In this document: positions 1 through 64,000 of the stretch, in pieces | How the letters are laid out: each line of letters begins with the position of its first letter | Numbering within the stretch: the first letter of the stretch is position 1 | Origin: an uncultured Eubacteriales bacterium | GTDB taxonomy: Bacteria > Bacillota > Clostridia > Lachnospirales > Lachnospiraceae | Assembly: GCA_900315305.1 (NCBI GenBank) | Contig: OMYS01000022.1 | Span: 1-64,000, forward strand | Reading direction: 5' to 3' | DNA length: 64,000 nt | Position numbers and translations under genes: made by a program | Notes under the pieces: generated by a model | The model's database searches: none | Seen by the model: only the letters and a program-made list of their open reading frames with translations | Told to the model about the DNA's origin: nothing

Positions 1-684
1 ACTGATGAGCCTAAGACAGCATATATTGAGTACGAAGGCGAAGGCGTTGTTCACGCGTCTGATATCCAGGTTGATTCCGATATCGAAATCATGAACCCGA
101 ACCAGGTCATCGCGACTCTGGACGGCGGCCCGGACTGCAAGCTCAATATGGAAATGACGATCACTAAGGGCCGCGGTTACGTCAGCGCTGAGAAGGGCAA
201 ATCCCCGGATCAGCCGATCGGCGTGATCGCCGTCGATTCCATTTATACGCCGATCGACCGCGTCAACATGAATGTTGAGAATACGCGTGTCGGTCAGCAG
301 ACAGATTTCGACAAGCTGACACTTGATGTCTGGACAAGAGGCACCCTTACACCGCAGGAGGCAGTCAGCCTCGCGGCAAAGGTCCTTGTCGAGCATCTGA
401 AGCTCTTTGTAGATCTGACGGAGACGGCTAAGACCGCTGAAGTCATGATCGAGCATGAGGACAACGAGAAGGAGAAGGTTCTCGAGATGAACATCGATGA
501 GCTGGAGCTTTCCGTTCGTTCCTATAACTGCCTGAAGCGTGCAGGTATCAACACAGTTGAGGAGCTTTGCAACAAGACGTCTGAGGATATGATGAAGGTT
601 CGTAACCTTGGACGCAAGTCGCTTGAAGAAGTTCTTGCCAAGCTCAAGGACCTCGGCCTTTCGCTGAAGCCGAGCGAAGAGTAA
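1..684 (+). CDS. rpoA: RNA polymerase alpha subunit, 5'-truncated
   Basis: This is the C-terminal 227 residues of the alpha subunit, open from base 1 in frame 1, so roughly the first 90 residues lie outside the window. The assembly half (alpha-NTD) ends near base 450. A linker follows, and then the alpha-CTD, whose helix-hairpin-helix is visible in [17 protein letters not shown] and [14 protein letters not shown]. The CTD binds UP-element DNA and activators. rplQ follows after 87 bp, the usual bacterial order at the end of the ribosomal protein operon. Confidence 0.97.
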
Positions 685-771
685 GACAACAAAAGACCAC
701 GGTTTTTCACGTCCCGCAGGTAAGACCGAAGTGCGCTGCGGTGTACGCACCGAATAGGAAGGATAATACAC

Positions 772-1302
772 ATGTCAGGTTACAGAAAACTGAGATCTGC
801 ACAGAGAAAAGCATTACTCAGAAACCAGGTTACACAGCTTCTTTACCACGGCAGAATTATCACAACAGAGGCCAAGGCAAAGGAAGTCTCCAAAATCGCT
901 GAGGGTCTGATTGCTCTTGCGGTCAAGGAGAAGGATAACTATGAGACTGTAACAGTTACAGCCAAGGTTCCGAAGAAGGATGCTGACGGCAAGCGCGTCA
1001 AGGAAGTTCAGGACGGCAAGAAGGTCTCCGTATTTATTGAGCAGCAGAAGGAGATCAAGAAGGACAAGCCGAGCAGACTTCATGCAAGAAGACAGATGCT
1101 CAAGGTCTTCTATCCTGTCAAGGAAGTTCCGCAGGCAGGCAAGGGCCGCAAGAAGAACACAAAGAATGTCGACATGGTCGCGAAGATGTTCGATGAGATC
1201 GCTCCGAAGTATGTCGGCCGCAACGGCGGTTATACTCGTATCGTTAAGATCGAGCAGAGACCGGGCGATGCAGCTATGAAGGTTCTTCTCGAGCTGGTAT
1301 AA
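772..1302 (+). CDS. rplQ: 50S ribosomal protein L17 with clade-specific insert
   Basis: The N-terminus MSGYRKLRSAQRKALLRNQV and the C-terminus NGGYTRIVKIEQRPGDAAM are classic L17, a large-subunit protein near the exit tunnel. At 176 residues it is about 50 longer than most L17 proteins. The excess is a lysine-rich insert at roughly residues 62-115 (VPKKDADGKRVKEVQDGKK and following), which I know from Lachnospiraceae and take as a taxonomic marker. An AGGAAGG ribosome site precedes the ATG. A terminator follows about 65 bp after the stop. Confidence 0.97.
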   Translation: MSGYRKLRSAQRKALLRNQVTQLLYHGRIITTEAKAKEVSKIAEGLIALAVKEKDNYETVTVTAKVPKKDADGKRVKEVQDGKKVSVFIEQQKEIKKDKPSRLHARRQMLKVFYPVKEVPQAGKGRKKNTKNVDMVAKMFDEIAPKYVGRNGGYTRIVKIEQRPGDAAMKVLLELV

Positions 1303-1318
1303 GTTAAATATGGACAAT

Positions 1319-1349
1319 ATTCAGCGTCCCTCGTTTGGGGGAGCTGAAT
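1319..1349. repeat. Family B hairpin repeat, short copy
   Basis: Seven-base arms ATTCAGC and GCTGAAT enclose a 17-base loop rich in C then G, and gattac follows. The same arms, loop style and TTAC tail recur at 60352-60398, with diverged copies at 31882-31932, 47229-47273 and 53138-53183. It lies between the rplQ stop and its terminator. Confidence 0.55.
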
Positions 1350-1368
1350 GATTACAAACACAGTAATC

Positions 1369-1426
1369 ACACCGCCGCAGCTGGATCAGGGCACTATCGG
1401 CCCCGACCAACTGCGGCGGTGTTTTT
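1369..1426 (+). terminator. Rho-independent terminator of the rpoA-rplQ operon
   Basis: A perfect 12-bp stem (acaccgccgcag with ctgcggcggtgt) encloses a 30-base loop and is followed by five T residues. It ends the ribosomal protein operon before the lipoprotein gene. Confidence 0.85.
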
Positions 1427-1457
1427 GATTCTCCTTTTCTGCGGGGAGATTTTGTCA

Positions 1458-1512
1458 TATAATAAAAAGATGCCGGAGTCAAAGCAAAGTGCCTGCATTG
1501 TCGCTTTGGCTC
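1458..1512 (+). promoter_or_regulatory. Candidate promoter -10 and 5' UTR hairpin of the lipoprotein gene
   Basis: TATAAT lies at 1458-1463. I see no good -35 at 16-18 bp spacing. Downstream, gagtcaaagc (1476-1485) pairs with gctttggctc (1503-1512), with one mismatch, in the presumed leader. Function is inferred only. Confidence 0.4.
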
Positions 1513-1569
1513 TGACAGCGTATATTCTGGTTCATTTCACAGGACATTTATACGGAGTGCCGGAAGGGT

Positions 1570-3321
1570 ATGAATTGCAGAAGAAACGTGCTGACGATTG
1601 TCAGCTGTATGATGGTGCTGTCTCTCACCGCCTGCGGAGGAAAGGGACACACTGCCAGCCTGGCGGAATCGGATCTGTCGGGGACAGACAGTGCGATCGT
1701 GTCGTCTGCGGAGAGTGCCGTGGAGACGACGGATTCGTCGAAGACTCTTGATGATCTGTTCTCTACAGAGGGGGATGTCTTTAATGTAATGTGCCCCGAC
1801 GATTCGTTTTACACCCTCGTGAAGACGTATGATTCGGATTATACGGATGAGGGAGAGTGGACGTCTCAGAATTTGTCGGGTAATGGTGCCGCCTCCCGAA
1901 GCAGCCAGTCTGGTGCAGGTGCGCAGACGGATAAAGGTGCGGCGAAGGACGAAGCTGAGAGTGCCTCTTCAGAGAAGAGTGAGGCGCAGGGGGCTTCTTC
2001 GGAGTCAGCAGAGAAGAGTGAAGTGCAGGGGACCTCTTCGGAGCCTTCAGAGCGGAATGAGGCCCGGAGCGCTTCCTCGGAGCCCGCGGAAAATGACAGC
2101 ATGGAGACAGCCTCTGTGCCTGTTCTGACAGTGGATGAGTGGCTCAGTCAGATCTGTGCGGCCTATCACGCGACTGTCATGACCGGCCATTTTGGAAGCA
2201 CAAGGGTCAACTGGATCATCGCGGGGTCAGCAGATACCTACGAGAACATGCTTGATTCAGCTCTCTTTGAGGAGAGCAGCAGTCCGGACACAAGCGTCGA
2301 CCTTTTTCTGGTCGATGGAAATGATCTCTCCATGTATCTGGATGCGGACACGGATATCACGATGTCGGCCTCGGAGCTCGGTATTCGTTCAGCGGACCTG
2401 GAGGACCAGTATGAGTTCACGCATCAGCTCGGGAGTGATGCGAAGGGCAAAATCAGGGCCTTCACCTGGGAGGTGCCATGCGGCATCTTTGTTTACAGGC
2501 GGTCGGCTGCTGCGGCAGTCTTCGGGACGGACAATCCGACGCGTGTTGAGTCATACCTGAGCGACTGGGATGCATTTGCGAATACGGCTGTGGCGCTGAA
2601 AAACAGCGGATATCAGATCTACTCGGGCACAGACTCTTCATTTGACGCGTACATGAGCAGCTCGAAGAGCACCTGGACAAATGAGGACAGCGTCATCACG
2701 GTGGACCGGACGGCCCTCGACTGGGCCGAGTATTCCCGGGAGCTGTGTAACGAGGGCTGCGTCGCGGAGAATGAGCGGGGCTCAGAGGAGTGGCTCAGCG
2801 GTCTCTCCGGAGCATCCTCTGTCTTTGGCGCCTTTCTGACTCAAAATGAGATCAGGGACTGGCTCAGGGACGGGAACACAGCTTCCGCAGGCGACTACGC
2901 GGTCTGCCGGGGACCGTCCGCATACGCGGCGGACGGAGACTGGATCTGCGTCAGCAGCAGAAGCGACAATCCGAAGACGGCATCGAAGCTGGTGAAAAAG
3001 CTGACCTGCGACAGTGAAACAATGAAGAAAATGGCCTCGGATCGTGCTATGATGGTCAACAGCCGGACCGCAGTCCGCACGCTCGCGTCTGATTCCGGGT
3101 GGAGCGACTCGCTGATGGGCGGACAGAACTGGTTCAGCGTTCTGGATACGGCCGCGTCGGGACTTGACATCAGTGCGCAGGGCACGTATGATGCGGTTCT
3201 GAAGCAGATTTTCAGAGAGGATTTCATTTCCTATATAGCGGGGGAAGAGGATAAGGCGGCTGCTCTGCAGCAGTTCTACACGGATGCGCTCAATAAGTAT
3301 CCGGACCTGCTGACGGACTGA
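1570..3321 (+). CDS. Extracellular solute-binding lipoprotein, orphan, with Ser/Glu repeat tract
   Basis: A 583-residue secreted lipoprotein. Positively charged MNCRRN is followed by a hydrophobic stretch and the lipobox LTAC at about residues 19-22. Residues from about 180 onward resemble the type-1 extracellular solute-binding fold of sugar ABC importers. Examples are the region around VDEWLSQICAAYHATVMTG, the FTWEVPCGIFVYRRSA segment and the GPSAYAADGDWICVSS segment. Between lipobox and fold is a low-complexity Ser/Glu tract (about residues 95-175) with imperfect 13-residue units starting SSE. No permease or ATPase gene is adjacent; ftsH follows after 20 bp. It may sense or scavenge a sugar or serve a transporter encoded elsewhere; the substrate is unknown. 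The start is set by the signal peptide; the ribosome site (ggaagg) is close to the ATG. Confidence 0.75.
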   Translation: MNCRRNVLTIVSCMMVLSLTACGGKGHTASLAESDLSGTDSAIVSSAESAVETTDSSKTLDDLFSTEGDVFNVMCPDDSFYTLVKTYDSDYTDEGEWTSQNLSGNGAASRSSQSGAGAQTDKGAAKDEAESASSEKSEAQGASSESAEKSEVQGTSSEPSERNEARSASSEPAENDSMETASVPVLTVDEWLSQICAAYHATVMTGHFGSTRVNWIIAGSADTYENMLDSALFEESSSPDTSVDLFLVDGNDLSMYLDADTDITMSASELGIRSADLEDQYEFTHQLGSDAKGKIRAFTWEVPCGIFVYRRSAAAAVFGTDNPTRVESYLSDWDAFANTAVALKNSGYQIYSGTDSSFDAYMSSSKSTWTNEDSVITVDRTALDWAEYSRELCNEGCVAENERGSEEWLSGLSGASSVFGAFLTQNEIRDWLRDGNTASAGDYAVCRGPSAYAADGDWICVSSRSDNPKTASKLVKKLTCDSETMKKMASDRAMMVNSRTAVRTLASDSGWSDSLMGGQNWFSVLDTAASGLDISAQGTYDAVLKQIFREDFISYIAGEEDKAAALQQFYTDALNKYPDLLTD

Positions 3322-3341
3322 ACAGAAAGCCGGAGGGATTA

Positions 3342-5588
3342 ATGGACGAAAATCAGAACAACAATTCAGATAATAAGAATAACAAGAACCGGCAGTCTCT
3401 GCTGATTCTGCTGATCTGCGCGCTGGTGTCGCTCATGTGCATGAGTATATTTTCCGGCGCGTTCACGGGAAATTCCACAACCACGCAGGAGATCAGCTAC
3501 AGCGAATTTCTGGACATGCTGGATAAGGGAGAGGTTTCTTCCGTGACGATCAATTCGGATACGCTCGAAATCACTCCGAAATCGACGGATAAGAGCGGGA
3601 GTGATATTACGTCGCGGCCGTCTGTCAAGTACTACACGAACCGGACGGAGGACCTCACGGCGCTCACGGACAGGCTGAATCAGGCGGGTGTCAGCTTCAG
3701 CAGAAAGAAGACGGGAATTGCCGGTGAGGTCGTTGCGTCAGTGCTTGAATTCCTGATCCCGTTTGTCATTTTCATGGTTATTCTGAGCGTCTTCATGAAC
3801 CGGATGGGCCGCGGAAGCGGCGTGATGGGCGTCGGGAAGAGCAAGGCGAAGGCCTATGTGCAGAAGAGCACGGGAGTGACCTTCCGCGATGTCGCCGGTG
3901 AGGATGAGGCGAAGGAGAGTCTGCAGGAGGTCGTCGAGTTCCTGCACAATCCGGGCAAGTATGCCGAGATCGGCGCGAAGCTCCCGAAGGGCTGCCTTCT
4001 CGTGGGACCTCCCGGAACAGGCAAGACGCTTCTTGCGAAGGCGGTTGCGGGCGAGGCGGATGTTCCATTCTTCTCGCTCTCGGGCTCTGAATTTGTCGAG
4101 ATGTTCGTCGGCGTCGGCGCGAGCCGTGTCCGCGATTTGTTCGACGAGGCAAAGAAAAATGCGCCCTGCATCATTTTCATCGATGAGATCGATGCGATCG
4201 GCAAGAAGCGTGACAGCGGCCAGTACGGCGGAAATGATGAGCGTGAGCAGACGCTGAACCAGCTTCTCGCGGAGATGGACGGCTTTGATTCCGGCAAGGG
4301 ACTTCTGATTCTTGCGGCGACAAACCGCCCGGAGGTGCTTGATCCGGCGCTTCTCCGCCCGGGACGCTTCGACCGGCGGGTTATTGTCGACAGGCCCGAT
4401 CTCAAGGGAAGAGTGGCGATTCTCAAGGTTCACGCGAAGGACGTCGCGATGGACGATACGGTCGATCTCGACGCGATCGCGCTGGCGACCAGCGGGGCCG
4501 TCGGCTCGGACCTCGCAAATATGATCAACGAGGCGGCTATCCTCGCGGTCAAGAACGGCCGTAAGGCGGTGAGCCAGAAGGACCTGCAGGAGGCTGTCGA
4601 GATCGTTCTTGTGGGCAAGGAGAAGAAGGACAGAATTCTCAGCCCGGAGGAGCGGCGCATTGTCTCCTACCATGAGGTGGGGCATGCGCTTCTCACGGCG
4701 CTCCAGAAAAATACGGAGCCTGTCCAGAAGATCACGATTATCCCGCGCACGATGGGTGCACTCGGCTACGTCATGCAGGTGCCGGAGGAAGAGAAGTACC
4801 TGAACACCAAGAAGGAGCTCGAGGCGCGGCTGGTTGTCACGCTCGGAGGGCGCGCTGCGGAGGAGATTGTCTTTGATACGGTAACCACGGGTGCTGCCAA
4901 TGATATCGAGCAGGCGACAAGCATCGCGAGAGCGATGATCACGCAGTACGGCATGTCCGATAAGTTCGGCCTTATGGGACTCGCCACGACGGAGAACCAG
5001 TATCTCGACGGCAGGCCGGTCATGAACTGCGGCGATGAGACCGCGACTGAGGTCGATCACGAGGTTATGCTGATGCTGAAGGGCGCGTATGAGAAGGCCA
5101 AGTCGCTTCTCCGCGCGCACCGCGCGACGCTCGACCGGATCGCGGAATATCTGATTACACGTGAGACGATCACAGGCAAGGAATTCATGAAGATTTACCG
5201 GGAGTGCGAGCACCTTCCGGAAAATGCGGGGCCTGCACAGACTGCCGGGGGTGCGGAAGGTGCTTCTGCCGGAGCGGGCAGTGCGGCGAATCCTGAAGGT
5301 GCTTCCGCTGGTATGGGCAGTGCGGCGAGTGCTACGGAGGGCGCAGGCAGCTCCTTCACGGGAGAGCGCGCACCGCAGGCGCAGGAAGGCGCCGTAAGCA
5401 CGCAGGCTGCAGGGGCAGCTGAAAATACAGTCAGGAGTAACGGCACCGCGCAGGCTGCGGCAAATGACAGCGGCAGGAGGCCTGAGGACGGGAAGCACAA
5501 GTCAAAGGATGATGAAATGTCATTTGACGACGCATTCAATACCTATATCCGTCATGACTCGGAGAATGACACGAAGTCCTCTAAGTGA
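3342..5588 (+). CDS. ftsH: ATP-dependent zinc metalloprotease FtsH with low-complexity C-terminal tail
   Basis: Membrane-anchored AAA+ protease that degrades misfolded and regulatory membrane proteins. Two membrane segments (about residues 18-40 and 128-150) flank the extracellular domain. Walker A GPPGTGKT is near residues 221-228, Walker [10 protein letters not shown] follows, and arginine-finger and second-region motifs are present. The zinc site HEVGH is near residue 444. At 748 residues it exceeds the usual 610-650. The excess is an Ala/Gly/Ser tail (about residues 630-730) containing two consecutive 13-residue units, [13 protein letters not shown] and [13 protein letters not shown], before a charged end. 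The ribosome site GGAGGG precedes the ATG. Confidence 0.97.
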
Positions 5589-5611
5589 TGAGCGGGATAC
5601 ATCATAAAGTG

Positions 5612-5656
5612 ACGGCCGCCGGACTGTACGATCTGTATAGCCGGCGGCCGTGCATT
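5612..5656 (+). terminator. Probable ftsH terminator hairpin
   Basis: A perfect 11-bp stem (acggccgccgg with ccggcggccgt) encloses an 18-base loop. The following gcattttcc has only a weak T run, so termination efficiency is uncertain. Confidence 0.6.
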
Positions 5657-5716
5657 TTCCGGACATGACTGTGAGCAAGGCCCGGACCTTGCGGAAAGAA
5701 AGAGAGGCCGGAATTT

Positions 5717-7627
5717 ATGGGACAGAACTTCATTATCGAGGATGAGCTGAAGAAGCTTCCGAAGCAGCCCGGCGTCTATATTATGCACGACGCAAATGAT
5801 GAGATCATCTACGTCGGCAAGGCGGTCAGTCTGCGCAACAGGGTGCGGCAGTATTTTCAGAGCACGAAGAACAAGACCGCGAAGGTCATCCAGATGGTCC
5901 AGCACATCGACCATTTTGAGTATATCGTGACGGACAGTGAGCTCGAGGCGCTTGTCCTTGAGTCCAATCTGATCAAGCAGAACCGCCCGAAGTACAACAC
6001 CATGCTGAAGGACGACAAGACCTACCCGTATATCAAGGTCACGGTCGGGGAAATGTACCCGCGGATCATGGTCTCCCGCAGCATGAAGAAGGATTCCTCC
6101 AGATATTACGGGCCGTATCCGACGGCCGGCGCGGTCCGCGACACGATCGAGCTTCTCCGCAAGCTGTGCCACATCAGAACCTGCAGTATGAAGCTGCCGG
6201 AGAATCAGGGAAAGGACCGCCCGTGCCTCTACTACTACATCGGTCAGTGCCCGGCGCCGTGCATGAAGGACAGCATCCGGCCGGAGGACTACAGAAAGAA
6301 TGTCGATCATGTCATTTCCTTCCTGAACGGCCATGTCGGGCAGGAGGTCGATATGCTGACAAAGAAAATGCAGAAGGCCTCCGAGGAGATGCGGTACGAG
6401 GACGCCGCGGAGTATCGCGACCTGATCGAGAGCATCCGCGTCATCGGCGAGCATCAGAAAATCACGTCCGGGGACGGCGAGGACCGCGATGTCATTGCGA
6501 TTGCCACTGACCAGGCGAAGGAAAATAACAGCCATATGGACCGCACAGAGGCCGTGGCACAGGTCTTCTTCGTGCGGGACGGAAGACTGGTCGGGCGGGA
6601 GCATTTCTTCCTCACGACGGACGACGCGGACGACAAGCCGCAGATTCTCAGGGATTTCATTTCCCAGTATTATGCGGGAACGCCGTTTGTCCCGAAGGAG
6701 CTGATGATCGGAACTGACATCCCGGACAGGGAGCTGCTCGAGGAGATGCTGACGAAGCGACGGGGCAGCAAGGTGACGATCCGTGTGCCGCAGAGAGGCC
6801 TCAAGGAAAAGCTGGTGGAGCTCGCCCTCGAGAACGCGGAGAATACGCTTGCGCGCGACAGGGAGCGCCTGCAGAGAGAGGAGCTCAGGACGACCGGGGC
6901 CGTGAAGGAGATCGCAGACCTCCTCGGCATACAGAAGGCGGACCGCATGGAGGCCTTCGATATCTCGAATATCAGCGGCTTTGAATCCGTCGGCTCGATG
7001 ATTGTCTATGAGAAGGGAAAGCCGAAGCGGACGGACTACAGGAAATTCAAAATCCGGACGGTACAGGGACCGAACGACTACGCGTCGATGGAGGAGGTCC
7101 TGACAAGGCGCTTCAGAAGGGCCGAGGAGCAGTCCCCGGGCTTCACAAGGCTCCCGGACCTTCTGCTCATGGACGGAGGCAGAGGACAGGTGCATATCGC
7201 GGAGCAGGTGCTGCGGGACACAGGGTTTTCCTTTATACCGGTCGCCGGCATGGTCAAGGACGATTATCACAGGACCCGCGGGATCTGGTTCCATGACCGC
7301 GAGATTCCGATCGATAAGAATTCGGAGGGGTTCAAGCTGATCACAAGAATCCAGGACGAGGCGCACCGGTTTGCGATCACCTATCACCGGCAGCTGCGGA
7401 GCAAGGGGCAGGTCCGTTCCGTGCTCGATGATATCGAGGGGATCGGGGAGACGAGGAGGAAGGCTCTGCTCAGAAGCTTCGGCTCTGTCGAAGGCATCCG
7501 CGACGCCTCGCTCGATGAGCTTTCGCACGCGCCGTCGATGAACAGGCCGGCCGCCGAGACTGTGTGGAACTTCTTCCACGGGCAGAATACGCCGCAGAAG
7601 GCAGCCGTCACGGAGGAGGATGAATGA
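5717..7627 (+). CDS. uvrC: UvrABC excinuclease subunit C
   Basis: Makes both incisions in nucleotide excision repair, working with UvrB. The N-terminal GIY-YIG nuclease starts at PGVYIMHDANDEIIYVGKA (about residues 19-37). A UvrB-interacting UVR segment lies near residues 211-240. The RNase H-like endonuclease region includes LLLMDGGRGQVHIA, and the C-terminal helix-hairpin-helix GIGETRRKALL is near residue 575. The 636 residues match the family. An antisense reading frame of 675 codons covers it but has no family features. An inverted-repeat element has inserted at its stop codon. Confidence 0.97.
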   Translation: MGQNFIIEDELKKLPKQPGVYIMHDANDEIIYVGKAVSLRNRVRQYFQSTKNKTAKVIQMVQHIDHFEYIVTDSELEALVLESNLIKQNRPKYNTMLKDDKTYPYIKVTVGEMYPRIMVSRSMKKDSSRYYGPYPTAGAVRDTIELLRKLCHIRTCSMKLPENQGKDRPCLYYYIGQCPAPCMKDSIRPEDYRKNVDHVISFLNGHVGQEVDMLTKKMQKASEEMRYEDAAEYRDLIESIRVIGEHQKITSGDGEDRDVIAIATDQAKENNSHMDRTEAVAQVFFVRDGRLVGREHFFLTTDDADDKPQILRDFISQYYAGTPFVPKELMIGTDIPDRELLEEMLTKRRGSKVTIRVPQRGLKEKLVELALENAENTLARDRERLQREELRTTGAVKEIADLLGIQKADRMEAFDISNISGFESVGSMIVYEKGKPKRTDYRKFKIRTVQGPNDYASMEEVLTRRFRRAEEQSPGFTRLPDLLLMDGGRGQVHIAEQVLRDTGFSFIPVAGMVKDDYHRTRGIWFHDREIPIDKNSEGFKLITRIQDEAHRFAITYHRQLRSKGQVRSVLDDIEGIGETRRKALLRSFGSVEGIRDASLDELSHAPSMNRPAAETVWNFFHGQNTPQKAAVTEEDE

Positions 7628-7629
7628 GC

Positions 7630-7715
7630 GATATGTTCACACGCTGCCAGACAAGCGATACCGCCCTGATATTCGCAGAGTGCATACGATTCTGAAGGGC
7701 GTGTGCACTGTGGCC
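7630..7715. mobile_element. MITE-like family A element, 86 bp, with 8-bp target duplication
   Basis: Left end gatatGTTCACACGC and right end GCGTGTGcactgtggcc match the family's terminal repeats with changes. Internal ataccgccctgatattcgc matches the long copy at 47339-47536. The octamer gaatgagc flanks it on both sides (7622-7629 and 7716-7723), a perfect target-site duplication. The left duplicate contains the uvrC stop codon, so insertion occurred exactly at the gene end. Confidence 0.8.
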
Positions 7716-7754
7716 GAATGAGCCCTGAAATGGGCAGATTAGACAGCAGAGCGG

Positions 7755-7783
7755 TTGTTTTCACCCGGACGCTGTGATAAAAT
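7755..7783 (+). promoter_or_regulatory. Candidate promoter of hprK-glcK
   Basis: TTGTTT (7755-7760), a 17-base spacer and TAAAAT (7778-7783) lie about 120 bp upstream of hprK, in an otherwise AT-rich stretch after the inserted element. Confidence 0.6.
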
Positions 7784-7905
7784 ATACAAAGATAATTTCA
7801 TAAAATTGTCCGGTCTGTACAAAAATTACAGCGGATTTTCGGAAGTGACTACATCCGGAACGGATACGGATTTACCGGTAAGGACCAGAAAGAAGGAACG
7901 GACAT

Positions 7906-8850
7906 ATGAAGACTGTCGTTAGTCTGTCGAAACTGGCGGAGGCGCTGAAGCTTAAGAACCTGACGCCTGACATTGACATGACAAAGATCGAACTGACAAC
8001 TCCTGATATCAACAGGCCTGCGCTTCAGCTGACCGGATATTATGAGCATTTTGTCAAGGAGCGCGTGCAGATCATCGGATACGTCGAATATACATATATC
8101 ATGCAGATGCCGGAGCTTGAGCGCAACCGGATGTATGAGCGGTTCATTTCCAGCGGGATCCCGTGCGTCATCTTTACGACGCTGACGGAGCCGTCTGAGG
8201 AGATGCTCAATATCTCCAGAAAATACGGTGTGCCGACGCTCGTTACGGAGCGCACGACGAGCGGTTTTATGGCGGAGATCATTCGCTGGCTGGGCGTTGA
8301 GCTCGCGCCGAGTATTTCCGTCCACGGCGTTCTCGTCGATGTCTACGGCGAGGGCGTGCTGATTATGGGTGAGAGCGGCATCGGAAAATCAGAGGCAGCT
8401 CTCGAGCTGATCCGCCGCGGACACCGCCTCGTCAGCGATGACGTCGTCATCATCCGGAAGGTCTCGGATGCGACGCTTGTGGGATCGGCCCCCGACCTCA
8501 CGCGGCATTTCATCGAGCTCCGCGGAATCGGAATCATCGATGTCAAGACGCTGTACGGCGTCGAGCATGTCAAGAACACACAGCAGATCGATCTGGTAAT
8601 CAAGCTGGAGGACTGGAACAGAGACAGGGAGTATGACCGCCTCGGCCTCGCGGAGGAGTACACGGAATTCCTTGGCAACAAGGTTGTCTGCCACTCACTG
8701 CCGATTCGTCCGGGCCGCAATCTGGCCGTCATTGTCGAGACGGCCGCTGTCAACCACAGACAGAAGAAAATGGGCTATAACGCGGCACAGGAGCTTTACC
8801 GCCGTGTTCAGCAAAATATGGCAGTACACAGGGAGGAAAAAGACAAATGA
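7906..8850 (+). CDS. hprK: HPr kinase/phosphorylase
   Basis: Phosphorylates and dephosphorylates Ser46 of HPr, which sets carbon catabolite repression in Firmicutes. The 314-residue length is typical. Walker A GESGIGKS is near residues 155-162, followed by the HPrK signature RGHRLVSDDVVIIRKVS; LRGIGIIDVKTLYG is the second conserved block. The ribosome site AGAAAGAAGGA lies upstream of the ATG. Its stop overlaps the glcK start (ATGA), so the two sugar-metabolism genes are translationally coupled. Confidence 0.97.
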   Translation: MKTVVSLSKLAEALKLKNLTPDIDMTKIELTTPDINRPALQLTGYYEHFVKERVQIIGYVEYTYIMQMPELERNRMYERFISSGIPCVIFTTLTEPSEEMLNISRKYGVPTLVTERTTSGFMAEIIRWLGVELAPSISVHGVLVDVYGEGVLIMGESGIGKSEAALELIRRGHRLVSDDVVIIRKVSDATLVGSAPDLTRHFIELRGIGIIDVKTLYGVEHVKNTQQIDLVIKLEDWNRDREYDRLGLAEEYTEFLGNKVVCHSLPIRPGRNLAVIVETAAVNHRQKKMGYNAAQELYRRVQQNMAVHREEKDK

Positions 8851-9791
8851 AAGACTATTGCTTCGGAATCGATATCGGAGGCACAACCGTTAAATGCGGA
8901 CTTTTCAGAACGAACGGGGACCTCGTCGACAAGTGGGAGATTCCGACAAGAACCGAGGAGGCCGGCAAGAATATTCTTCCGGATATCGCAGCTGCAGTCA
9001 AGGCAAAGATGAGTGAGAAGAACCTGACGACAGACGATGTTGAGGGCGTTGGCGTCGGCGTTCCAGGCCCGGTCCGTCACGGAAGGGTCCCGGTCGCTGT
9101 CAATCTTCACTGGGGTGAGACGGATATCGTCGGAATCCTCGGCGGCCTTACAGGACTTCACGTGTGCGCGGGCAATGACGCGAATGTCGCGGCCCTCGGT
9201 GAGATGTGGAAGGGCGGCGCGGAAGGCTGCAGCGATGTCATCGTCGTCACGCTCGGCACAGGCGTCGGCGGCGGCATTATTGTCGACGGAAAGCTGGTTG
9301 AGGGTTCACACGGAGCCGGCGGAGAGATTGGCCACGGCCATGTGACAGACGAGCTGACGGAGCCGTGCAACTGCGGCAATACAGGGTGCCTTGAGCAGGT
9401 GGCGTCCGCGACTGGAATTGTCCGGGTCGCAAAGGATGAGCTCACGAAGCATCCGGAGGTCAAGACCGCTCTTAAGGATGACGGCGGACTGAGCGCCAAG
9501 GCTGTCTTTGATGCGTACAAGACGGGGGATGATCTCGCGGAAATCATCGTGAACCGTTTCGCAAAGTATCTCGGATCGATGCTCGGCGCCTATGCGTGCG
9601 TGACCGATCCGGAGATCATCGTCATCGGCGGCGGTGTCTCGAAGGCCGGTGAGCCGCTGATCGACATTGTGACGCGCTACTACAAGGAGTACGCGTTCTC
9701 AGCGTGCAAGAACACGCCGATCGTACTGGCAAGACTGGGCAACGACGCGGGCATCTACGGGTCCGCGAAGCTGGTCCTGACCAAATCATGA
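8847..9791 (+). CDS. glcK: ROK-family glucokinase
   Basis: Phosphorylates glucose with ATP. The N-terminal phosphate-1 motif is FGIDIGGTTVKCG. LGTGVGGGIIVDGKL is the second glycine-rich loop, and the ROK signature continues with GEIGHGHV. The zinc site CNCGNTGCLE is at about residues 174-182. The length of 314 is normal. It overlaps hprK by four bases. Glucose released by the cellobiose phosphorylase encoded at 21559-23991 would be one substrate. Confidence 0.94.
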   Translation: MKDYCFGIDIGGTTVKCGLFRTNGDLVDKWEIPTRTEEAGKNILPDIAAAVKAKMSEKNLTTDDVEGVGVGVPGPVRHGRVPVAVNLHWGETDIVGILGGLTGLHVCAGNDANVAALGEMWKGGAEGCSDVIVVTLGTGVGGGIIVDGKLVEGSHGAGGEIGHGHVTDELTEPCNCGNTGCLEQVASATGIVRVAKDELTKHPEVKTALKDDGGLSAKAVFDAYKTGDDLAEIIVNRFAKYLGSMLGAYACVTDPEIIVIGGGVSKAGEPLIDIVTRYYKEYAFSACKNTPIVLARLGNDAGIYGSAKLVLTKS

Positions 9792-9801
9792 TATGATTAC
9801 A

Positions 9802-9862
9802 GTGTCAAAAGTCTGAGCCCACGGCAAGCTTGCTTGTCAGTGGGGGAAAGACTTTATGACAC
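9802..9862. other. Long imperfect hairpin after glcK
   Basis: Outer arms gtgtcaaaagtct and agactttatgacac pair almost completely. The inner gcccac/gtggg arms carry a small central loop with ggcaagcttgcttgtc. It stands directly before a separate T-tailed terminator. It may protect the 3' end or be a structured RNA; no family recognised. Confidence 0.5.
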
Positions 9863-9867
9863 GCACC

Positions 9868-9903
9868 GAAAAAGAGCTCCGGGTTATCCGGGGCTCTTTT
9901 TTA
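9868..9903. terminator. Bidirectional terminator between glcK and the PBP gene
   Basis: A run of A, a stem gagctccgg/ccggggctc with one G-U pair and a tetraloop-like gttat are followed by seven T. It can end glcK rightward. The A run gives a T tail on the other strand for the convergent PBP gene, which ends at 9977. Confidence 0.8.
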
Positions 9904-9976
9904 TGCACACAGACTGTAAAAGCAGTGATGATAGGAAACCGATTTGTCTGTCAGGCGCCGTTTCGCAGATGACAGC

Positions 9977-12697
9977 TTATTCGCCTTGGTCGGCGTCGGC
10001 ATGCTCTCCGTCGTGTTCTCCGTCGTCATCGTTCTCATTGCCGGCAGCTTCATCACCGCCGGTCTCATCGCCGCCGGTATTTCCGGCAGCCGCATCGTCC
10101 TGCGTTCCGGCGAGCGCAGTGTTGTCTGCGCCGCCATTATCAGTGCCGTCTGCGGTATTGCCATTACCGGTGTCATCGCCGGCGGTGAAATCTGTATTTC
10201 CACCGGCAGTGTTTCCGCCGTTGTCCGTATCGTCGTTCTGATAGGCGGCCTTTGCCTGCGCTGCGGTCTGCTGATCCTCATCGGCAATGCTTTCATCAGA
10301 TGAATTGTTTCCCGCGGAAGGTACATAGAGCTCAATCGGGCTCGCGTCGAAATCCGTGTATTTGCAGACATTGCACTTCTTTGTCGGGATCTTGTCCCCG
10401 GCGACATAATCCTCCGAATCAAACGGGCAGGAGGATGAGGGGAGCATGCCCGAGTAGCCGCAGACGGTCATTTTCTTGATGTCATCCGGCTTGACGAAGT
10501 TCTTGATCTCTTCATTTTCGGTGATGCGGGACATGATCTTCTGCCAGATCAGCTTGTGATAGGTCCGGTAGATTCCCGAATCAGGGAGAGTTGAGTTGTC
10601 ATCATAGCCGGCCCAGACGCCCATCGTATAGTACGGCGTATAGCCGACGAACCAGACATTGCGGTAGTCGTTGGTTGTACCGGTCTTGCCGGCGACCGGC
10701 ATGTTGGTATCGAGCTGACATTCCGTTGCGGTTCCGGACTTTACGACGTCCTGCATCGCGCTCGTCAGGAGCCATGCTGTATCCTCACTGACTGCGCGGC
10801 TTGTTTCCGCTGTGTTGTCGATGACGGTATTTCCGTCCTGATCGAGGATCTTCGTATAGAAGATCGGCTTCGTGTAGGTACCGCCGTTTGCGATTGCCGC
10901 GTATGCGGCTGTCAGCTCCAGGTTCGTGACACCGTTTGTGATACCGCCGAGGGCGAGCGGCTGTACGACGTCCTTTGCGGGATCGAGTGTCGTGAAGCCG
11001 AACTTGAGCAGCTGGTTGTATGCCGCCTGCGGCGTGAGGGCCGTGATGGTCTTGACCGCGGCGACGTTGATGGAATTCGTGATCGCCTGGCGGACTGTGA
11101 TCCACCCGCGGTACTGTCCGTCAGAGTTGTGGACCGGCGTTCCGTTGCTGTAGGAATATTCCTCGTCCTTGATGTAGGTCCCGAGGTTCACGAGACCGCT
11201 CTCAAGAGCGGGCGCGTAGGTCGAGACGATCTTGAAGGTCGAGCCCGGCTGCCGTGTGACATTGGTCGCGCGGTTCAGCGTGAGCGACGCCGTCTTCTCG
11301 CCGCGGCCACCCTCGATGGCCTTGACATAGCCGGTCGTCTGGTCCATGAGGACGAGAGAAATCTGCGGCTCCGGCGTCCAGTTCGTTCTCTCTGCGACGA
11401 CCGTGTCACCTGCACCGACAATGTCCGCTTTGTACTCGTCGATGTAGGCCTGGCCCTCCTCTTCGGAGGAGAACAGGTCGCTGAACGAAGAGTCACTCAT
11501 TTTCTGCTGGAAATACGTGACAAGCGTCTCATCGCTGAAATTTTCGGTCGTGCCGTCGGAATGGCGGACAGTCAGCGCCCACTCGAGCGAGTACTGTGTG
11601 CCGTCCGGGTAGTTCGACTCATCGGAGACCTCCTCGTCACAGATCGCCTGGAGATCAGGGTCCTGCGTCGTGTAAATACGGAGTCCGCCGGAGTAGAGGA
11701 GCTGGTACGCCTGGTTCTCCGTGTATCCCTTCTGCGACTCGAGATCGCTGATGACCTGCTCAGTCAGCTCGTCGATGAAGTAGCTGTACACGGTGTTCTG
11801 CGTCGCCTCGACGTCCTGCGCCTGCTGAATCCGCGTGTACACGTCGTCGGCGAGCGCCTCGTTCATCTGGTCCTCTGTGATGTAGCCGAGCTCGAGCATT
11901 TTGTTCAGAACGCGCTTGCGCCGCTCCGCATTCTGCTCGGGGTGCGTGATCGGATTGTACTTCGCCGGGTTCTGTGTGATGCCGGCGAGGACCGCCGACT
12001 CGGACAGCGTCAGGTCCTTGACGTCCTTGTTGAAGTACTTTTTCGATGCGGCCTGCACGCCGTAGGTTCCGGCGCCGAGATTGATCGTGTTCAGGTAGTT
12101 TTCCAGAATCAGGTCCTTATTTTTAAGCTTCTCCTCGAGCTTCACCGCGAGATACTGCTCCTGGAACTTGCGCTTGATCCGGTCGATCAGCGTCTTCTCC
12201 TTGGTCCATGTCGTGAATACGTTGTTCTTGAGGAGCTGCTGCGTAATCGTCGAAGCGCCCTCCGTGAACCGGCCTCCGTTCTTGATGCCGGTGATGACCG
12301 CGCGGAGAATGCCCTTCGGGTCGACGCCGCTGTGCTGGTAGAAGCGCTCATCCTCGATTGCGACGACTGCATGCTGCAGGGACACCGGGACATCGTCGAG
12401 CGATACGGCGGTCCGGTTCGAGTCCGAGGACGTGAGCTTCTGGAGCTGGTTGCCTTCCGCGTCATAAATGAACGTCGCGTATCCGCTTGGCGCGATGTTG
12501 ATGCTGTCGACATCGGGCGCGTTGGCGATGATTCCGCGGACCATTCCGACCGTTCCGCATACGAGAACGACGACCAGGCAGATCAGAGCGGCGAACAGCA
12601 CGCGGAGGGTGACGGCCCCCACGCGCCTCTCAATCGACGGCTGGGTCGATGAGAGCTGTTCCTCTTTTTTTTCGATACCTAACTGTGTGTAATCCAT
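9977..12697 (-). CDS. Class A penicillin-binding protein (bifunctional peptidoglycan synthase)
   Basis: Polymerises and crosslinks peptidoglycan outside the membrane. It has a cytoplasmic tail, one membrane segment (about residues 28-52) and a glycosyltransferase domain with EDERFYQHSGVDPKG near residues 115-128. The transpeptidase has PGSTFKI (serine near 485), SNG-type residues and KTGTTNDYRN near 670. The last 110 or so residues are a Gly/Asn/Asp/Thr-rich acidic tail ending GEHADADQGE, likely disordered and wall-exposed. Total 906 residues. The ATG has almost no leader: the -10 lies six bases upstream (see promoter entry). ponA/mrcA-type; the exact paralogue is not assignable. Confidence 0.93.
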   Translation of the reverse strand: MDYTQLGIEKKEEQLSSTQPSIERRVGAVTLRVLFAALICLVVVLVCGTVGMVRGIIANAPDVDSINIAPSGYATFIYDAEGNQLQKLTSSDSNRTAVSLDDVPVSLQHAVVAIEDERFYQHSGVDPKGILRAVITGIKNGGRFTEGASTITQQLLKNNVFTTWTKEKTLIDRIKRKFQEQYLAVKLEEKLKNKDLILENYLNTINLGAGTYGVQAASKKYFNKDVKDLTLSESAVLAGITQNPAKYNPITHPEQNAERRKRVLNKMLELGYITEDQMNEALADDVYTRIQQAQDVEATQNTVYSYFIDELTEQVISDLESQKGYTENQAYQLLYSGGLRIYTTQDPDLQAICDEEVSDESNYPDGTQYSLEWALTVRHSDGTTENFSDETLVTYFQQKMSDSSFSDLFSSEEEGQAYIDEYKADIVGAGDTVVAERTNWTPEPQISLVLMDQTTGYVKAIEGGRGEKTASLTLNRATNVTRQPGSTFKIVSTYAPALESGLVNLGTYIKDEEYSYSNGTPVHNSDGQYRGWITVRQAITNSINVAAVKTITALTPQAAYNQLLKFGFTTLDPAKDVVQPLALGGITNGVTNLELTAAYAAIANGGTYTKPIFYTKILDQDGNTVIDNTAETSRAVSEDTAWLLTSAMQDVVKSGTATECQLDTNMPVAGKTGTTNDYRNVWFVGYTPYYTMGVWAGYDDNSTLPDSGIYRTYHKLIWQKIMSRITENEEIKNFVKPDDIKKMTVCGYSGMLPSSSCPFDSEDYVAGDKIPTKKCNVCKYTDFDASPIELYVPSAGNNSSDESIADEDQQTAAQAKAAYQNDDTDNGGNTAGGNTDFTAGDDTGNGNTADGTDNGGADNTALAGTQDDAAAGNTGGDETGGDEAAGNENDDDGEHDGEHADADQGE

Positions 12698-12703
12698 GGC
12701 CTT

Positions 12704-12732
12704 ATTATATCAAAAAGGAAATATGAATCCAA
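12704..12732 (-). promoter_or_regulatory. PBP promoter placed for leaderless initiation
   Basis: On the minus strand, TTGGAT, a 17-base spacer and TATAAT end at 12704, and the ATG begins at 12697. A normal +1 would fall on or next to the start codon. The only purine-rich sequence between them is AAGG, two bases from the ATG. Confidence 0.55.
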
Positions 12733-12762
12733 GATTCCAGTGGTGGTTTGAGGGAAGGGATA

Positions 12763-12771
12763 TGGTATACT
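12763..12771 (+). promoter_or_regulatory. Extended -10 promoter of yigZ
   Basis: TGG followed by TATACT forms an extended -10, 35 bp upstream of the yigZ ATG. No convincing -35 is present. It diverges from the PBP promoter within a 108-bp intergenic region. Confidence 0.5.
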
Positions 12772-12805
12772 GAAAAAAGATTACAGCGCGCAGGGAGAGA
12801 AGGCT

Positions 12806-13453
12806 ATGGCAATCGATTACAGAACGTTTATGCACGAGGGGCTCTCGGAGTACACGGACCGCAAGTCGCGGTTTCTCGGAGAGGCTGTCAGGGCCGCGAC
12901 GCAGGAGGAGGCCGAGGCGTATATTGCCTCTGTGCGAAAGCGGTACTATGACGCGAGGCACCACTGCTTTGCCTATATTGTCGGTGAGCCGGGAACGCCG
13001 GATGAGGTGACCCGCGCCGGTGATGACGGGGAGCCGTCCGGTACGGCCGGGCGGCCGATTCTCGAAATTCTGACCGGCCGTGAGCTTCATCATGTCCTAA
13101 TCGTCGTCACGCGCTACTTCGGGGGCACGCTCCTTGGCACGGGCGGGCTCGTTCGCGCCTATTCGTCCGCGGCGAAGGCAGCGGCCGAAAATGCCGGCCT
13201 GGTCACGGTGCGTGCGGGTCTTCGCATGAAGGTGACGGCCGGCTATGATCTGATCGGAAAAATGCAGTACCTCTTTGAGAAGAACGGCATAACGGTTGCG
13301 GGAACGGAATACACGGACAAGGTCGTCTTCCGAATCGTGATTCCGGCCGGAAATGAAGAGCGGACTCGGAAGCTGATCCGTGAGGCGACGAATGCGGCGG
13401 CCGTCTGCGAGGCAGACGGCGCGGAAATGTACGAGGAGCCTGTGAGAGAGTAA
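12806..13453 (+). CDS. yigZ: YigZ/IMPACT family protein
   Basis: 215 residues matching the YigZ/UPF0029 (Impact) family. The N-terminal domain holds DARHHCFAYIVG, the DDGEPSGTAGRPILE block and TRYFGGTLLGTGGLVRAYS, all diagnostic. The C-terminal ferredoxin-like domain follows. The family is widespread; bacterial members have no firm biochemical role, though relatives act on translation control. The ribosome site GGAGAGAAGG supports the start. It converges with ppiB, leaving four bases between stops. Confidence 0.93.
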   Translation: MAIDYRTFMHEGLSEYTDRKSRFLGEAVRAATQEEAEAYIASVRKRYYDARHHCFAYIVGEPGTPDEVTRAGDDGEPSGTAGRPILEILTGRELHHVLIVVTRYFGGTLLGTGGLVRAYSSAAKAAAENAGLVTVRAGLRMKVTAGYDLIGKMQYLFEKNGITVAGTEYTDKVVFRIVIPAGNEERTRKLIREATNAAAVCEADGAEMYEEPVRE

Positions 13454-13457
13454 GGTC

Positions 13458-13979
13458 TCAGCAGGTCTCCGGCTCCGGATAATCGATGCCGAAGGTCTCG
13501 ACAGTGACGGTATTCATTTTCTGCTCGGTGAGCGGCTTGTCCATCGGATCGGTCGGTGTCTCCGCAATCCGGTCGACGACATCGAGGCCCTCGATGACCT
13601 TGCCGAACGCAGCGTACTGGCCGTCGAGGTGCGGCGCGTCCGCGTGCATGATGAAGAACTGGCTGCCCGCTGAATCCGGGAACATGGTGCGCGCCATCGA
13701 GAGAACACCCTTTGTGTGGCGCAGGTCATTCCGGAAGCCGTTGCCGGAGAACTCGCCGCGGATGGAATAGCCCGGGCCGCCCATGCCTGTGCCGTCCGGA
13801 TCACCGCCCTGGATCATGAAGCCCGGGATGACGCGGTGGAAGATAACGCCGTCGTAGAAGTTGTGACGGATGAGGGAAATGAAATTATTGACTGTGTTCG
13901 GAGCGATTTCCGGGTAGAGCTCTGCCCGGATGACGCCGCCGTCATTCATTGTAATTGTGACGATCGGATTCTTTGCCAT
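13458..13979 (-). CDS. ppiB: Cyclophilin-type peptidyl-prolyl cis-trans isomerase
   Basis: 173-residue cytoplasmic cyclophilin without a signal peptide. The core is [20 protein letters not shown], with catalytic Arg in FHRVIPGF and [22 protein letters not shown] following. It speeds proline isomerisation during folding. The AAAGGAGA ribosome site fixes the start. It follows the unknown 102-residue gene by 37 bp on the same strand, so the two may be cotranscribed. Confidence 0.96.
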
Positions 13980-14016
13980 AGTATGTCTCCTTTCAGATTG
14001 CCGGCCTGCAGCTTTG

Positions 14017-14325
14017 TCAGACGATCACCGGCTGCAGCCTGTTTAAAAGCGGAACGTTGACGACGACACGGCCTGTGTCTGTGTTGACCAGAGCGTCTGA
14101 CTTATCGCCGTCATTCCGGATAACTCCGCAGGGAATTCCTTCCGCGTGGCAGTAATTGTAGAGTGCCTTCTCGGAGGCGCCATCCCTTTTGCCGGTCGTT
14201 GCGCAGTAGTCCTGCACGGACATCATATAGGTGTCCTGCGTGACGTCGATCCACGCGACCATGTCCGGTCCTTCGATAATCATGAGCTTGGCCGAGTCAA
14301 GTTCGAGTACATGTGCTTTAATCAT
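14017..14325 (-). CDS. Small protein of unknown function
   Basis: A 102-residue protein I do not recognise. It is soluble, without signal or membrane segment. The first half reads as beta strands ([20 protein letters not shown]). The middle [20 protein letters not shown] looks helical, and the end [18 protein letters not shown] is again strand-rich. There are two cysteines (in DYCATT and NYCHAE) plus a third in [14 protein letters not shown] lies ten bases before the ATG, supporting real translation. It lies upstream of ppiB on the same strand. Confidence 0.6.
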
Positions 14326-14440
14326 TTTCTATGTCTCCTGTCTGAAACGTGCCGGCAATGGACGGCACATTTGTCCGCTTCAAGAACCTTACCATCAAAT
14401 CAGGAATAACACAAGCGGAACATGACCGGCGATGAAACGG

Positions 14441-14490
14441 ATTACAGCCGCAGCTCACACGCATCCGGGATCATGCGGCGGTATCGGGAA
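14441..14490. repeat. Decayed fragment of the family A element
   Basis: attacag...cagCTCACACGCatccgggatcatgcgg...cggtatcggg follows the order of one end of the family A elements (for example 54374 onward) with deletions. There is no second end or target duplication. It lies in the roughly 180-bp gap between the unknown gene and the ABC exporter. Confidence 0.35.
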
Positions 14491-14506
14491 AAGGGCCGGT
14501 CCGGCA

Positions 14507-16333
14507 TCACAGCGGCGACCTGACAAGCTGCAGGCCGTCGGATGCCTGCGCGGACGTGTCTGCATTTCCGTAGAGCCTGTGCGAGATGGCGAGGACGGTT
14601 CTCCCGCGGGACGCGCGGCCGAGAGCGGTGAGAACGGTCTTCTCGGTGTCCGCGTCGAGATTTGCCGTGATCTCATCGAGGAGCAGGATTTCCGGGTCGG
14701 ACGCGATGGCCCTCGCGATGGAGAGGAGCTGCCACTGCCCGTGGGAGAACAGTGCCTCCATGCATTCTGTCTGAAAGCCCTGCGGCAGGCTCCGGATCGT
14801 CTCCGCGAGGCCGACCGTCTCCGCTGCGAGCTCCGCCTGGCTCTCGGAAATGCGCCCGTCGCGCAGCGTGATCTGGTCGAGAACGGTTCCCGGCACCGGA
14901 TGGAAGGTCTGCTCGACGCAGCCGAAGAGCGCTCTCCGGCTGCTGTCGGGGACGAGGTTTGCATTTTCCCCGAAAATGAGGACCTGCCCCGAGTCCGGGG
15001 TGTACAGCCCGAGAAGGAGCTTAAAGATCGTGCTCTTGCCGGCGCCCGTGCGTCCGATGAGCGTGTAATGACCGCCGCGCGGGATGGAGAAGCTTAAGTT
15101 CTTCAGAACGGAATCGCCGTTCTTGTATCCGAAGGAGACGTCGCGGAACTCGATGGCCGTGCCATGCGAAGCTTTGTCCGTAAGATAACCGGATTCTTCC
15201 GGTACAGAGAAGGCGGCTTCGCCGACTGCGTCTGCGCCCTGCGGTGTCTGACCTGCGGATTCTCCATCTGTCTTCGTATCCTTCGCCGTATGCCCTGCGG
15301 CCGCTTCTCCGTCCATGAGTGCGGCCGGCCGCTCCTCAAGGCGCAGGAATTCGTTGATTCTCTGTACGCCGGCGACGGCCTCCTGGATGGTCTGGATCTC
15401 CATGCCGATGCTCTCGATCGGCGAGAAGATCTGCGAGATGTACGCGATGACCGCCACTGAGGTGCCGACCGACATGCCGAAAAATGAGCGGATCCCTGCA
15501 TTTCCCGAGGCGGCGAGCAGCATGACGGCGGCGACGACGGCCGCCTGCGTCACGAGAACAACCGGCGAGTAGATGGAGTCATAGAAATTCGTTCGCTCGA
15601 TGGCCCTGAAGCTGTCCAGGATCGCGCTGTTGTAGCGCCTTCTCATGTAGCGCTCCTTGCCGAGCGCGTGGATAGTCCGGATATTGTGGATCGTCTCCGG
15701 CACGAAGTTCGTGACGCGCGCGAGCGCCTTCCGGTTGTCGAGCTGCGAGGCGAGCGTCCGCCTCTGGACGTGCCTTGTGAACAGGAAAATGAGAGGCAGC
15801 ACGGCAAGAAGCAGGAGCGCAAGCCCGCGGTTCCGGATGAAGAGGACCGCGAAAATGCTGATGATCTGGCACGCGTCCGCGAACATGCTGATGATGCCGG
15901 ACGTGAACAGCTCCTCGACCGTATCGGCGTCGAGCACGAAGCGCGAGGCGAGCGCGCCGGGGTCCATTTCCGTGAGCGTACCCGCAGGGAGGCTCGTGAG
16001 CTTCATGCACAGGCCGCTCCGGAGCGCATGTGTGATCGTCTGCCCGTAGATGCACAAGAGACTCTCGCGTGCGGCCTCAAGGACGCCTGTGAGGGCAATC
16101 AGACCGAACCACGCGAGGACAAGGGCAAATGAGACCGCCCTGCGCGCGGTCAGCCGGTCGATGAGATCGGCGAGGACGAGCGGCGGCAGGAGCGACGCGA
16201 TGACGGCCCCGACGACCGTCACCAGGATCCCGAGAGAAAGGAGCGGATGACTGCGGGTCGCCCCGAGGATAATCGCAAGAGACGGATTGCCCTTTGCGGA
16301 TCCGCCGGATATCTGTTTATTTTTTCTGCTCAT
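14507..16333 (-). CDS. ABC exporter half-transporter (membrane + ATPase), second subunit
   Basis: Fused type: six-helix membrane domain in the first 320 residues, then an ATPase with Walker A GRTGAGKST and Walker B EILLLDEIT. The signature is degenerate: FSHGQWQ instead of LSGGQ. A linker of about 50 residues rich in Gly/Ala/Asp (about residues 340-390) separates the domains. I place the start at 16333, where AGGAGG precedes the ATG, rather than at an upstream in-frame ATG. This overlaps the preceding exporter gene by 17 bp, implying coupling and a heterodimer. Substrate unknown; drug, lipid or peptide export are all possible. Confidence 0.88.
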   Translation of the reverse strand: MSRKNKQISGGSAKGNPSLAIILGATRSHPLLSLGILVTVVGAVIASLLPPLVLADLIDRLTARRAVSFALVLAWFGLIALTGVLEAARESLLCIYGQTITHALRSGLCMKLTSLPAGTLTEMDPGALASRFVLDADTVEELFTSGIISMFADACQIISIFAVLFIRNRGLALLLLAVLPLIFLFTRHVQRRTLASQLDNRKALARVTNFVPETIHNIRTIHALGKERYMRRRYNSAILDSFRAIERTNFYDSIYSPVVLVTQAAVVAAVMLLAASGNAGIRSFFGMSVGTSVAVIAYISQIFSPIESIGMEIQTIQEAVAGVQRINEFLRLEERPAALMDGEAAAGHTAKDTKTDGESAGQTPQGADAVGEAAFSVPEESGYLTDKASHGTAIEFRDVSFGYKNGDSVLKNLSFSIPRGGHYTLIGRTGAGKSTIFKLLLGLYTPDSGQVLIFGENANLVPDSSRRALFGCVEQTFHPVPGTVLDQITLRDGRISESQAELAAETVGLAETIRSLPQGFQTECMEALFSHGQWQLLSIARAIASDPEILLLDEITANLDADTEKTVLTALGRASRGRTVLAISHRLYGNADTSAQASDGLQLVRSPL

Positions 16334-18122
16334 TTGTGTCACCCTCCTCCTGAAGTGCAAAGAGCTCCCGGTAGTGCGGAATCTCCTTCAGCATCTGCTC
16401 ATGCGTCTGCACGACGGACCGGCCGTCCTCCATCCAGATGACCTGGTCGGTCTCCGGAAACAGGTACAGTCTGTGGGAAATGAGAATCACAATCGAATCC
16501 CGCGCGATTTCTCTCAGATTGCGGAAGACGGTCCGCTCGGTCTCCTTATCGAGGGCCGAGAACGGGTCGTCGAGAATGAGGACCGGCCTCCTGTGCGCCA
16601 GCGTGCGCGCGAGGGCGAGCCGCTGCTGCTGGCCGCCGGAGAGCAGTACGCCGCCGGTGCCGACGCGGGTCTCCGTGACGGCGGGCATCTCCGCGACCTC
16701 CCGGTCAAGACAGACGGCGGCCAGCATCTGCTGGAGACCCGTCCCGTCGTCTGTCAGGCAGTCGGAGCGGATGTCCGGGGCATCCGCGGCCACGGACTCA
16801 TCGCCCATCAGGACATTGCTGCGGATGGTGTCACTCATAAGCTCTGTGTCGTGCCCGAGATAGCCCACGATGCCGGAGAGCACCTGCGGAGACATACTCT
16901 TAAGCTCCGCCCCCGCGAACGTGATGGAGCCCTCATAGGGCTCCTCGCAGAGAAATGCGCGGCCGAACGAGGACTTTCCGCTCGCGACGGGACCTGTGAC
17001 GCCGATGATCTGTCCCGGCCCCGCGGTAAATGAGACGCTCCCGAAGCGGGGGTCTGCAAGGCCTGTGACGACAAGCTCTGCCGGGTCCTGCACAACAGGG
17101 GCGGCCTCCGCCTGGACGGGCTGCATGAGTCCCTTGATCCGCTTCCAGGACACCTGCGCCTTCTGGACCGCGTTGAAGAGCTTTGCGGCGTGGGAGGACT
17201 TGACGGCGAGCTTTGTGTAGCAGGACAGAAATGTCGTGAACGCGGCGAGGTTCCACGCCGTCCATCCCGTGTGAAGTACATTTCTGGACCCGAAGTACAG
17301 GATGAAGAGGCCGCTCGCCATGGAGACCACCTGATAGAGCGGGGGCATGGCGGACACCCAGATTTCTGCCCGCACGGAGGTTTTCTCGTAGTCCCTCAGA
17401 TGCTTCTCGTAATCCCTGTCCCGGCCGGCCTCGCAGCCGGAAATCCGGTAGGTGACTGCATTTCCTGCGCGGTCAAGCGTCGCCGCGTTGAGCCGGCCGG
17501 CAGATTCGCGGGCTGCCGCTCCGGTCCGCTGCACGAGAGACTTCATTTTTCCGGCGATCACATAGGAGACGGGAGGGAAAATAAGACAGAGCAGCGCAAG
17601 GCGCCAGTCGTAGAAAAGGAGCATGACGCAGTACGCGGCGAGCGCGACGCCTGTGTCGAAGATCTCCGTCGTGAATTTGCGCATGCCCTCCGCGCAGGCG
17701 TCGACATCGGACACGGCTTTCGTCATGACGGAGCCCACGTCGGCGTCTCTTAGCTCAGCGCTGCTCTTGTGAATGAGGTTCGCGTACAGAATCTCCTTCA
17801 TGCGTCTGCCCGTCGCGTTGGCGAACCGGCGCACATAGAGTCTCTTTAAGCTCCGCGCGAGCTGGACGGCCGCGATGACCGTCACGTACAGCGCGACGAG
17901 CCGCGCCATGTCCGGAAAGCCCGCCCTTCCTTTAAAGATATTTTCGAGACACTGGGCCATCTGGCCCTCGAACCACGGGCCTGCGATCAGCCCGATATTG
18001 TAAATGAGCCCCGTGACTGTGACGATGGCGAGGCTGCGCCATTCGGCGCGGAAATACGACGAGATCTTCTGAGGCTCGGCGATGGGAGTCAGAGGAGACG
18101 CCGCGTGCTTTGTTTTGTTCAT
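16317..18122 (-). CDS. ABC exporter half-transporter (membrane + ATPase), first subunit
   Basis: 601-residue partner of the following gene. The N-terminal membrane domain is followed by an ATPase with Walker A GPVASGKSS. The signature LLSGGQQQRLALART is complete and Walker B is PVLILDDPFSALD, with an Asp at the usual catalytic Glu place. In heterodimeric exporters one composite site is usually impaired. Here this Walker B change and the partner's broken signature would have to be mapped to sites. A TGGAG sequence lies before the ATG. Confidence 0.88.
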   Translation of the reverse strand: MNKTKHAASPLTPIAEPQKISSYFRAEWRSLAIVTVTGLIYNIGLIAGPWFEGQMAQCLENIFKGRAGFPDMARLVALYVTVIAAVQLARSLKRLYVRRFANATGRRMKEILYANLIHKSSAELRDADVGSVMTKAVSDVDACAEGMRKFTTEIFDTGVALAAYCVMLLFYDWRLALLCLIFPPVSYVIAGKMKSLVQRTGAAARESAGRLNAATLDRAGNAVTYRISGCEAGRDRDYEKHLRDYEKTSVRAEIWVSAMPPLYQVVSMASGLFILYFGSRNVLHTGWTAWNLAAFTTFLSCYTKLAVKSSHAAKLFNAVQKAQVSWKRIKGLMQPVQAEAAPVVQDPAELVVTGLADPRFGSVSFTAGPGQIIGVTGPVASGKSSFGRAFLCEEPYEGSITFAGAELKSMSPQVLSGIVGYLGHDTELMSDTIRSNVLMGDESVAADAPDIRSDCLTDDGTGLQQMLAAVCLDREVAEMPAVTETRVGTGGVLLSGGQQQRLALARTLAHRRPVLILDDPFSALDKETERTVFRNLREIARDSIVILISHRLYLFPETDQVIWMEDGRSVVQTHEQMLKEIPHYRELFALQEEGDTNEQKK

Positions 18123-18226
18123 TTTTTATACGCTCCATCCAAAGTGTTGATCCGGTTTGATTCATTTTACGGAAATAAGCCACGACTTTAAACAAGCCTG
18201 TTTCCAAAACTGACGATACTCTCTGT

Positions 18227-18348
18227 GTCAATGCGCGTCAAGAAAGCCCGGGACGAGTTTAGCTCCTGTTTATCAATCTTGTGGTGCTGGATATTTCCCG
18301 GGCAGGGACCCTGCGCGTGTGTACAGGAATGACGGAACGGTGTAAAAT
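18227..18348. promoter_or_regulatory. Divergent control region of the ABC exporter and the SDR gene
   Basis: Rightward, TGTACA (18320-18325), 17 bases and TAAAAT (18343-18348) could drive the SDR gene. Leftward, TTGACA is readable at 18232-18227 on the minus strand, without a good -10. cccggga at 18248-18254 is mirrored by tcccggg at 18296-18302, giving a possible large hairpin. Confidence 0.4.
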
Positions 18349-18405
18349 AGTTACAGATACAGGCCCTCGCCGGCGAAGACGGGCAGCGGCCGGAAAGGAG
18401 CGGAT

Positions 18406-19176
18406 ATGGCGGGAATTGCTTTGATCACGGGAGCGTCGTCGGGTCTCGGGCAGGAGATTGTGCGGCAGCTTCATCGGGAAAAATACGAGGAGATCTGGGC
18501 GATTGCGAGGAGAAAGGAGCGGCTTCTGGCACTTCAGGAGCTCACAGAGATCCCTGTCCGCGCGATTCCCCTCGATCTCACGGAGGAATCGTCCATCGGG
18601 GAGCTTGAGACCCTGCTCGGGGAGGAGAAGCCGCGGATCAGTCTGCTCGTTAACGCGGCCGGCTTTGGAAAGATCGGAAATTATGCGGAGGTCCCGCGCC
18701 GCGACAGCGACCGGATGATCGACCTCAACTGCAGGGCGGCGGTCGATCTGTGCACGCTGGCGATCCCGTATATGGGAAAGGGAAGTCATATCATGAACAT
18801 CTGCTCTACGGCCGGCTTCCAGCCGTTCCCGCAGCTGAACGTGTATGCGGCCTCAAAGGCCTTTCTCTACCGCTACAGCCGCGCGCTCCGTTTCGAGCTG
18901 CTTGGGACGGGGATCAGTGTCACGGCCGTCTGCCCGTACTGGGTGAAGGACACGGAGTTTATCCCGGGCGCGAAGGAGACGAAGGGCAGCGGGAAGATCA
19001 GAAGCTTTCCTCTCGCATCCGGGAAGAAGAGCGTCGTCTCGTGGGCACTCCGGGACACCTATATGGGACTTCCGGTCTCAACGCCGGGACCAGTCTGCAC
19101 GGCGCATCGCATTTTCGCGAAGTTTATACCGGCGGAGGCTATGATGGGAATCTGGGAGCTGATCCGGCGCTCGTGA
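18406..19176 (+). CDS. Short-chain dehydrogenase/reductase
   Basis: A 256-residue Rossmann enzyme. The cofactor motif TGASSGLGQEI is at the start, NAAGFG is the adenine-region motif, and STAG followed by YAASKAF gives the catalytic Ser, Tyr and Lys. The Arg-containing WAIARRKERL after the second strand suggests NADP(H) preference. The substrate is not predictable. GGAAAGGAG precedes the ATG. It is a single-gene unit, followed by an inverted-repeat element. Confidence 0.85.
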   Translation: MAGIALITGASSGLGQEIVRQLHREKYEEIWAIARRKERLLALQELTEIPVRAIPLDLTEESSIGELETLLGEEKPRISLLVNAAGFGKIGNYAEVPRRDSDRMIDLNCRAAVDLCTLAIPYMGKGSHIMNICSTAGFQPFPQLNVYAASKAFLYRYSRALRFELLGTGISVTAVCPYWVKDTEFIPGAKETKGSGKIRSFPLASGKKSVVSWALRDTYMGLPVSTPGPVCTAHRIFAKFIPAEAMMGIWELIRRS

Positions 19177-19217
19177 CCTGCCTGTGCATCACTCAGACCA
19201 ATATCAGCAACCTGCGT

Positions 19218-19357
19218 GTTGCAGTTCACACGCTATCAGACATCGGAAAGCGGTCAGCGATATCAGGAGCGGTGAGGGCGTTATACGGAGGAGTCCGAAG
19301 ATCACCCTGAGCCGCTGTGTCAGCGGCGAAGGGAAGCTGAGGCGTGTGAACAGTAAT
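19218..19357. mobile_element. MITE-like family A element, 140-bp deletion form
   Basis: It opens GTTGCAGTTCACACGC and closes GCGTGTGAACAGTAAT. The internal sequence from gatatcaggagcgg to gggaagctgag is almost identical to the 198-bp copy at 47339, but the last internal third is missing. Flanks acctgcgt (19210-19217) and gcctgcgc (19358-19365) agree at six of eight bases, a slightly decayed target duplication. Most of the 313 bp between the SDR and PfkB genes is this element. Confidence 0.75.
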
Positions 19358-19489
19358 GCCTGCGCGTGAGAGGGGGCACCTTTCTGTTGTGTGATCTGCG
19401 CGGGATATGATATGCTGAAAGGGTCTTTTAGGTCTTGCCGGGCCTGATGATCAGAACAGAAACAGAAATTTTCGAGGAGGATACGGCTC

Positions 19490-20713
19490 ATGGATATCAT
19501 TGCACTGGGCATGACGGTTATGGACCTGATCGTGCAGAATGCCACACCGGAGCTCTTTGAGCGCGATTCCACGCCGGTGAATATTACATCTGTTCCGGGC
19601 GGAGACGCGCTGAATGTTGCGGTCAATGCCGCAGCGCTCGGAAGAGGGACCGCTCTGGTCTCTTCGATCGGAGACGACCCGAACGGAATTTATCTGCAGA
19701 ATTTTCTGCGGGACCACTATGTGAATACGTCCGCGCTCAAGATCTGCGTGGACGGCATTGATGCGGACGCGCCGGTCAAGACGGAGGATGACAACTCCTG
19801 GATGGACACCGGGAGCCTTGCCGAGGATGTGCGCGCCATCATGGCCGGAACCTATTCGGACGCAGCGGGAACGGGCGAAGGTGCGGACGCGTCCGCAAAG
19901 GAGCAGGAGGCAGCCTCCGCAGGCCCGGAGGACGAGAGCCGGTTTGTCGCAATGGAGGAGGCCGGAGACCGTTCATTTTCAGATATTGCGGAGCCTCCGG
20001 CAGGGGATGCGGGCCATGCCGGCGAGAGAAAGAAATATGAGACGGCCGTCAGTCTCGTCATGGTTGAGCCATCCGGGGAGCGCCATTTCCTGTCGAGCAC
20101 AGATATCTTTGATACGATTACCCCGCGAATGGTGACGGATCAGATGCTCCGGAGCAGCAAGTTCCTCAGCCTGAACAGCTTTTACCGCATGCGGCAGATG
20201 GATGCGGCGGGCGTTGTTCCGCTGTTCAGGCGTGCACATGAGTGCGGCTGCACGACGGTCATGGACACGATGCCGTGCAGAACGGCATTTCCGCTGCAGC
20301 AGATTGCACCCGTCCTCAATGTGACGGATATTTTCCTCCCGAGCATCGATGAGGCAGCGCAGATCACAGGGACGCGTGACCTGCAGAAGATCAAGATCAT
20401 TCTGTCCCGCTTCGGCATCAAGATGCTCGGCATCAAGCTCGGGACACAGGGCAGCTTTGTCACGGATTTTGCAAATGACTACATGATCCCGGCGTATGTT
20501 CCGGACAAAATCGTGAGCACGACCGGCGCGGGGGATACCTATGTCGCCGGCTTCATGACGGGACTTGCGGAGGGCATGTCGATGCGGGAGGCCGCGACAT
20601 TTGCCTCGGCGGCAGCGAGCTTTACCGTCGAGGTGCCGGGCGCATCCGGCGGCGTGACATCGGTTGATCAGGTCATGGACCGCGTGCGAAATGGAAAGAC
20701 CATGTTCCGCTGA
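19490..20713 (+). CDS. PfkB-family carbohydrate kinase with 80-residue insert
   Basis: A ribokinase-type sugar kinase: GGDALNVAVNAAALG is the substrate-binding glycine motif and STTGAGDTYVAGF is the PfkB signature with the anion hole and catalytic Asp. The sugar is unknown; ribokinase- or fructokinase-like substrates are typical. At 407 residues it is about 80 longer than the family. Residues about 102-183, acidic and Ala/Gly/Ser-rich, interrupt the sequence between DADAPVKT and TAVSLVMVEPSGERHF, which would normally adjoin. CGAGGAGG precedes the ATG. The HAD phosphatase gene follows closely. Confidence 0.88.
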   Translation: MDIIALGMTVMDLIVQNATPELFERDSTPVNITSVPGGDALNVAVNAAALGRGTALVSSIGDDPNGIYLQNFLRDHYVNTSALKICVDGIDADAPVKTEDDNSWMDTGSLAEDVRAIMAGTYSDAAGTGEGADASAKEQEAASAGPEDESRFVAMEEAGDRSFSDIAEPPAGDAGHAGERKKYETAVSLVMVEPSGERHFLSSTDIFDTITPRMVTDQMLRSSKFLSLNSFYRMRQMDAAGVVPLFRRAHECGCTTVMDTMPCRTAFPLQQIAPVLNVTDIFLPSIDEAAQITGTRDLQKIKIILSRFGIKMLGIKLGTQGSFVTDFANDYMIPAYVPDKIVSTTGAGDTYVAGFMTGLAEGMSMREAATFASAAASFTVEVPGASGGVTSVDQVMDRVRNGKTMFR

Positions 20714-20743
20714 ACATGAGGACAGGCAGAAAGGAAGAAAGAA

Positions 20744-21478
20744 GTGGATACAGTCAGAGCGGTCATTTTTGATCTGGATGATACACTGTACAGCTATGAG
20801 GCAGCGGACGAGGTGGCCTTCGCCGCCGTTGCGGATTATGCAAAGAAGCGCTTCGGGCTTGAGCCGGAGAGGACGAGGGAGCTGCACGACCAGTGCTTCG
20901 CGCGCCAGAAGCGGGAGCTCGGAGACGACAACGCGGGCATTCACAGCCGCATCGTCCGGTTTGAGAAGTTCCTCGAAGAGCTGAAGAAGCCGGTCTTTCC
21001 GCACGCGCTCAATCTGACGGACCTGTACTGGAATACATTTCTTGACCATATGACCCCGGAGCCGGGGATCACGGAGCTTCTTCGCGTGCTTCGGCTCCGG
21101 GGCATACAGACGGTGGTCGGCACAAATATGACCTCCTATATCCAGTACCGGAAGATCGCGAAGCTCGGGATCGGGCAGTATATCGATACGGTTCTGACGA
21201 GTGAGGAGGCCGGGGCAGAGAAGCCGAGCCTTAAGTTTTTCCTGTTCCTTCTCACGAAGCTCGGGCGGGCTCCCGGGGAGTGCGTCTATATCGGTGACAA
21301 TGCGCGGCGCGACTACGAGGGCGCTGAAAATGCAGGGATCCCCGCCGTGTGGTATGCGGCAAAACCCGGCGTGCATCCGGAGGAAGAGGAGAAGACCGTC
21401 CACAGGATCACGGACTACAGCTCGTGCCTGAAGGAGGACGGCATCGATTTAGGAGGCATTTTTATTTCGTACAGATAA
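20744..21478 (+). CDS. HAD-superfamily hydrolase, GTG start
   Basis: Phosphatase-type HAD protein of 244 residues. Motif I is FDLDDTLYSYEAAD, motif II is the Thr in VVGTNMTSY, the motif III lysine is in GAEKPSLKFF, and motif IV is YIGDNARRDYEGAENAG. The substrate is unknown, probably a small phosphometabolite. The start is GTG with AAGGAAGAAA upstream. It lies 30 bp after the PfkB kinase, so both are likely cotranscribed. A terminator follows. Confidence 0.88.
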   Translation: MDTVRAVIFDLDDTLYSYEAADEVAFAAVADYAKKRFGLEPERTRELHDQCFARQKRELGDDNAGIHSRIVRFEKFLEELKKPVFPHALNLTDLYWNTFLDHMTPEPGITELLRVLRLRGIQTVVGTNMTSYIQYRKIAKLGIGQYIDTVLTSEEAGAEKPSLKFFLFLLTKLGRAPGECVYIGDNARRDYEGAENAGIPAVWYAAKPGVHPEEEEKTVHRITDYSSCLKEDGIDLGGIFISYR

Positions 21479-21493
21479 TTATTCAGGAGATAT

Positions 21494-21534
21494 AAAAGCG
21501 GGCGCTGCCATCTGAGGCAGTACCCGCTTTTTAT
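21494..21534. terminator. Bidirectional terminator between the HAD gene and cellobiose phosphorylase
   Basis: aaaagcggg-cgctgcc pairs with ggcag-tacccgctttt around a short loop, followed by more T. It serves both convergent genes. Confidence 0.85.
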
Positions 21535-21558
21535 TTTTATTATGGCAGGCAGCCGATA

Positions 21559-23991
21559 TCAGCCCATCTCGACGACGACAGTCTGATGCGGCTTTGACGG
21601 ATCAAACGGAATGACATTGCTGCTTACAGGCGTGCCGTCCACTGTCATGTGCGCGACACCCTTTTCGGTCCCGTTCTGCTTTACCTCGATGTCGTAGGCT
21701 ACGCCGCGGTACACTCTGTGTACCTTGAAATCACCGAAGTCGTGCGGGACGCAAGGGTCAATCCGGAGTCCCTCAAGTGTCGGATAGACGCCAAGGATGT
21801 ACTGGGAGATATCCGCAAATGTCCATGCCGCCGTTCCGGTGAGCCAGCTGTTCTTGCCCTGGCCGAAGAACTTTGCGTCCTTTCCGGCGACCATCTGCGA
21901 GTAGACGTACGGCTCTGTCTTGTGGATATCGCTTACGTCCTGCAGATATGCCGGGCAGGTCTTGCGGTAGACCTCGAAGGCGCGGTCGCCGCGGCCGATG
22001 ACCGTCTCCGCGATGGAGATCCAGGGGTTGTTGTGGCAGAAAATGCCTGCATTTTCCTTATATCCCGGCGGATAGGAGGAAATTTCACCGAGCTCGACGT
22101 GGTAGCGCCTGTAGGCCGGCTGCAGGATCATGATGCCGTACTTGCTGTCGAGACGCTCCTTCACGGAATCGAGAGCCGTTTTCGCCTCGCCGGTCTCCAC
22201 ACCGACGCCTGCGAGTACGCAGAAGCCCTGCGGCTCAATGTAGATCTTGCCCTCCTCGCACTCATCGGAGCCGACCTTGTGGCCGAAGGCATCATAGGCG
22301 CGGACGAACCATTTGCCGTCCCAGCCGGCTGTGAGAAGCGCCTTCGTCATGGACGCAACCTCTGCGCGCGCATCCGCTGCCTCCTTCTTCTTTCCGATAA
22401 GATCGCAGATATCCGCATATTCATTGCCGTACTTGACGAACATGCCGCCGATGAAGACCGACTCGGCTACAGGTCCCTCCGACGGACCGAAGGTCTGGAA
22501 GGACTCGCCCGGATGCTCAGAGAAGCAGTTGAGGTTCAGGCAGTCGTTCCAGTCCGCGCGGCCGATGAGCGGAAGTCCGTGCGGTCCCTTGTGCTCCGCC
22601 GTGAAGCGGAAGGAGCGGGTCAGATGCTCGAAGAGCGTCGTCGCGACGGACATATCGTTGTCGTACGGGACCATCTCGTCAAGAATCGATGTGTCGCCGG
22701 TCTCACGCAGATACGCGGAGGTTCCCGCGATGAGCCATAGCGGATCGTCGTTGAAGCCGGAGCCGATGTCTGCATTTCCCTTCTTTGTGAGCGGCTGGTA
22801 CTGATGGTACGCGGAGCCGTCCTTAAACTGCGTGGACGCGATGTCGATAATACGCTGGCGCGCACGCTCCGGAATCAGATGGACGAAGCCGAGAAGGTCC
22901 TGGCAGCTGTCCCGGAAGCCCATGCCGCGGCCGATGCCCGACTCGAAGTAGGACGCGGACCTCGACATATTGAAGGTGACCATGCACTGATACTGGTTCC
23001 AGATGTTGACCATGCGGTTGACTCTGTCGTCCTCTGTCTCGACATGGAAGGTGTCAAGGAGGTGAGACCAGTATGCGCGCAGCTCGGAAAATGCGCGCTC
23101 CACATCCTCGTCTGTCTGGTATTTTGCGAGGAGCTTCTTTGCCGGAGCCTTGTTGATGACGCCGGGCGCCTCCCACTTCTGGTCCTCAGGATTTTCGCAG
23201 TAGCCGAGGACAAACACGAAGGATTTCGTCTCACCGGGCTGAAGCGGAACATGAAGCTCGTGGGCTGCGATCGGGTACCAGCCGCTCGCAACGGAGTTTG
23301 TGCAGCCCTTTCCCATGACGGCCTTCGGTGCGTCGGCCCCGTTGTAGGTGCCGATGAAATCATCGCGGCTCGTGTCGAACGCGGCGATATCTGCATTGAC
23401 GGAGTAGAGCGCGTAGTGATTGCGTCTCTCTCTGTACTCTGTCTTGTGATAGATTGTGGAGCCCACAATCTCGACCTCGCCGGTGCTCAGGTTTCGCTGG
23501 AAGTTCGTCATGTCGTCCATCGCGTTCCAGAGGCACCACTCCACATAAGAGAAGATCCGGAGGTCCTTCGGCTGGTCAGTCGTATTCGTAACCTTCAGCT
23601 GCTGGATCTCGCAGGTGTCATTCATCGGGACAAATGCAAGGACATTGGCCGCGACGCCGTTCTTTTCTGATGAGAACTTTGTGTAGCCGAGGCCGTGGCG
23701 GCACTCGTAGCGGTCAAGCTTCGTGCGGGTCGGCTGCCAGGCCGGGTTCCAGACCGTGTCCTTGTCCTTGATATAGAAGTAATGGCCATTGCTGTCGTAC
23801 GGAACATTGTTGTAGCGGTAGCGCGTGATGCGCATCAGCTTTGCGTCTCTGTAGAAGGAATATCCGCCGGACGTATTGCTGATGAGCGAGAAGAAATCCT
23901 TTGTGCCGAGATAATTGATCCACGGCAGAGGAGTCTCAGGCGTTGTGATGACATATTCTCTGTTTGCGTCATCAAAATAACCGAATTTCAT
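21559..23991 (-). CDS. cbp: Cellobiose phosphorylase (GH94)
   Basis: 810-residue cytoplasmic enzyme converting cellobiose and phosphate to glucose-1-phosphate and glucose. The N-terminus [20 protein letters not shown] and [20 protein letters not shown] are characteristic of GH94 cellobiose phosphorylase, closer to that than to chitobiose enzymes. The general-acid Asp lies in [10 protein letters not shown], near residue 480. AAGGAGA precedes the ATG. It diverges from the LacI regulator and sits beside a sugar ABC importer, which fits uptake of cellobiose with phosphorolytic, ATP-saving cleavage. Related disaccharides remain possible. Confidence 0.92.
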
Positions 23992-24020
23992 GTGCGTTCT
24001 CCTTACTGTTATTTGTTATT

Positions 24021-24035
24021 CGAAAACGTTTAAGA
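24021..24035 (+). promoter_or_regulatory. LacI-type operator O1 in the cellobiose phosphorylase leader
   Basis: CGAAAACGTTTAAGA contains the AAACGTTT palindrome typical of LacI/CcpA sites. It is identical over 15 bases and in the same orientation to the copy at 24332-24346. It lies between the cbp promoter and its ATG, where a bound repressor would block elongation. Confidence 0.75.
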
Positions 24036-24065
24036 CCGCTTTCGGGAGATCCTGTCCATGACTTG

Positions 24066-24094
24066 ATTATATGGTTGCAATCCTTGTAAATCAA
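24066..24094 (-). promoter_or_regulatory. Promoter of cellobiose phosphorylase
   Basis: On the minus strand: TTGATT (24094-24089), a 17-base spacer and TATAAT (24071-24066), about 70 bp before the ATG. Operator O1 is just downstream. Confidence 0.7.
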
Positions 24095-24295
24095 GGAAAA
24101 ATGCGGATATTTTGAGCAGGATAAAATAGTGAAAGAGCGGATGCAAAGGACAGCTCCGGAAAGAAAAATCAGGGGATTTTGCGGGACGGAGAGACAGGAA
24201 TGGTATGTTTCATGCAAAACTGATAAAAATGCCCATATAGAACAGAGCAAAATCAATAAAATCGGTCAAAATGACGATGAAAAGCCGGAAAACCA

Positions 24296-24324
24296 TTGCA
24301 AATCGATGAAAATCACGGTATATT
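24296..24324 (+). promoter_or_regulatory. Promoter of the LacI regulator gene
   Basis: TTGCAA (24296-24301), a 17-base spacer and TATATT (24319-24324). Operator O2 begins eight bases after the -10, covering the expected start of transcription. The 445-bp gap between the divergent genes otherwise shows only AT-rich DNA. Confidence 0.7.
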
Positions 24325-24331
24325 AAAGCTA

Positions 24332-24346
24332 CGAAAACGTTTAAGA
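24332..24346 (+). promoter_or_regulatory. LacI-type operator O2 at the regulator's own start site
   Basis: The same 15 bases as O1 (CGAAAACGTTTAAGA), 311 bp away. Position over +1 implies autorepression; two spaced sites would allow looping. Confidence 0.75.
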
Positions 24347-24436
24347 ACTGTGAGACATGAAGCAAAGCAAGGATTCCAGAAAACCAGGGACACAAAGGGC
24401 GGAGGGACGCTGGGACAGCAAGAAGGAGGCGCACCG

Positions 24437-25450
24437 ATGGTATCAATGAAGGACATTGCGAAGCGGTGCGGCGTATCTGTCGCGACGGTCAGTAAGGCCC
24501 TGAACGGTCACAGTGACATCAGCGAGGCGACAAGACAGACAGTCAGAGAAAAGGCGCGGGAGATGGGATATTTTCCAAACTCCTCCGCGCGGGCCCTCAA
24601 GACGAACCGCTCCTTTAACCTCGGCGTGCTCTTCACGGACAGGGCGGGCAACGGACTGACACACGACTACTTCGGACACGTGCTCGACAGCTTCAAGGTG
24701 GCGGCCGAGGCGCGGGGGTATGATCTGACATTCATCAACACGAACCGCACCAGCCGGAAAATGACCTTCCTCGAGCACAGCAGGTACCGTGGAGTCGACG
24801 GTGTCGTCGTCGCCAATGTCGATTTCGACAGAGACGAGGTCATGGAGCTTGTCCGAAGTGACCTGCCTGTTGTGACGATCGACTACAGTGCTGATTCCAA
24901 GCCGTCGGTCGTGTCGGACAACATCAAGGGAATGAGGGACCTGGTCAGCTACGTGATCTCGATGGGCCACAAAAGGATCGCTTATATTTACGGAGGTGAT
25001 GAATCAGTCGTCACAAGAAACAGAGTCGGAAGCTTTTACCAGACCATGAATGAGGCCGGTCTCAGTGTTCCTGATGAATATGTCGTGCGGGGCGATTACA
25101 GAAATCCGGACCTGTGCAGGGAGTGCACGGCAGAGCTTCTCAGCCTGAGGGAACCGCCGACATGCATTCTCTACCCGGACGACCTGTCGGCCGTCGGAGG
25201 ATACAACGCCGTCAGGGAAAGACATCTGTCCATTCCGGGCGACATCTCACTGGCAGGCTATGACGGCATAAACCTCGCAAAGATCATGGAGCCGCAGCTC
25301 ACGACGATTGAGCAGGACACGACAGCGATCGGAAGGACCGCGGCGGCCAAGCTGATCGGCATGATCGAGCATCCGAAGGCGACGTTGATCGAGAAGGTCA
25401 TCGTGGAGGGAAAGCTTCTTGAGGGCGGATCAGTCGGGAGACTGAACTAA
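24437..25450 (+). CDS. LacI-family transcriptional regulator of the cellobiose locus
   Basis: 337 residues. The N-terminal LacI helix-turn-helix is MKDIAKRCGVSVATVSKALNG with a hinge helix ending NSSARALKTN. The periplasmic-binding-type sensor domain follows, with GVLFTDRAG and VDGVVVANVDFDRDE. An in-frame ATG 141 bp upstream exists, but AAGGAGG sits seven bases before the ATG at 24437 and the HTH begins there, so I use that. It probably represses cbp, itself and perhaps the following transporter through the paired operators, with a cello-oligosaccharide as effector (inference). Confidence 0.9.
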   Translation: MVSMKDIAKRCGVSVATVSKALNGHSDISEATRQTVREKAREMGYFPNSSARALKTNRSFNLGVLFTDRAGNGLTHDYFGHVLDSFKVAAEARGYDLTFINTNRTSRKMTFLEHSRYRGVDGVVVANVDFDRDEVMELVRSDLPVVTIDYSADSKPSVVSDNIKGMRDLVSYVISMGHKRIAYIYGGDESVVTRNRVGSFYQTMNEAGLSVPDEYVVRGDYRNPDLCRECTAELLSLREPPTCILYPDDLSAVGGYNAVRERHLSIPGDISLAGYDGINLAKIMEPQLTTIEQDTTAIGRTAAAKLIGMIEHPKATLIEKVIVEGKLLEGGSVGRLN

Positions 25451-25526
25451 TTTCAGATATCAGTCCGCATGGATGCGGTTCTGAATAGTTATCGTGTTTT
25501 ACACCACAGAAAAAGGAGGAATCATT

Positions 25527-26978
25527 ATGAAGAAGGAAATTGTCAGCGTAGTGCTCAGCGCAGCGATGGCAGCAGCCCTGGCAGGGTGCGGAAGCTCAGC
25601 ATCGACAACGTCAAAGTCGGACAGCACGGCTTCATCGGCGGCAGGATCAGTCGTCACATCGACGGAATCTACAGCTTCAACAGCGGGAACGGCAAATCCG
25701 GGAACGACAGACACCGGGTCCGGCGAGGGCAAGGTGCTGAACATTCAGGTCTGGAACACCGAGTTCGCACAGAGAATGGCTGATCATCTTCCGGGCTACA
25801 CGGCAAAGGATCCCGATGATCCGACGGCCGGCGGCACGATCGGTGATGTGACGGTCAAGTTCACGGTCACACCGACAGATGACAATGCGTACCAGAATAA
25901 TCTCGACGAGGTGCTTCCGGACAACTCATCCGCATCGGATGACGACAAGGTCGATATCTTCCTGGTTGAGGCGGACTACGCAAAGAAGTATGTCGATGCG
26001 GACGCGAATGTCGCGATGAAGCTCTCGGACCTCGGCATCACAGACGATGATCTGGCAGATCAGTACCAGTACACAAAGGACGTCGTCACGGATGCGAACG
26101 GCGATATCCGCGGCTCCTCCTGGCAGGCATGCTCCGCGGGTCTCATTTATAACCGCTCGATCGCAAAGCAGGTCCTCGGAACGGATGATCCGACGGAGGT
26201 CCAGAAGGCAGTCGCTGACTGGAGCAGCTTCAACGCGACAGCTGAGAAGGTCAAGGCAGCCGGATATCAGATGTGCTCCGCGATGGACACATACCGCACA
26301 TATTCGAACAACGTCAAGAGCCCGTGCGTCGTTGACAACAAGCTCGTGATCGACGACAACATCAATGCATGGATCGATGATTCCAAGAAGCTTGTCGACG
26401 CAGGCGAGGAGACATCAAATGAGCTCTGGGGTGATGACTGGTCAAAGGGCTTCTTCACAGCTACACCGCAGTTCTGCTACTTTGGACCGGCATGGTTCTT
26501 CAACTTCTCGATGCACAATGACGAAGACGGCGCTGTCGGCAAGGATGGCGGCTGGGGCTTCTGCAAGGGACCGCAGGGCTACTTCTGGGGCGGCACATGG
26601 ATCTGCGCAGCTACAGGAACAGACAACCCGACACTCGTCAAGAACATCATTCTGGAAATGACAACCGACAAGACAGTCCTGAAGGACATTGCGGTTAAGG
26701 ACAGCGACTGCGTCAACAGCCAGTCAGTCCTCAAGGATCTCGCATCGAGCGACGACGGCAACATTGCATGCCTCGGCGGACAGAATCCGTACGCAGAGCT
26801 CGCAGCAGGTGCCGAGACCATCGATATGAGCAACCTCTCGATCTATGATCAGGGCTTCACAGAGGAAATCCAGAAGGCTATGAAGGATTACTTCGACGGC
26901 AACGCTTCGAAGGACGATGCACTCGCTTCGTTCAAGAAGGCAATGCAGGAGAAGTATCCGGAAATTGAAGTCGACTGA
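25527..26978 (+). CDS. Sugar ABC transporter substrate-binding lipoprotein
   Basis: 483 residues. Signal peptide MKKEIVSVVLSAAMAAALAG ends in lipobox LAGC, followed by a Ser/Thr-rich tether (about residues 22-65). The body is a type-1 extracellular solute-binding protein. GSSWQACSAGLIYNRSIAKQ and TWICAATGTDNPTLVKN mark the hinge and C-terminal lobe. AAAAGGAGGA precedes the chosen ATG. Location between the LacI gene and two permeases, next to cellobiose phosphorylase, suggests cellobiose or cello-oligosaccharide as ligand. No ATPase gene is present; a shared MsmK-type ATPase is usual. Confidence 0.88.
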   Translation: MKKEIVSVVLSAAMAAALAGCGSSASTTSKSDSTASSAAGSVVTSTESTASTAGTANPGTTDTGSGEGKVLNIQVWNTEFAQRMADHLPGYTAKDPDDPTAGGTIGDVTVKFTVTPTDDNAYQNNLDEVLPDNSSASDDDKVDIFLVEADYAKKYVDADANVAMKLSDLGITDDDLADQYQYTKDVVTDANGDIRGSSWQACSAGLIYNRSIAKQVLGTDDPTEVQKAVADWSSFNATAEKVKAAGYQMCSAMDTYRTYSNNVKSPCVVDNKLVIDDNINAWIDDSKKLVDAGEETSNELWGDDWSKGFFTATPQFCYFGPAWFFNFSMHNDEDGAVGKDGGWGFCKGPQGYFWGGTWICAATGTDNPTLVKNIILEMTTDKTVLKDIAVKDSDCVNSQSVLKDLASSDDGNIACLGGQNPYAELAAGAETIDMSNLSIYDQGFTEEIQKAMKDYFDGNASKDDALASFKKAMQEKYPEIEVD

Positions 26979-27018
26979 TTGTCTGCAGGAAATGGCAATT
27001 CAGCCTTGCAAAAAATGG

Positions 27019-27050
27019 GAGCCTGCCCGCTAGGTCGGGCAGGCTCTTTT
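27019..27050 (+). terminator. Intercistronic terminator after the binding-protein gene
   Basis: A perfect 11-bp stem gagcctgcccg/cgggcaggctc with a six-base loop and four T. It lies between the binding-protein and permease genes, where partial read-through would give more binding protein than permease. Confidence 0.85.
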
Positions 27051-27117
27051 CATCGCAGAACATACGCTGATTCCGGGAGGCAGCAGGCACGGCTATTTTA
27101 TTTTAGGAGGGATCTGT

Positions 27118-28062
27118 ATGAAAGGCAGCGGGACGGCTGCGGTGCGCGGCAGTCACAAGGTAAACAAGCACAACAGGTGGGGATACATTTTCCTCATTCC
27201 ATTCTTTGCGGTATTTGTCATCTTCCAGCTGATTCCGCTGGTCCAGACATTTTACTACAGCTTTTTCGAGAACTATATGTCGGGGCTCCGGCAGGTGGGG
27301 CCGAACTTCATCGGCTGGGCAAATTACAAGAAGCTCATTTCGAGCGGCGATCTGTGGGTGTACACGAAGAACACGATGATTATGTGGATCCTCGGCTTTG
27401 TGCCGCAGATTTTCTTCTCATTGCTTCTCAGCGCGTGGTTCACGGACCCGTCGCTCCGCCTCAGGGGGCAGCGGTTCTTCAAGACCGTCATTTATCTGCC
27501 GAACCTGATTATGGCGGCTGCGTTCTCCATGCTGTTCTTCACGCTGTTTGCGGACAAGGGACCGATCAATTCCCTCCTGATTCAGCTCGGCATTTTCTCA
27601 AAGCCATATAAGTTCATGAGCCATGTCGGCTCGGTCCGGGGGCTGGTCGCATTTATGAACTTCCTGATGTGGTTCGGTAACACGACCATCCTTCTCATGG
27701 CGGGCATGATGGGAATCGACACGAATCTCTTTGAGGCGGCCGAGGTCGACGGCGCGACATCGACCCAGATTTTCTGGAAGATCACGCTTCCGCTTCTGAA
27801 GCCGATTCTCGTCTATGTTATGATCACATCGCTGATCGGCGGTCTGCAGATGTTCGATGTCCCGCAGATCCTGACCAATGGCTCGGGCAACCCGAACCGG
27901 AGCGCGATGACGCTGATCATGTACCTGAACAAGCATCTCTACAGCAAGAACTACGGTATGGCCGGCGCTCTGTCCGTCCTTCTGTTCCTGATCACGGCGG
28001 TGCTGAGTATTCTGGTTTTCCGCCTGACAAATGCAGATGCGGTCGAGAAGGGAGAGCACTGA
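27118..28062 (+). CDS. Sugar ABC transporter permease, MalF type
   Basis: 314 residues with six hydrophobic segments. The permease EAA loop is EAAEVDGATSTQIFWKITLP, which contacts the ATPase. The first segment is FLIPFFAVFVIFQLIPLVQT. TAGGAGGGATCTGT precedes the ATG. It pairs with the next gene, two bases later. Confidence 0.92.
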   Translation: MKGSGTAAVRGSHKVNKHNRWGYIFLIPFFAVFVIFQLIPLVQTFYYSFFENYMSGLRQVGPNFIGWANYKKLISSGDLWVYTKNTMIMWILGFVPQIFFSLLLSAWFTDPSLRLRGQRFFKTVIYLPNLIMAAAFSMLFFTLFADKGPINSLLIQLGIFSKPYKFMSHVGSVRGLVAFMNFLMWFGNTTILLMAGMMGIDTNLFEAAEVDGATSTQIFWKITLPLLKPILVYVMITSLIGGLQMFDVPQILTNGSGNPNRSAMTLIMYLNKHLYSKNYGMAGALSVLLFLITAVLSILVFRLTNADAVEKGEH

Positions 28063-28063
28063 T

Positions 28064-28930
28064 ATGGCTGATATGAGTTTAAAGAAAAAGCGCGCAGTTT
28101 CAGTCCACGCGCGGCGCGTCATCGCCTACATTGTTCTGATCCTGCTTTCATTTCTGTGCCTGTTCTGGTTCTATGTTCTGTTTATCAATGCAACCAGATC
28201 AAACGGCGAGCTGGCGAAGGGCTTCACGGCGATTCCGAGCACGCATCTCCTGAAAAATCTGAACAACGTGCTGTTCCACGGCGCGCAGGACCCGATCCGC
28301 GGCATGATCAACAGCTTTATTATTGCGGGTCTCAGCGCGGTCCTCTCGACGTACTTCTCGACCATGACAGCCTACGCGATCCACGCGTACCGCTTCAAGG
28401 GCAGAAAGGCGATCTATACGTTTATCCTCGCGGTCATGATGATCCCGACGCAGGTCACGGCACTCGGCTTTATCAAGTGGATGACGAAGCTGAACCTGAT
28501 GAACAGCTTTGTGCCGCTGATCGCTCCGACGATTGCGGCGCCGGTGACCTTCTTCTACATGAAGCAGTACATGGATTCCGTCCTGTCCCCGTCACTGATT
28601 GAGGCGGCGCGGATCGACGGAGCGGGAGAGTTCCGGACCTTTAATATTATCGCGCTCCCGCTGATGAAGCCGGCGATCGCGGTCCAGATGGTGTTTACAT
28701 TTGTCAGCAGCTGGAATAATTACTTCACTCCGGCCCTGATCCTGAAGGACAAGGCGAAGAAGACGCTCCCGATCCTGCTTGCAGAGCTCCGCGGCGCGGA
28801 CTTCATGAAATTCGATATGGGCCAGGTGTACGCGATGATCGCGTTCTCAATCTTCCCGGTCATTATCGTGTACCTGTTCCTCTCACGCTACATTGTCGGC
28901 GGTGTGACGGCCGGCGGCGTGAAGGAGTGA
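28064..28930 (+). CDS. Sugar ABC transporter permease, MalG type
   Basis: 288 residues, six hydrophobic segments, EAA loop EAARIDGAGEFRTFNIIALP and the usual MalG ending SRYIVGGVTAGGVKE. I use the ATG at 28064, which follows the upstream stop directly and has GAAGGGAGAG in front, rather than an earlier in-frame ATG inside the upstream gene. Together with the preceding permease it forms the channel of the presumed cellobiose importer. Confidence 0.92.
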   Translation: MADMSLKKKRAVSVHARRVIAYIVLILLSFLCLFWFYVLFINATRSNGELAKGFTAIPSTHLLKNLNNVLFHGAQDPIRGMINSFIIAGLSAVLSTYFSTMTAYAIHAYRFKGRKAIYTFILAVMMIPTQVTALGFIKWMTKLNLMNSFVPLIAPTIAAPVTFFYMKQYMDSVLSPSLIEAARIDGAGEFRTFNIIALPLMKPAIAVQMVFTFVSSWNNYFTPALILKDKAKKTLPILLAELRGADFMKFDMGQVYAMIAFSIFPVIIVYLFLSRYIVGGVTAGGVKE

Positions 28931-28949
28931 GGAGCTCCGGAACCACGGG

Positions 28950-29100
28950 TGCGACAGCGCATATCAGAGCGGTGTCGGGCAGACTCCGTCCTCCTCAGCT
29001 TCCCCTCGCCGCTGACACAGCGGCTCAGGGTGATCTTCGGACTCCTCCGTATAACGCCCTCACCGCTTCTGATATCGCTGACGCATCCAGGCTCCTGCGC
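28950..29100 (-). mobile_element. MITE-like family A element, decayed ends
   Basis: From atatcagagcggtgtcgggc through cagactccgtcctcctcagc to ctgatatcgctgac it is nearly identical, in reverse orientation, to the core of the 198-bp copy at 47339. The outer terminal repeats are not recognisable and I find no target duplication, so the exact limits are uncertain. It fills the gap between the permease and tdk genes. Confidence 0.65.
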
Positions 29101-29113
29101 GAAAGCAAAATAG

Positions 29114-29716
29114 TTAAGATGAAACTTCCTCTGTGCCACCGGCCTGCTGGGCGCGGATTTTCCGCGCCCAGCACCGGTGGCACATTGCTATGTAGGAGTC
29201 GTTGCCGCCGAGCAGGACCTGCTCGCCGGCCGTGATGATCCGCCCGTTTGCATCGATCCGCGCGTTCACGGTCGCCTTGCTTCCGCACGCGCAGATCGTC
29301 TTGATCTCGGCGATTGAGTCGGCGAGCTCCATGAGGCGCCTTGAGCCGGGGAAGAAATGCGTCTGAAAGTCGGTTCTGAGGCCGAAGCACAGGACCGGAA
29401 TATCCTCCTCGTCGACGAGTGTCCGCAGCCCGTCAATCTGGGCGGGCGTGAAGAACTGGCTCTCGTCGGCGATGATGACGTCGTGCTTTCCTGCGCGGTG
29501 CCACGCCTCGATGATGTCCTCGTCCGGTGTGATCGCCTCGGCCTTCGCGCTGAGGCCGATCCGGCTCCGAATGATGTCCTGTCCGTCGCGCGTGTCGGTC
29601 GCAGGCTTGATGAGCCAGACCGTCATGTCTCTCTCTTCGTAATTAAATTTGGTGATGAGCGCCTGGGCCGACTTCGAGGAACCCATCGCGCCGTATTTGA
29701 AATATAATTTTGCCAT
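29114..29716 (-). CDS. tdk: Thymidine kinase (type II, zinc-binding)
   Basis: 200 residues. P-loop in KYGAMGSSKSAQAL, Walker B-like VIIADESQFF, and the lasso-domain zinc cysteines CACGSK and CHRCWARK. It phosphorylates thymidine for salvage. It begins three bases after the udk stop, so the two salvage kinases form an operon. Its last 17 or so codons lie inside a long palindrome (29133-29183), which adds an unusual tail IRAQQAGGTEEVSS. Confidence 0.95.
   Translation of the reverse strand: MAKLYFKYGAMGSSKSAQALITKFNYEERDMTVWLIKPATDTRDGQDIIRSRIGLSAKAEAITPDEDIIEAWHRAGKHDVIIADESQFFTPAQIDGLRTLVDEEDIPVLCFGLRTDFQTHFFPGSRRLMELADSIAEIKTICACGSKATVNARIDANGRIITAGEQVLLGGNDSYIAMCHRCWARKIRAQQAGGTEEVSS
29133..29183. 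other. Long palindrome inside the 3' end of tdk
   Basis: gtgccaccgg (29133-29142) pairs with ccggtggcac, and ctgggcgcgga (29147-29157) with tccgcgcccag (29161-29171), around a three-base loop. The structure is within coding sequence, about 20 bp before the tdk stop. No long T run follows on the minus strand. Confidence 0.7.
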
Positions 29717-29719
29717 ATT

Positions 29720-30343
29720 CTATACTCGCTGATCCAGATGCGCCTGTACGCGTCCGATGACCATGTCGACGGCCACCTGGTTCTGTCCGCCCTCCGGGAT
29801 GATGATGTCTGCGTAGCGCTTTGACGGCTCGACAAAGGCCTCATGCATCGGCTTGACCGTGTCGAGATACTGGTTAATGACGCTCTCGAGTGACCTTCCT
29901 CTTTCTCTGACGTCGCGGCGGATTCGCCTCAGGATGCGGACGTCGGCATCTGTGTCGACGAAGATCCGGATATCCATCAGATTTCTCAGCTCCTCCGACG
30001 CGAAAATGAGAATTCCCTCGACAATGATGACGCGCGACGGGCGGATTGTCAGCGTACTGCTCGAGCGGTCGTGAATCGTGAAGTCATAGACAGGACACTC
30101 GACGGAGTGGCCCATTTTCAGCTCCTTCAGGTCGTGGACCATGAGGTCCGTGTCGTAGGCGTCCGGGTGATCGTAATTCAGCTTCGAGCGCTCCTCATAG
30201 GAGAGATCGTGGTGGGCCTTATAGTAATTGTCATGATAGATGACGCTCACGTCCTGTCCGAAGTGACGGACGAGCTGCCTTGTGATCGTTGTCTTTCCAC
30301 TGCCGGTGCCTCCGGCGATTCCGATGACAATAATTTTATCCAT
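29720..30343 (-). CDS. udk: Uridine kinase
   Basis: 207 residues. P-loop GIAGGTGSGKTT, then the uridine kinase landmarks YHDNYYK, NYDHPDAYDTDLMVHDL and YDFTIHDR. It phosphorylates uridine and cytidine. I start at 30343, where GGAGGATA precedes the ATG, instead of an in-frame codon 42 bp upstream. It diverges from the nucleoside importer, a consistent partnership of uptake and phosphorylation. Confidence 0.95.
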   Translation of the reverse strand: MDKIIVIGIAGGTGSGKTTITRQLVRHFGQDVSVIYHDNYYKAHHDLSYEERSKLNYDHPDAYDTDLMVHDLKELKMGHSVECPVYDFTIHDRSSSTLTIRPSRVIIVEGILIFASEELRNLMDIRIFVDTDADVRILRRIRRDVRERGRSLESVINQYLDTVKPMHEAFVEPSKRYADIIIPEGGQNQVAVDMVIGRVQAHLDQRV

Positions 30344-30415
30344 AACAGGTATCCTCCGATGAAACGGATTTTCCGCTGAAGACACTGCGGGACAGAGCCC
30401 GCGGCCGTCTCCGGG

Positions 30416-30438
30416 CCGGATTAATCCGGACTATTGTA
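30416..30438 (-). promoter_or_regulatory. udk promoter -10 with 14-bp palindromic operator candidate
   Basis: On the minus strand TACAAT (30438-30433) is followed three bases later by the perfect palindrome CCGGATTAATCCGG (30416-30429), which would cover the transcription start. The -35 is weak. Confidence 0.5.
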
Positions 30439-30519
30439 CCACGAAAACCTCTGGCTGCGTTAAGATAATGTACTGCTTCAGGAACAGCATAAGTCTGCAC
30501 AGATAAAGATGCAATGTCC

Positions 30520-30579
30520 TTGTTTTATATGTGCAGATTGTGTATAATCATGGTTACACCAGTTGCACTTTGGTGCAAC
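30520..30579 (+). promoter_or_regulatory. Promoter and palindrome upstream of the nucleoside importer
   Basis: TTGTTT (30520-30525), 17 bases and TATAAT (30543-30548). At 30562-30579, GTTGCAC and GTGCAAC form a perfect inverted repeat with a four-base centre, just after the expected +1. It could be an operator or a leader hairpin. Confidence 0.7.
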
Positions 30580-30611
30580 TTGACAAGTGTCAGAGGTTCA
30601 AAGGAGGAAAT

Positions 30612-31832
30612 ATGAAAAAAGCAATAGCAATGGTACTGACTGCGTCAATGGCAGTGGCATCTCTGGCGGGATGCGGAAGCTCATCCTCAAAGACATCGAC
30701 AACGTCATCCGTTGTCACGGAGACAGGAAGCGGCGCGGCTGCTGCGACATCAGGAACTGCAGCGGCATCCGGAAATTCCGACATGAAGGTTGCGATGATC
30801 ACGGACTACGGTGATATCACGGACCAGTCCTTCAACCAGACGACCTATGAGGCATGCAAGGCGTTCTGCAAGGACAACTCCCTTGAGTTCACGTACTACA
30901 AGCCGGACGGCAACAACGACTCCGACCGCGAGGCCATGGTCGACAAGGCTGTGTCCGACGGCTACAACGTCATCGTGATGCCGGGCTACGCATTTGCGCA
31001 GTGCCTCGTCGATGAGTCCCCGATGTATCCGGATGTCAAGTTCATCGCCCTCGATGTGTCGCAGGACGATATTGACGGCGCGGAAAATGCAGACAGCTAC
31101 ACGGGCGACAATGTCTACTGCGCAATCTACCAGGAGCAGATCCCGGGCTACATGGCCGGCTACGCGGCAGTCAAGATGGGCTACAAGAAGCTCGGCTTCC
31201 TCGGTGGCATGGCTGTTCCGGCTGTCCAGAGATACGGCTACGGCTTCGTACAGGGCGCTGATGAGGCGGCCAAGGAGCTGAACGAGACAGACGTCGAAGT
31301 CAAGTATGTCTACGGCAACGCATTCCAGGGAAATGCATCCATCACGGCGACAATGGATACCTGGTATTCGACAGGCACACAGGTCGTCTTCGCATGCGGC
31401 GGTGGCATCTGGACATCAGCGGCTGAGGCAGCTGCGAAGTACAGCGGCAAGATCATCGGTGTCGATGTCGATCAGAAGGGAATTATCGACGGCCAGTACG
31501 GCGACGGCATGACGATTACATCTGCGATGAAGGGCCTTGCGGCAACTGTCAACACGCTGCTTGCTGCAGTCAGAGACGGCAAGTGGGATCAGTACAAGGG
31601 CCAGATCCAGAACCTCGGCCTTGTGTCCGGAACAGATATGGATCAGAACTACGTCGGTCTTGCAGAGGACTCCACGGTCTGGACAGACGGGTTCACGGAT
31701 GACAATTACAAGACGCTTGTCGGCCAGCTGTTTGACGGCACGCTGAAGGTCAGCGATGACACGACAAAGAGCGCATCCGACTTCGCGACAGTGATCACGG
31801 TCGACGATCAGGGTACACTCTCTGGTTCATGA
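30612..31832 (+). CDS. bmpA: BMP-family nucleoside-binding lipoprotein
   Basis: 406 residues. Signal peptide with lipobox LAGC, Ser/Thr/Ala tether to about residue 55, then the BMP/PnrA fold beginning KVAMITDYGDITDQSFNQ. VNTLL and NLGLVSGTDMD are late conserved parts. This family binds purine or pyrimidine nucleosides. AAAGGAGG precedes the ATG. It heads the operon with one double ATPase and two permeases, opposite udk-tdk. Confidence 0.9.
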   Translation: MKKAIAMVLTASMAVASLAGCGSSSSKTSTTSSVVTETGSGAAAATSGTAAASGNSDMKVAMITDYGDITDQSFNQTTYEACKAFCKDNSLEFTYYKPDGNNDSDREAMVDKAVSDGYNVIVMPGYAFAQCLVDESPMYPDVKFIALDVSQDDIDGAENADSYTGDNVYCAIYQEQIPGYMAGYAAVKMGYKKLGFLGGMAVPAVQRYGYGFVQGADEAAKELNETDVEVKYVYGNAFQGNASITATMDTWYSTGTQVVFACGGGIWTSAAEAAAKYSGKIIGVDVDQKGIIDGQYGDGMTITSAMKGLAATVNTLLAAVRDGKWDQYKGQIQNLGLVSGTDMDQNYVGLAEDSTVWTDGFTDDNYKTLVGQLFDGTLKVSDDTTKSASDFATVITVDDQGTLSGS

Positions 31833-31881
31833 CAGGAATTCTGCCGCCAGTGCAGAAATGATCAGTTTCCTTAAGGGTACT

Positions 31882-31932
31882 ATTTCAGCACCCGGACTCG
31901 GAACACTTCGCGTTCCTCGTTGTGGACTGACA
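31882..31932. repeat. Family B hairpin repeat
   Basis: Arm tttcagc, core actcggaacacttcgcgttcc and arm actgaca. Its core differs at only a few bases from 53148-53177 and from the reverse complement of 60352-60398. It lies between bmpA and the operon's ATPase gene. Confidence 0.6.
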
Positions 31933-31960
31933 CGCGGCAGGTTATAATGGATTTAAGGAA

Positions 31961-31996
31961 GGATCGGCAGATGTTCCGTCTGCCGGTCCGTTTTTT
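31961..31996 (+). terminator. Intercistronic terminator after bmpA
   Basis: ggatcggcaga pairs with tctgccggtcc (one G-U), seven-base loop, then G and six T. It separates bmpA from the ATPase and permeases. A TATAAT at 31942-31947, with TTGTGG 17 bases upstream, stands just before it and could give a very short transcript. Confidence 0.85.
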
Positions 31997-32083
31997 AACA
32001 GCATTCCTGTGATTCCGGGAAAAACAGGTAAACCCGGAGGGTGACGGCGGGCTGTCACTGAAAAAATGAAGGGAGGCGGTATC

Positions 32084-33616
32084 GTGGGAAATCCGTATGC
32101 GATCGAAATGGTCCATATTACAAAGCGGTTCCCGGGCATCATCGCCAATGATGATGTCACATTGCAGCTCAGGCATGGCGAGATCCACGCACTGCTTGGC
32201 GAGAACGGAGCGGGCAAGTCCACGCTCATGAGTGTTCTCTTTGGTCTCTATCAGGCCGAGGAGGGAGAAATCCGGAAGGACGGAAAGAAGGTCACAATCA
32301 ATAACCCGAACGACGCGAATGATCTCGGAATCGGCATGGTGCATCAGCACTTCAAGCTCGTCCAGTGCTTTACGGTCCTCGACAATATCATTCTCGGCGT
32401 TGAGACGACAAAGCACGGGATCCTGCAGAAGGACGAGGCGCGGAAGAAGGTCATGGCCCTGTCGGAGAAGTACGGCCTCAAGGTCGATCCGGACGCGAAG
32501 ATTGAGGACATCACGGTCGGCATGCAGCAGAGAACCGAGATCCTGAAGATGCTGTACCGGGACAATGATATTCTCATTTTCGATGAGCCGACTGCGGTCC
32601 TCACGCCGCAGGAGATTGAGGAGCTCATGCAGATCATGAAGAACCTCAAGAAGGAAGGCAAGTCGATCCTGTTCATTTCCCACAAGCTGAACGAGATCAT
32701 GGAGGTGGCAGACCGCTGTACGGTCCTCCGCCGCGGCAAGTGTGTGGGAACTGTCAATATCGCGGACACAAATGAGCAGGAGCTCTCCCGCATGATGGTT
32801 GGCCGCGACGTCCAGCTCGTCGCCCAGAAGGCGCCGGCAAAGCCGGGAGAGACGGTCCTTGATGTGCGCGGCATGACGGTCGCGTCAAACCGGCATAAAA
32901 ACAATGCCGTGAAGCATGTGTCCTTTGAGGTCCATGCGGGTGAAATTGTCTGCGTCGCCGGTATCGACGGCAACGGCCAGACGGAGCTTGTCTACGGGCT
33001 CACGGGCCTCGCGCCGGTGTCGGACGGAAGCATCACGCTCTGCGGAAATGATATCACGCACGCGCCGATCCGGAAGCGGGCGGCGGAGATGAGCCACATC
33101 CCGGAGGACCGCCAGAAGCACGGACTTGTGCTCGACTATTCGCTGGAGGACAATCTCGTGCTGCAGCGGTACTGGCAGCCGGAATTCACGAAGGGCGGGT
33201 TCCTGAGGCGTCCCGCGATCCGCTCGTATGCGAACCGTCTGATCAAGGAGTACGATATCCGCTCCGGACAGGGCCCTGCGACGATCGTGCGCAGCATGTC
33301 CGGCGGCAACCAGCAGAAGGCGATCATTGCAAGAGAGCTCGACAGGGAACACAAGCTTCTTGTGGCGGTACAGCCGACCCGCGGCCTTGACGTGGGCGCG
33401 ATCGAGTTTATTCACAAGCAGCTGATCGCGGAGCGCGACGCCGGCACGGCGGTGCTCCTCATTTCCCTCGAGCTCGAGGAGGTCATGAACGTGTCGGACC
33501 GGATCCTCGTCATGTATGAGGGCGAGATCGTGGGAGAGCTCGACCCGAAGAAGACGACAACGGAGGAGCTCGGCCTGTATATGGCCGGTGCGAAGAGACA
33601 GGAGGCAGGACGATGA
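32084..33616 (+). CDS. nupO: Nucleoside ABC transporter ATPase with two nucleotide-binding domains
   Basis: 510 residues, RbsA/NupO type. The first domain has Walker A GENGAGKST and Walker B ILIFDEPTAVLTP. The second has a degenerate Walker A GIDGNGQTEL, but MSGGNQQKAIIARELDR and QPTRGLD are kept. I choose GTG at 32084 because AAGGGAGG lies seven bases before it; the ATG at 32066 has no ribosome site. The next gene overlaps by four bases. Confidence 0.92.
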   Translation: MGNPYAIEMVHITKRFPGIIANDDVTLQLRHGEIHALLGENGAGKSTLMSVLFGLYQAEEGEIRKDGKKVTINNPNDANDLGIGMVHQHFKLVQCFTVLDNIILGVETTKHGILQKDEARKKVMALSEKYGLKVDPDAKIEDITVGMQQRTEILKMLYRDNDILIFDEPTAVLTPQEIEELMQIMKNLKKEGKSILFISHKLNEIMEVADRCTVLRRGKCVGTVNIADTNEQELSRMMVGRDVQLVAQKAPAKPGETVLDVRGMTVASNRHKNNAVKHVSFEVHAGEIVCVAGIDGNGQTELVYGLTGLAPVSDGSITLCGNDITHAPIRKRAAEMSHIPEDRQKHGLVLDYSLEDNLVLQRYWQPEFTKGGFLRRPAIRSYANRLIKEYDIRSGQGPATIVRSMSGGNQQKAIIARELDREHKLLVAVQPTRGLDVGAIEFIHKQLIAERDAGTAVLLISLELEEVMNVSDRILVMYEGEIVGELDPKKTTTEELGLYMAGAKRQEAGR

Positions 33617-34755
33617 AAGAGAAAAAGAGTATTCTGACAAACGGACTGTTCCAGTCGATTGTCTCGGCTATTATCTGCATTCTTCTGGGCCTTCTCGTCG
33701 GCTATCTGGTACTGCTTGCGATCAACCCGGCCGGGGCCGGCAAGGCGATCCAGGCGATTGTCAAGAATTACCTCAATTATCCGACGAAGATGGCGCAGAT
33801 GAAGTATCTCGGCAACACGCTCGTCAAGACGGCGCCGCTTCTTATGTGCGCGCTGTCGATCAACTTCTGCTATAAGGTCGGCCTCTTCAACATCGGCGCG
33901 GCCGGACAGTACGTGGTTGGTATCGGGGCCTGCCTGTACGGCGCACTCGCCCTCAAGTGGTCGTGGCTTCCGTGCATGCTTCTTGCGCTCGCCGCGGGAG
34001 CTCTCTGGGGCCTCATTGTCGGCCTTCTGAAGGCGTACAGAAATGTCAATGAGGTTATTTCCGGCATCATGCTGAACTGGATCGGTCTCTATCTGGTCAA
34101 CACGCTGCTTTCCAATGTCAAGGAATCGACGAGCCCGTATACATATGCTCTCGGAAAGACAAATAAGGCCGCGATGCTTCCCGGCGGCGGTCTTCCGGCT
34201 GTCTTTTCAAATAACGGGTACGTCACAATCGCAATCCCGCTCTCGATCATTATCGCGGTCCTGATCGATATTCTTCTGACGAAGACGAAGTTCGGCTATG
34301 AGCTGCGCGCGACCGGCTTTAATAAGGAAGCGGCCCGGTATGCCGGCATGAACGAGAAGAGAAACCTGATCATGACGCTTGTGATCGGCGGTGCGCTGGC
34401 GGGCCTCGGGGCCGCGTTCTACTATCTGTCCGGCTATGAGCAGTGGGAGGTCACGACGTCCTCCGTCCCGGGCATGGGCTTTAACGGAATTGCGGCGACG
34501 TTCCTCGGCGGCCTCAATCCGATCGGGACGATATTCGCCTCGTATTTCCTGCAGCATATCATGAGTGGCGGATCGTATCTCGACAAGAATATTTATCCGT
34601 CTCAGATTGCGGACCTGATTACGGCGATTATCATTTACCTCTGCGGCTTCGTGCTGTTCATGAAGACGGTCATGAACCGGATGGCGGCCTCGAAAAATGA
34701 GAAGAAGCTCCGCAGAACAGGGGCAGAGAGTAAGAAGGGAGGCGAGAAGGCATGA
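33613..34755 (+). CDS. nupP: Nucleoside ABC transporter permease 1
   Basis: 380 residues of the BPD_transp_2 (RbsC/NupP) type with about nine hydrophobic segments. The core NIGAAGQYVVG and the cytoplasmic loop LRATGFNKEAARYAGMNEKR are family landmarks. ATGA overlaps couple it to both the ATPase gene and the next permease. The C-terminus is short and basic. Confidence 0.92.
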   Translation: MKEKKSILTNGLFQSIVSAIICILLGLLVGYLVLLAINPAGAGKAIQAIVKNYLNYPTKMAQMKYLGNTLVKTAPLLMCALSINFCYKVGLFNIGAAGQYVVGIGACLYGALALKWSWLPCMLLALAAGALWGLIVGLLKAYRNVNEVISGIMLNWIGLYLVNTLLSNVKESTSPYTYALGKTNKAAMLPGGGLPAVFSNNGYVTIAIPLSIIIAVLIDILLTKTKFGYELRATGFNKEAARYAGMNEKRNLIMTLVIGGALAGLGAAFYYLSGYEQWEVTTSSVPGMGFNGIAATFLGGLNPIGTIFASYFLQHIMSGGSYLDKNIYPSQIADLITAIIIYLCGFVLFMKTVMNRMAASKNEKKLRRTGAESKKGGEKA

Positions 34756-35690
34756 TCCTGCTTATCCAGTACACACTGATTTTCGCGGCGATCCTGTCGC
34801 TGGTCGCTCTCGGCGGCTGCTTCAGTGAGCATTCGGGCGTCATTAACCTGGGTCTCGAGGGCGTCATGGTCATGGGCGCTCTGGGAGGTGCCCTGACCAT
34901 GAAGTCTCTCGGCAGCGCCCCGTCGGCAGTCATTGTCATCGTGACGATCCTTGTCGCGGCTCTGTCGGGACTTGCCTACACGCTGCTTCTTGCATTTGCC
35001 TGCATCAATCTGAAGGCAGATCAGACGCTTGTCGGCACGGCCCTCAATATCCTGGCGACAGCGGCGGCGACCGTTATCGTCAAGGCGATCAATATGTCGG
35101 AGGACTCCTCCAATGTCTCCTCGACGGTCGTCTACACAAAGGCAAACCACGCGCTCACGACAAAGATCGGCGGCTTCAGCTTCAACTGGTTTGTGGCGGT
35201 CGCGATCCTTGCGCTGATTCTTGCCTATGTGATTCTCTACAAGACGAGATTCGGACTCCGGCTCATGGCGTGCGGCGAAAATCCGCAGGCGGCCGATTCG
35301 GTCGGCATCAATGTCTTCAAGATGCGCTGGTGCGGAGTTCTCATTTCCGGCGTGCTCGGCGGCATCGGCGGCATCGCTTACATCACGGCCGGCGTGTCCC
35401 AGTGGAAATTCGAGACGGGCGTGGCCGGCTGGGGCTTCCTCGCACTGGCCGTCATGATCTTCGGTCAGTGGAAGCCGCTCAACATCGGACTTGCCGCGCT
35501 TCTGTTCGGCTTCTTCCGGGCGCTCTCCAGTGTCTATTCCGGCATCGGGTGGCTTGCGGCCATGAAGATTCCGAGCACGATTTACGTCATGCTGCCGTAC
35601 ATTATTTCACTCATCGTCCTCGCGTTCACGTCCAAGAATTCGAGAGCGCCGAAGGCGGAGGGTATTCCGTACGACAAATCGACGCGGTAA
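34752..35690 (+). CDS. nupQ: Nucleoside ABC transporter permease 2
   Basis: 312 residues, same permease superfamily as its neighbour. NLGLEGVMVMGALGG is the conserved membrane motif and LRLMACGENPQAADSVGI is the loop facing the ATPase. GAAGGGAGG lies before the overlapping ATG. It is the last gene of the bmpA operon; a terminator follows. Confidence 0.92.
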   Translation: MILLIQYTLIFAAILSLVALGGCFSEHSGVINLGLEGVMVMGALGGALTMKSLGSAPSAVIVIVTILVAALSGLAYTLLLAFACINLKADQTLVGTALNILATAAATVIVKAINMSEDSSNVSSTVVYTKANHALTTKIGGFSFNWFVAVAILALILAYVILYKTRFGLRLMACGENPQAADSVGINVFKMRWCGVLISGVLGGIGGIAYITAGVSQWKFETGVAGWGFLALAVMIFGQWKPLNIGLAALLFGFFRALSSVYSGIGWLAAMKIPSTIYVMLPYIISLIVLAFTSKNSRAPKAEGIPYDKSTR

Positions 35691-35724
35691 GGCCGCGGTA
35701 TCGGCAGGGAGGCTTGTATGAAGA

Positions 35725-35754
35725 AGGACCCGTGCAACTGGCGCGGGTCCTTTG
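35725..35754 (+). terminator. Terminator of the nucleoside importer operon
   Basis: aggacccg pairs with cgggtcct around tgcaactggcg, followed by tttga. The T run is short. The next 150 bp up to metY are A-rich and hold no gene I can support. Confidence 0.65.
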
Positions 35755-35910
35755 ACTTATAAGAATAATTTATAACCCGATATAAAAATGAGGTATTAGA
35801 CAAGAACCGCAGAATGGATTAAGATCATAATCACAAACAGAACAAATCCGATAACAATAATAGGAATGTAGGAAATCGGATCATTGAATTATCCAAAGGA
35901 GGATACGAGC

Positions 35911-37224
35911 ATGGCAAAGATCACGGAAGAATACGAGAAGACATGGCGTTTTGAGACAAAGCAGGGACACGTCGGACAGGAAGAGCCGGATCCGGCAACG
36001 GACGCAAGAGCTGTCCCGATCTATCAGACAACATCCTATGTGTTCCGCAACAGCGATCACGGCGAGGCGAGATTCGGCCTCAAGGACGCGGGCAATATCT
36101 ATGGAAGACTGACAAACCCGACAGAGGGTGTGTTCGAGGCGAGAATCGCTTCTCTTGAGAACGGCACAGGCGCTCTCGCAGTTGGTTCTGGTGCTGCGGC
36201 TGTCACATATGCGTTCCAGGCTGTTGCTCACGCAGGCGATCACATCGTCTCCGCGAAGAACATCTACGGCGGCACATACAACTATCTGAAGCACACCTTC
36301 CCGGACTACGGCGTCACAACAACATTCGTCGATCCGTTTGATCTTAACGAGGCAGAGGCGGCGATCCAGGACAACACGAAGGCACTCTATGTCGAGAGCC
36401 TTGGCAACCCGAACGGCGAGGTCGTCGATATCGAGGCGTGGGCAGCACTGGCACACAAGCACGGCCTTCCGCTCATCGTCGATAACACATTCGCGACACC
36501 GTATCTTCTCCGCCCGATCGAGCACGGCGCAGACATCGTTGTTCATTCCGCGACAAAGTTCATTGGCGGACACGGCACAACGCTCGGCGGTGTCATCGTC
36601 GATGGCAACTTCGACTGGACACAGTCAGACAAATGGCCGTGGCTCACAGAGCCGAACCCGTCCTATCACGGCGTAAGCTTCGCGAAGGACACAGCTCCGG
36701 CTGCATTTGTCACATATATCCGCGCGATCCTTCTCCGCGACACAGGCGCGACACTCAGCCCGTTCAGCGCATGGCTCCTCCTTCAGGGCACAGAGACTCT
36801 GTCACTCCGCGTCGAGAGACATGTTGAGAACGCACTCAAGGTCGTCGATTACCTCGAGAAGAACCCGCATGTTCTGTCCGTGAGCCACCCGGCCGTATCG
36901 AAGGATCCGAAGCAGCAGGAGCTCTACAAGAAGTATTATCCGAACGGCGGCGGCTCGATCTTTACATTTGACATCGATGGCGATGAGAGAAAGGCAAAGG
37001 ACTTCATCGACAACCTGCAGCTCTTCTCCCTGCTTGCCAATGTCGCTGACGTCAAGTCTCTCGCGATTCATCCGGCATCCACAACACACAGCGAGGACAA
37101 TGCGGAGGAGCTGCTTGAGCAGGGCATCCGCCCGAACACGATTCGTCTGTCCATCGGCATCGAGCATATCGATGATATCATCGCCGATCTGGAGCAGTCA
37201 TTTGCCAAGACATTTAACGATTAA
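35911..37224 (+). CDS. metY: O-acetylhomoserine sulfhydrylase
   Basis: 437-residue PLP enzyme that makes homocysteine from O-acetylhomoserine and sulfide. The N-terminal part has YQTTSYVFRNSDHGEARFGL. NGTGALAVGSGAAAVTYAF is the phosphate-binding region, and the PLP lysine is in HSATKFIGGHGTT. The length is typical of MetY rather than the shorter MetB/MetC. AAAGGAGG precedes the ATG at 35911; an earlier in-frame ATG lacks one. Many aca and gct codons suggest strong expression. I see no SAM riboswitch motif upstream. Confidence 0.93.
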   Translation: MAKITEEYEKTWRFETKQGHVGQEEPDPATDARAVPIYQTTSYVFRNSDHGEARFGLKDAGNIYGRLTNPTEGVFEARIASLENGTGALAVGSGAAAVTYAFQAVAHAGDHIVSAKNIYGGTYNYLKHTFPDYGVTTTFVDPFDLNEAEAAIQDNTKALYVESLGNPNGEVVDIEAWAALAHKHGLPLIVDNTFATPYLLRPIEHGADIVVHSATKFIGGHGTTLGGVIVDGNFDWTQSDKWPWLTEPNPSYHGVSFAKDTAPAAFVTYIRAILLRDTGATLSPFSAWLLLQGTETLSLRVERHVENALKVVDYLEKNPHVLSVSHPAVSKDPKQQELYKKYYPNGGGSIFTFDIDGDERKAKDFIDNLQLFSLLANVADVKSLAIHPASTTHSEDNAEELLEQGIRPNTIRLSIGIEHIDDIIADLEQSFAKTFND

Positions 37225-37246
37225 TTCCGCTATACATTCCTATGGG

Positions 37247-37272
37247 AACGGCCGCCTTCGGGCGGCCGTTTT
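37247..37272 (+). terminator. metY terminator
   Basis: Ten-base perfect stem aacggccgcc/ggcggccgtt with loop ttcg, then TT. The GC-rich stem and stable tetraloop support termination despite a short T run. Confidence 0.75.
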
Positions 37273-37286
37273 CATGTATTGGGCTG

Positions 37287-37358
37287 GTTACAGTTCACAC
37301 GCTGTCCAACCCTGATATTTGCGACCGCACGCGATTTTTGGTGCGCGTGAACTGTAAC
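37287..37358. mobile_element. MITE-like family A element, minimal 72-bp form
   Basis: Opens GTTACAGTTCACACGC and closes GCGCGTGAACTGTAAC, with only ccctgatatttgcgaccgca-like sequence between. It is the 198-bp element with nearly all the interior removed. Both sides carry gggct, but in slightly different positions, so a clean 8-bp duplication is not visible. Confidence 0.75.
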
Positions 37359-37419
37359 GGGCTACAATCCTCGATATGTGTACCGGCCCGCGATATGGAC
37401 TTTTGGGCGGGTGGGCCAT

Positions 37420-37483
37420 ATAATACCCATCGTAGCTTTGATTTTATGAAAAATTTATGCTTTCGCGTATGAAAGCGTTTTAT
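37420..37483 (+). promoter_or_regulatory. Candidate promoter and cre-like site before the radical SAM gene
   Basis: TATAAT at 37420-37425 with only a weak -35. TGAAAGCGTTTTAT at 37470-37483 resembles the catabolite-responsive element consensus in its first ten bases and lies in the leader, 20 bp before the ATG. Confidence 0.45.
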
Positions 37484-37502
37484 CGAGAGGAATGGAGGAA
37501 AT

Positions 37503-38975
37503 ATGGCTTCAACAGTAGGGAACATTAAGCATGCGGCCGAGAGACAGGCGATGAGTGTCATGCTTGACGGTCTTGTCAAGCATCTCGACGGAAAGAACGA
37601 GGAGGAGAGAAACGCGACTTATCTCAAGATCGTGGATCTTGCAGGCAAGTTCTTCGGCAAGGCTGCTCCGGAGGAGAAGCTTGCTCCGGTACGCGCGGCG
37701 ATCACGGATCCGGACAATCCGAACCACCGCTGGATCAGCATGATCAATCACATCCTTGATCACACAGATCCGCATGTGGCGAAGATGACTCTTCTGAATC
37801 TCGGATATGAGGCTTTTTTGAACGGAACGAAGACAATCCGTGCAAACCGTGAGAAATACAACTGTAATATTCCGTGGCTGATCCTGTTCGACCCGACACA
37901 GGCGTGCAACATGCACTGCGTGGGCTGCTGGTCCGGCACATACGGCCACAAGAGCAACCTGACCTTCGAGGATATGGACAAGATCGTCACAGAGGGCAAG
38001 GGGCTCGGCGCTCATCTCTTCATGATGACAGGCGGTGAGCCGATGGTCCGCAAGAAGGATGTTCTTCGCCTCTGCGAGAAGCATCAGGACTGCCAGTTCG
38101 CGGCATACACGAACTCGACACTGATCGACCAGGCTCTGTGCGATGAGGTCAAGCGCCTCGGTAACCTGATCTTCATGGTCTCCATCGAGGGAACTCCGGA
38201 GACAAATGATGCCCGCCGCGGTGACGGTCACTATGCGGCTGTCATGAAGGCCATGGACCTCATGAAGGAGAACGGCATCATCTTCGGAACATCAATCTGC
38301 TACACGAGACAGAACATCGAGGCTGTCACGGACGAGAAGTTCCTGCGGATGCTCGCTGACAAGGGCGCTCATTTCGGCTTCTATTTCCATTACATGCCGG
38401 TCGGCAAGAACGCGGTCGTCGATCTGATGCCGACGGTCGAGCAGAGAAAGGAAATGATCCGCAAGATCCGTTATGTCCGCTCCAATGACTGCGACATCGA
38501 GTTCTTCCCGATGGATTTCCAGAACGACGGCGAGTATGTCGGCGGATGCATCGCCGGCGGGCGCAACTACTTCCACATCAACGCAAATGGAGATGCGGAG
38601 CCGTGCGTATTCATTCACTACAGCAACACGAATATCAAGAACAACACGATTCTTGAGATGCTGCAGAGCCCGCTGTTCATGGCTTACCATGAGGGACAGC
38701 CGTTCAACAGAAATCATCTGAGACCGTGCCCGATGCTTGAGAATCCGCAGCTCCTGAAGGAGATGGTCGCAAAGACAGGCGCTCATCAGACGAACGTTGA
38801 GGCTCCGGAGGAGGCGGATGAGCTCTGCGCGAAGTGCGAGCCGTACGCAAAGGAGTGGGCTCCGGTCGCTGACGCGGAGTGGGCTTCCGAGAAACACAAG
38901 AAGCCGACCTACGAGAACTACACGAAAGAGAAGAGAGAGCATCCGGAGCTTGCTGCGTTCGAGCACGCAGAGTAA
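37503..38975 (+). CDS. Radical SAM protein of unknown function
   Basis: 490 residues. The cluster motif is CNMHCVGC (CxxxCxxC), near residue 138, followed by FMMTGGEP, the SAM-binding GGE. A helical N-terminal domain of about 115 residues (AAERQAMSVMLDGLVKHLDG) comes first. The C-terminal part has further cysteines (PCPMLENP and CAKCEPYAKEW) that could hold an auxiliary cluster or metal. The nearest shape I know is the MoaA/PqqE/HpnH radical SAM group, but the substrate is unknown. AGGAATGGAGG lies before the ATG. It is a single-gene unit between terminators. Confidence 0.85.
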   Translation: MASTVGNIKHAAERQAMSVMLDGLVKHLDGKNEEERNATYLKIVDLAGKFFGKAAPEEKLAPVRAAITDPDNPNHRWISMINHILDHTDPHVAKMTLLNLGYEAFLNGTKTIRANREKYNCNIPWLILFDPTQACNMHCVGCWSGTYGHKSNLTFEDMDKIVTEGKGLGAHLFMMTGGEPMVRKKDVLRLCEKHQDCQFAAYTNSTLIDQALCDEVKRLGNLIFMVSIEGTPETNDARRGDGHYAAVMKAMDLMKENGIIFGTSICYTRQNIEAVTDEKFLRMLADKGAHFGFYFHYMPVGKNAVVDLMPTVEQRKEMIRKIRYVRSNDCDIEFFPMDFQNDGEYVGGCIAGGRNYFHINANGDAEPCVFIHYSNTNIKNNTILEMLQSPLFMAYHEGQPFNRNHLRPCPMLENPQLLKEMVAKTGAHQTNVEAPEEADELCAKCEPYAKEWAPVADAEWASEKHKKPTYENYTKEKREHPELAAFEHAE

Positions 38976-39007
38976 TACGGTGCATAAGTCATACGGAACA
39001 TAAAGGA

Positions 39008-39032
39008 CCCGGCACGAAGGTGCCGGGTTTTT
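39008..39032 (+). terminator. Terminator of the radical SAM gene
   Basis: cccggcac pairs with gtgccggg around gaag and is followed by five T. Confidence 0.9.
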
Positions 39033-39090
39033 GCATGAATTTCAGTCGCAGTGCAATGTGTGAACTGGCGATGACGATAGACAGGCGCAA

Positions 39091-39121
39091 AAAAAGAGCC
39101 GCAAATGCTGCAGCTCTTTTT
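39091..39121 (-). terminator. Terminator of the OpgB-like gene
   Basis: aaaaagagc and gctcttttt form an A/T-ended stem around a 13-base centre. Either strand gives a T tail. It lies 16 bp after the stop of the minus-strand transferase gene. Confidence 0.7.
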
Positions 39122-39136
39122 CTATGCCCGGGACTG

Positions 39137-41038
39137 TCAGTCCGGAAGTGTGAATGATTTTGTCTTGCCTATGTAGATGTCGCCTGCCGCCGAGTCGACG
39201 TGGAGCCGCAGTGTGTACTTGCCGCTTGTGCCGATGACGTTCCTTGCGACGCCGAGCCAGTAGGTTCCGTCGGTCTGAAGCGTCGCGCTGTGCATCAGGA
39301 GGCGCTCACCGGAGTCATCGTAGATGGACACATAGAGGCTGTTGATGTCGTCCTCAATCTTATCCAGGTTGCTGATCACGAAGTAGACATTGTCGTTGTC
39401 GTATGTGACCTTGATCTTCGGCTTTGCCTTGTTCATTTCCTTCGAGACTCTCGAGGACTCCGCGCTGATGCCGGCGAGCTTCGTCATGAAGGAGGACTTC
39501 CGCGACAGCTCGGTGTTCATTTCCGTGACGCCGTACTTCTCCGTCAGCGTCTTCTTGTCAGAGAACAGGTTTGTGCCGAGGCCGAGGCGGTCGCCGTCGA
39601 TCGTGCAGCCGAGAGCTGCGAGCGTCGTCGGGAAATCGTCGAACGTCGTGTAGGTGCGCTTCTTGTCCGGGTTTGCGACAGTCGCGTCCGCGTTGATGTA
39701 GCAGGTGTAGACGCGGCGGTTGTAATCGGAGGAGACATCGTTGCAGAAATCTCCGTCCATCGTCAGATGATCGCCGGAAATGACGATCGTCGTGTTGTCG
39801 TACCAGGACTGCTGCTGGCACCACTGGATGAAAGAGGCGACCTGCGCTGAGCTGCACGCCATGACATTCGCGTACTGGTTGTCGCCGAATGTCGTCGGGC
39901 AGAGCTCGCACACATAGCCGTTCGGGAAATGCGTGTCGACCGTCAGCATCGTGAAGTTGAACGGCTGATCGGAGGAACCGAGCGTCGACAGCTCATTTTT
40001 CGCGTTGGCGAAGAGCTTCTCGTCCTCATAGCCCCACCAGACCTTGTAGTTGCTCGGAATCCAGCCGACCTCCTTCGCGTAGAGGTAATCCATGATGTTG
40101 TAGTTGCCATGGTCCGTGAAGTAGAGTCTCCGGCCGCCGAAGGTTGCGTTCGAGCCGAGCATGAAGACCTGCTGATAGCCCTGCTGCTGCAGGATATCGC
40201 CGAGCGTCGTGATCGACGGGAAGAAGCTGGTCTGCGTCGACATGCCGTTATTGCCGAGCGATGTCTTGAGCGGAAGACCGGAGGTCTGCGCGAAGATGCC
40301 GCCCATCGTCCAGGTCGCGCCGTTCATCGCGTAGCTGCCGTTCAGTTTGTCGGAGCTTCCCGAGAAATCTTCATTTTCCTCGGCGAGCTGCGTGAGCTCC
40401 GGGATGCAGTTGAAATCAAAGCCGCCGCCGTTGTCCTTGTCGGCGTAGGTCATTTCCATCGACTCGAGGTAGATGTAAATGAGGTTCCTCTTCTTCTCGG
40501 GAAATGTGATCGTTGCTGTCGACGGATCAACGTAGTTGTCCTCGATGAAGCTGGAGTCCTTGTTGCGGTTGCTCCACCAGTTGCCGATGTCGAGCTTTGT
40601 GTATCCGACCCACGCGGCCGCCACGATGCCGGCCAGACCGCCGAGACCGAGCAGAAGCCTCAGTCTGCGGATGAAGGACTTCTTCCGGAGCAGCACCAGG
40701 CAGACGATCGCCGCCGCAGCGGCAATACCAGCCGGAAGCACGCAGGCGGCGAGGAAGCCGGAGATCATGTTGTCGCCCGTGCCCTCGAGGGGCTCGCTCA
40801 GCTCGAAGATGATCTCATCCATCTTGAGATTGCTCCAGGTCGTGAATGCCCATCGGCATGTGAAAATGAGAAACACAGCCAGCGTGACTGCGAGGACGAT
40901 CAGAACGGACAGAATCGCTGTTCTGACCTCCCGGGCGCTCGGTTTTCTGAAGATTTTGTGCCGGTTCTTCTTACCGTCAGGATTCGTTTCCTTCTTCCTG
41001 CCGTGAAATCTTTGAAAAATGGATTGCTTCTCGCTCAA
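39137..41038 (-). CDS. OpgB/MdoB-like phosphoglycerol transferase, membrane sulfatase-fold enzyme
   Basis: About 633 residues. A basic N-terminus and three hydrophobic segments in the first 150 residues precede an extracellular alkaline-phosphatase/sulfatase domain. LIYIYLESMEMTYAD carries the metal-binding Glu, NGATWTMGGIFAQTSGLPL carries the Thr nucleophile, and VISGDHLTMDGDF carries the Asp-His metal pair. These match OpgB more closely than LtaS, which has five membrane helices. It probably transfers phosphoglycerol to a cell-surface glycan. No ATG begins the frame. I take TTG at 41038, with GGACGGGG upstream; an earlier TTG at 41095 is possible. Confidence 0.8.
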   Translation of the reverse strand: MSEKQSIFQRFHGRKKETNPDGKKNRHKIFRKPSAREVRTAILSVLIVLAVTLAVFLIFTCRWAFTTWSNLKMDEIIFELSEPLEGTGDNMISGFLAACVLPAGIAAAAAIVCLVLLRKKSFIRRLRLLLGLGGLAGIVAAAWVGYTKLDIGNWWSNRNKDSSFIEDNYVDPSTATITFPEKKRNLIYIYLESMEMTYADKDNGGGFDFNCIPELTQLAEENEDFSGSSDKLNGSYAMNGATWTMGGIFAQTSGLPLKTSLGNNGMSTQTSFFPSITTLGDILQQQGYQQVFMLGSNATFGGRRLYFTDHGNYNIMDYLYAKEVGWIPSNYKVWWGYEDEKLFANAKNELSTLGSSDQPFNFTMLTVDTHFPNGYVCELCPTTFGDNQYANVMACSSAQVASFIQWCQQQSWYDNTTIVISGDHLTMDGDFCNDVSSDYNRRVYTCYINADATVANPDKKRTYTTFDDFPTTLAALGCTIDGDRLGLGTNLFSDKKTLTEKYGVTEMNTELSRKSSFMTKLAGISAESSRVSKEMNKAKPKIKVTYDNDNVYFVISNLDKIEDDINSLYVSIYDDSGERLLMHSATLQTDGTYWLGVARNVIGTSGKYTLRLHVDSAAGDIYIGKTKSFTLPD

Positions 41039-41207
41039 ATCTTTTCCCCGTCCTTTGTCTTCTCTCCAATATAAATGTGACGTATGTACTGCCAAACTCC
41101 CGTTTAAGCATACGCAGTGATTTTATCATGAAATCAGAAGAAAAAAAGCGGAAAATCCATGAAACACAGAAATATCATGAAAAAATCACATTCCGGCGAG
41201 GTTTACA

Positions 41208-41304
41208 GGAACTGCAATCTATGCTAGACTTAGTCGCACAATGAGACAGAGACAGTGACAGAGACCGCGGGGATGCCCGGGGCCTTCCTGCTGTCTCTTT
41301 TTTT
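41208..41304 (+). promoter_or_regulatory. Promoter and attenuator-like terminator in the bioY leader
   Basis: TTTACA (41208-41213), 17 bases and TAGACT form a possible promoter. Then agagacag (41248-41255) pairs with ctgtctct (41291-41298), with a GC-rich inner hairpin, and seven T end at 41304. bioY begins 115 bp later. The remaining 41305-41418 is GC-rich with short inverted repeats and no gene. Confidence 0.5.
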
Positions 41305-41418
41305 GTGCCGGTTCTGAAGCTGTGGCTCAGTCTGCAGGAGCCGGGATGCTGCTCAGGCGTATTCCGCGCGGTCCGGCGAGAACAGTCACAGGCCGGTGAA
41401 GGCAGAAAGGATAAAAGT

Positions 41419-42012
41419 ATGGCAGCAATTACAGCGAAATCGAAGCAGAAGATGACGACGGTTGAGATCGTCTACTGCGGCATGTTTGCCGCGCTCATGG
41501 CGGTCGGCGCATTTATCAAGATCATGATCCCTCTCGGGGTCTTCGAGGTGACCTTCTCACTTCAGTTCTTCTTTGCGCTCCTCGCGGGGTTCTTCCTCGG
41601 GGCAAAGCGCGGCTTCACGAGCGTCCTCGTGTACCTGATCATCGGTCTCATCGGTGTGCCGGTATTCGCCCACGGCGGCGGTCCCGCGTACGTGCTGAAG
41701 CCGACCTTCGGCTTCCTGATCGGCTTTGCATTTGCGGCACTTGTCGCAGGCACAGTATATAAGAAGCTCGGCAAATGCACATTCCCAAGGCTTCTTCTCG
41801 CCGCATTTGCCGGAGAAATGGTTTATTATGCGTGCGGACTCGTGTATTATTACATTATGTTCAATTTCATTCTGCCGAACGGCTCATCGATCGCCATTCC
41901 GGAGCTCATCAGTGTCTGGTTCCTCAGCACAGTCATCCCGGACTTCACGTTGTGCGTGGCGGCGTCCTTTGTCGCAAGGCAGCTTCTGCCGCATCTGGGA
42001 GTTTTAAAATGA
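41419..42012 (+). CDS. bioY: Biotin ECF transporter substrate-binding protein BioY
   Basis: 197 residues with six hydrophobic segments. The first, AALMAVGAFIKIMIPLG, is followed by FSLQFFFALLAGFFLG and GLIGVPVFAHGGGPAYVLKPTFGFLIGF, the BioY signature. It captures biotin in the membrane for an ECF module encoded elsewhere. AGAAAGGA precedes the ATG at 41419; a longer in-frame start lies in the leader but has no support. Its stop overlaps the next start (ATGA). Confidence 0.93.
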   Translation: MAAITAKSKQKMTTVEIVYCGMFAALMAVGAFIKIMIPLGVFEVTFSLQFFFALLAGFFLGAKRGFTSVLVYLIIGLIGVPVFAHGGGPAYVLKPTFGFLIGFAFAALVAGTVYKKLGKCTFPRLLLAAFAGEMVYYACGLVYYYIMFNFILPNGSSIAIPELISVWFLSTVIPDFTLCVAASFVARQLLPHLGVLK

Positions 42013-42617
42013 CTGTATTACCGCTGTTTGAGAATATCGACGGCAAGACCTTCCTTATTATCGGGGGAGGGAACACGGCTGCCCGCAAGGTCGGGCGCCT
42101 TCTCCAGTTCACGAACCGCATCATCGTGATCGCCGAGGAGACAGATATCAAGGATGTGAAGGTGATCCGGAGACCCTTTGAGGAGAGCGATCTGGACCGC
42201 GCGGACTTCGTGATCGCGGCGACCGATGACCGGTCGCTGAACCGGAGCATAGCCGCAGCGTGCCGGGAGCGCAGGATTCCGATCAACGTGGTCGACGATC
42301 CGGAGCTCTGCTCGTTCATTTTTCCGAGCGTCGTGAAGCGCGGCGATCTGACGGTCGGTATTTCGACCGGTGGCGCATCACCCGCCTATGCCTCACTGCT
42401 CCGGCGGACGCTCGAGAAGAACCTGCCGGACCACATCGGCGGCATTCTCGAGAGAATGGGAGCGCTCAGGAAGACGGTTCCGGCACGGATTCCGGACCAG
42501 AAGCGCCGCGCGAAGTGCTACAAGGAGATCCTCTCGGAGCTCCTCGTGCGCGACAACAACGTGGGTGACGATGAGATCGACGGGATTGTTGAGAAATATC
42601 AGTACAACTGCGAGTGA
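42009..42617 (+). CDS. Precorrin-2 dehydrogenase / sirohydrochlorin ferrochelatase domain protein (CysG-N/Met8 type)
   Basis: 202 residues. It opens with LPLFENIDGKTFLIIGGGNTAARKVGRLL, whose GGGNTA loop binds NAD. DFVIAATDDRSLNRSIAAACR and INVVDDPELCSFIFPSVV contain the family's active-site Asp, and GDLTVGISTGGASPAYA follows. It oxidises precorrin-2 to sirohydrochlorin and may insert iron to give siroheme. The start overlaps the bioY stop; a longer frame upstream reads through bioY and is not real. Confidence 0.9.
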   Translation: MTVLPLFENIDGKTFLIIGGGNTAARKVGRLLQFTNRIIVIAEETDIKDVKVIRRPFEESDLDRADFVIAATDDRSLNRSIAAACRERRIPINVVDDPELCSFIFPSVVKRGDLTVGISTGGASPAYASLLRRTLEKNLPDHIGGILERMGALRKTVPARIPDQKRRAKCYKEILSELLVRDNNVGDDEIDGIVEKYQYNCE

Positions 42618-42635
42618 GAGAGGCAGCCGCCTGGG

Positions 42636-42681
42636 CAGGCGTTCTCCACGGGCTGTACCCGTGAAGGACGCCTGTTTTTTT
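42636..42681 (+). terminator. Terminator directly before hemC
   Basis: caggcgt with acgcctg and cacggg with cccgtg form a two-part stem followed by seven T (42675-42681). The T run ends only 16 bases before the hemC ATG, so termination and translation signals nearly touch. Confidence 0.85.
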
Positions 42682-42697
42682 GAAAGGAATTAAAAAA

Positions 42698-43684
42698 ATG
42701 CGAACAATTCGACTGGCAACAAGGGGGAGCCGCCTCGCGATGGTTCAGGCCCTCATGGTGAAGAAGAGCCTCGAGGAGGCGGGCGCTTCGGTCGAGATTA
42801 TCGAGGTGACGACGAAGGGCGACAGGGACCGTGTCCACGCGCTGACAGCGATCGGCGGCAAGGGCCTCTTTGTCCGCGGCATTGAGGAGAAGCTCCTTGA
42901 CGGCGAGGCGGACATCGCGGTCCACTGCGGCAAGGACCTGCCCTACGAGCTGCAGGACGGCCTCGTGATTGCGGGAGTTCCGGGGGCAGCGGATGCGCGC
43001 GACATGCTGCTCGTCCCGGAGGAGAAGGCTGGCGCTGCGGACATGAGCGGTGTCCCGGAGGAAAAGGCCTGCACCGCAGACATAAGCGATACGCGGGGTC
43101 TGCAGGCGCAGGCCGCTATAAAGACCGGCGCTGCGGCAAGGCATGAGGGCTTCTTCCTGCCGCAGGGGGCGGTCATCGGGACCGGCAGCCCGCGGCGCCG
43201 GGCGGAGCTCGCCCGTCTTCTCCCGGGCGCGCGCTTTCAGGACATCCGCGGCAATATCACGACCAGGATCCGCAAAATGCGGGACGGGGAGTACGACGGG
43301 ATTATTCTCGCGAAGGCCGGCGTCGACCGGCTGGGTCCTGACCTTAGTGGCCTTCGGACTCGCATTTTCAGCGAGGAGGAGTGCATACCGGCCGGCTGCC
43401 AGGGAATCCTTGCGATTGAGTGCCGCAGCGATGATGCGGAGATGCGAAGTCTCCTTGAGACGCTGACCGATGCGGAGACGAAGCGCCGCTACGACGTCGA
43501 GCGCTATCTCTTCTGTAAAATGAAGGCCGACTGCTCGATGGCGGTCGGTGTCCACGCCCATGTGGAGGGCGACGCAGTGAGAATTGCGGCGATGCTTCGC
43601 GGAAGGAAGACCGCAAGACAGGGGCTCTATGCGGATTTTCGCGCGATGTGCGATGACATCGCGCGGGAGCTCACGGAAGGGTGA
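42698..43684 (+). CDS. hemC: Porphobilinogen deaminase with 40-residue insert
   Basis: 328 residues; joins four porphobilinogens into hydroxymethylbilane. RLATRGSRLAMVQA opens the protein. AVHCGKDLPYEL replaces the usual AVHSMKDVPTEL but keeps the catalytic Asp. GTGSPRRRAEL is the substrate-binding Arg segment, and the cofactor Cys is in KADCSMAVG. Residues about 106-148 are an insert starting with two 13-residue tandem units, VPEEKAGAADMSG and VPEEKACTADISD. The ATG at 42698 has AAAGGA upstream; a TTG 18 bp earlier sits in the terminator T run. Confidence 0.92.
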   Translation: MRTIRLATRGSRLAMVQALMVKKSLEEAGASVEIIEVTTKGDRDRVHALTAIGGKGLFVRGIEEKLLDGEADIAVHCGKDLPYELQDGLVIAGVPGAADARDMLLVPEEKAGAADMSGVPEEKACTADISDTRGLQAQAAIKTGAAARHEGFFLPQGAVIGTGSPRRRAELARLLPGARFQDIRGNITTRIRKMRDGEYDGIILAKAGVDRLGPDLSGLRTRIFSEEECIPAGCQGILAIECRSDDAEMRSLLETLTDAETKRRYDVERYLFCKMKADCSMAVGVHAHVEGDAVRIAAMLRGRKTARQGLYADFRAMCDDIARELTEG

Positions 43685-43694
43685 GGGAACGAAA

Positions 43695-45380
43695 ATGAGC
43701 GAAAATAATAAGAAATACGGCTCTGTCATACTGGTCGGGGCCGGCTGCGGCCGCGGCCTGATTACGCTGCGGGGGCTCGAGGAGCTCAGACGCGCGGATG
43801 CCGTCGTCTATGACGATCTGATTGATGACGGTCTTCTGAGCGAGGTGAGGTCCGGCGCGGAGCTGATCTATGTGGGCAAGCGGCTCGGAAAGCACAGCAT
43901 GGCGCAGGATGACATCAACCGGATTCTGATCAGCTGCGCGATGCGATACGCGCGAACGGTGCGCCTCAAGGGCGGCGACAGCTTCGTCTTTGGCCGCGGC
44001 GGCGAGGAGGTCATAGCGCTCCGAAAGGCCGGTGTGCCGTATGCGCTTGTGCCGGGCGTGAGCTCGTCGATCGCAGTCCCCGAGACGCTCGGCATCCCGG
44101 TCACGCACCGGAAGGTGGCCCGGTCATTTACGGTCATCACGGGCCACACGGCGGACGGGACGGGAGAAAACTACGAGGCGCTCGCAAAGCTTGACGGGAC
44201 ACTCATTTTCCTGATGGGCCTCAGGTCGGCGGACACGATTGCGGCGAACCTCATCCGCTGCGGGAAGGACCCCGGGACGCCTGCCGCGATTCTCTCCAAT
44301 GGCTTTTCGGCAAATGAGACGCGCATCGACGCGACGCTCGGCACGCTCGGGGAGATGGCGAAGAAGGCGGAGACGCCAGCGATTCTCGTTGTCGGGCCGA
44401 CCGCGGACATGCACCTTCTGGCCACGATTCCGGGGTGGAGGGATGCGGGGCGTGCGCGCGTCCTTGTGACGGGCACGGAGAGCTTTACGGCGCGCCTTGC
44501 CGCGCGGCTTGAGATGGAGGAGCTCAGTGCGGACCGCTGCGTCTGCCTCCGGATTGTCCCGCGGCCGGAGCGGATCCCTGAGGACCTTTCGGCCTGGGGG
44601 TGGATCGCATTTACCAGCGTGAATGGCGTCGATCTGTTCTTTGAGACACTGCGGGAGAGACGAGTCGATGTCCGGTCGCTTAGAGGGCTTCATTTTGCAG
44701 TGATCGGAAGAGGAACGGCCCTTGCGCTTGAAAAGCACGGCGTGCTGGCAGATTTTGTGCCGTCGAAATTTACGAGCGCTGCCTTCGGAAAGGAACTGCC
44801 GGAGGCGATGAGACGCATGGCGGAAAGAGAGGCGCATACGGGTAAGTCTCATGTGCCTGGTGAGCCGGATCGTCCGGAGGATCACAGTCATCCGAAGGCG
44901 CAGGAGAACATTCCGCGCCTTCTCATCCTCCGGGCCGCGAACGGCTCGCCTTATCTTGCGGAGGAGCTGCGGGACGCGGGCATCAGCTTCGACGATGTCC
45001 ACATCTATGACGCGGAGGCTGTGGATAACGACGCGGGAAATGAGGCCCCCTGTGGACAGACTGCGCGCTGCACTTCTTCCGGCTATGCAAACGGACACGA
45101 GGCGGCTGATGGAAAGGAAAATTCCCTGCGAGAGGCAGAGAAATCCGGGAAGCCTGATGGCAGGCCGGCGTATGACTACATTGTCTTTGCGTCCGCGGCC
45201 GGCGTGCGGGCATACTTCGGGAGCCGGGTGCTTCCGTTCGGCGCGGCCGTTGTCTGCATCGGGCCGTCGACGGCGGAGGAATTTGAGAAATACTCATGCA
45301 TGCCGTACCTCATGCCGGATGAGCACACGGTGGAGGGTGTCGCGAGGGTGATCCGATGCAGCCTGACGAGCACAGAATAG
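43695..45380 (+). CDS. cobA-hemD: Uroporphyrinogen-III C-methyltransferase / uroporphyrinogen-III synthase fusion
   Basis: 561 residues. The N-terminal methyltransferase (to about 245) has VGAGCGRGLITLRGLE, VYDDLI, RLKGGDSFVFGRGGEE and GIPVTHR. The HemD half starts at VLVTGTESF and includes WIAFTSVNGVDLFFE and YIVFASAAGVRAYF. Two low-complexity inserts interrupt HemD, near residues 379-409 and 442-492. The fusion turns hydroxymethylbilane into precorrin-2, feeding the Met8-type enzyme two genes upstream. It follows hemC by ten bases. hemA, hemB and hemL are not in the window. Confidence 0.93.
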   Translation: MSENNKKYGSVILVGAGCGRGLITLRGLEELRRADAVVYDDLIDDGLLSEVRSGAELIYVGKRLGKHSMAQDDINRILISCAMRYARTVRLKGGDSFVFGRGGEEVIALRKAGVPYALVPGVSSSIAVPETLGIPVTHRKVARSFTVITGHTADGTGENYEALAKLDGTLIFLMGLRSADTIAANLIRCGKDPGTPAAILSNGFSANETRIDATLGTLGEMAKKAETPAILVVGPTADMHLLATIPGWRDAGRARVLVTGTESFTARLAARLEMEELSADRCVCLRIVPRPERIPEDLSAWGWIAFTSVNGVDLFFETLRERRVDVRSLRGLHFAVIGRGTALALEKHGVLADFVPSKFTSAAFGKELPEAMRRMAEREAHTGKSHVPGEPDRPEDHSHPKAQENIPRLLILRAANGSPYLAEELRDAGISFDDVHIYDAEAVDNDAGNEAPCGQTARCTSSGYANGHEAADGKENSLREAEKSGKPDGRPAYDYIVFASAAGVRAYFGSRVLPFGAAVVCIGPSTAEEFEKYSCMPYLMPDEHTVEGVARVIRCSLTSTE

Positions 45381-45385
45381 CTGTC

Positions 45386-47158
45386 TTACCGGATCTTCTT
45401 CGCGAGCTCCTCTGCCTCCGCGACGACCGCCTCGAATTTCCGGAGCGCCGTGTCGACCGGGGCCGGCGTCGTGAGATCGACGCCCGCGTATTTCAGCTCA
45501 TCGAGCGGATCGCGGGAGCCGCCCATGGACAGGAAGCCGAGATAGCGGTCCACGGCCGGTTTGCCCTCCGTGCGGATGCCCTCGGAGAGAGCGACCGCCG
45601 TCGAATAGCCGGTCGCATATTTATAGACGTAGAACGGTCTGTAGAAATGCGGAATTCTCGCCCACTCGTACTGAACCTCGTCGTCGAGGACCAGGTCCGG
45701 TCCGAAGTAATCGGCGGTGAGTCCCTTGTACAGCGCGTTCAGAGCCGCCGGTGTCAGTGCCTCTCCGTGCTCAGCCATCCGGTGGGCCTTCATTTCAAAT
45801 TCCGCGAACATCGTCTGGCGGTAGACCGTTCCCTTGAACGCCTCGAGATACTGGTTCAGAAGGCGGAGGCGTTCAAGCGGGTCCGTTGTCTTCGAGAGGA
45901 GATTCTCGATGAGCAGGTTCTCATTGACCGTGGAGGCAACCTCCGCGACGAAGAGCGTGTACTCCGCGTAGTACGGCGGCTGCGTGTGGTTCGCGAGATA
46001 CGTGTGCATGGAGTGGCCCATTTCGTGCGCGATTGTCGAGACCGCATCGAGCGTGCCCGAGAAATTCGTGAGAATAAACGGGTTCGAGTCGTACGTGCCG
46101 GACGAATAAGCGCCGCCCGATTTGCCCTTGTTTGGATAGACATCGATCCAGCGGTCGCGGAACGCGCGCCTCACGGTACTGCCATACGTCTCTCCGAGCG
46201 GAGCGACAGCATCGAGCACCATCTGCTGTGCTTCTTCATATGTATAGCGCTTTTCATTTCCGGAAATGAGAGGCGCGTAGAGGTCGTAGTAGTGAAGCTC
46301 ATCCAGATGGAGCATCTCCTTGCGCAGGCGGACATAGCGGTACATCGCCGGCATGTGCGCGCGGACGGTCTCGATCAGATTGTCGTAGACCGATGCCGGG
46401 ATGTGCTCGCCGGCCTGAGACATCTCGCGTGATGAGCCGTAGTGACGGGCCGCTGCCTCCGCAGCCGCGCATTTGACGGCGCCGGAATAGGTTGCGGCAA
46501 ATGTATTGATGTGCTCCCGGTAGGATTTGTAGTACGAGCGGAACGAGTTCTCCCTGAGCGTGCGGTCACTGCTCATCTGCAGTGGGATGTAGCCCGGACC
46601 TGTGACCTCGTGCTCCTTGCCGTCCGAGTCCTTCGCCGGATCGAAGAGCAGATCGGCGTCCTGCAGGTTCTCCGCGATCTGCTGCGGCGCGGAGAAGACC
46701 TCGCCGAAGGAGGCGAGAAGCTTTTCCTCATCTGCGGTCAGCGTGTGCGGCTTGTCGCGGAGCAGCTTCACGAGAAGATAGCGGTAATCCTTGAGCTTCG
46801 GGTCGTCCGTGAGGCTTTTCAGCGTCTCCTCCGGGAGCGCGAGAATTTCCGGCTCCGCGAAGGCTGTGGCCGAGACGGCCTGCACGTATTTGCCGTAGAT
46901 CTGCGCGTACATGGCCTGTGCGTCAGCGGCGCGCGTGTCCTCACTCCGGCGGAGGGAGGCGTAGCAGAAGAGGTCGGAGAGCAGAAGACTGAGGTCTGTG
47001 TCCGCCTTGAAATACGCGAGCACGTGGTCCGCGTCCGTGAGCTTCCCCTGGAATGCGCTGACAGCTGTGATCTTCTCATCGACGCCGCCGAGCGCCTCCC
47101 TCCAGGCATTGTCATCCTTATAGAGCGTTGTCAGGTCCCACATATAGGCCTTGTCCAT
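45386..47158 (-). CDS. pepF: Oligoendopeptidase F (M3B metallopeptidase)
   Basis: 590 residues, cytoplasmic zinc peptidase that trims peptides of roughly 7-17 residues. Zinc motif in TIAHEMGHSMHTYLA, preceded by GAYSSGTYDSNPFILTNFSG, which is typical of PepF. It starts MDKAYMWDLTTLYKDD. I prefer the ATG at 47158, with AAAGGA ten bases upstream, to one 24 bp earlier. It converges with cobA-hemD, leaving five bases between stops. Confidence 0.94.
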   Translation of the reverse strand: MDKAYMWDLTTLYKDDNAWREALGGVDEKITAVSAFQGKLTDADHVLAYFKADTDLSLLLSDLFCYASLRRSEDTRAADAQAMYAQIYGKYVQAVSATAFAEPEILALPEETLKSLTDDPKLKDYRYLLVKLLRDKPHTLTADEEKLLASFGEVFSAPQQIAENLQDADLLFDPAKDSDGKEHEVTGPGYIPLQMSSDRTLRENSFRSYYKSYREHINTFAATYSGAVKCAAAEAAARHYGSSREMSQAGEHIPASVYDNLIETVRAHMPAMYRYVRLRKEMLHLDELHYYDLYAPLISGNEKRYTYEEAQQMVLDAVAPLGETYGSTVRRAFRDRWIDVYPNKGKSGGAYSSGTYDSNPFILTNFSGTLDAVSTIAHEMGHSMHTYLANHTQPPYYAEYTLFVAEVASTVNENLLIENLLSKTTDPLERLRLLNQYLEAFKGTVYRQTMFAEFEMKAHRMAEHGEALTPAALNALYKGLTADYFGPDLVLDDEVQYEWARIPHFYRPFYVYKYATGYSTAVALSEGIRTEGKPAVDRYLGFLSMGGSRDPLDELKYAGVDLTTPAPVDTALRKFEAVVAEAEELAKKIR

Positions 47159-47228
47159 ATCCTTTCGTTCCTTTAATTCCATATATTCATATGCGCCGCC
47201 CTTTTTCGGCGGCTCCTCCTTTCTATTG

Positions 47229-47273
47229 ATTCGGCCCCCAGGCTCGGAACGCTTTGCGCCCCTGGGTGCTAAT
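47229..47273. repeat. Family B hairpin repeat, diverged copy
   Basis: attcggc and gctaat arms enclose ggctcggaacgctttgcgcc, which matches the core of the other copies. It sits behind the pepF start in the 763-bp pepF-pflB gap. Confidence 0.45.
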
Positions 47274-47338
47274 TATATTTAATCACAGTTCACGGAGAAG
47301 AACAACGTCACGTCTTCTGCGGGGTGAGGACCCGGCGG

Positions 47339-47536
47339 GTTACAGTTCACACGCCATCAGACCTCGGTGAACGGTCAGTGATATCAGGAGCGGTGAGGGC
47401 GTTATACGGAGGAGTCCGAAGATCACCCTGAGCCGCTGTGTCAGCGGCGAGGGGAAGCTGAGGAGGACGGAGTCTGCCCGATACCGCCCTGATATTCGCG
47501 ACCGCATGCGACTTTGGATGGCGTGTGAACTGTAAC
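47339..47536 (+). mobile_element. MITE-like family A element, full-length 198 bp, with 8-bp target duplication
   Basis: The best copy. A perfect 20-bp terminal inverted repeat (GTTACAGTTCACACGCCATC at the left, its complement at the right) bounds it. Inner arms gatatcaggagcggt and accgccctgatattc also pair, and ccgctg/cagcgg forms a small central hairpin. The octamer cccggcgg occurs directly outside both ends (47331-47338 and 47537-47544), a perfect target-site duplication. There is no coding capacity. It lies upstream of the pflB promoter. Confidence 0.9.
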
Positions 47537-47612
47537 CCCGGCGGAGCTCTCCGGAGCCTGCCACCATCTCAGACCGGAATGGTATGACCTCCATCGCAGA
47601 TTTGTATCCAAA

Positions 47613-47814
47613 ATTGTATACAATAAGCAGATTTCCCGTCGGATTAGCCCCGGGAATCCGCTATTCGTGCGGAGTTTTCATTTTTGTAATCGATAACATG
47701 ATATCGAAAAAAGCGTAAGAAAGCCCCAAAAACCGCACTTTACACATGTCACTTTGTATCAAATTAGGTTCATGAGAAAAAAGTATTGCGTTTGTATATT
47801 GTATACATTATAAT
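47613..47814 (+). promoter_or_regulatory. pflB promoter with paired TTGTATAC palindromes
   Basis: TTGCGT (47786-47791), 17 bases and TATAAT (47809-47814). ATTGTATACAAT at 47613-47624 is a perfect palindrome, and ATTGTATACATT at 47798-47809 sits in the spacer against the -10. The shared core suggests two operator half-sites 185 bp apart. The leader from about 47821 to 47921 holds a small ggaac/gttcc hairpin. Confidence 0.65.
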
Positions 47815-47921
47815 TACACTTGTAAGCGAAAGGGAGCTGAGAACAGGAACGGAAATGTTCCGGCGCCCATCCAGTAAATCAAGGTAACAGATGTTTTTTA
47901 CATTTTCTTTTAGGAGGAATC

Positions 47922-50171
47922 ATGCAGGAAAACGCAGCATGGGAAGGCTTCCAGGGACGTCTCTGGAAGGAAGAAATTAACGTTCGTGATTTCGTTCAGA
48001 AGAACTACACACCGTACAACGGTGATGAGAGCTTCCTTGAGGGCCCGACAGAGGCTACTAATATTCTCTGGGGCAAGCTTCAGGAGCTTCAGAAGGAAGA
48101 GCGCGCAAAGGGCGGCGTTCTTGAGTGCGAGACAGAGGTTGTCTCCGGCCTTACAGCTTATGGCCCGGGCTACATCGATGAGAAGACAAAGGATCTCGAG
48201 AAGATCGTCGGTCTTCAGACAGATAAGCCGCTGAAGAGAGCATTCATGCCGTACGGCGGTATCAGAATGGCTGAGCAGGCAGCTGCAAACTATGGCTACA
48301 CAATCAACCCGAAGTTCCACAAGATCTTCAATGAGTACCACAAGACACACAACCAGGCTGTTTTCGATGCTTACACACCGGAAATGAAGCTCGCTCGTCA
48401 TACACATATCATCACAGGTCTTCCGGATACATACGGCCGTGGCCGTATCGTCGGCGACTACAGACGTGTTGCTCTCTATGGTATCGATTATCTGATCGAG
48501 CAGAAGGAGAACGACAAGGCTAACTGCGGCGATCATATGACAGATGATGTCATCCGTCTCCGTGAGGAGCTCGCTGACCAGATCAAGGCTCTGAAGGGCA
48601 TGAAGGAAATGGCAGCTTCCTACGGCTATGATATCAGCAAGCCGGCTACAAATGCTCATGAGGCTGTTCAGTGGCTGTACTTCGGCTACCTCGCTGCGAT
48701 CAAGACACAGAACGGCGCGGCTATGTCCGTCGGTCGTGTTTCCACATTCCTTGATATCTACATCAACCGCGATCTCGAGGCTGGTAAGATCACAGAGAAG
48801 GAAGCACAGGAGCTCATCGATCACTTCGTTATGAAGTGCAGAATGGTCAAGTTCGCACGTATCACTTCCTACAACGAGCTGTTCTCCGGCGATCCGGTCT
48901 GGGCTACACTCGAGGTTGCAGGTATGGGCGTTGACGGCCGTTCCATGGTCACAAAGAACGACTTCCGTTTCCTGCACACACTTGAGAACATGGGTCCGTC
49001 CCCGGAGCCGAACCTCACAGTTCTGTACAGCTCCAGACTTCCGGAAGCATTCAAGAAGTATGCGGCTCACATCTCCGTCACAACATCTTCCATCCAGTAT
49101 GAGAACGATGATGTCATGAGAGTCACATGGGGCGATGACTACAGCATCTGCTGCTGCGTATCCGCTACACAGACTGGTAAGGAAATGCAGTTCTTCGGTG
49201 CTCGTGCAAACCTTGCTAAGTGCCTTCTGTACGCAATCAACGGCGGCGTTGACGACAAGACTCGTCAGCAGGTCGGCCCGAAGACTCCGGCGATCACAGA
49301 TGAGTACCTCGACTATGAGGATGTCAAGGCAAGATTCGAGAAGGAAATGGACTGGCTCGCAGGTCTCTATGTCAACACACTGAACCTGATCCAGTACATG
49401 CATGACAAGTACTATTATGAAGCAGCTGAGATGGCTCTGATCGATACAGATGTCCGCCGTACATTTGCGACAGGTATCGCAGGCTTCTCACATGTCATCG
49501 ATTCTCTGTCCGCAATCAAGTATGCAAAGGTTAAGTGCATCAAGGACGAGACAGGCTTCAACATCGACTACGCAATCGAGGGTGACTTCCCGAGATACGG
49601 CAACGATGATGACCGTGCAGATGATATCGGCCTCTGGGTCCTGAAGACATTCCTCTCCAAGATCAAGAAGAGACATACATACAGAAATTCCGAGCCGACG
49701 ACTTCCATCCTTACCATCACATCCAACGTTGTGTATGGCAAGTACACAGGCAACATGCCGGATGGCCGCCGTGCAGGCACACCGCTTTCACCGGGTGCTA
49801 ACCCGTCCTACGGCGCAGAGAAGAGCGGACTTCTTGCTTCCCTCAACTCTCTGACAAAGATCCCGTATGAGTGGGCTCTCGACGGAATTTCCAACACGCA
49901 GACCATGAACCCGAGCGCTCTTGGCCATGACGAGAAGGAAAGAGTCAATAACCTTGTCAATGTCCTCGACGGATATTTCGATCAGGGTGCTCATCACCTC
50001 AACGTCAACGTCTTCGGCCGTGAGAAGCTTGAGGATGCTATGGCTCATCCGGAAAAGCCGGAGTACGCAAACTTCACAATCCGTGTTTCCGGTTACGCTG
50101 TCAAGTTCATCGATCTGACACATGAGCAGCAGCTCGATGTTCTGAGCAGAACATTCCACGATCATCTGTGA
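47922..50171 (+). CDS. pflB: Formate C-acetyltransferase (pyruvate formate-lyase)
   Basis: 749-residue glycyl-radical enzyme converting pyruvate and CoA to acetyl-CoA and formate. The active-site cysteines lie in [15 protein letters not shown] (three Cys, residues 410-412, where the family has two). The radical Gly is in RVSGYAVKF, residue 724. Codon use (cgt, gct, aca) differs from the GC-rich neighbours, as expected for a very highly expressed gene. TTTTAGGAGGAATC precedes the ATG. Its activase is the next gene. Confidence 0.98.
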
Positions 50172-50270
50172 TTAATAAGCATACCTCAGGAAACTGATGA
50201 AATCAGGGCGGAGAGCTTGCTCTCCGAACGGTTTCAGAAGCTTTCTGAGTATGAATGCTGAATCGTTACG
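50172..50270. repeat. Long hairpin repeat after pflB
   Basis: ctcaggaaa with tttctgag, and gcggagagc with gctctccga, form a 65-base hairpin framed by agcatac and gtatgaatgct. It ends gctgaatcgttac, like the family B tails. The same hairpin design appears at 53208-53275. Confidence 0.5.
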
Positions 50271-50286
50271 ATCAGAAACAACACAA

Positions 50287-50322
50287 TGTGCGCCGGCAGG
50301 CAGTCCTGTCGGCGCACATTTT
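50287..50322 (+). terminator. Terminator between pflB and pflA
   Basis: tgtgcgccggcagg pairs with cctgtcggcgcaca around cagt (one bulge), followed by four T. It would keep activase expression far below pflB. Confidence 0.85.
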
Positions 50323-50343
50323 CTACTGTGAGGAAAAAATATT

Positions 50344-51111
50344 ATGATAAAAGGACTGGTCAATTCTATTGAGAGCTTCGGATCTGTCGACGGCCCCGGC
50401 GTCCGCTTCATGTTCTTCATGCAGGGCTGCAACATGCGCTGCGCGTACTGCCACAACCCGGAGACCTGGGCAAAGGAGCTTCCGGACACATCGGAGTCGA
50501 TGGTGATCACGCCTGAGGAGGGCTTTAAGATGGCAAGCCGCTACAAGGCCTACTGGAAGAAGGGCGGCGGCATCACGGTGAGCGGCGGCGAGGCCATGCT
50601 CCAGATGGAGTGGGTCACGGAGCTCTTCAAGATCTGCCGGAAAAATGGAGTGACAACCGCTCTCGACACGTCCGGTAGCCCGTTTGATCCGGACAATGCG
50701 GAGTACATGAAGAAGTTCGAGGAGATGTTCGCGGTCACGGACCTCTTCATCCTTGATCTCAAGGAGTACGACGACGCGCGCCACAAGAAGCTCACCGGAT
50801 GTTCAAACCGGAACATCCTCGCACTGGCCCGCTATATTTCCGATCATGGCGGAAAAATGTGGATCCGTCACGTCCTCGTTCCGGGTGTCACGGACCAGGA
50901 GGACGATCTCAAGGCGCTCTCGGATTTTATTAAGAGCCTTCACGGCGTCGACCGCGTCGAGATCCTTCCGTACCACACGCTCGGCGTGACGAAGTACGAG
51001 AAGCTCGGCATTCCGTACCGCCTCGAGGGCGTACCGACGCCGACGGACGAGCAGGTGCGCCACGCACAGGAAATCCTTCACACGGAGGACTACCAGGGCT
51101 TCCGCTCCTGA
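50344..51111 (+). CDS. pflA: Pyruvate formate-lyase activating enzyme
   Basis: 255-residue radical SAM enzyme that installs the glycyl radical on PflB. Cluster motif CNMRCAYCHNPETW near residue 36; SGGEAMLQ is the SAM-binding GGE loop. GSVDGPGVRFMFFMQG opens the protein. AGGAAAAAATATT precedes the ATG. Confidence 0.97.
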   Translation: MIKGLVNSIESFGSVDGPGVRFMFFMQGCNMRCAYCHNPETWAKELPDTSESMVITPEEGFKMASRYKAYWKKGGGITVSGGEAMLQMEWVTELFKICRKNGVTTALDTSGSPFDPDNAEYMKKFEEMFAVTDLFILDLKEYDDARHKKLTGCSNRNILALARYISDHGGKMWIRHVLVPGVTDQEDDLKALSDFIKSLHGVDRVEILPYHTLGVTKYEKLGIPYRLEGVPTPTDEQVRHAQEILHTEDYQGFRS

Positions 51112-51157
51112 TAGACGGTACACCGGATTTACTCAGTTTATATGCAGTTAGACCTTG

Positions 51158-51187
51158 GACGCAGTCAGCGATATCGCTGACTGCGTC
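51158..51187. repeat. Perfect 30-bp palindrome after pflA
   Basis: gacgcagtcagcgat is followed immediately by its exact complement, with no spacer, then tgattcttt. The sequence just before and into it (gttagacc, gtcagcgatatc) resembles the left end of a family A element, so it may be a rearranged remnant that now acts as the pflA terminator. Confidence 0.7.
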
Positions 51188-51196
51188 TGATTCTTT

Positions 51197-51298
51197 GTTA
51201 CTGTTCACACCGAATCGGAACTTTGGAAGCCATAAGCGATATCAGATACGTTGGAGGGCGTTAAGTGGAGGAGCCCGAAAATCACCCTGAGCTGTAAC
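51197..51298 (+). mobile_element. MITE-like family A element, 102-bp form, with 8-bp target duplication
   Basis: Begins GTTACTGTTCACACC and ends GAGCTGTAAC. The interior gatatcaga...ggagggcgtta...ggaggagcccgaaaatcaccctgag follows the left half of the 198-bp copy. The octamer gattcttt flanks it at 51189-51196 and 51299-51306, a perfect target duplication. With the neighbouring palindrome it occupies most of the 342-bp pflA-nhaC gap. Confidence 0.85.
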
Positions 51299-51453
51299 GA
51301 TTCTTTATCGCGGGTGCATGGTAACGTAATAAAGCAGTGACCACACGCCGAAACTTTGGTATACTCTTATGATAAAGGATTGCGAGAGCTGCAAAGCAGC
51401 AAAGCAATCCGCCGGGACTCAGATATTTACCGGAAAAAGGGGAGGATCAAAGT

Positions 51454-53121
51454 ATGTGGGCAAAACTAAAAGATCATGGAAAAAAGATCGCATTTGCGGT
51501 CGTTGCCGTCTTTCTGATTATCGCGGCCTGCGTGACGACGGCCGACTCCGTTCAGAAGACATTCTGGGCGCTCGTTCCGCCGATCATCGCGATCGGGCTT
51601 GCACTCGTCACAAAGGAGGTCTACAGCTCGCTGTTCATCGGCATTCTGTCCGGCGCGATGCTGTACTCGGGCTTCAGCTTCACGGGAACGCTGAACCACA
51701 CATTCAAGGACGGCGTCGTCTCCGTCCTGTCGGATTCCTATAATGTCGGAATTCTGATTTTCCTTGTTATCCTCGGTATTATGGTGCAGCTCATGAACCG
51801 GACCGGCGGCTCCGCCGCATTCGGCAAATGGGCTTCCTCGCACATCAAGACGCGCGTCGGCGCGCAGCTCGCGACGATCGCGCTCGGAATTCTCATTTTC
51901 ATTGATGATTATTTTAACTGCCTGACGGTCGGCTCCGTCATGCGGCCGGTCACGGACAAGCACCATGTGTCCCGCGCAAAGCTCGCGTACCTGATCGACG
52001 CGACGGCGGCGCCGGTGTGCATCATCGCGCCGATCTCGTCGTGGGCGGCTGCTGTCTCCGGCTTCGTGAAGGGCCAGAACGGCATCGATCTCTTTGTTCA
52101 TGCGATTCCGTTTAATTACTACGCGCTTCTTACGATCGCGATGGTGTTCATGCTCACGGTCCTCAAGGTCGATTACGGCCCGATGGCAAGGCACGAGTAC
52201 AACGCGATCTACCACAATGACCTGTACACGACGCCGGACCGGCCGTACGCAAATGCCGCGGACGAGGAGGTCAACACAAAGGGAATCGTCGCCGACATGC
52301 TTGTGCCGATCATCACGCTCGTCGTGTTCTGCGTGATCGGCATGCTCTACACGGGCGGCTTCTTCAGCGGCAAAGGTCTCGTCGAGGCATTTGCCGGATC
52401 AGACGCGTCGGTCGGTCTCGTGCTCGGTTCATTCTGCGCACTTGTCGTCACGATTGCGTACTACCTGGTCCGCCGCGTGCTCTGCTACAGTGAGATCATG
52501 AGCTGCTTCCCGGAGGGCTTCAAGCAGATGGTCCCGGCGATCCTGATCCTTGTGTTCGCGTGGTCGCTCAAGGCAATGACCGATTCTCTGGGTGCAAAGG
52601 AATATGTCGCGATGCTCGTCAATCAGTCGAAGGGAAGCTTCCAGCTGATCCTCCCGGTTATCATTTTCCTGATCGCAGTCGGTCTGTCCTTCGCGACCGG
52701 AACATCATGGGGAACGTTCGGTATCCTGATCCCGATCGTCACGAGCTGCTTTGAGGGATCGGACTACAACATGATGATCATCTCGATCTCCGCGTGCATG
52801 GCCGGCGCGGTCTGCGGCGACCACTGCTCACCGATCTCGGACACGACGATCATGTCGTCGGCCGGTGCGCAGAGTGACCATTTGAATCACGTCTCGACGC
52901 AGATGCCCTATGCGATGACGGCAGCGGCTGTCTCCGCGGTGTCCTATCTGATCGCAACGATCGTCGAGCGGACGACGCACAGCCTTGTGATCGCCGCGTG
53001 CGTCGGTCTCCCGTGCGGACTTGCGATTCTTCTCGTGATTCTTCTGATTGTCAGGAAGGGAAATGCGGCGCGGATCGCGCAGTTTAAGGCGGAAGAGGCC
53101 GGAGCGGCACAGGAAGGATAA
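51454..53121 (+). CDS. NhaC-family Na+/H+ antiporter
   Basis: 555 residues with about twelve hydrophobic segments. The NhaC Pfam type is indicated by ALVPPIIAIGLALVTKEVYSSLFIG, IFIDDYFNCLTVGSVMRPV and the C-terminal SACMAGAVCGDHCSPISDTTIMSSAG. The family also includes amino-acid/proton exchangers, so the ion pair is an inference. AAAAGGGGAGGATC precedes the ATG. It faces a convergent LysR-type regulator, which may or may not control it. Confidence 0.88.
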   Translation: MWAKLKDHGKKIAFAVVAVFLIIAACVTTADSVQKTFWALVPPIIAIGLALVTKEVYSSLFIGILSGAMLYSGFSFTGTLNHTFKDGVVSVLSDSYNVGILIFLVILGIMVQLMNRTGGSAAFGKWASSHIKTRVGAQLATIALGILIFIDDYFNCLTVGSVMRPVTDKHHVSRAKLAYLIDATAAPVCIIAPISSWAAAVSGFVKGQNGIDLFVHAIPFNYYALLTIAMVFMLTVLKVDYGPMARHEYNAIYHNDLYTTPDRPYANAADEEVNTKGIVADMLVPIITLVVFCVIGMLYTGGFFSGKGLVEAFAGSDASVGLVLGSFCALVVTIAYYLVRRVLCYSEIMSCFPEGFKQMVPAILILVFAWSLKAMTDSLGAKEYVAMLVNQSKGSFQLILPVIIFLIAVGLSFATGTSWGTFGILIPIVTSCFEGSDYNMMIISISACMAGAVCGDHCSPISDTTIMSSAGAQSDHLNHVSTQMPYAMTAAAVSAVSYLIATIVERTTHSLVIAACVGLPCGLAILLVILLIVRKGNAARIAQFKAEEAGAAQEG

Positions 53122-53137
53122 AACATAGAACTTGTTC

Positions 53138-53290
53138 GGCAACCCATACTCGGAATGCTTCGCGTTCCTTGTTGTGGGCAGACAGAGCGGCTTTGCCGCA
53201 TGTCTGTCCCTCAGAAAACTTCTGAATTCGTCCGGCGAGCAGGCTCTCCGTCCGAATTTCATCAGTTTTCTGAGAGGTGCTGATTATTAC
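53138..53290. repeat. Composite three-hairpin repeat after nhaC
   Basis: The first hairpin (53143-53178) contains actcggaatgcttcgcgttcc, the family B core. The second pairs gacag-gcgg with ccgc-ctgtc (53181-53209). The third (53210-53274) pairs ctcagaaaact with agttttctgag and resembles the hairpin after pflB. It ends gctgattattac. It fills the gap between the convergent nhaC and lysR genes and may act as terminator for both. Confidence 0.55.
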
Positions 53291-53311
53291 AACAAGAGCT
53301 GGAGGTCTGTC

Positions 53312-54226
53312 TCATGTGAGGCAGGCCTTCAGCTCTTCTATGTATGCCTGGCCGATTTTTGAGATGATGTTCTGCTTCTTCGTGATGTAGCCGATGTCCA
53401 TGTCGCTCGAGAGGTTCTCATTTTCATCGCGGAAGGGGACGGCGATGTAATCGTCGCCGTTCAGCTCCTCGCTGATGATGCCGGAGCAGAGCGTGTAGCC
53501 ATTGAGGCCGCGCATCAGGTTCAGGTTCGTCGCGCGGTCATTTGACTTGATCAGCTTCGGGTAGAGGTTGTCCGGCAGGATCTCCTCCGCGAAGTAGAAC
53601 GAGCCGTCGTCGCCCTGCTCGAAGGAAATGCACGGATACGGCTCGAGGTCGGCGAGGGAGATCGAGTCGCGGCCGGCCAGCGGATGGCCCTTCCAGAGAT
53701 AGACGTAGGCCTTGCAGCAGATCAGGTGATGAAAGAGAAGGTCATTTTCTGTCAGGTACTTCTGGATGACCTTGCGGTTGTAGTCGTTCATGTAGAGGAC
53801 GCCGATCTCGCTGCGGAGCGTCGAGACGTCGCGGATGACGTCGCGTGTGCGCGTCTCGAGAATCGAAAATTCGTATTCATTTGTTCCGAAGGCGCGCACG
53901 GTCTCGACAAAGGCTTTGACGGCGAAGGAGTAGTGCTGCGTGGAGACGCAGAAGCGCCTCTTGACCTTCTCGCCGTCTCCGTATTTTTCCATCGTGAGCT
54001 CGTACATCTGATAAATCTGCGCCGCGTAGGAGAGAAATTCAGATCCTTCATTTGTCACGGTGACGCCGCGGCCCGAGCGGAGGAAGATGGTGATGCCGAG
54101 ATCGGTCTCGAGCTCCCGCATCGCCGAGGTCAGTGTCGGCTGAGAAATGAAGAGCTTCCTGGCGGCCTTGTTCATCGATTTTGTTTCCGCGATTACGAGC
54201 GCGTAATGTATCTGCTGAAGTGTCAT
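53312..54226 (-). CDS. LysR-family transcriptional regulator
   Basis: 304 residues. N-terminal winged HTH MTLQQIHYALVIAETKSMNK with KLFISQPTLTSAMRELE as the recognition helix region, then the effector domain. I use the ATG at 54226 with GGAGAAC upstream; a 59-residue longer frame reaches into a GC-poor leader and adds no HTH sequence. It converges with the NhaC-type antiporter. The effector is unknown. Confidence 0.9.
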   Translation of the reverse strand: MTLQQIHYALVIAETKSMNKAARKLFISQPTLTSAMRELETDLGITIFLRSGRGVTVTNEGSEFLSYAAQIYQMYELTMEKYGDGEKVKRRFCVSTQHYSFAVKAFVETVRAFGTNEYEFSILETRTRDVIRDVSTLRSEIGVLYMNDYNRKVIQKYLTENDLLFHHLICCKAYVYLWKGHPLAGRDSISLADLEPYPCISFEQGDDGSFYFAEEILPDNLYPKLIKSNDRATNLNLMRGLNGYTLCSGIISEELNGDDYIAVPFRDENENLSSDMDIGYITKKQNIISKIGQAYIEELKACLT

Positions 54227-54240
54227 AGTGTTCTCCGTGA

Positions 54241-54264
54241 AAGGCCCTGCGGGGCCTTTTTTCG
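54241..54264. other. T-tailed hairpin in the lysR leader
   Basis: aaaggccc/ggggccttt with a short loop and six T on the plus strand, 15 bp upstream of the lysR ATG. It reads as a rightward terminator, although no rightward gene precedes it closely. On the lysR side it would be a leader hairpin near the ribosome site. Confidence 0.5.
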
Positions 54265-54373
54265 TTCCCAGCGCTGCCGGATGATCGGGCATGTCCGGGA
54301 AATGCATATAAGTCTTATTATAAAGGGCCGGGGGAAAACGCGCAATGCGGAGGGGGATCACCGCGGTACATAG

Positions 54374-54521
54374 GTTGCTGTTCACACGCACCAAGGATCG
54401 CATGCGGTCGCGAATATCAGGGCGGTATCGGGCAGACTCCGTCCTCCTCAGCTTCCCTTCGCCGCTGACGCAGCGGCTCAGGGTGATCTTCGGACTCCTC
54501 TGGCAGCGTGTGAACCGTAAC
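54374..54521 (-). mobile_element. MITE-like family A element, 148-bp deletion form
   Basis: GTTGCTGTTCACACGC to GCGTGTGAACCGTAAC. In reverse orientation, from gcatgcggtcgcgaatatcag through ctccgtcctcctcagcttcc to cttcggactcctc it matches the 198-bp copy closely, then the distal third is lost. I find no target duplication. It makes up a third of the 460-bp lysR-AAA gap; the remainder holds no supported gene. Confidence 0.75.
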
Positions 54522-54686
54522 GTGAGACAGGTTTCACTCTATCTGATAATGCCACTGGATTCCAGCAGCTGATAGCATGTGAATTATGGATTGCAGGGCG
54601 GAAAAATTGCCTTCATAATGGAATGGTACAGGCAGTGAAATGGGAGAAAACAGGCAAAATGCGGGAGACTGAAGGGAGATGCAGCG

Positions 54687-56120
54687 ATGGACAGAAAGAA
54701 GAAAAACTTGAACGGGGAGATTGAGGAGCGTCTCCGGAAGCTTGAAAAGAGGGATTTCAGTATCAGCGGGACATTTGCGGATTTGTTTGGGGGCAGCAGG
54801 GGGCCGGTGAATAAAGATGCGGAAACCGGTGCTTCGGCAGGCGGGACCGAGTCTGCGCCGGGGCAGAAGAGTACGACCGGAAACGAACGGTCTGCGAGTG
54901 GGGATGCGTATCCGGACGTCGCGGCTATGCTCTCGCGGGCCCTTGAGGAGCAGAAAATGCTCGAGGAGAAACTCGCGGCTTCCGGACAGCCGGGAGCTGC
55001 GGGGACGTCTCTGTCCGGAACAGACAATTCAGGGGCAGCTCAGTCCGGTACCGGCGGCGCTGAGGCGTCTCCGGCGGACACGAAGTTCGGGACAGATGGC
55101 AGCCGTACATTTCCCGGCACAGATCCTTCTCATGGAGGAACAAAGAATCAGAGTGGAGAGACGGCTGAGAAAGCCGCTGGCGGGGACGCCTCCAGGGAGC
55201 CCGAGGAGGACCCGCTTGAGCAGCTCGACAGCCTGATCGGCCTCGAGGATGTCAAGCGGGACGTGAAGGAGCTCACTTCATTTGTCAGGATCCAGAAAAT
55301 GCGGAAGGACCAGGGGCTGAAGACGGTCCCGGTCTCGCTCCACCTCGTGTTTACGGGAAATCCGGGCACAGGCAAGACGACGGTCGCGCGCATTCTCGCA
55401 AGGATTTACAAGAAGATCGGCGTGCTCTCGAAGGGGCAGCTTGTCGAGACGGACCGGGCGGGACTCGTGGCGGGCTACGTCGGCCAGACGGCGATCAAGA
55501 CGACGGAGCAGATCAAGAAGGCGCTCGGCGGCGTGCTCTTCATCGACGAGGCATACACTCTGTCCGCGAAGGACGACGCGTTCGGGCAGGAGGCGATTGA
55601 CACGATCCTCAAGGCGATGGAGGACCACCGGGACGATTTTGTCGTGATCGTCGCGGGCTACACGGACCTCATGGAGGATTTTATCGACAGCAACCCGGGG
55701 CTTCGCTCACGCTTCAATAAGTACATTGAATTCCCGGACTACACGGTTGATGAGCTGGTGGACATTTTCCTCATGAACTGCAAAAAATACGAGTACACGC
55801 TGGATGATGACGCGAAGAAGCATGTGCGGGAGCAGATCGTTCTTAGGAAAATGCGCGCGCCGGAGAATTTTGCAAATGCCCGCGAGGTCCGCAATCTCTT
55901 TGAGGACGTGATCACGCGCCAGGCGCAGCGGGTCGCGGCGATCGAGAAGCCGACCCACGAGGACATGACGCGGATCCTCGCGGAGGACGTCGCGGAGCCT
56001 GCCGAAGACATGCCGGCAGACAAGGAAAGTGAAACGGATCAGACAGATCATTCTGATCATCCGAAGCGTGCAGAAGGCAAGCCGTCGGAGGGCGGTGAAG
56101 AACCTGATCAGACGACTTGA
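54687..56120 (+). CDS. CbbX/SpoVK-type AAA+ ATPase with disordered N-terminus
   Basis: 477 residues. The AAA domain starts at LDSLIGLEDVKRDVKELTSF. Walker A is FTGNPGTGKTT, GLVAGYVGQTA is the pore-loop region, Walker B is GGVLFIDEAYTL, and the sensor/Arg-finger segment is NPGLRSRFNKYIEFPDY. This is the CbbX/SpoVK group, whose members remodel protein complexes. Residues about 30-165 are low-complexity Gly/Ser/Thr/Glu. AAGGGAGATGCAGCG precedes the ATG. The partner is unknown; it is a single gene between a MITE and galT. Confidence 0.85.
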   Translation: MDRKKKNLNGEIEERLRKLEKRDFSISGTFADLFGGSRGPVNKDAETGASAGGTESAPGQKSTTGNERSASGDAYPDVAAMLSRALEEQKMLEEKLAASGQPGAAGTSLSGTDNSGAAQSGTGGAEASPADTKFGTDGSRTFPGTDPSHGGTKNQSGETAEKAAGGDASREPEEDPLEQLDSLIGLEDVKRDVKELTSFVRIQKMRKDQGLKTVPVSLHLVFTGNPGTGKTTVARILARIYKKIGVLSKGQLVETDRAGLVAGYVGQTAIKTTEQIKKALGGVLFIDEAYTLSAKDDAFGQEAIDTILKAMEDHRDDFVVIVAGYTDLMEDFIDSNPGLRSRFNKYIEFPDYTVDELVDIFLMNCKKYEYTLDDDAKKHVREQIVLRKMRAPENFANAREVRNLFEDVITRQAQRVAAIEKPTHEDMTRILAEDVAEPAEDMPADKESETDQTDHSDHPKRAEGKPSEGGEEPDQTT

Positions 56121-56353
56121 TATCCGCGTCCGCATACAGATCGGAAGGGCGGGTTATGCCATAAAAAACGCTGATATATACCATGATGCGTAAAATATGT
56201 CCGCTTTTTGCATAAAACAGAGCCGAATATGCCATTGTTTTTTGGCTGACTTTCTAATACAGTAGGATACAGAAAAAGGCGCGCGGAGGTCCTTGCCGGC
56301 CGCTGCGCACAGCCGATATGTATGACAGGAAGAGGAAGGAGAGCAAAGACGGG

Positions 56354-57931
56354 ATGAGTACTGTTGAGGAACTGGTAAAAGAGCTGATCGGATATGGCGT
56401 GAGAAGACAGCTGATCACGGAGGATGACCGGACATACGCGGCAAATGAGATTTTCGACATTCTCGGTGTCGAGCCGTCGGCGGATTTTTCCATTGAGCCG
56501 GCCCACACGGCCGATGAGATCTCCGCGGCAGGAATTGCCGCAAATGAAGAGTCTGCCCCGGAGCCTGATGATGACGGGGCGGCGCTCGAGCCGATCCTTA
56601 AAGGGCTTCTTGATGACGCCGTGTCGCGCGGCGTGATCGACGGCGGCATCGCGAGCCGCGATCTTCTGGATACGAGGATCATGGGCGCGCTCACGCCGAG
56701 ACCGTCTGAGGTGATCCGGAACTTCAGAGAGAGGCTCGCGAAGTCCCCGGAGTTGGCGACTGATTATTTCTACGCGCTCTCCCGGAACTCGGACTACATC
56801 CGCGCATACCGCGTGAAGAAGGATGTCAAATGGGTCACGAGGACGAAGTACGGCGACCTCGACATCACGATCAACCTCTCGAAGCCGGAGAAGGATCCGA
56901 AGGCGATCGCGGCGGCTCTTAAAAAGAAGCAGGACAATTATCCGAAGTGCCTGCTCTGCCCGGAAAATGAAGGGTACGCCGGCAGGCTTGATCATCCGGC
57001 CCGCGAGACGATCCGCCTGATTCCGCTGACGCTCGGCGGCGAGAGATGGTACATGCAGTACAGCCCGTACGTCTACTACAACGAGCACTGCATCGTGCTC
57101 TCGGGAAAGCACGTACCGATGAAAATCGAGCGCCTTACATTTGTCAGACTCATGGAGTTCCTGAAGATCCTGCCGCACTACACGATCGGATCGAACGCGG
57201 ACCTGCCGATTGTCGGCGGCTCAATTCTGACGCACGAGCATTTTCAGGGCGGCCACTATACCTTCGCGATGGCAAAGGCAAAGATTCGCACGCCGCTTGT
57301 CTTCAAGGGCTTTGAGGATGTGGAGGCCGGCATCGTGAACTGGCCGATGTCCGTGATCAGGCTTGACGGAGAGAATCCGGACCGGCTCATTGATCTGGCG
57401 GACAAGATTCTCACCGCATGGCGCGGATACAGCGACGCGGAGGCGGAGATTCTCGCGGAGTCGGACGGCGCAAAGCACAACACGATCACGCCGATCGCGC
57501 GCATGAACGGAACGAAGTTCGAGCTCGACCTTGTTCTTCGGAACAACCGCACGACAGAGCAGTACCCGCTCGGCATTTTCCATCCGCATCAGGAGCTGCA
57601 CCACATCAAGAAGGAGAACATCGGTCTCATCGAGGTCATGGGCCTTGCGGTCCTTCCGGCAAGACTTCTGAAGGAAATGCAGGAGCTGAAGACGGCTATG
57701 CTCGCGGGAGCTGACATTCGGGCGATCCCGTCGATCAAGAGCCATGCGGACTGGGCGGACGAGATCCGAGGCAAATACAGTGACATAAATGAAGACAACA
57801 TTGACGGGATCATTCGTGACGAGATCGGCCTTGTGTTCTCGAAGGTCCTCGAGCACGCAGGCGTATACAAGGACACGGAGCAGGGCCGCGCGCAGTTCAT
57901 GCGCTTTATCGACACGGTGAACCGGGCGTAA
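56354..57931 (+). CDS. galT: UDP-glucose--hexose-1-phosphate uridylyltransferase (GalT family 2)
   Basis: 525 residues, the long Firmicute GalT. The N-terminal helical part MSTVEELVKELIGYGVRRQL is followed by CLLCPENEGYAGRLDHPAR, NEHCIVLSGKHVPMKI, and GGSILTHEHFQGGHYTF, where the His residues are catalytic. NRTTEQYPLGIFHPHQELHHIKKENIGLIEVMG closes the core. It exchanges UMP between UDP-glucose and galactose-1-phosphate. I start at 56354; an ATG 36 bp earlier is possible. The 233 bp upstream are AT-rich; I see no firm promoter there. Confidence 0.94.
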   Translation: MSTVEELVKELIGYGVRRQLITEDDRTYAANEIFDILGVEPSADFSIEPAHTADEISAAGIAANEESAPEPDDDGAALEPILKGLLDDAVSRGVIDGGIASRDLLDTRIMGALTPRPSEVIRNFRERLAKSPELATDYFYALSRNSDYIRAYRVKKDVKWVTRTKYGDLDITINLSKPEKDPKAIAAALKKKQDNYPKCLLCPENEGYAGRLDHPARETIRLIPLTLGGERWYMQYSPYVYYNEHCIVLSGKHVPMKIERLTFVRLMEFLKILPHYTIGSNADLPIVGGSILTHEHFQGGHYTFAMAKAKIRTPLVFKGFEDVEAGIVNWPMSVIRLDGENPDRLIDLADKILTAWRGYSDAEAEILAESDGAKHNTITPIARMNGTKFELDLVLRNNRTTEQYPLGIFHPHQELHHIKKENIGLIEVMGLAVLPARLLKEMQELKTAMLAGADIRAIPSIKSHADWADEIRGKYSDINEDNIDGIIRDEIGLVFSKVLEHAGVYKDTEQGRAQFMRFIDTVNRA

Positions 57932-58051
57932 GCTTTATTTATAAGGAATATTCGGAAAAATCCGGCGGAAGCCGCTCTGGTGCCGTCGGGAAGGTCAGAC
58001 AAAATACGACAGATGTGAAAGACCGCCACTGGCGGAATGGGAGAAAAGAAA

Positions 58052-59233
58052 ATGGCAGACGAAACAGTCATCAGCAACCTGAAGAAATCATTTGAGGATA
58101 CATTTGGCGCGCCGGCAGAGCTTGTCTGCTTCGCGCCGGGCCGCGTCAACCTGATCGGCGAGCACATCGACTACAACGGCGGACATGTCTTTCCGTGCGC
58201 GCTGACGCTCGGAACCTACGGGGCCGCAAGACGCCGCGCAGACCGGACCGTCCGCATGGCCTCCGCGAATTTCCCGGAGGCGGGCGTGACGGAGGTGTCT
58301 CTTGACGACCTCGCATACAGAAAAGAGGACGGCTGGACCAATTACGTGAAGGGTGTTATCTGGGCATTTGCGAAGAACGGCTATGCCTGCGAGAACGGCT
58401 TTGACTTCATGGTCAGCGGAACGATCCCGAACAAGTCGGGCCTCTCATCGAGTGCGTCGCTCGAGGTCCTGACCGGAGAGACGATGATGGAGATGTTCTC
58501 ATTTGACAATGACCAGATCCACAACGCGCTTTTCGGCCAGCAGGCGGAGAATCAGTTCGTCGGCATGAACTGCGGCATCATGGACCAGTTCGCGTCCGCG
58601 ATGGGAAGAAAGGACAAGGCCATCTTCCTCAACACAGCGACGCTCGACTACAGCTACGCGCCGGTCGTGCTGAAGGACGCGGAGCTCATCATTGTCAACA
58701 CGAACAAGCCGCACGAGCTCACGGATTCCGCATACAACGAGCGGAGAAGCCAGTGCGAGGAGGCGCTCGCGATCCTTAAGAAGGCAAAGCCGATCAAGGC
58801 GCTCTGCGATCTGACACCGGATGAGTTCGATGAGGTGAAGCATCTTCTCACGGACGATGTGCTTCTCCGCCGCGCAAGACACGCTGTCACGGAGGACGCG
58901 CGGACGGTTGCGGCTGTGAAGGCCCTCGATGCGGGCAATCTCGAGGAATTCGGAAAATTAATGGACGCGTCGCATGTGTCGCTCCGGGATGACTTCGAGG
59001 TCTCCTGCCGCGAGCTCGACATCCTCGCTGAGGAGGCGTGGAAGATTCCGGGCACAATCGGCGCAAGAATGACGGGCGGCGGCTTCGGCGGCTGCACGGT
59101 CAATATCGTAAAGAGCGAGGCGGTCCCGGAGTTTATCGAGCGCGTCGGAAATGCATACAAGGAGAAGGTCGGGTACGAGGCGAGCTTCTACAGAGCGGCG
59201 ATCGGCGACGGCCCGCACAAGGTGGACGGCTGA
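58052..59233 (+). CDS. galK: Galactokinase
   Basis: 393-residue GHMP kinase. CFAPGRVNLIGEHIDYNGGHV is the galactokinase signature. SGTIPNKSGLSSSASLEV is the ATP-binding motif, NCGIMDQFASAMG holds the catalytic Asp, and GARMTGGGFGGCTVNIV is the C-terminal glycine motif. It makes galactose-1-phosphate for GalT, 120 bp upstream. The ATG at 58052 has GGGAGAAAAG before it; an earlier ATG at 58037 does not. Confidence 0.96.
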   Translation: MADETVISNLKKSFEDTFGAPAELVCFAPGRVNLIGEHIDYNGGHVFPCALTLGTYGAARRRADRTVRMASANFPEAGVTEVSLDDLAYRKEDGWTNYVKGVIWAFAKNGYACENGFDFMVSGTIPNKSGLSSSASLEVLTGETMMEMFSFDNDQIHNALFGQQAENQFVGMNCGIMDQFASAMGRKDKAIFLNTATLDYSYAPVVLKDAELIIVNTNKPHELTDSAYNERRSQCEEALAILKKAKPIKALCDLTPDEFDEVKHLLTDDVLLRRARHAVTEDARTVAAVKALDAGNLEEFGKLMDASHVSLRDDFEVSCRELDILAEEAWKIPGTIGARMTGGGFGGCTVNIVKSEAVPEFIERVGNAYKEKVGYEASFYRAAIGDGPHKVDG

Positions 59234-59235
59234 GG

Positions 59236-59280
59236 CCGCTCACTGAGCCGGGGGCCGAAGGCATGTGACTGTGTGAGCGG
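59236..59280. other. Hairpin after galK
   Basis: ccgctcac and gtgagcgg are perfect eight-base arms around a 29-base loop starting four bases after the galK stop. No T run follows, so it may protect the mRNA end rather than terminate. An extended -10 (TGGTAAGAT) for the AraC gene lies about 40 bp downstream. Confidence 0.45.
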
Positions 59281-59356
59281 TCGCTATGAGATTCGCGCAA
59301 ACTGTGCCGATATGGTAAGATAGCAGAACAGACGTCTGCATTTTATGGAGGCACAG

Positions 59357-60304
59357 ATGGCGAAGAACAGACAGACAATTGATTTCAGGTTTTATGATAT
59401 GCCGCAGAGAGATCCGATTCTTGTATTTTCAGGCGAAAAATGGAAGAGGGTCTACGGCGAGGGCGCGCCGAACCTTCATTTTCATAATATTCTCGAGATC
59501 GGCATCTGCCGCGAGGGCAGCGGGCGCATGATCTACGAAAATGAGGAGCGGCCGTATGAGGCGGGCGCGCTCTCTCTGATTCCGGCGAACTGCCCACACA
59601 ACACGCTGAATGAGCCGGGGCAGATTTCGTGGTGGGAGTATATCTTTGTCGACGTCCATGCGTATCTGCAGCGGGAGTACGGCGCGGATGAGCAGTTTGT
59701 GCAGAAGTGCGAGGAGCGCATCGGGAGCCGCTATAATCTGCTGCGCGCGGATGACCACCCGGATATGCGGGGGCTCATCGACGCTGTCATAGAAGAGACG
59801 AACCGGAATGATCCGTACATGCGCGAGGTGAGAAATTCGTACATCACGGCGCTTCTCCTGCTCATGGCGAGGGAAAACCGCGACTACACGAGGAGCAGAC
59901 CGGAGGAGTACCGGGCGAGAGACCGGCAGATTGTGCAGTCGCTCGAGTACATCGGGCAGCACTACGCGGAGAACCTCATGATCGCTGACCTCGCGAACAA
60001 CGTACACATGAGCGAGACGCACTACCGCCGCGTGTTCCGGGAGTCGATGAATATGTCGCCGACCGATTACCTCAATATGGTCCGCATCCGGGAGGCGTGC
60101 AGGCTGCTCCTCAAGACCGATCTTCCGGTCGAGCTGATCGCGGAGCGGTCCGGGTTTACGACGATGTCGACATTTAACCGGAATTTCCGTGCGTATACAA
60201 ATGAGTCGCCGCTCAAGTGGAAGAAGACGCACTTGGGGGCGTCCGACAGCATCGCGGGCTTTCAGATCCGCGCGAGAAAGGGATGGGACGACGACACGGT
60301 CTGA
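59357..60304 (+). CDS. AraC-family regulator, probably of galactoside use
   Basis: 315 residues. N-terminal cupin-type sensor with HFHNILEIGICREGSGRMIYE and IPANCPHNT. C-terminal double HTH: ENLMIADLANNVHMSETHYRRVF and VELIAERSGFTTMSTFNRNF, ending SPLKWKK. GGAGG lies five bases before the ATG at 59357; the upstream ATG contains that ribosome site. Placed between galK and a sugar importer with a beta-galactosidase, it probably activates these in response to a galactoside (inference). Confidence 0.9.
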   Translation: MAKNRQTIDFRFYDMPQRDPILVFSGEKWKRVYGEGAPNLHFHNILEIGICREGSGRMIYENEERPYEAGALSLIPANCPHNTLNEPGQISWWEYIFVDVHAYLQREYGADEQFVQKCEERIGSRYNLLRADDHPDMRGLIDAVIEETNRNDPYMREVRNSYITALLLLMARENRDYTRSRPEEYRARDRQIVQSLEYIGQHYAENLMIADLANNVHMSETHYRRVFRESMNMSPTDYLNMVRIREACRLLLKTDLPVELIAERSGFTTMSTFNRNFRAYTNESPLKWKKTHLGASDSIAGFQIRARKGWDDDTV

Positions 60305-60314
60305 TATATGTATT

Positions 60315-60346
60315 GAGAGCTGCATAACCTGTGGCTCTCTTTTTTG
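60315..60346 (+). terminator. Terminator of the AraC-family gene
   Basis: gagagc and gctctc arms with a 13-base loop, then six T. Confidence 0.8.
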
Positions 60347-60351
60347 TTATG

Positions 60352-60398
60352 ATTCAGCTCTGAGGAACGCGAAGCGTTCCGAGTTTGGGGTGCTGAAT
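60352..60398. repeat. Family B hairpin repeat, best-preserved copy
   Basis: Perfect outer arms ATTCAGC/GCTGAAT and inner arms ggaacgc/gcgttcc around gaa. The reverse complement of its core, actcggaacgcttcgcgttcc, matches 31896 and 53148 onward. The remainder of the 326-bp gap up to the binding-protein gene contains an agagcttgctc stretch related to the hairpin after pflB. Confidence 0.65.
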
Positions 60399-60571
60399 AT
60401 TACTATACGCCTGGCACCCCACGGAGACTGAAAAGATGAAGGAAGAGCTTGCTCGTTTTTGCACGTCCAAAGCCGGAAACGCAAGAACAGAGTCGGATTT
60501 GCACATTTTTGGATAGAAAATGTGAACAATTCCTGAATATCCCTGTGTAAAATGTAATCATCAGGTCGGAA

Positions 60572-60588
60572 CGAAAACGTGTTATTCG
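60572..60588 (+). promoter_or_regulatory. Possible LacI/CcpA-type operator before the second sugar importer
   Basis: CGAAAACGTGTTATTCG is a 17-base imperfect palindrome whose first nine bases (CGAAAACGT) are those of the cellobiose-locus operators. It lies 43 bp before the binding-protein ATG. TAAAAT at 60548-60553 may be the -10. Confidence 0.5.
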
Positions 60589-60630
60589 TCGTTCTGCACA
60601 ATGGTTTTCACAAGGAACGGAGGAAAGATT

Positions 60631-61998
60631 ATGAAAAAACAGATTTTATCGGCAGTTCTGGTGACAGCAATGGCAGCGTCCCTCGGGGCCTGCGGAAGCT
60701 CCTCTTCATCGTCGTCCACGGCGGCATCCGGCTCGACCGTTACAACGACGGAGTCCACATCCTCGGGCGCGGCGAAGGCAGATGTCGCAAATGAGGACGA
60801 GCACACACTCTCCGTCGAGGCGTGGGACGCAAACTTCAACATCCCGGCTCTCGAGGCTGCAGCAGCTGATTATAAGAAGAACGTCGATCCGGACTTCAAC
60901 CTGAATATCATTCAGGAGTCGCAGTCCTCGGATATTGAGGATCAGATCACACTGGCGGCTTCCTCAGGCGATTACAGCCAGCTGCCGGACATCGTCCTTT
61001 TCCAGGACCACTACTTCCACAAGTATGTGACGGATTATCCGGATGCGTGGTCTGACGCAATCAACAGCTCAAGCATTGACTGGAGCGATTTCGGACAGGA
61101 GAAGCTCTCCTACAGCCAGTACAACGACGAGCACTGGGGCGTTCCGGTCGACAACGGCACCTGCATCGCGGCGTACAGAACAGATCTTCTTCAGGAGGCA
61201 GGCTACACGATCGATGACCTGAAGGGCTGCAGCTGGGACAAGTTTGATGAGATCGGCAAGGCGGTCTACGCAAAGACCGGCAAGTACCTGCTCTGCATGG
61301 ACGGCGACGGCAACGATCTTCCGTACATCATGCTTCAGGCAGAGGGTGTCTCCCAGTTCAAGGATGGCAAGGCAAACTTCGTCGACAACGACACGATGGT
61401 CCAGGTCATCAATATGATCGTCAAGCTCCAGAAGGACAACGTCCTCTATCTTGCAAATGACTGGTCTGACTACACGAACCAGGCAATCCAGGGCGATATG
61501 GTCGCCGGTGTCATCAACGGCAACTGGATCATCCCGACGATTGAGCAGGTCACGGCAAACAGCGGAAAATGGGAGATCACAACGCTTCCGACACTGAAGG
61601 GCGGCGACGGCTACGCGTCAAACGGCGGCTCCTCCCTCTACATCACATCGAACTGCAAGAAGACAGACCTCGCAGTTGACTTCCTTTCGAAGACCTTTGG
61701 CGCAGGCTCCACAGAGACCTATGACGCAGCTTTAAAGAACGGCGGCGTGATCACATGCTCCACAAAGGCAGGCAAGTCTGATGTCTATCAGCAGGGTGTT
61801 GCTTACTTCAACAATCAGCCGATCTACGCTCAGATCGTTGAGATGGGCACACATGTCAAGGTTGTCGAGCAGTCTGATTACCACTATGACGCCCGCACAC
61901 AGGTTGCGGCGGCTATCCAGAACATTATCAACGGCGCGGACACAAAGTCGGCACTGCAGGATGCTCAGGACCAGGTTGATTTCACAATGGGCGGCTGA
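60631..61998 (+). CDS. Sugar ABC transporter substrate-binding lipoprotein (galactoside locus)
   Basis: 455 residues. Signal peptide MKKQILSAVLVTAMAASLGA with lipobox LGAC, Ser/Thr tether to about residue 50, then a type-1 solute-binding protein. HWGVPVDNGTCIAAYRTDLL and the SLYITSNCKKTDLAVDFL segment are typical. GGAGGAAAGATT precedes the ATG at 60631. Ligand inferred as lactose or another beta-galactoside from galT, galK and the downstream GH2 gene. No ATPase gene is present. Confidence 0.88.
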   Translation: MKKQILSAVLVTAMAASLGACGSSSSSSSTAASGSTVTTTESTSSGAAKADVANEDEHTLSVEAWDANFNIPALEAAAADYKKNVDPDFNLNIIQESQSSDIEDQITLAASSGDYSQLPDIVLFQDHYFHKYVTDYPDAWSDAINSSSIDWSDFGQEKLSYSQYNDEHWGVPVDNGTCIAAYRTDLLQEAGYTIDDLKGCSWDKFDEIGKAVYAKTGKYLLCMDGDGNDLPYIMLQAEGVSQFKDGKANFVDNDTMVQVINMIVKLQKDNVLYLANDWSDYTNQAIQGDMVAGVINGNWIIPTIEQVTANSGKWEITTLPTLKGGDGYASNGGSSLYITSNCKKTDLAVDFLSKTFGAGSTETYDAALKNGGVITCSTKAGKSDVYQQGVAYFNNQPIYAQIVEMGTHVKVVEQSDYHYDARTQVAAAIQNIINGADTKSALQDAQDQVDFTMGG

Positions 61999-62015
61999 TA
62001 GTCCATAAGACAAGA

Positions 62016-62047
62016 GAACGGGCGGCCGCTCAGGCGGACGCCCGTTC
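62016..62047 (+). terminator. Intercistronic hairpin after the binding-protein gene
   Basis: gaacgggcg and cgcccgttc are perfect nine-base arms around a 14-base centre; no T run follows. It occupies the same position as the T-tailed terminator in the cellobiose operon and may stabilise the upstream mRNA. Confidence 0.6.
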
Positions 62048-62085
62048 CGCATCAATAAGCAGTGTTCCGAAAGGAGGAAACTGAT

Positions 62086-62994
62086 TTGAGTCATACATCA
62101 CATCCGAAGAGCAGCCGGCTCGTGAGAAAGCAGAATGCCGCCGGCTGGGGATTCCTGATGCCGGCAACGATCCTCATTTTCATCATGAGCTTCTATCCGA
62201 TGGTCCAGGCGTTCATCATGTCCCTGAAGACCGGATCGAGCGCAAATATGAAGTGGGCGCAGCCGGTGCTGTTCAACTACATGCGCATGATGAAGGACAA
62301 GCTGTTCATCCGGTCTGTCGGCAATACATTTCTGTATCTGATCATTCAGGTCCCGATCATGCTGGTTCTTGCGATTCTTCTCGCACAGATCCTGAACAAC
62401 CGGAACCTGAAGCTGAAGGGCTTCTTCCGGACCTGCGTGTTCCTCCCGTGCGCGACATCGCTCGTATCCTACGCCCTCATTTTCAAGTCTCTGTTCGCGA
62501 CGCAGGGTCTTATCAATTCCGTCCTGATGAAGCTTCATATCATCAGCAGCAACATCAACTGGCTCGGCCAGACGGGAACGGCACGGTTTGTCCTGATCAT
62601 CGCCCTGATCTGGAGATGGACGGGCTACAACATGGTCTTCTATCTCGCAGGCCTTCAGAACATCGACTATTCGGTCTATGAGGCGGCGCAGATTGACGGC
62701 GCGTCTCCGTGGAAGACATTCTGGCACATCACGGTTCCGCTTCTCAGACCGGTCATCGTCATGACATTCGTCATGTCCATCAACGGCACACTGCAGCTCT
62801 TTGATGAGTCTGTCAACCTGACGAAGGGCGGCCCGGCCAACACGACGATTACGATGTCGCACTACATTTACAATAACTCGTTCGGACAGGGAACCGCGAA
62901 CTTCGGCTACGCGTCCGCAATGTCCTTTGTCGTCTTTATCATGGTCGCGATCCTTGCGGCAATTAACATGAAGGTAGGTGATACGCGTGACTAA
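62086..62994 (+). CDS. Sugar ABC transporter permease, MalF type, TTG start
   Basis: 302 residues, six hydrophobic segments, EAA loop YEAAQIDGASPWKTFWHITVP. The frame contains an upstream GTG without a ribosome site. AAAGGAGG lies eight bases before TTG at 62086, which I take as the start (MSHTSHPKSSRLV). It partners the next gene. Confidence 0.9.
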   Translation: MSHTSHPKSSRLVRKQNAAGWGFLMPATILIFIMSFYPMVQAFIMSLKTGSSANMKWAQPVLFNYMRMMKDKLFIRSVGNTFLYLIIQVPIMLVLAILLAQILNNRNLKLKGFFRTCVFLPCATSLVSYALIFKSLFATQGLINSVLMKLHIISSNINWLGQTGTARFVLIIALIWRWTGYNMVFYLAGLQNIDYSVYEAAQIDGASPWKTFWHITVPLLRPVIVMTFVMSINGTLQLFDESVNLTKGGPANTTITMSHYIYNNSFGQGTANFGYASAMSFVVFIMVAILAAINMKVGDTRD

Positions 62995-63838
62995 TGAGAC
63001 TGCTGTGGTTAAGAAGAAAAAGAATAAATCCCATATTCAGCGCCGGCTGATCCCGAGCTATATCTTCCTGATTTTCTGGTCATTTATCTCGGTGTTCCCG
63101 TTCTACTGGATGATTTCGGCGGCGACAAATAAGTCGCTCGATGTTGCACAGGGCAAGCTTATTATTGGCACGTACCTTGCGCAGAACATGAAGGCTCTGC
63201 TCGCCGCGCAGCCGCTGGCGAGAGCGATGGGCAACTCATTTCTTTACTCGACGGTGCAGACGCTGCTTTGCCTCTTCGTCTGCTCGCTCGCAGGCTTCGG
63301 CTTTGAGATTTACCACGACAAGGGAAAGGATATCCTGTTTTCGATCCTGCTGCTTGCGATGATGATTCCGGGCGTCGCGACGATGATCCCACTGTTCAAG
63401 ATGGCATCGAAGTTCCATATGCTGAACACGGTCTGGGGCTTCATTCTTCCGTCGATTTCGACTCCGTTTATGATCATGATGTTCCGCCAGAATTCGAGAA
63501 ACTTCCCGCGGGACATCCTCGAGGCCGCCCGTCTCGACGGACTCAATGAATTCCAGATCTTCTACCGGATGTATATCCCCTGCATGAAGGCGACATACGC
63601 GGCGGCAGCGGTTATCACGTTCATGAACGCCTGGAACGCTTACCTGTGGCCGAAGGTAGTTATGACAGACAACAGGGCAGAGACGATGCCGATGCTGATT
63701 GCAAACCTCGGCGGCGGCTACACCGTGGATTACGGTATGCTGATGCTGGGCGTCCTGTTCTGCTCAGTTCCGACCATGATTATCTTCTTCGTTCTCCAGA
63801 GACAGTTTGCAGAAGGTATTACGGGCGCTGTCAAGTGA
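62987..63838 (+). CDS. Sugar ABC transporter permease, MalG type, GTG start
   Basis: 283 residues with six hydrophobic segments, EAA loop LEAARLDGLNEFQIFYRMYIP and C-terminal LQRQFAEGITGAVK. GTG at 62987 has AAGGTAGGT seven bases upstream, inside the preceding gene, which it overlaps by eight bases. A GTG nine bases earlier is too near that site. It closes the importer operon before a strong terminator. Confidence 0.9.
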   Translation: MTNETAVVKKKKNKSHIQRRLIPSYIFLIFWSFISVFPFYWMISAATNKSLDVAQGKLIIGTYLAQNMKALLAAQPLARAMGNSFLYSTVQTLLCLFVCSLAGFGFEIYHDKGKDILFSILLLAMMIPGVATMIPLFKMASKFHMLNTVWGFILPSISTPFMIMMFRQNSRNFPRDILEAARLDGLNEFQIFYRMYIPCMKATYAAAAVITFMNAWNAYLWPKVVMTDNRAETMPMLIANLGGGYTVDYGMLMLGVLFCSVPTMIIFFVLQRQFAEGITGAVK

Positions 63839-63874
63839 TACAGCATCCCGGACTGTATGCTCCGGATATGATCT

Positions 63875-63910
63875 GCGGCGGAGCGCTGTGCGCTCCGCCG
63901 CTGTCTTTTT
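63875..63910 (+). terminator. Terminator between the sugar importer and the beta-galactosidase gene
   Basis: Perfect 12-bp stem gcggcggagcgc/gcgctccgccgc with a three-base loop, then tgtc and five T. Only 17 bases separate it from the next ATG. Confidence 0.9.
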
Positions 63911-63926
63911 AAAGAGAGGTATTATT

Positions 63927-64000
63927 ATGTCAGAGTTTGATTACAGAAAGGTCAGTGACCCGCTGTATTTTAAGGAAAACCGCCTGGCGGCCCACTCGGA
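63927..64000 (+). CDS. Beta-galactosidase (GH2), N-terminal fragment cut by the window edge
   Basis: Only 24 complete codons are visible. The sequence FDYRKVSDPLYFKENRLAAHS matches the opening of GH2 beta-galactosidases (DPxYFxENRLPAHSD). AAAGAGAGG lies before the ATG. It would split imported galactosides into glucose and galactose for GalK and GalT. The call rests on this short match and on context. Confidence 0.7.
   Translation, partial: MSEFDYRKVSDPLYFKENRLAAHS

Follow-up and report, generated by a model that had tools for sequence, protein, structure and literature searches.

Does the mRNA of a class A penicillin-binding protein (PBP) begin at the start codon of its own gene? The question is raised by a locus in the window (the whole 64,000-nucleotide stretch of DNA analysed here) at which a promoter stands directly before the ATG. 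Comparison with orthologous genes leads us to a probability of about 90% that this mRNA is leaderless and starts at the ATG.

Promoter and start codon of the PBP gene

The gene occupies positions 9977–12697 on the minus strand and encodes 906 amino acids. Pfam finds Transgly (PF00912; E = 4.2e-62) and Transpeptidase (PF00905; E = 3e-38) domains in one chain, both over the curated cut-offs, which makes the product a class A PBP, as an earlier sequence-only reading had named it. On the minus strand the upstream DNA reads TTGGAT-17-TATAAT-AAGGCC-ATG, exactly the layout described in that reading, with the promoter ending six bases before the ATG. It comprises a weak -35 element (TTGGAT, 12727–12732; many members of the genus share its TTG), a 17-nt spacer ending in TGA (12726–12710), an extended -10 element (TGA-TATAAT, 12704–12712, with TATAAT at 12709–12704), a 6-nt discriminator between the -10 element and the start codon, conserved in length and not in sequence (AAGGCC, 12698–12703), and the ATG (12695–12697), whose A is the predicted +1 of transcription. 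For this ATG the Shine–Dalgarno (SD) pairing energy amounts to only -1.9 kcal/mol, compared with -9.3 or stronger in 28 of 29 relatives from the family, in agreement with the earlier claim that no usable SD precedes it (energies were calculated against the canonical anti-SD tail, the 3′ end of the host genome's own 16S rRNA having escaped a pattern search). The gene shows two features of leaderless mRNAs, the absence of an SD upstream of the start codon, judged by pairing energy, and an AUG start codon. An ATG also opens the 22 leaderless orthologues described below, partly by construction, given that the main placement of starts considered ATG codons only and preferred the expected N-terminal motif.

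The PBP gene shares a 108-bp intergenic region with a divergent yigZ/UPF0029 gene (12806–13453, plus strand; PF01205, E = 3e-37), the start of which has an SD of its own (-8.1). By eye, an extended -10-like sequence, TGGTATACT, lies before yigZ at 12763–12771 on the plus strand, facing away from the PBP promoter. An Rfam search of positions 12500–13000 for an RNA element gave no match at E ≤ 1.

Orthologues within and beyond the genus

Orthologues were sought in 61 genomes, 37 from the genus of the window (its own genome included) and 24 from the order. Starts could be placed in 34 of the 37 genus genomes, the other three (G002, G006 and G012) giving weaker matches only. We counted an orthologue as leaderless when a -10 element matching at least five of six consensus positions stood 6–8 nt from the ATG and the SD energy was weaker than -6. 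By this definition the arrangement is present in 22 of the 34, with gaps of 6 nt in 18, 7 nt in three and 8 nt in one; the -10 element of the 18 is an exact TATAAT in 17 and TAGAAT in one. Two of the 22 have moderate SD energies (L010, -4.1; L029, -5.3) relative to the cut-off of -6. The remaining 12 genus orthologues have an SD (six) or, by the thresholds used, neither signal (six). Among the leaderless orthologues, a TTG at a 16–18-nt spacer is found in 17 of 22 and TGn before the -10 element in 14 of 22, and the bases between the -10 element and the ATG vary. A pyrimidine (C or T) occupies position -1 in 21 of 22, which is weak evidence by itself because 22 of the 29 SD-led family orthologues also have C or T at this position. 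The nearest relative (92% identity) shares the -35 element, -10 element and ATG of the window locus but differs in spacer and discriminator, and inspection by eye shows the promoter next to the PBP gene even where the upstream neighbour is a different one, as in L012. The leaderless reading is supported because the spacing between the -10 element and the ATG has been kept while the discriminator and the upstream DNA diverged. The orthologues share descent, so that the 22 do not amount to 22 independent events. Separately, three genus members in a clade that lacks the leaderless arrangement (L016, L017 and L018) have an odd leader, with AAGGAGG about 38 nt before the PBP ATG and a possible hairpin between, and a scan of named genomes returned two loci, L031 (record RUG611) and L032, the latter a distant one from Bacilli.

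The 5′ ends of the leaderless orthologues also fold weakly: their first 40 nt have a mean fold energy of -0.88, compared with -3.98 in the other genus orthologues (n = 12; Mann–Whitney p = 4e-4) and -3.58 in the family orthologues (p = 2e-5), the sequences compared being related by descent. This may partly reflect AT-rich first codons, as the G+C fraction is 0.32 in the leaderless orthologues versus 0.41 in the other genus orthologues and 0.37 in the family.

Beyond the genus the picture is different. A search of 299 genomes from the family, which has at least 298 genera, gave matches at E ≤ 1e-150 in 277, and starts were read in the best-scoring 29 of these, all from other genera. All 29 are SD-led, with energies from -6.8 to -14.4, and 17 of the 29 carry an exact TATAAT 23–27 nt before the ATG. 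The relatives from the order are likewise SD-led in 19 of 20 cases (20 orthologues from the 24 genomes), the choice of start being doubtful in the other. With the -10 element and its spacing retained in 22 of 34 genus orthologues and an SD in the 29 from other genera, the proposal that transcription starts at or beside the PBP start codon is strongly supported.

In a tree of 63 sequences built by a quick method, the 30 long genus sequences form one clade (SH-aLRT 99) adjoining SD-led genera. Because the other genera are SD-led, many of them with a TATAAT further upstream, and the genus clade lies among them, a leader segment of about 18 nt, lying between a TATAAT promoter already in place and the ATG, seems to have disappeared near the base of the genus; the SD would have gone with this leader, and the distance from -10 element to ATG would have shrunk from about 24 to 6 nt. 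Most of the genus would then have retained the leaderless arrangement, and some members would have lost it later. Parsimony needs at least five changes between the leaderless and the other state (at equal costs, one gain over 27 sequences, a single-sequence gain and three losses); the simplest account is loss of the leader, followed in places by loss of the arrangement itself. Three members at the poorly placed base of the genus (L024, L028 and L030) may never have had it. Both the direction of this switch and the way in which it came about are inferred from these comparisons.

Other readings of the locus

A transcript that begins elsewhere would change the meaning of this arrangement. The main PBP transcript could come from further upstream, as a yigZ antisense RNA or from a cryptic promoter, and reach the ATG without an SD, leaving the TATAAT a secondary role. 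Two genus orthologues (L009 and L011) fit such a reading, in that the roughly 50 nt nearest the ATG hold no -10 element with at least five of six matches and the PBP gene, judged by eye, closely follows another. At the window locus, a first consensus scan misses the PBP promoter, since TTGGAT agrees with TTGACA at three of six positions and the scan needs four; however, when the 756 nt upstream were scanned on this strand with relaxed criteria, the PBP promoter scored 11 (two points coming from the TGn) and the runner-up 6. The stretch through yigZ, in which the sequence-only reading had suggested looking for a further promoter, thus holds none comparable. A longer transcript would also find no ribosome-binding site (RBS) at the PBP ATG, and would leave the conserved spacing between -10 element and ATG unexplained, and we regard an upstream start as very unlikely. 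That the TATAAT is merely a functionless hexamer which happens to resemble a -10 element near an ATG has the least to recommend it. TATAAT-N6-ATG alone occurs three times in the window (0.12 expected), and the two further sites do not look leaderless, as chance occurrence would allow. The longer TTG-N20-TATAAT-N6-ATG is found twice in the window, where 100 shuffles average 0.00; the second (24094–24057) looks by eye like an ordinary promoter, with AAGGAG and an ATG about 70 nt downstream. Chance is opposed by the full pattern occurring in none of the 100 shuffles and by the PBP site itself, which the genus has retained with constant spacing although its flanks change.

Translation might, on the other hand, start downstream, at a GTG at codon 26 that follows GAGAGG, the apparent codons 1–25 then being a leader. 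This was the only alternative start tested. In the host genome it has SD-like pairing of -7.4, and a GTG stands at this codon in 10 of the 34 genus orthologues, but only in those; L002, at 92% identity, has GTA at this codon, and the others have GTA, GCA, GTC, ATC, AGC or further codons. The PBP orthologues align from the same Met as the window ATG, and so do the SD-led family relatives, whose 29 starts, picked by alignment without any motif, all fall at that Met (M[NDHK][FYL]); this separate reading, in which the N-terminal motif was not used, returned the same family starts. The order orthologues, of which 14 of 20 begin M[NDS][YF], are softer evidence, their starts having been chosen from ATG codons with preference for the motif. 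Over 11 pairs, codons 2–25 show 51 synonymous codon changes and 54 nonsynonymous ones (summed by hand), the nonsynonymous being more numerous in 5 of the 11. About one change in four is expected to be synonymous without constraint, and the observed excess is modest evidence that these codons are translated. Family alignment and the non-conserved alternative therefore support the ATG at 12697–12695 as the real translation start; a start at codon 26 is highly improbable, and we retain the leaderless reading of the PBP mRNA.

Frequency, mechanism and known systems

How exceptional this arrangement is in the host was judged from a sample of 724 kb (29% of the 2.50-Mb genome), in which a simple caller gave 527 genes. 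By a lenient measure, taking the best of several starts, 504 of the 527 calls have an SD energy of -5 or stronger, in line with the remark that neighbouring genes mostly have strong SDs. The PBP gene is the only one of the 527 calls whose first start lacks an SD and has an exact TATAAT at N6, and only two leaderless candidates with an exact TATAAT were found in the sample. The second is hisH (L119:2235-2897 = G000:C31:62235-62897), a likely candidate with TGCTATAAT-N8-ATG and an SD energy of -2.4. By eye, about 8 of 25 hisH orthologues in the genus (L222–L246) look leaderless, the others having an SD or being ambiguous; of five in the order, two (L247 and L249) gave no start. A leaderless habit of PBP genes in general was considered and rejected, as a paralogue on C32 has an SD (-13.4); another, on C65, has weak SDs at its candidate starts. 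Elsewhere in the window, TATAATAAAAAGATG at 1458–1472 (plus strand) precedes a frame of 93 aa, and the latter overlaps another, lipoprotein-like frame.

Across genomes, TGNTATAATN6ATG and an N11 control number 137:112 in 37 genus genomes, 363:404 in 59 family genomes from other genera and 145:229 in 24 order genomes. The genus-wide excess over the family has a Fisher p of 0.04, but 0.16 without the 12 PBP sites, and is therefore not significant beyond the PBP gene. G026 has 13 such sites, and of its 12 others nine were inspected, six lying by eye at the starts of long open reading frames (ORFs). In G018 all seven others were inspected, three being at long-ORF starts and one cut by a contig end, and none of four TATAATN6ATG sites inspected in G000 was convincing. 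The long ORFs (L202, L203, L204, L206, L209 and L210 in G026; L213, L215 and L216 in G018) presumably include hydE-, ybaK- and truA-like genes among others. These sites suggest that some members of the genus have more leaderless genes.

The promoter, its spacing, the lack of an SD and the SD-led state elsewhere can be read directly from the DNA; the exact 5′ end of the PBP transcript is predicted from the conserved distance between -10 element and ATG. In the proposed mechanism, the housekeeping (sigma-A type) RNA polymerase would initiate at the A of the PBP ATG, giving an mRNA without leader or SD. Ribosomes would then use the 5′-terminal AUG as they do on leaderless mRNAs of other bacteria, where, according to the part of a review used here, initiation is mostly by 70S ribosomes that bind the 5′ AUG (PMC9031893); by analogy, the PBP mRNA may follow a 70S-binding route dependent on IF2/IF3. 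The loss of the leader lends itself to experiment by leader swapping, because other genera keep a TATAAT and an SD leader before the same start. We take pneumococcal pbp2a to be a class A PBP gene as well. It is doubtful that selection brought about leaderless class A PBP genes on two independent occasions, here and in pneumococcus (pbp2a). If it did, an AUG at the 5′ end would tie PBP output to promoter firing and free 70S ribosomes rather than to competition for SD-dependent initiation, and wall synthesis would continue, or be tuned, when canonical initiation is limiting. The link between cell-wall synthesis and special translation conditions, already raised by the sequence-only reading, is speculation.

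Leaderless mRNAs are a known kind, to which the PBP gene adds a case with a clear SD-to-leaderless switch, traceable phylogenetically in one conserved gene. In the portions of the literature drawn on here, 0.4% of transcription start sites (TSS) are leaderless in Escherichia coli (PMC4782308), 15 genes are potentially leaderless in Clostridioides difficile (PMC7438776), and in Streptococcus pyogenes 8.6% of mRNAs are leaderless, 81% of these in common with Streptococcus agalactiae (PMC6431027). Clostridium phytofermentans belongs to the Lachnospiraceae, probably (judging by family size) the family of the window, and 4% of its 'InterS' TSS look leaderless (PMC5171806). As far as the consulted parts of that study go, its potentially leaderless genes have generally retained an RBS as well as a further TSS upstream, whereas the window PBP gene lacks an RBS and the upstream scan gave no alternative promoter; the switch sits in a group in which leaderless genes appeared rare and generally had an RBS (PMC5171806). 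The view that leaderless initiation is uncommon in this group holds for C. phytofermentans (PMC5171806) and C. difficile (PMC7438776), but does not extend to all Firmicutes, streptococci being at about 9% (PMC6431027). The 'TA-led' genes of Zheng et al. 2011 (PMC3160421) resemble the present one in lacking an SD and carrying a Pribnow-like box some 10 nt upstream of the start codon, and in turnover between SD-led and TA-led states among orthologues, although the Firmicutes cases in the sections consulted are mainly Lactobacillales and Mycoplasma, unlike the window host. The closest parallel is pbp2a of Streptococcus pneumoniae D39, a PBP gene like that of the window, and described as leaderless (PMC6212727). 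In the parts of that study used here, leaderless operons make up 9% of the total, versus the two exact-TATAAT candidates among 527 sampled host genes, and a pbp2a reporter (promoter and first codons) was translated efficiently without a leader, an added RBS giving no rise (PMC6212727). The two genes belong to different Firmicutes orders, and the leaderless state predicted for the window PBP parallels one that has been studied experimentally in pneumococcus (PMC6212727).

Follow-up and report, generated by a model that had tools for sequence, protein, structure and literature searches.

What are the short, related sequences that recur between the genes of this DNA, and what put them there? The stretch that we analysed, the window, comprises 64,000 nucleotides of one contig (G000:C56:1-64000) from a 2.5 Mb assembly in 108 contigs. 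We combined genome-wide searches of this genome, G000, with closer reading of sampled stretches, and compared it with its sister species G009, with G019, which belongs to the same genus, and with G436, which belongs to another. Our analysis indicates, with little room for doubt, that the copies are a non-autonomous foldback MITE family whose members inserted independently, before and after the species split, each insertion duplicating 8 bp of target.

The full-length copy provides the clearest example:

47331..47338, no strand: left target-site duplication, cccggcgg
47339..47536, plus strand: full-length MITE copy, 198 bp, a whole-length imperfect foldback with 22-bp perfect inverted ends; full-length copies elsewhere in the genome are 93-97% identical
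47537..47544, no strand: right target-site duplication, cccggcgg

Here the first-pass annotation had described a 198-bp element with inverted ends inside a cccggcgg duplication (47331-47544), and this is exactly what we find: GTTACAGTTCACACGC in inverted orientation bounds 47339-47536, and a perfect 22-bp inverted repeat spans 47337-47358/47517-47538. The same annotation had called the copy noncoding and self-folding, and indeed it folds back across its entire length at -111 kcal/mol (z = -11) and has no match in Rfam.

The remaining copies in the window are more worn:

7622..7629, no strand: left duplication gaatgagc of the 7630 copy; a single GAGTGAGC in G009
7630..7714, minus strand: short degenerate MITE copy, ~85 bp, absent in G009
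7716..7723, no strand: right duplication gaatgagc of the 7630 copy, one base outside the end
19218..19357, plus strand: 140-bp MITE copy, internally deleted; flanks agree at 6/8; absent in G009
28950..29082, minus strand: internal MITE fragment without terminal inverted repeats (TIRs), absent in G009
37287..37358, plus strand: 72-bp MITE copy with TIRs at both ends, without 8-bp duplication
51189..51196, no strand: left duplication gattcttt
51197..51298, plus strand: ACCG-ended subfamily MITE copy, right side deleted, gattcttt on both sides; interior as in L010:526-698 and L147:3948-4146
51299..51306, no strand: right duplication gattcttt
54374..54521, minus strand: 148-bp MITE copy with TIRs at both ends, without 8-bp duplication

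Seven sites bounded by inverted repeats had been proposed, and for some of them this description needs correcting. The copies at 37287 and 54374 do carry both TIRs, but 28950 is a fragment with neither, the left TIR at 7630 is one base short, and a deletion produced the right end of 51197-51298, leaving it no more than a degenerate TIR, while the gattcttt duplication around the copy is perfect. Likewise, of three duplications said to lie directly outside the ends, cccggcgg and gattcttt do so, but the right-hand gaatgagc, although both copies are present, sits one base off the end; the fourth copy, at 19218-19357, matches at six of eight positions as described. A scan of the window for the terminal 16-mer, allowing ≤3 mismatches, gave 11 matches, against a mean of 0.30 and a maximum of 2 in shuffled sequence.

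A second hairpin-made intergenic repeat of ~160 bp, with ends resembling TTCAGCACC/GGTGCTGAA, also occurs here, one partial copy lying ~60 bp from the 47339 MITE:

53137-53291; 31890-31932; 47236-47278: second repeat
50173-50249; 60363-60397, minus strand: second repeat

It is present in about ten copies at 79-88% in the sampled stretches of G000 and in one copy in G009, and is possibly another MITE.

Searching the whole genome and its relatives, a check that the first-pass annotation had suggested, shows the family to be dispersed well beyond the window. The 198-bp copy has 44 BLAST matches in G000, including six full-length ones at 93-100%; the TIR, at ≤2 mismatches, has 92 matches there against 1 for the reversed pattern. 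To count duplications we took TIR-bounded pairs of 30-260 bp (n=79; 38 in G000, 41 in G019). Perfect 8-bp flanks surround 13 of the 38 pairs in G000 and 21 of the 41 in G019, while flank repeats of 6, 7, 9 or 10 bp amount to one case in each genome, two in total. All 34 perfect octamers differ from one another, with no strong base preference evident among them. Thus the tabulation of flanking octamers shows a signal at 8 bp and none at the neighbouring lengths, and the earlier reading of the window copies as independent insertions, made because no two duplications agreed, holds for the larger sample. Roughly half of the TIR-bounded copies have no perfect duplication, which age, deletion or recombination may explain. 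Two nested insertions, at L166:1486-1666, where the second element's duplication CCAGGAGA overlaps the first element's, and at L163:3703-3882, with a similar overlap, show that elements inserted successively.

The sister species provides the sites before insertion. Contig G009:C88 is colinear with window positions 1146-30627 at 85-92% identity and lacks the 7630 element; at this site it has a single GAGTGAGC, against two copies of GAATGAGC in the window. In the same way a 67-bp element (L038:1501-1567) is absent from G009, which has ACATCAGA once against ACAGCAAA twice in the filled site. Empty sites lacking a single octamer had been named in advance as evidence against mobility; at both sites the single octamer is there, and the mobile-element reading survives. 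The copies at 19218, 28950 and L018 are likewise absent in G009, while one insertion (L015/L060) is common to G000 and G009, as expected of an older event. The copies are therefore of mixed age, some inserted before and some after the species split. Separately, G009:C20 (L062) is 99.5% identical over 1875 bp to a G000 locus (L139), where most other orthologous loci stand at 85-94%; this suggests binning contamination or recent exchange.

Insertions are biased towards intergenic DNA: 13 of 47 insertion sites in G000 fall inside ORFs of ≥200 aa, compared with 351 of 400 random window positions. This rarity fits selection against insertions into genes, and a choice of target by the element would look the same. 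Several contigs of G019 (C9, C33, C55, C82, C84, C194, C219, C271 and others) and of G009 (C29, C159) break in or at MITE copies, so that the family fragments these assemblies. Within the genus the TIR occurs in 4 of 42 genomes (G000, G019, G009 and, as one marginal match, G020), and across the wider family an exact match is found in 6 of 397. A 147-bp element in G436 shares these ends and lies within a perfect duplication, TACATATC, indicating that the core reaches beyond the genus.

What the copies have in common is remarkably little. A 12-bp core, GTTACNGTTCAC, stands at element ends throughout, and the foldback families of G019 (123 bp, 153 bp and shorter) share it around different interiors. 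Perfect duplications surround units of only 38, 41, 46 and 46 bp. Three positions distinguish the two 46-bp copies, which lie at separate sites flanked by different octamers, GGGAAATT and CTTTTTCG; the simplest reading is that the 46-bp unit itself moved. The 41-bp element, on G000:C84, lies ~0.8 kb from an FMN riboswitch (Rfam RF00050, 95 bits; L054:2359-2529). In G019 the two arms covary, 12 of 45 pairs having changed on both sides (44 cells, compared with 11.7 in shuffled and ≤6 in slid controls). Moreover, within its 123-bp family the centre of L092:1933-2056 is inverted relative to L079:1393-1516, and L159:4006-4128 is a chimera joining the arms of two subfamilies. Covariation, inverted centre and chimera would fit elements that exchange tracts or copy arms from one another, or palindromes that arose more than once; selection on the hairpin may be a further reading.

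Could the copies then be intergenic hairpins that work as RNA, be it as terminators, attenuators or small RNAs, and are maintained by selection, rather than mobile DNA? The extreme foldback energy, the arm covariation in G019 and the intergenic bias are what one would expect of such RNAs. The empty sites in G009, with their single octamers, contradict an RNA-element identity for the family, and we reject it. The octamer is moreover unique at every site, Rfam has no match, deletion variants of all sizes occur and the TIR is confined to 4 of 42 genomes in the genus, so that we consider this explanation highly improbable, while co-option of single MITE copies is possible. The MITE reading, on the other hand, accounts for the absence of coding capacity, the TIRs, the duplication of fixed length and the multi-copy dispersal with empty sites in relatives.

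How might such elements move? We propose that the core GTTACNGTTCAC at both ends would be recognised by a DDE-type transposase supplied in trans, which would make cuts 8 bp apart on the two target strands, and that gap repair would then duplicate the 8 bp. The interior is apparently dispensable for movement, since the core recurs around unrelated interiors and perfect duplications flank units of only 38-46 bp. We infer the DDE mechanism and the existence of the enzyme, and likewise mobilisation in trans, because no autonomous element with these ends occurs in any sequence searched. One could go further and suppose that what moves is the hairpin as such: an undescribed transposase needing only the 12-bp core at each end would move near-TIR-only hairpins of 38-46 bp, and arm-to-arm copying within elements, to which the tract-wise covariation, inverted centres and chimeras would be due, would keep making unrelated foldback families around a fixed core. 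We think this unlikely.

At 38-231 bp the elements are too short for a transposase, and the search for an IS with matching ends, also suggested by the first-pass annotation, was carried out and found none in the assembled genome. Its reading of the copies as a nonautonomous transposon with no transposase in the window is supported. No TIR pair with duplications exceeded 231 bp, and G000 has no TIR pair of IS size. TIR ends read in G000 enclose MITE-like interiors, the few exceptions being degenerate, chance-level matches. Profile searches of TIR-bearing genomes (PF00872, PF01610, PF06782, PF03050, PF13610) returned nothing in G000, where models for IS256, ISL3, IS66, ISLre2 and IS6 had no match; nor did an autonomous partner with the same ends appear in assembled G000 or in the stretches around TIR matches, draft assemblies being able to lack IS. 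A transposase panel compared by tblastn with 634 kb of stretches recovered only ISL3 genes already known, scans of viral contigs gave single matches without a partner end or relative, and plasmid and phage BLAST gave nothing relevant. A 1298-bp TIR pair on G019:C91, considered as an autonomous element, was rejected: ORFs judged by eye to be folate-pathway-like lie there between two MITEs, with no transposase. We also set aside an IS66-linked motif, TTGACAATTCACATA: it resembles the core, but nothing established it as the end of an IS, and a -35-like TTGACA lies within it.

Several IS families make 8-bp duplications, and on balance we favour a parent from one of these other than IS6 (IS256, ISL3, IS66, IS1595, IS1 or an undescribed family), absent from the G000 assembly. 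IS256, ISL3 and IS66 copies do occur in other TIR-bearing genomes, but all three are missing from G000. The IS256 family, with a duplication of 8-9 bp, resembles the MITE in that length and is present in some TIR-bearing genomes, but the ends we read there, GAGACTGTGACA or GAGACTGTGACATTTTTTCTG, are unlike GTTACAGTTCACACGC, and no IS256 copy in the other carriers shows the core at the ends that could be read. The IS66 loci of other carriers lack the core within the stretch read, which excludes part of their outer ends. Two ISL3 copies in G019 lie near contig ends, their termini falling outside the sequence read. An ISLre2 (UPF0236) transposase gave no match above cut-off in nine carriers, and control genomes likewise had none.

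The other reading is that the parent is a long clostridial IS6-like IS, with a transposase of ~410-500 aa that is cysteine-rich in its N-terminal part, whose ends have diverged to GTTACNGTTCAC, the MITEs being deletion derivatives or hitch-hikers. IS6 family members make 8-bp duplications and have a cTGTt motif in their ends (PMC7986276), and the long clostridial ones have atypical ends that seldom begin GG (PMC6807381). Three identical copies in G041, of the same genus (L185, L186 and L188; 1911 bp, 484-aa transposase), carry GGTAGTGTCAAG at their ends and are flanked by perfect duplications of 8 bp (aaaaacga, tagaaagc, ttagatat), and plasmid relatives in Levilactobacillus and Geobacillus, with ends GGTACTGTCAAA/GGTATTGTCAAA, also duplicate 8 bp. 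The long clostridial clades of IS6/IS26 (ISHahy6, ISTet2, ISCpe7 type), present in the genus in G041 and G045, resemble the MITE in the 8-bp duplication and in their outer bases (G.TA.TGT), and in one member the outer 8 bases match at seven of eight (GGTACTGT against GTTACTGT). But the similarity breaks off after ~8 bases, the inner half of the TIR being unlike the MITE's, and the ends read here start GG rather than GT. Position 6 of the MITE cores, too, is A or T. PF13610, a model that detects the long type weakly, has no match in G000, G009, G019, G216, G436 and G278, and no transposase of this group was found in genomes that carry the MITE. Since several families were compared first, some chance similarity is expected. 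By the similarity of its ends the long IS6-like group (8-bp duplications, ends GGTANTGTCAAA) is the best lead on the parent, speculative and unproven as it is, and we hold its parentage to be doubtful. The earlier statement that the parent is not assignable still stands, though with this lead.

More generally, the family is ordinary in kind and, as far as the searches reach, new in sequence, and its mobile units are unusually short. Like the bacterial MITEs described elsewhere (review PMC10969869; MITEAba12, PMC6382973), its members are short, noncoding, TIR-bounded, foldback, target-duplicating, multi-copy and mostly intergenic; unlike them, they have no known parent, and several interior families are built on one 12-bp core, with units down to 38-46 bp. 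In the literature searched we found neither GTTACNGTTCAC printed as a transposon end nor any link of MITEs to Lachnospiraceae. The elements offer a MITE system that is compact and open to testing, in uncultured Clostridiales of gut type, with shared and private insertions between sister species, very short units and several families on one core. Were the enzyme to be identified, natural copies would allow a direct reading of the minimal substrate that a bacterial transposase needs.
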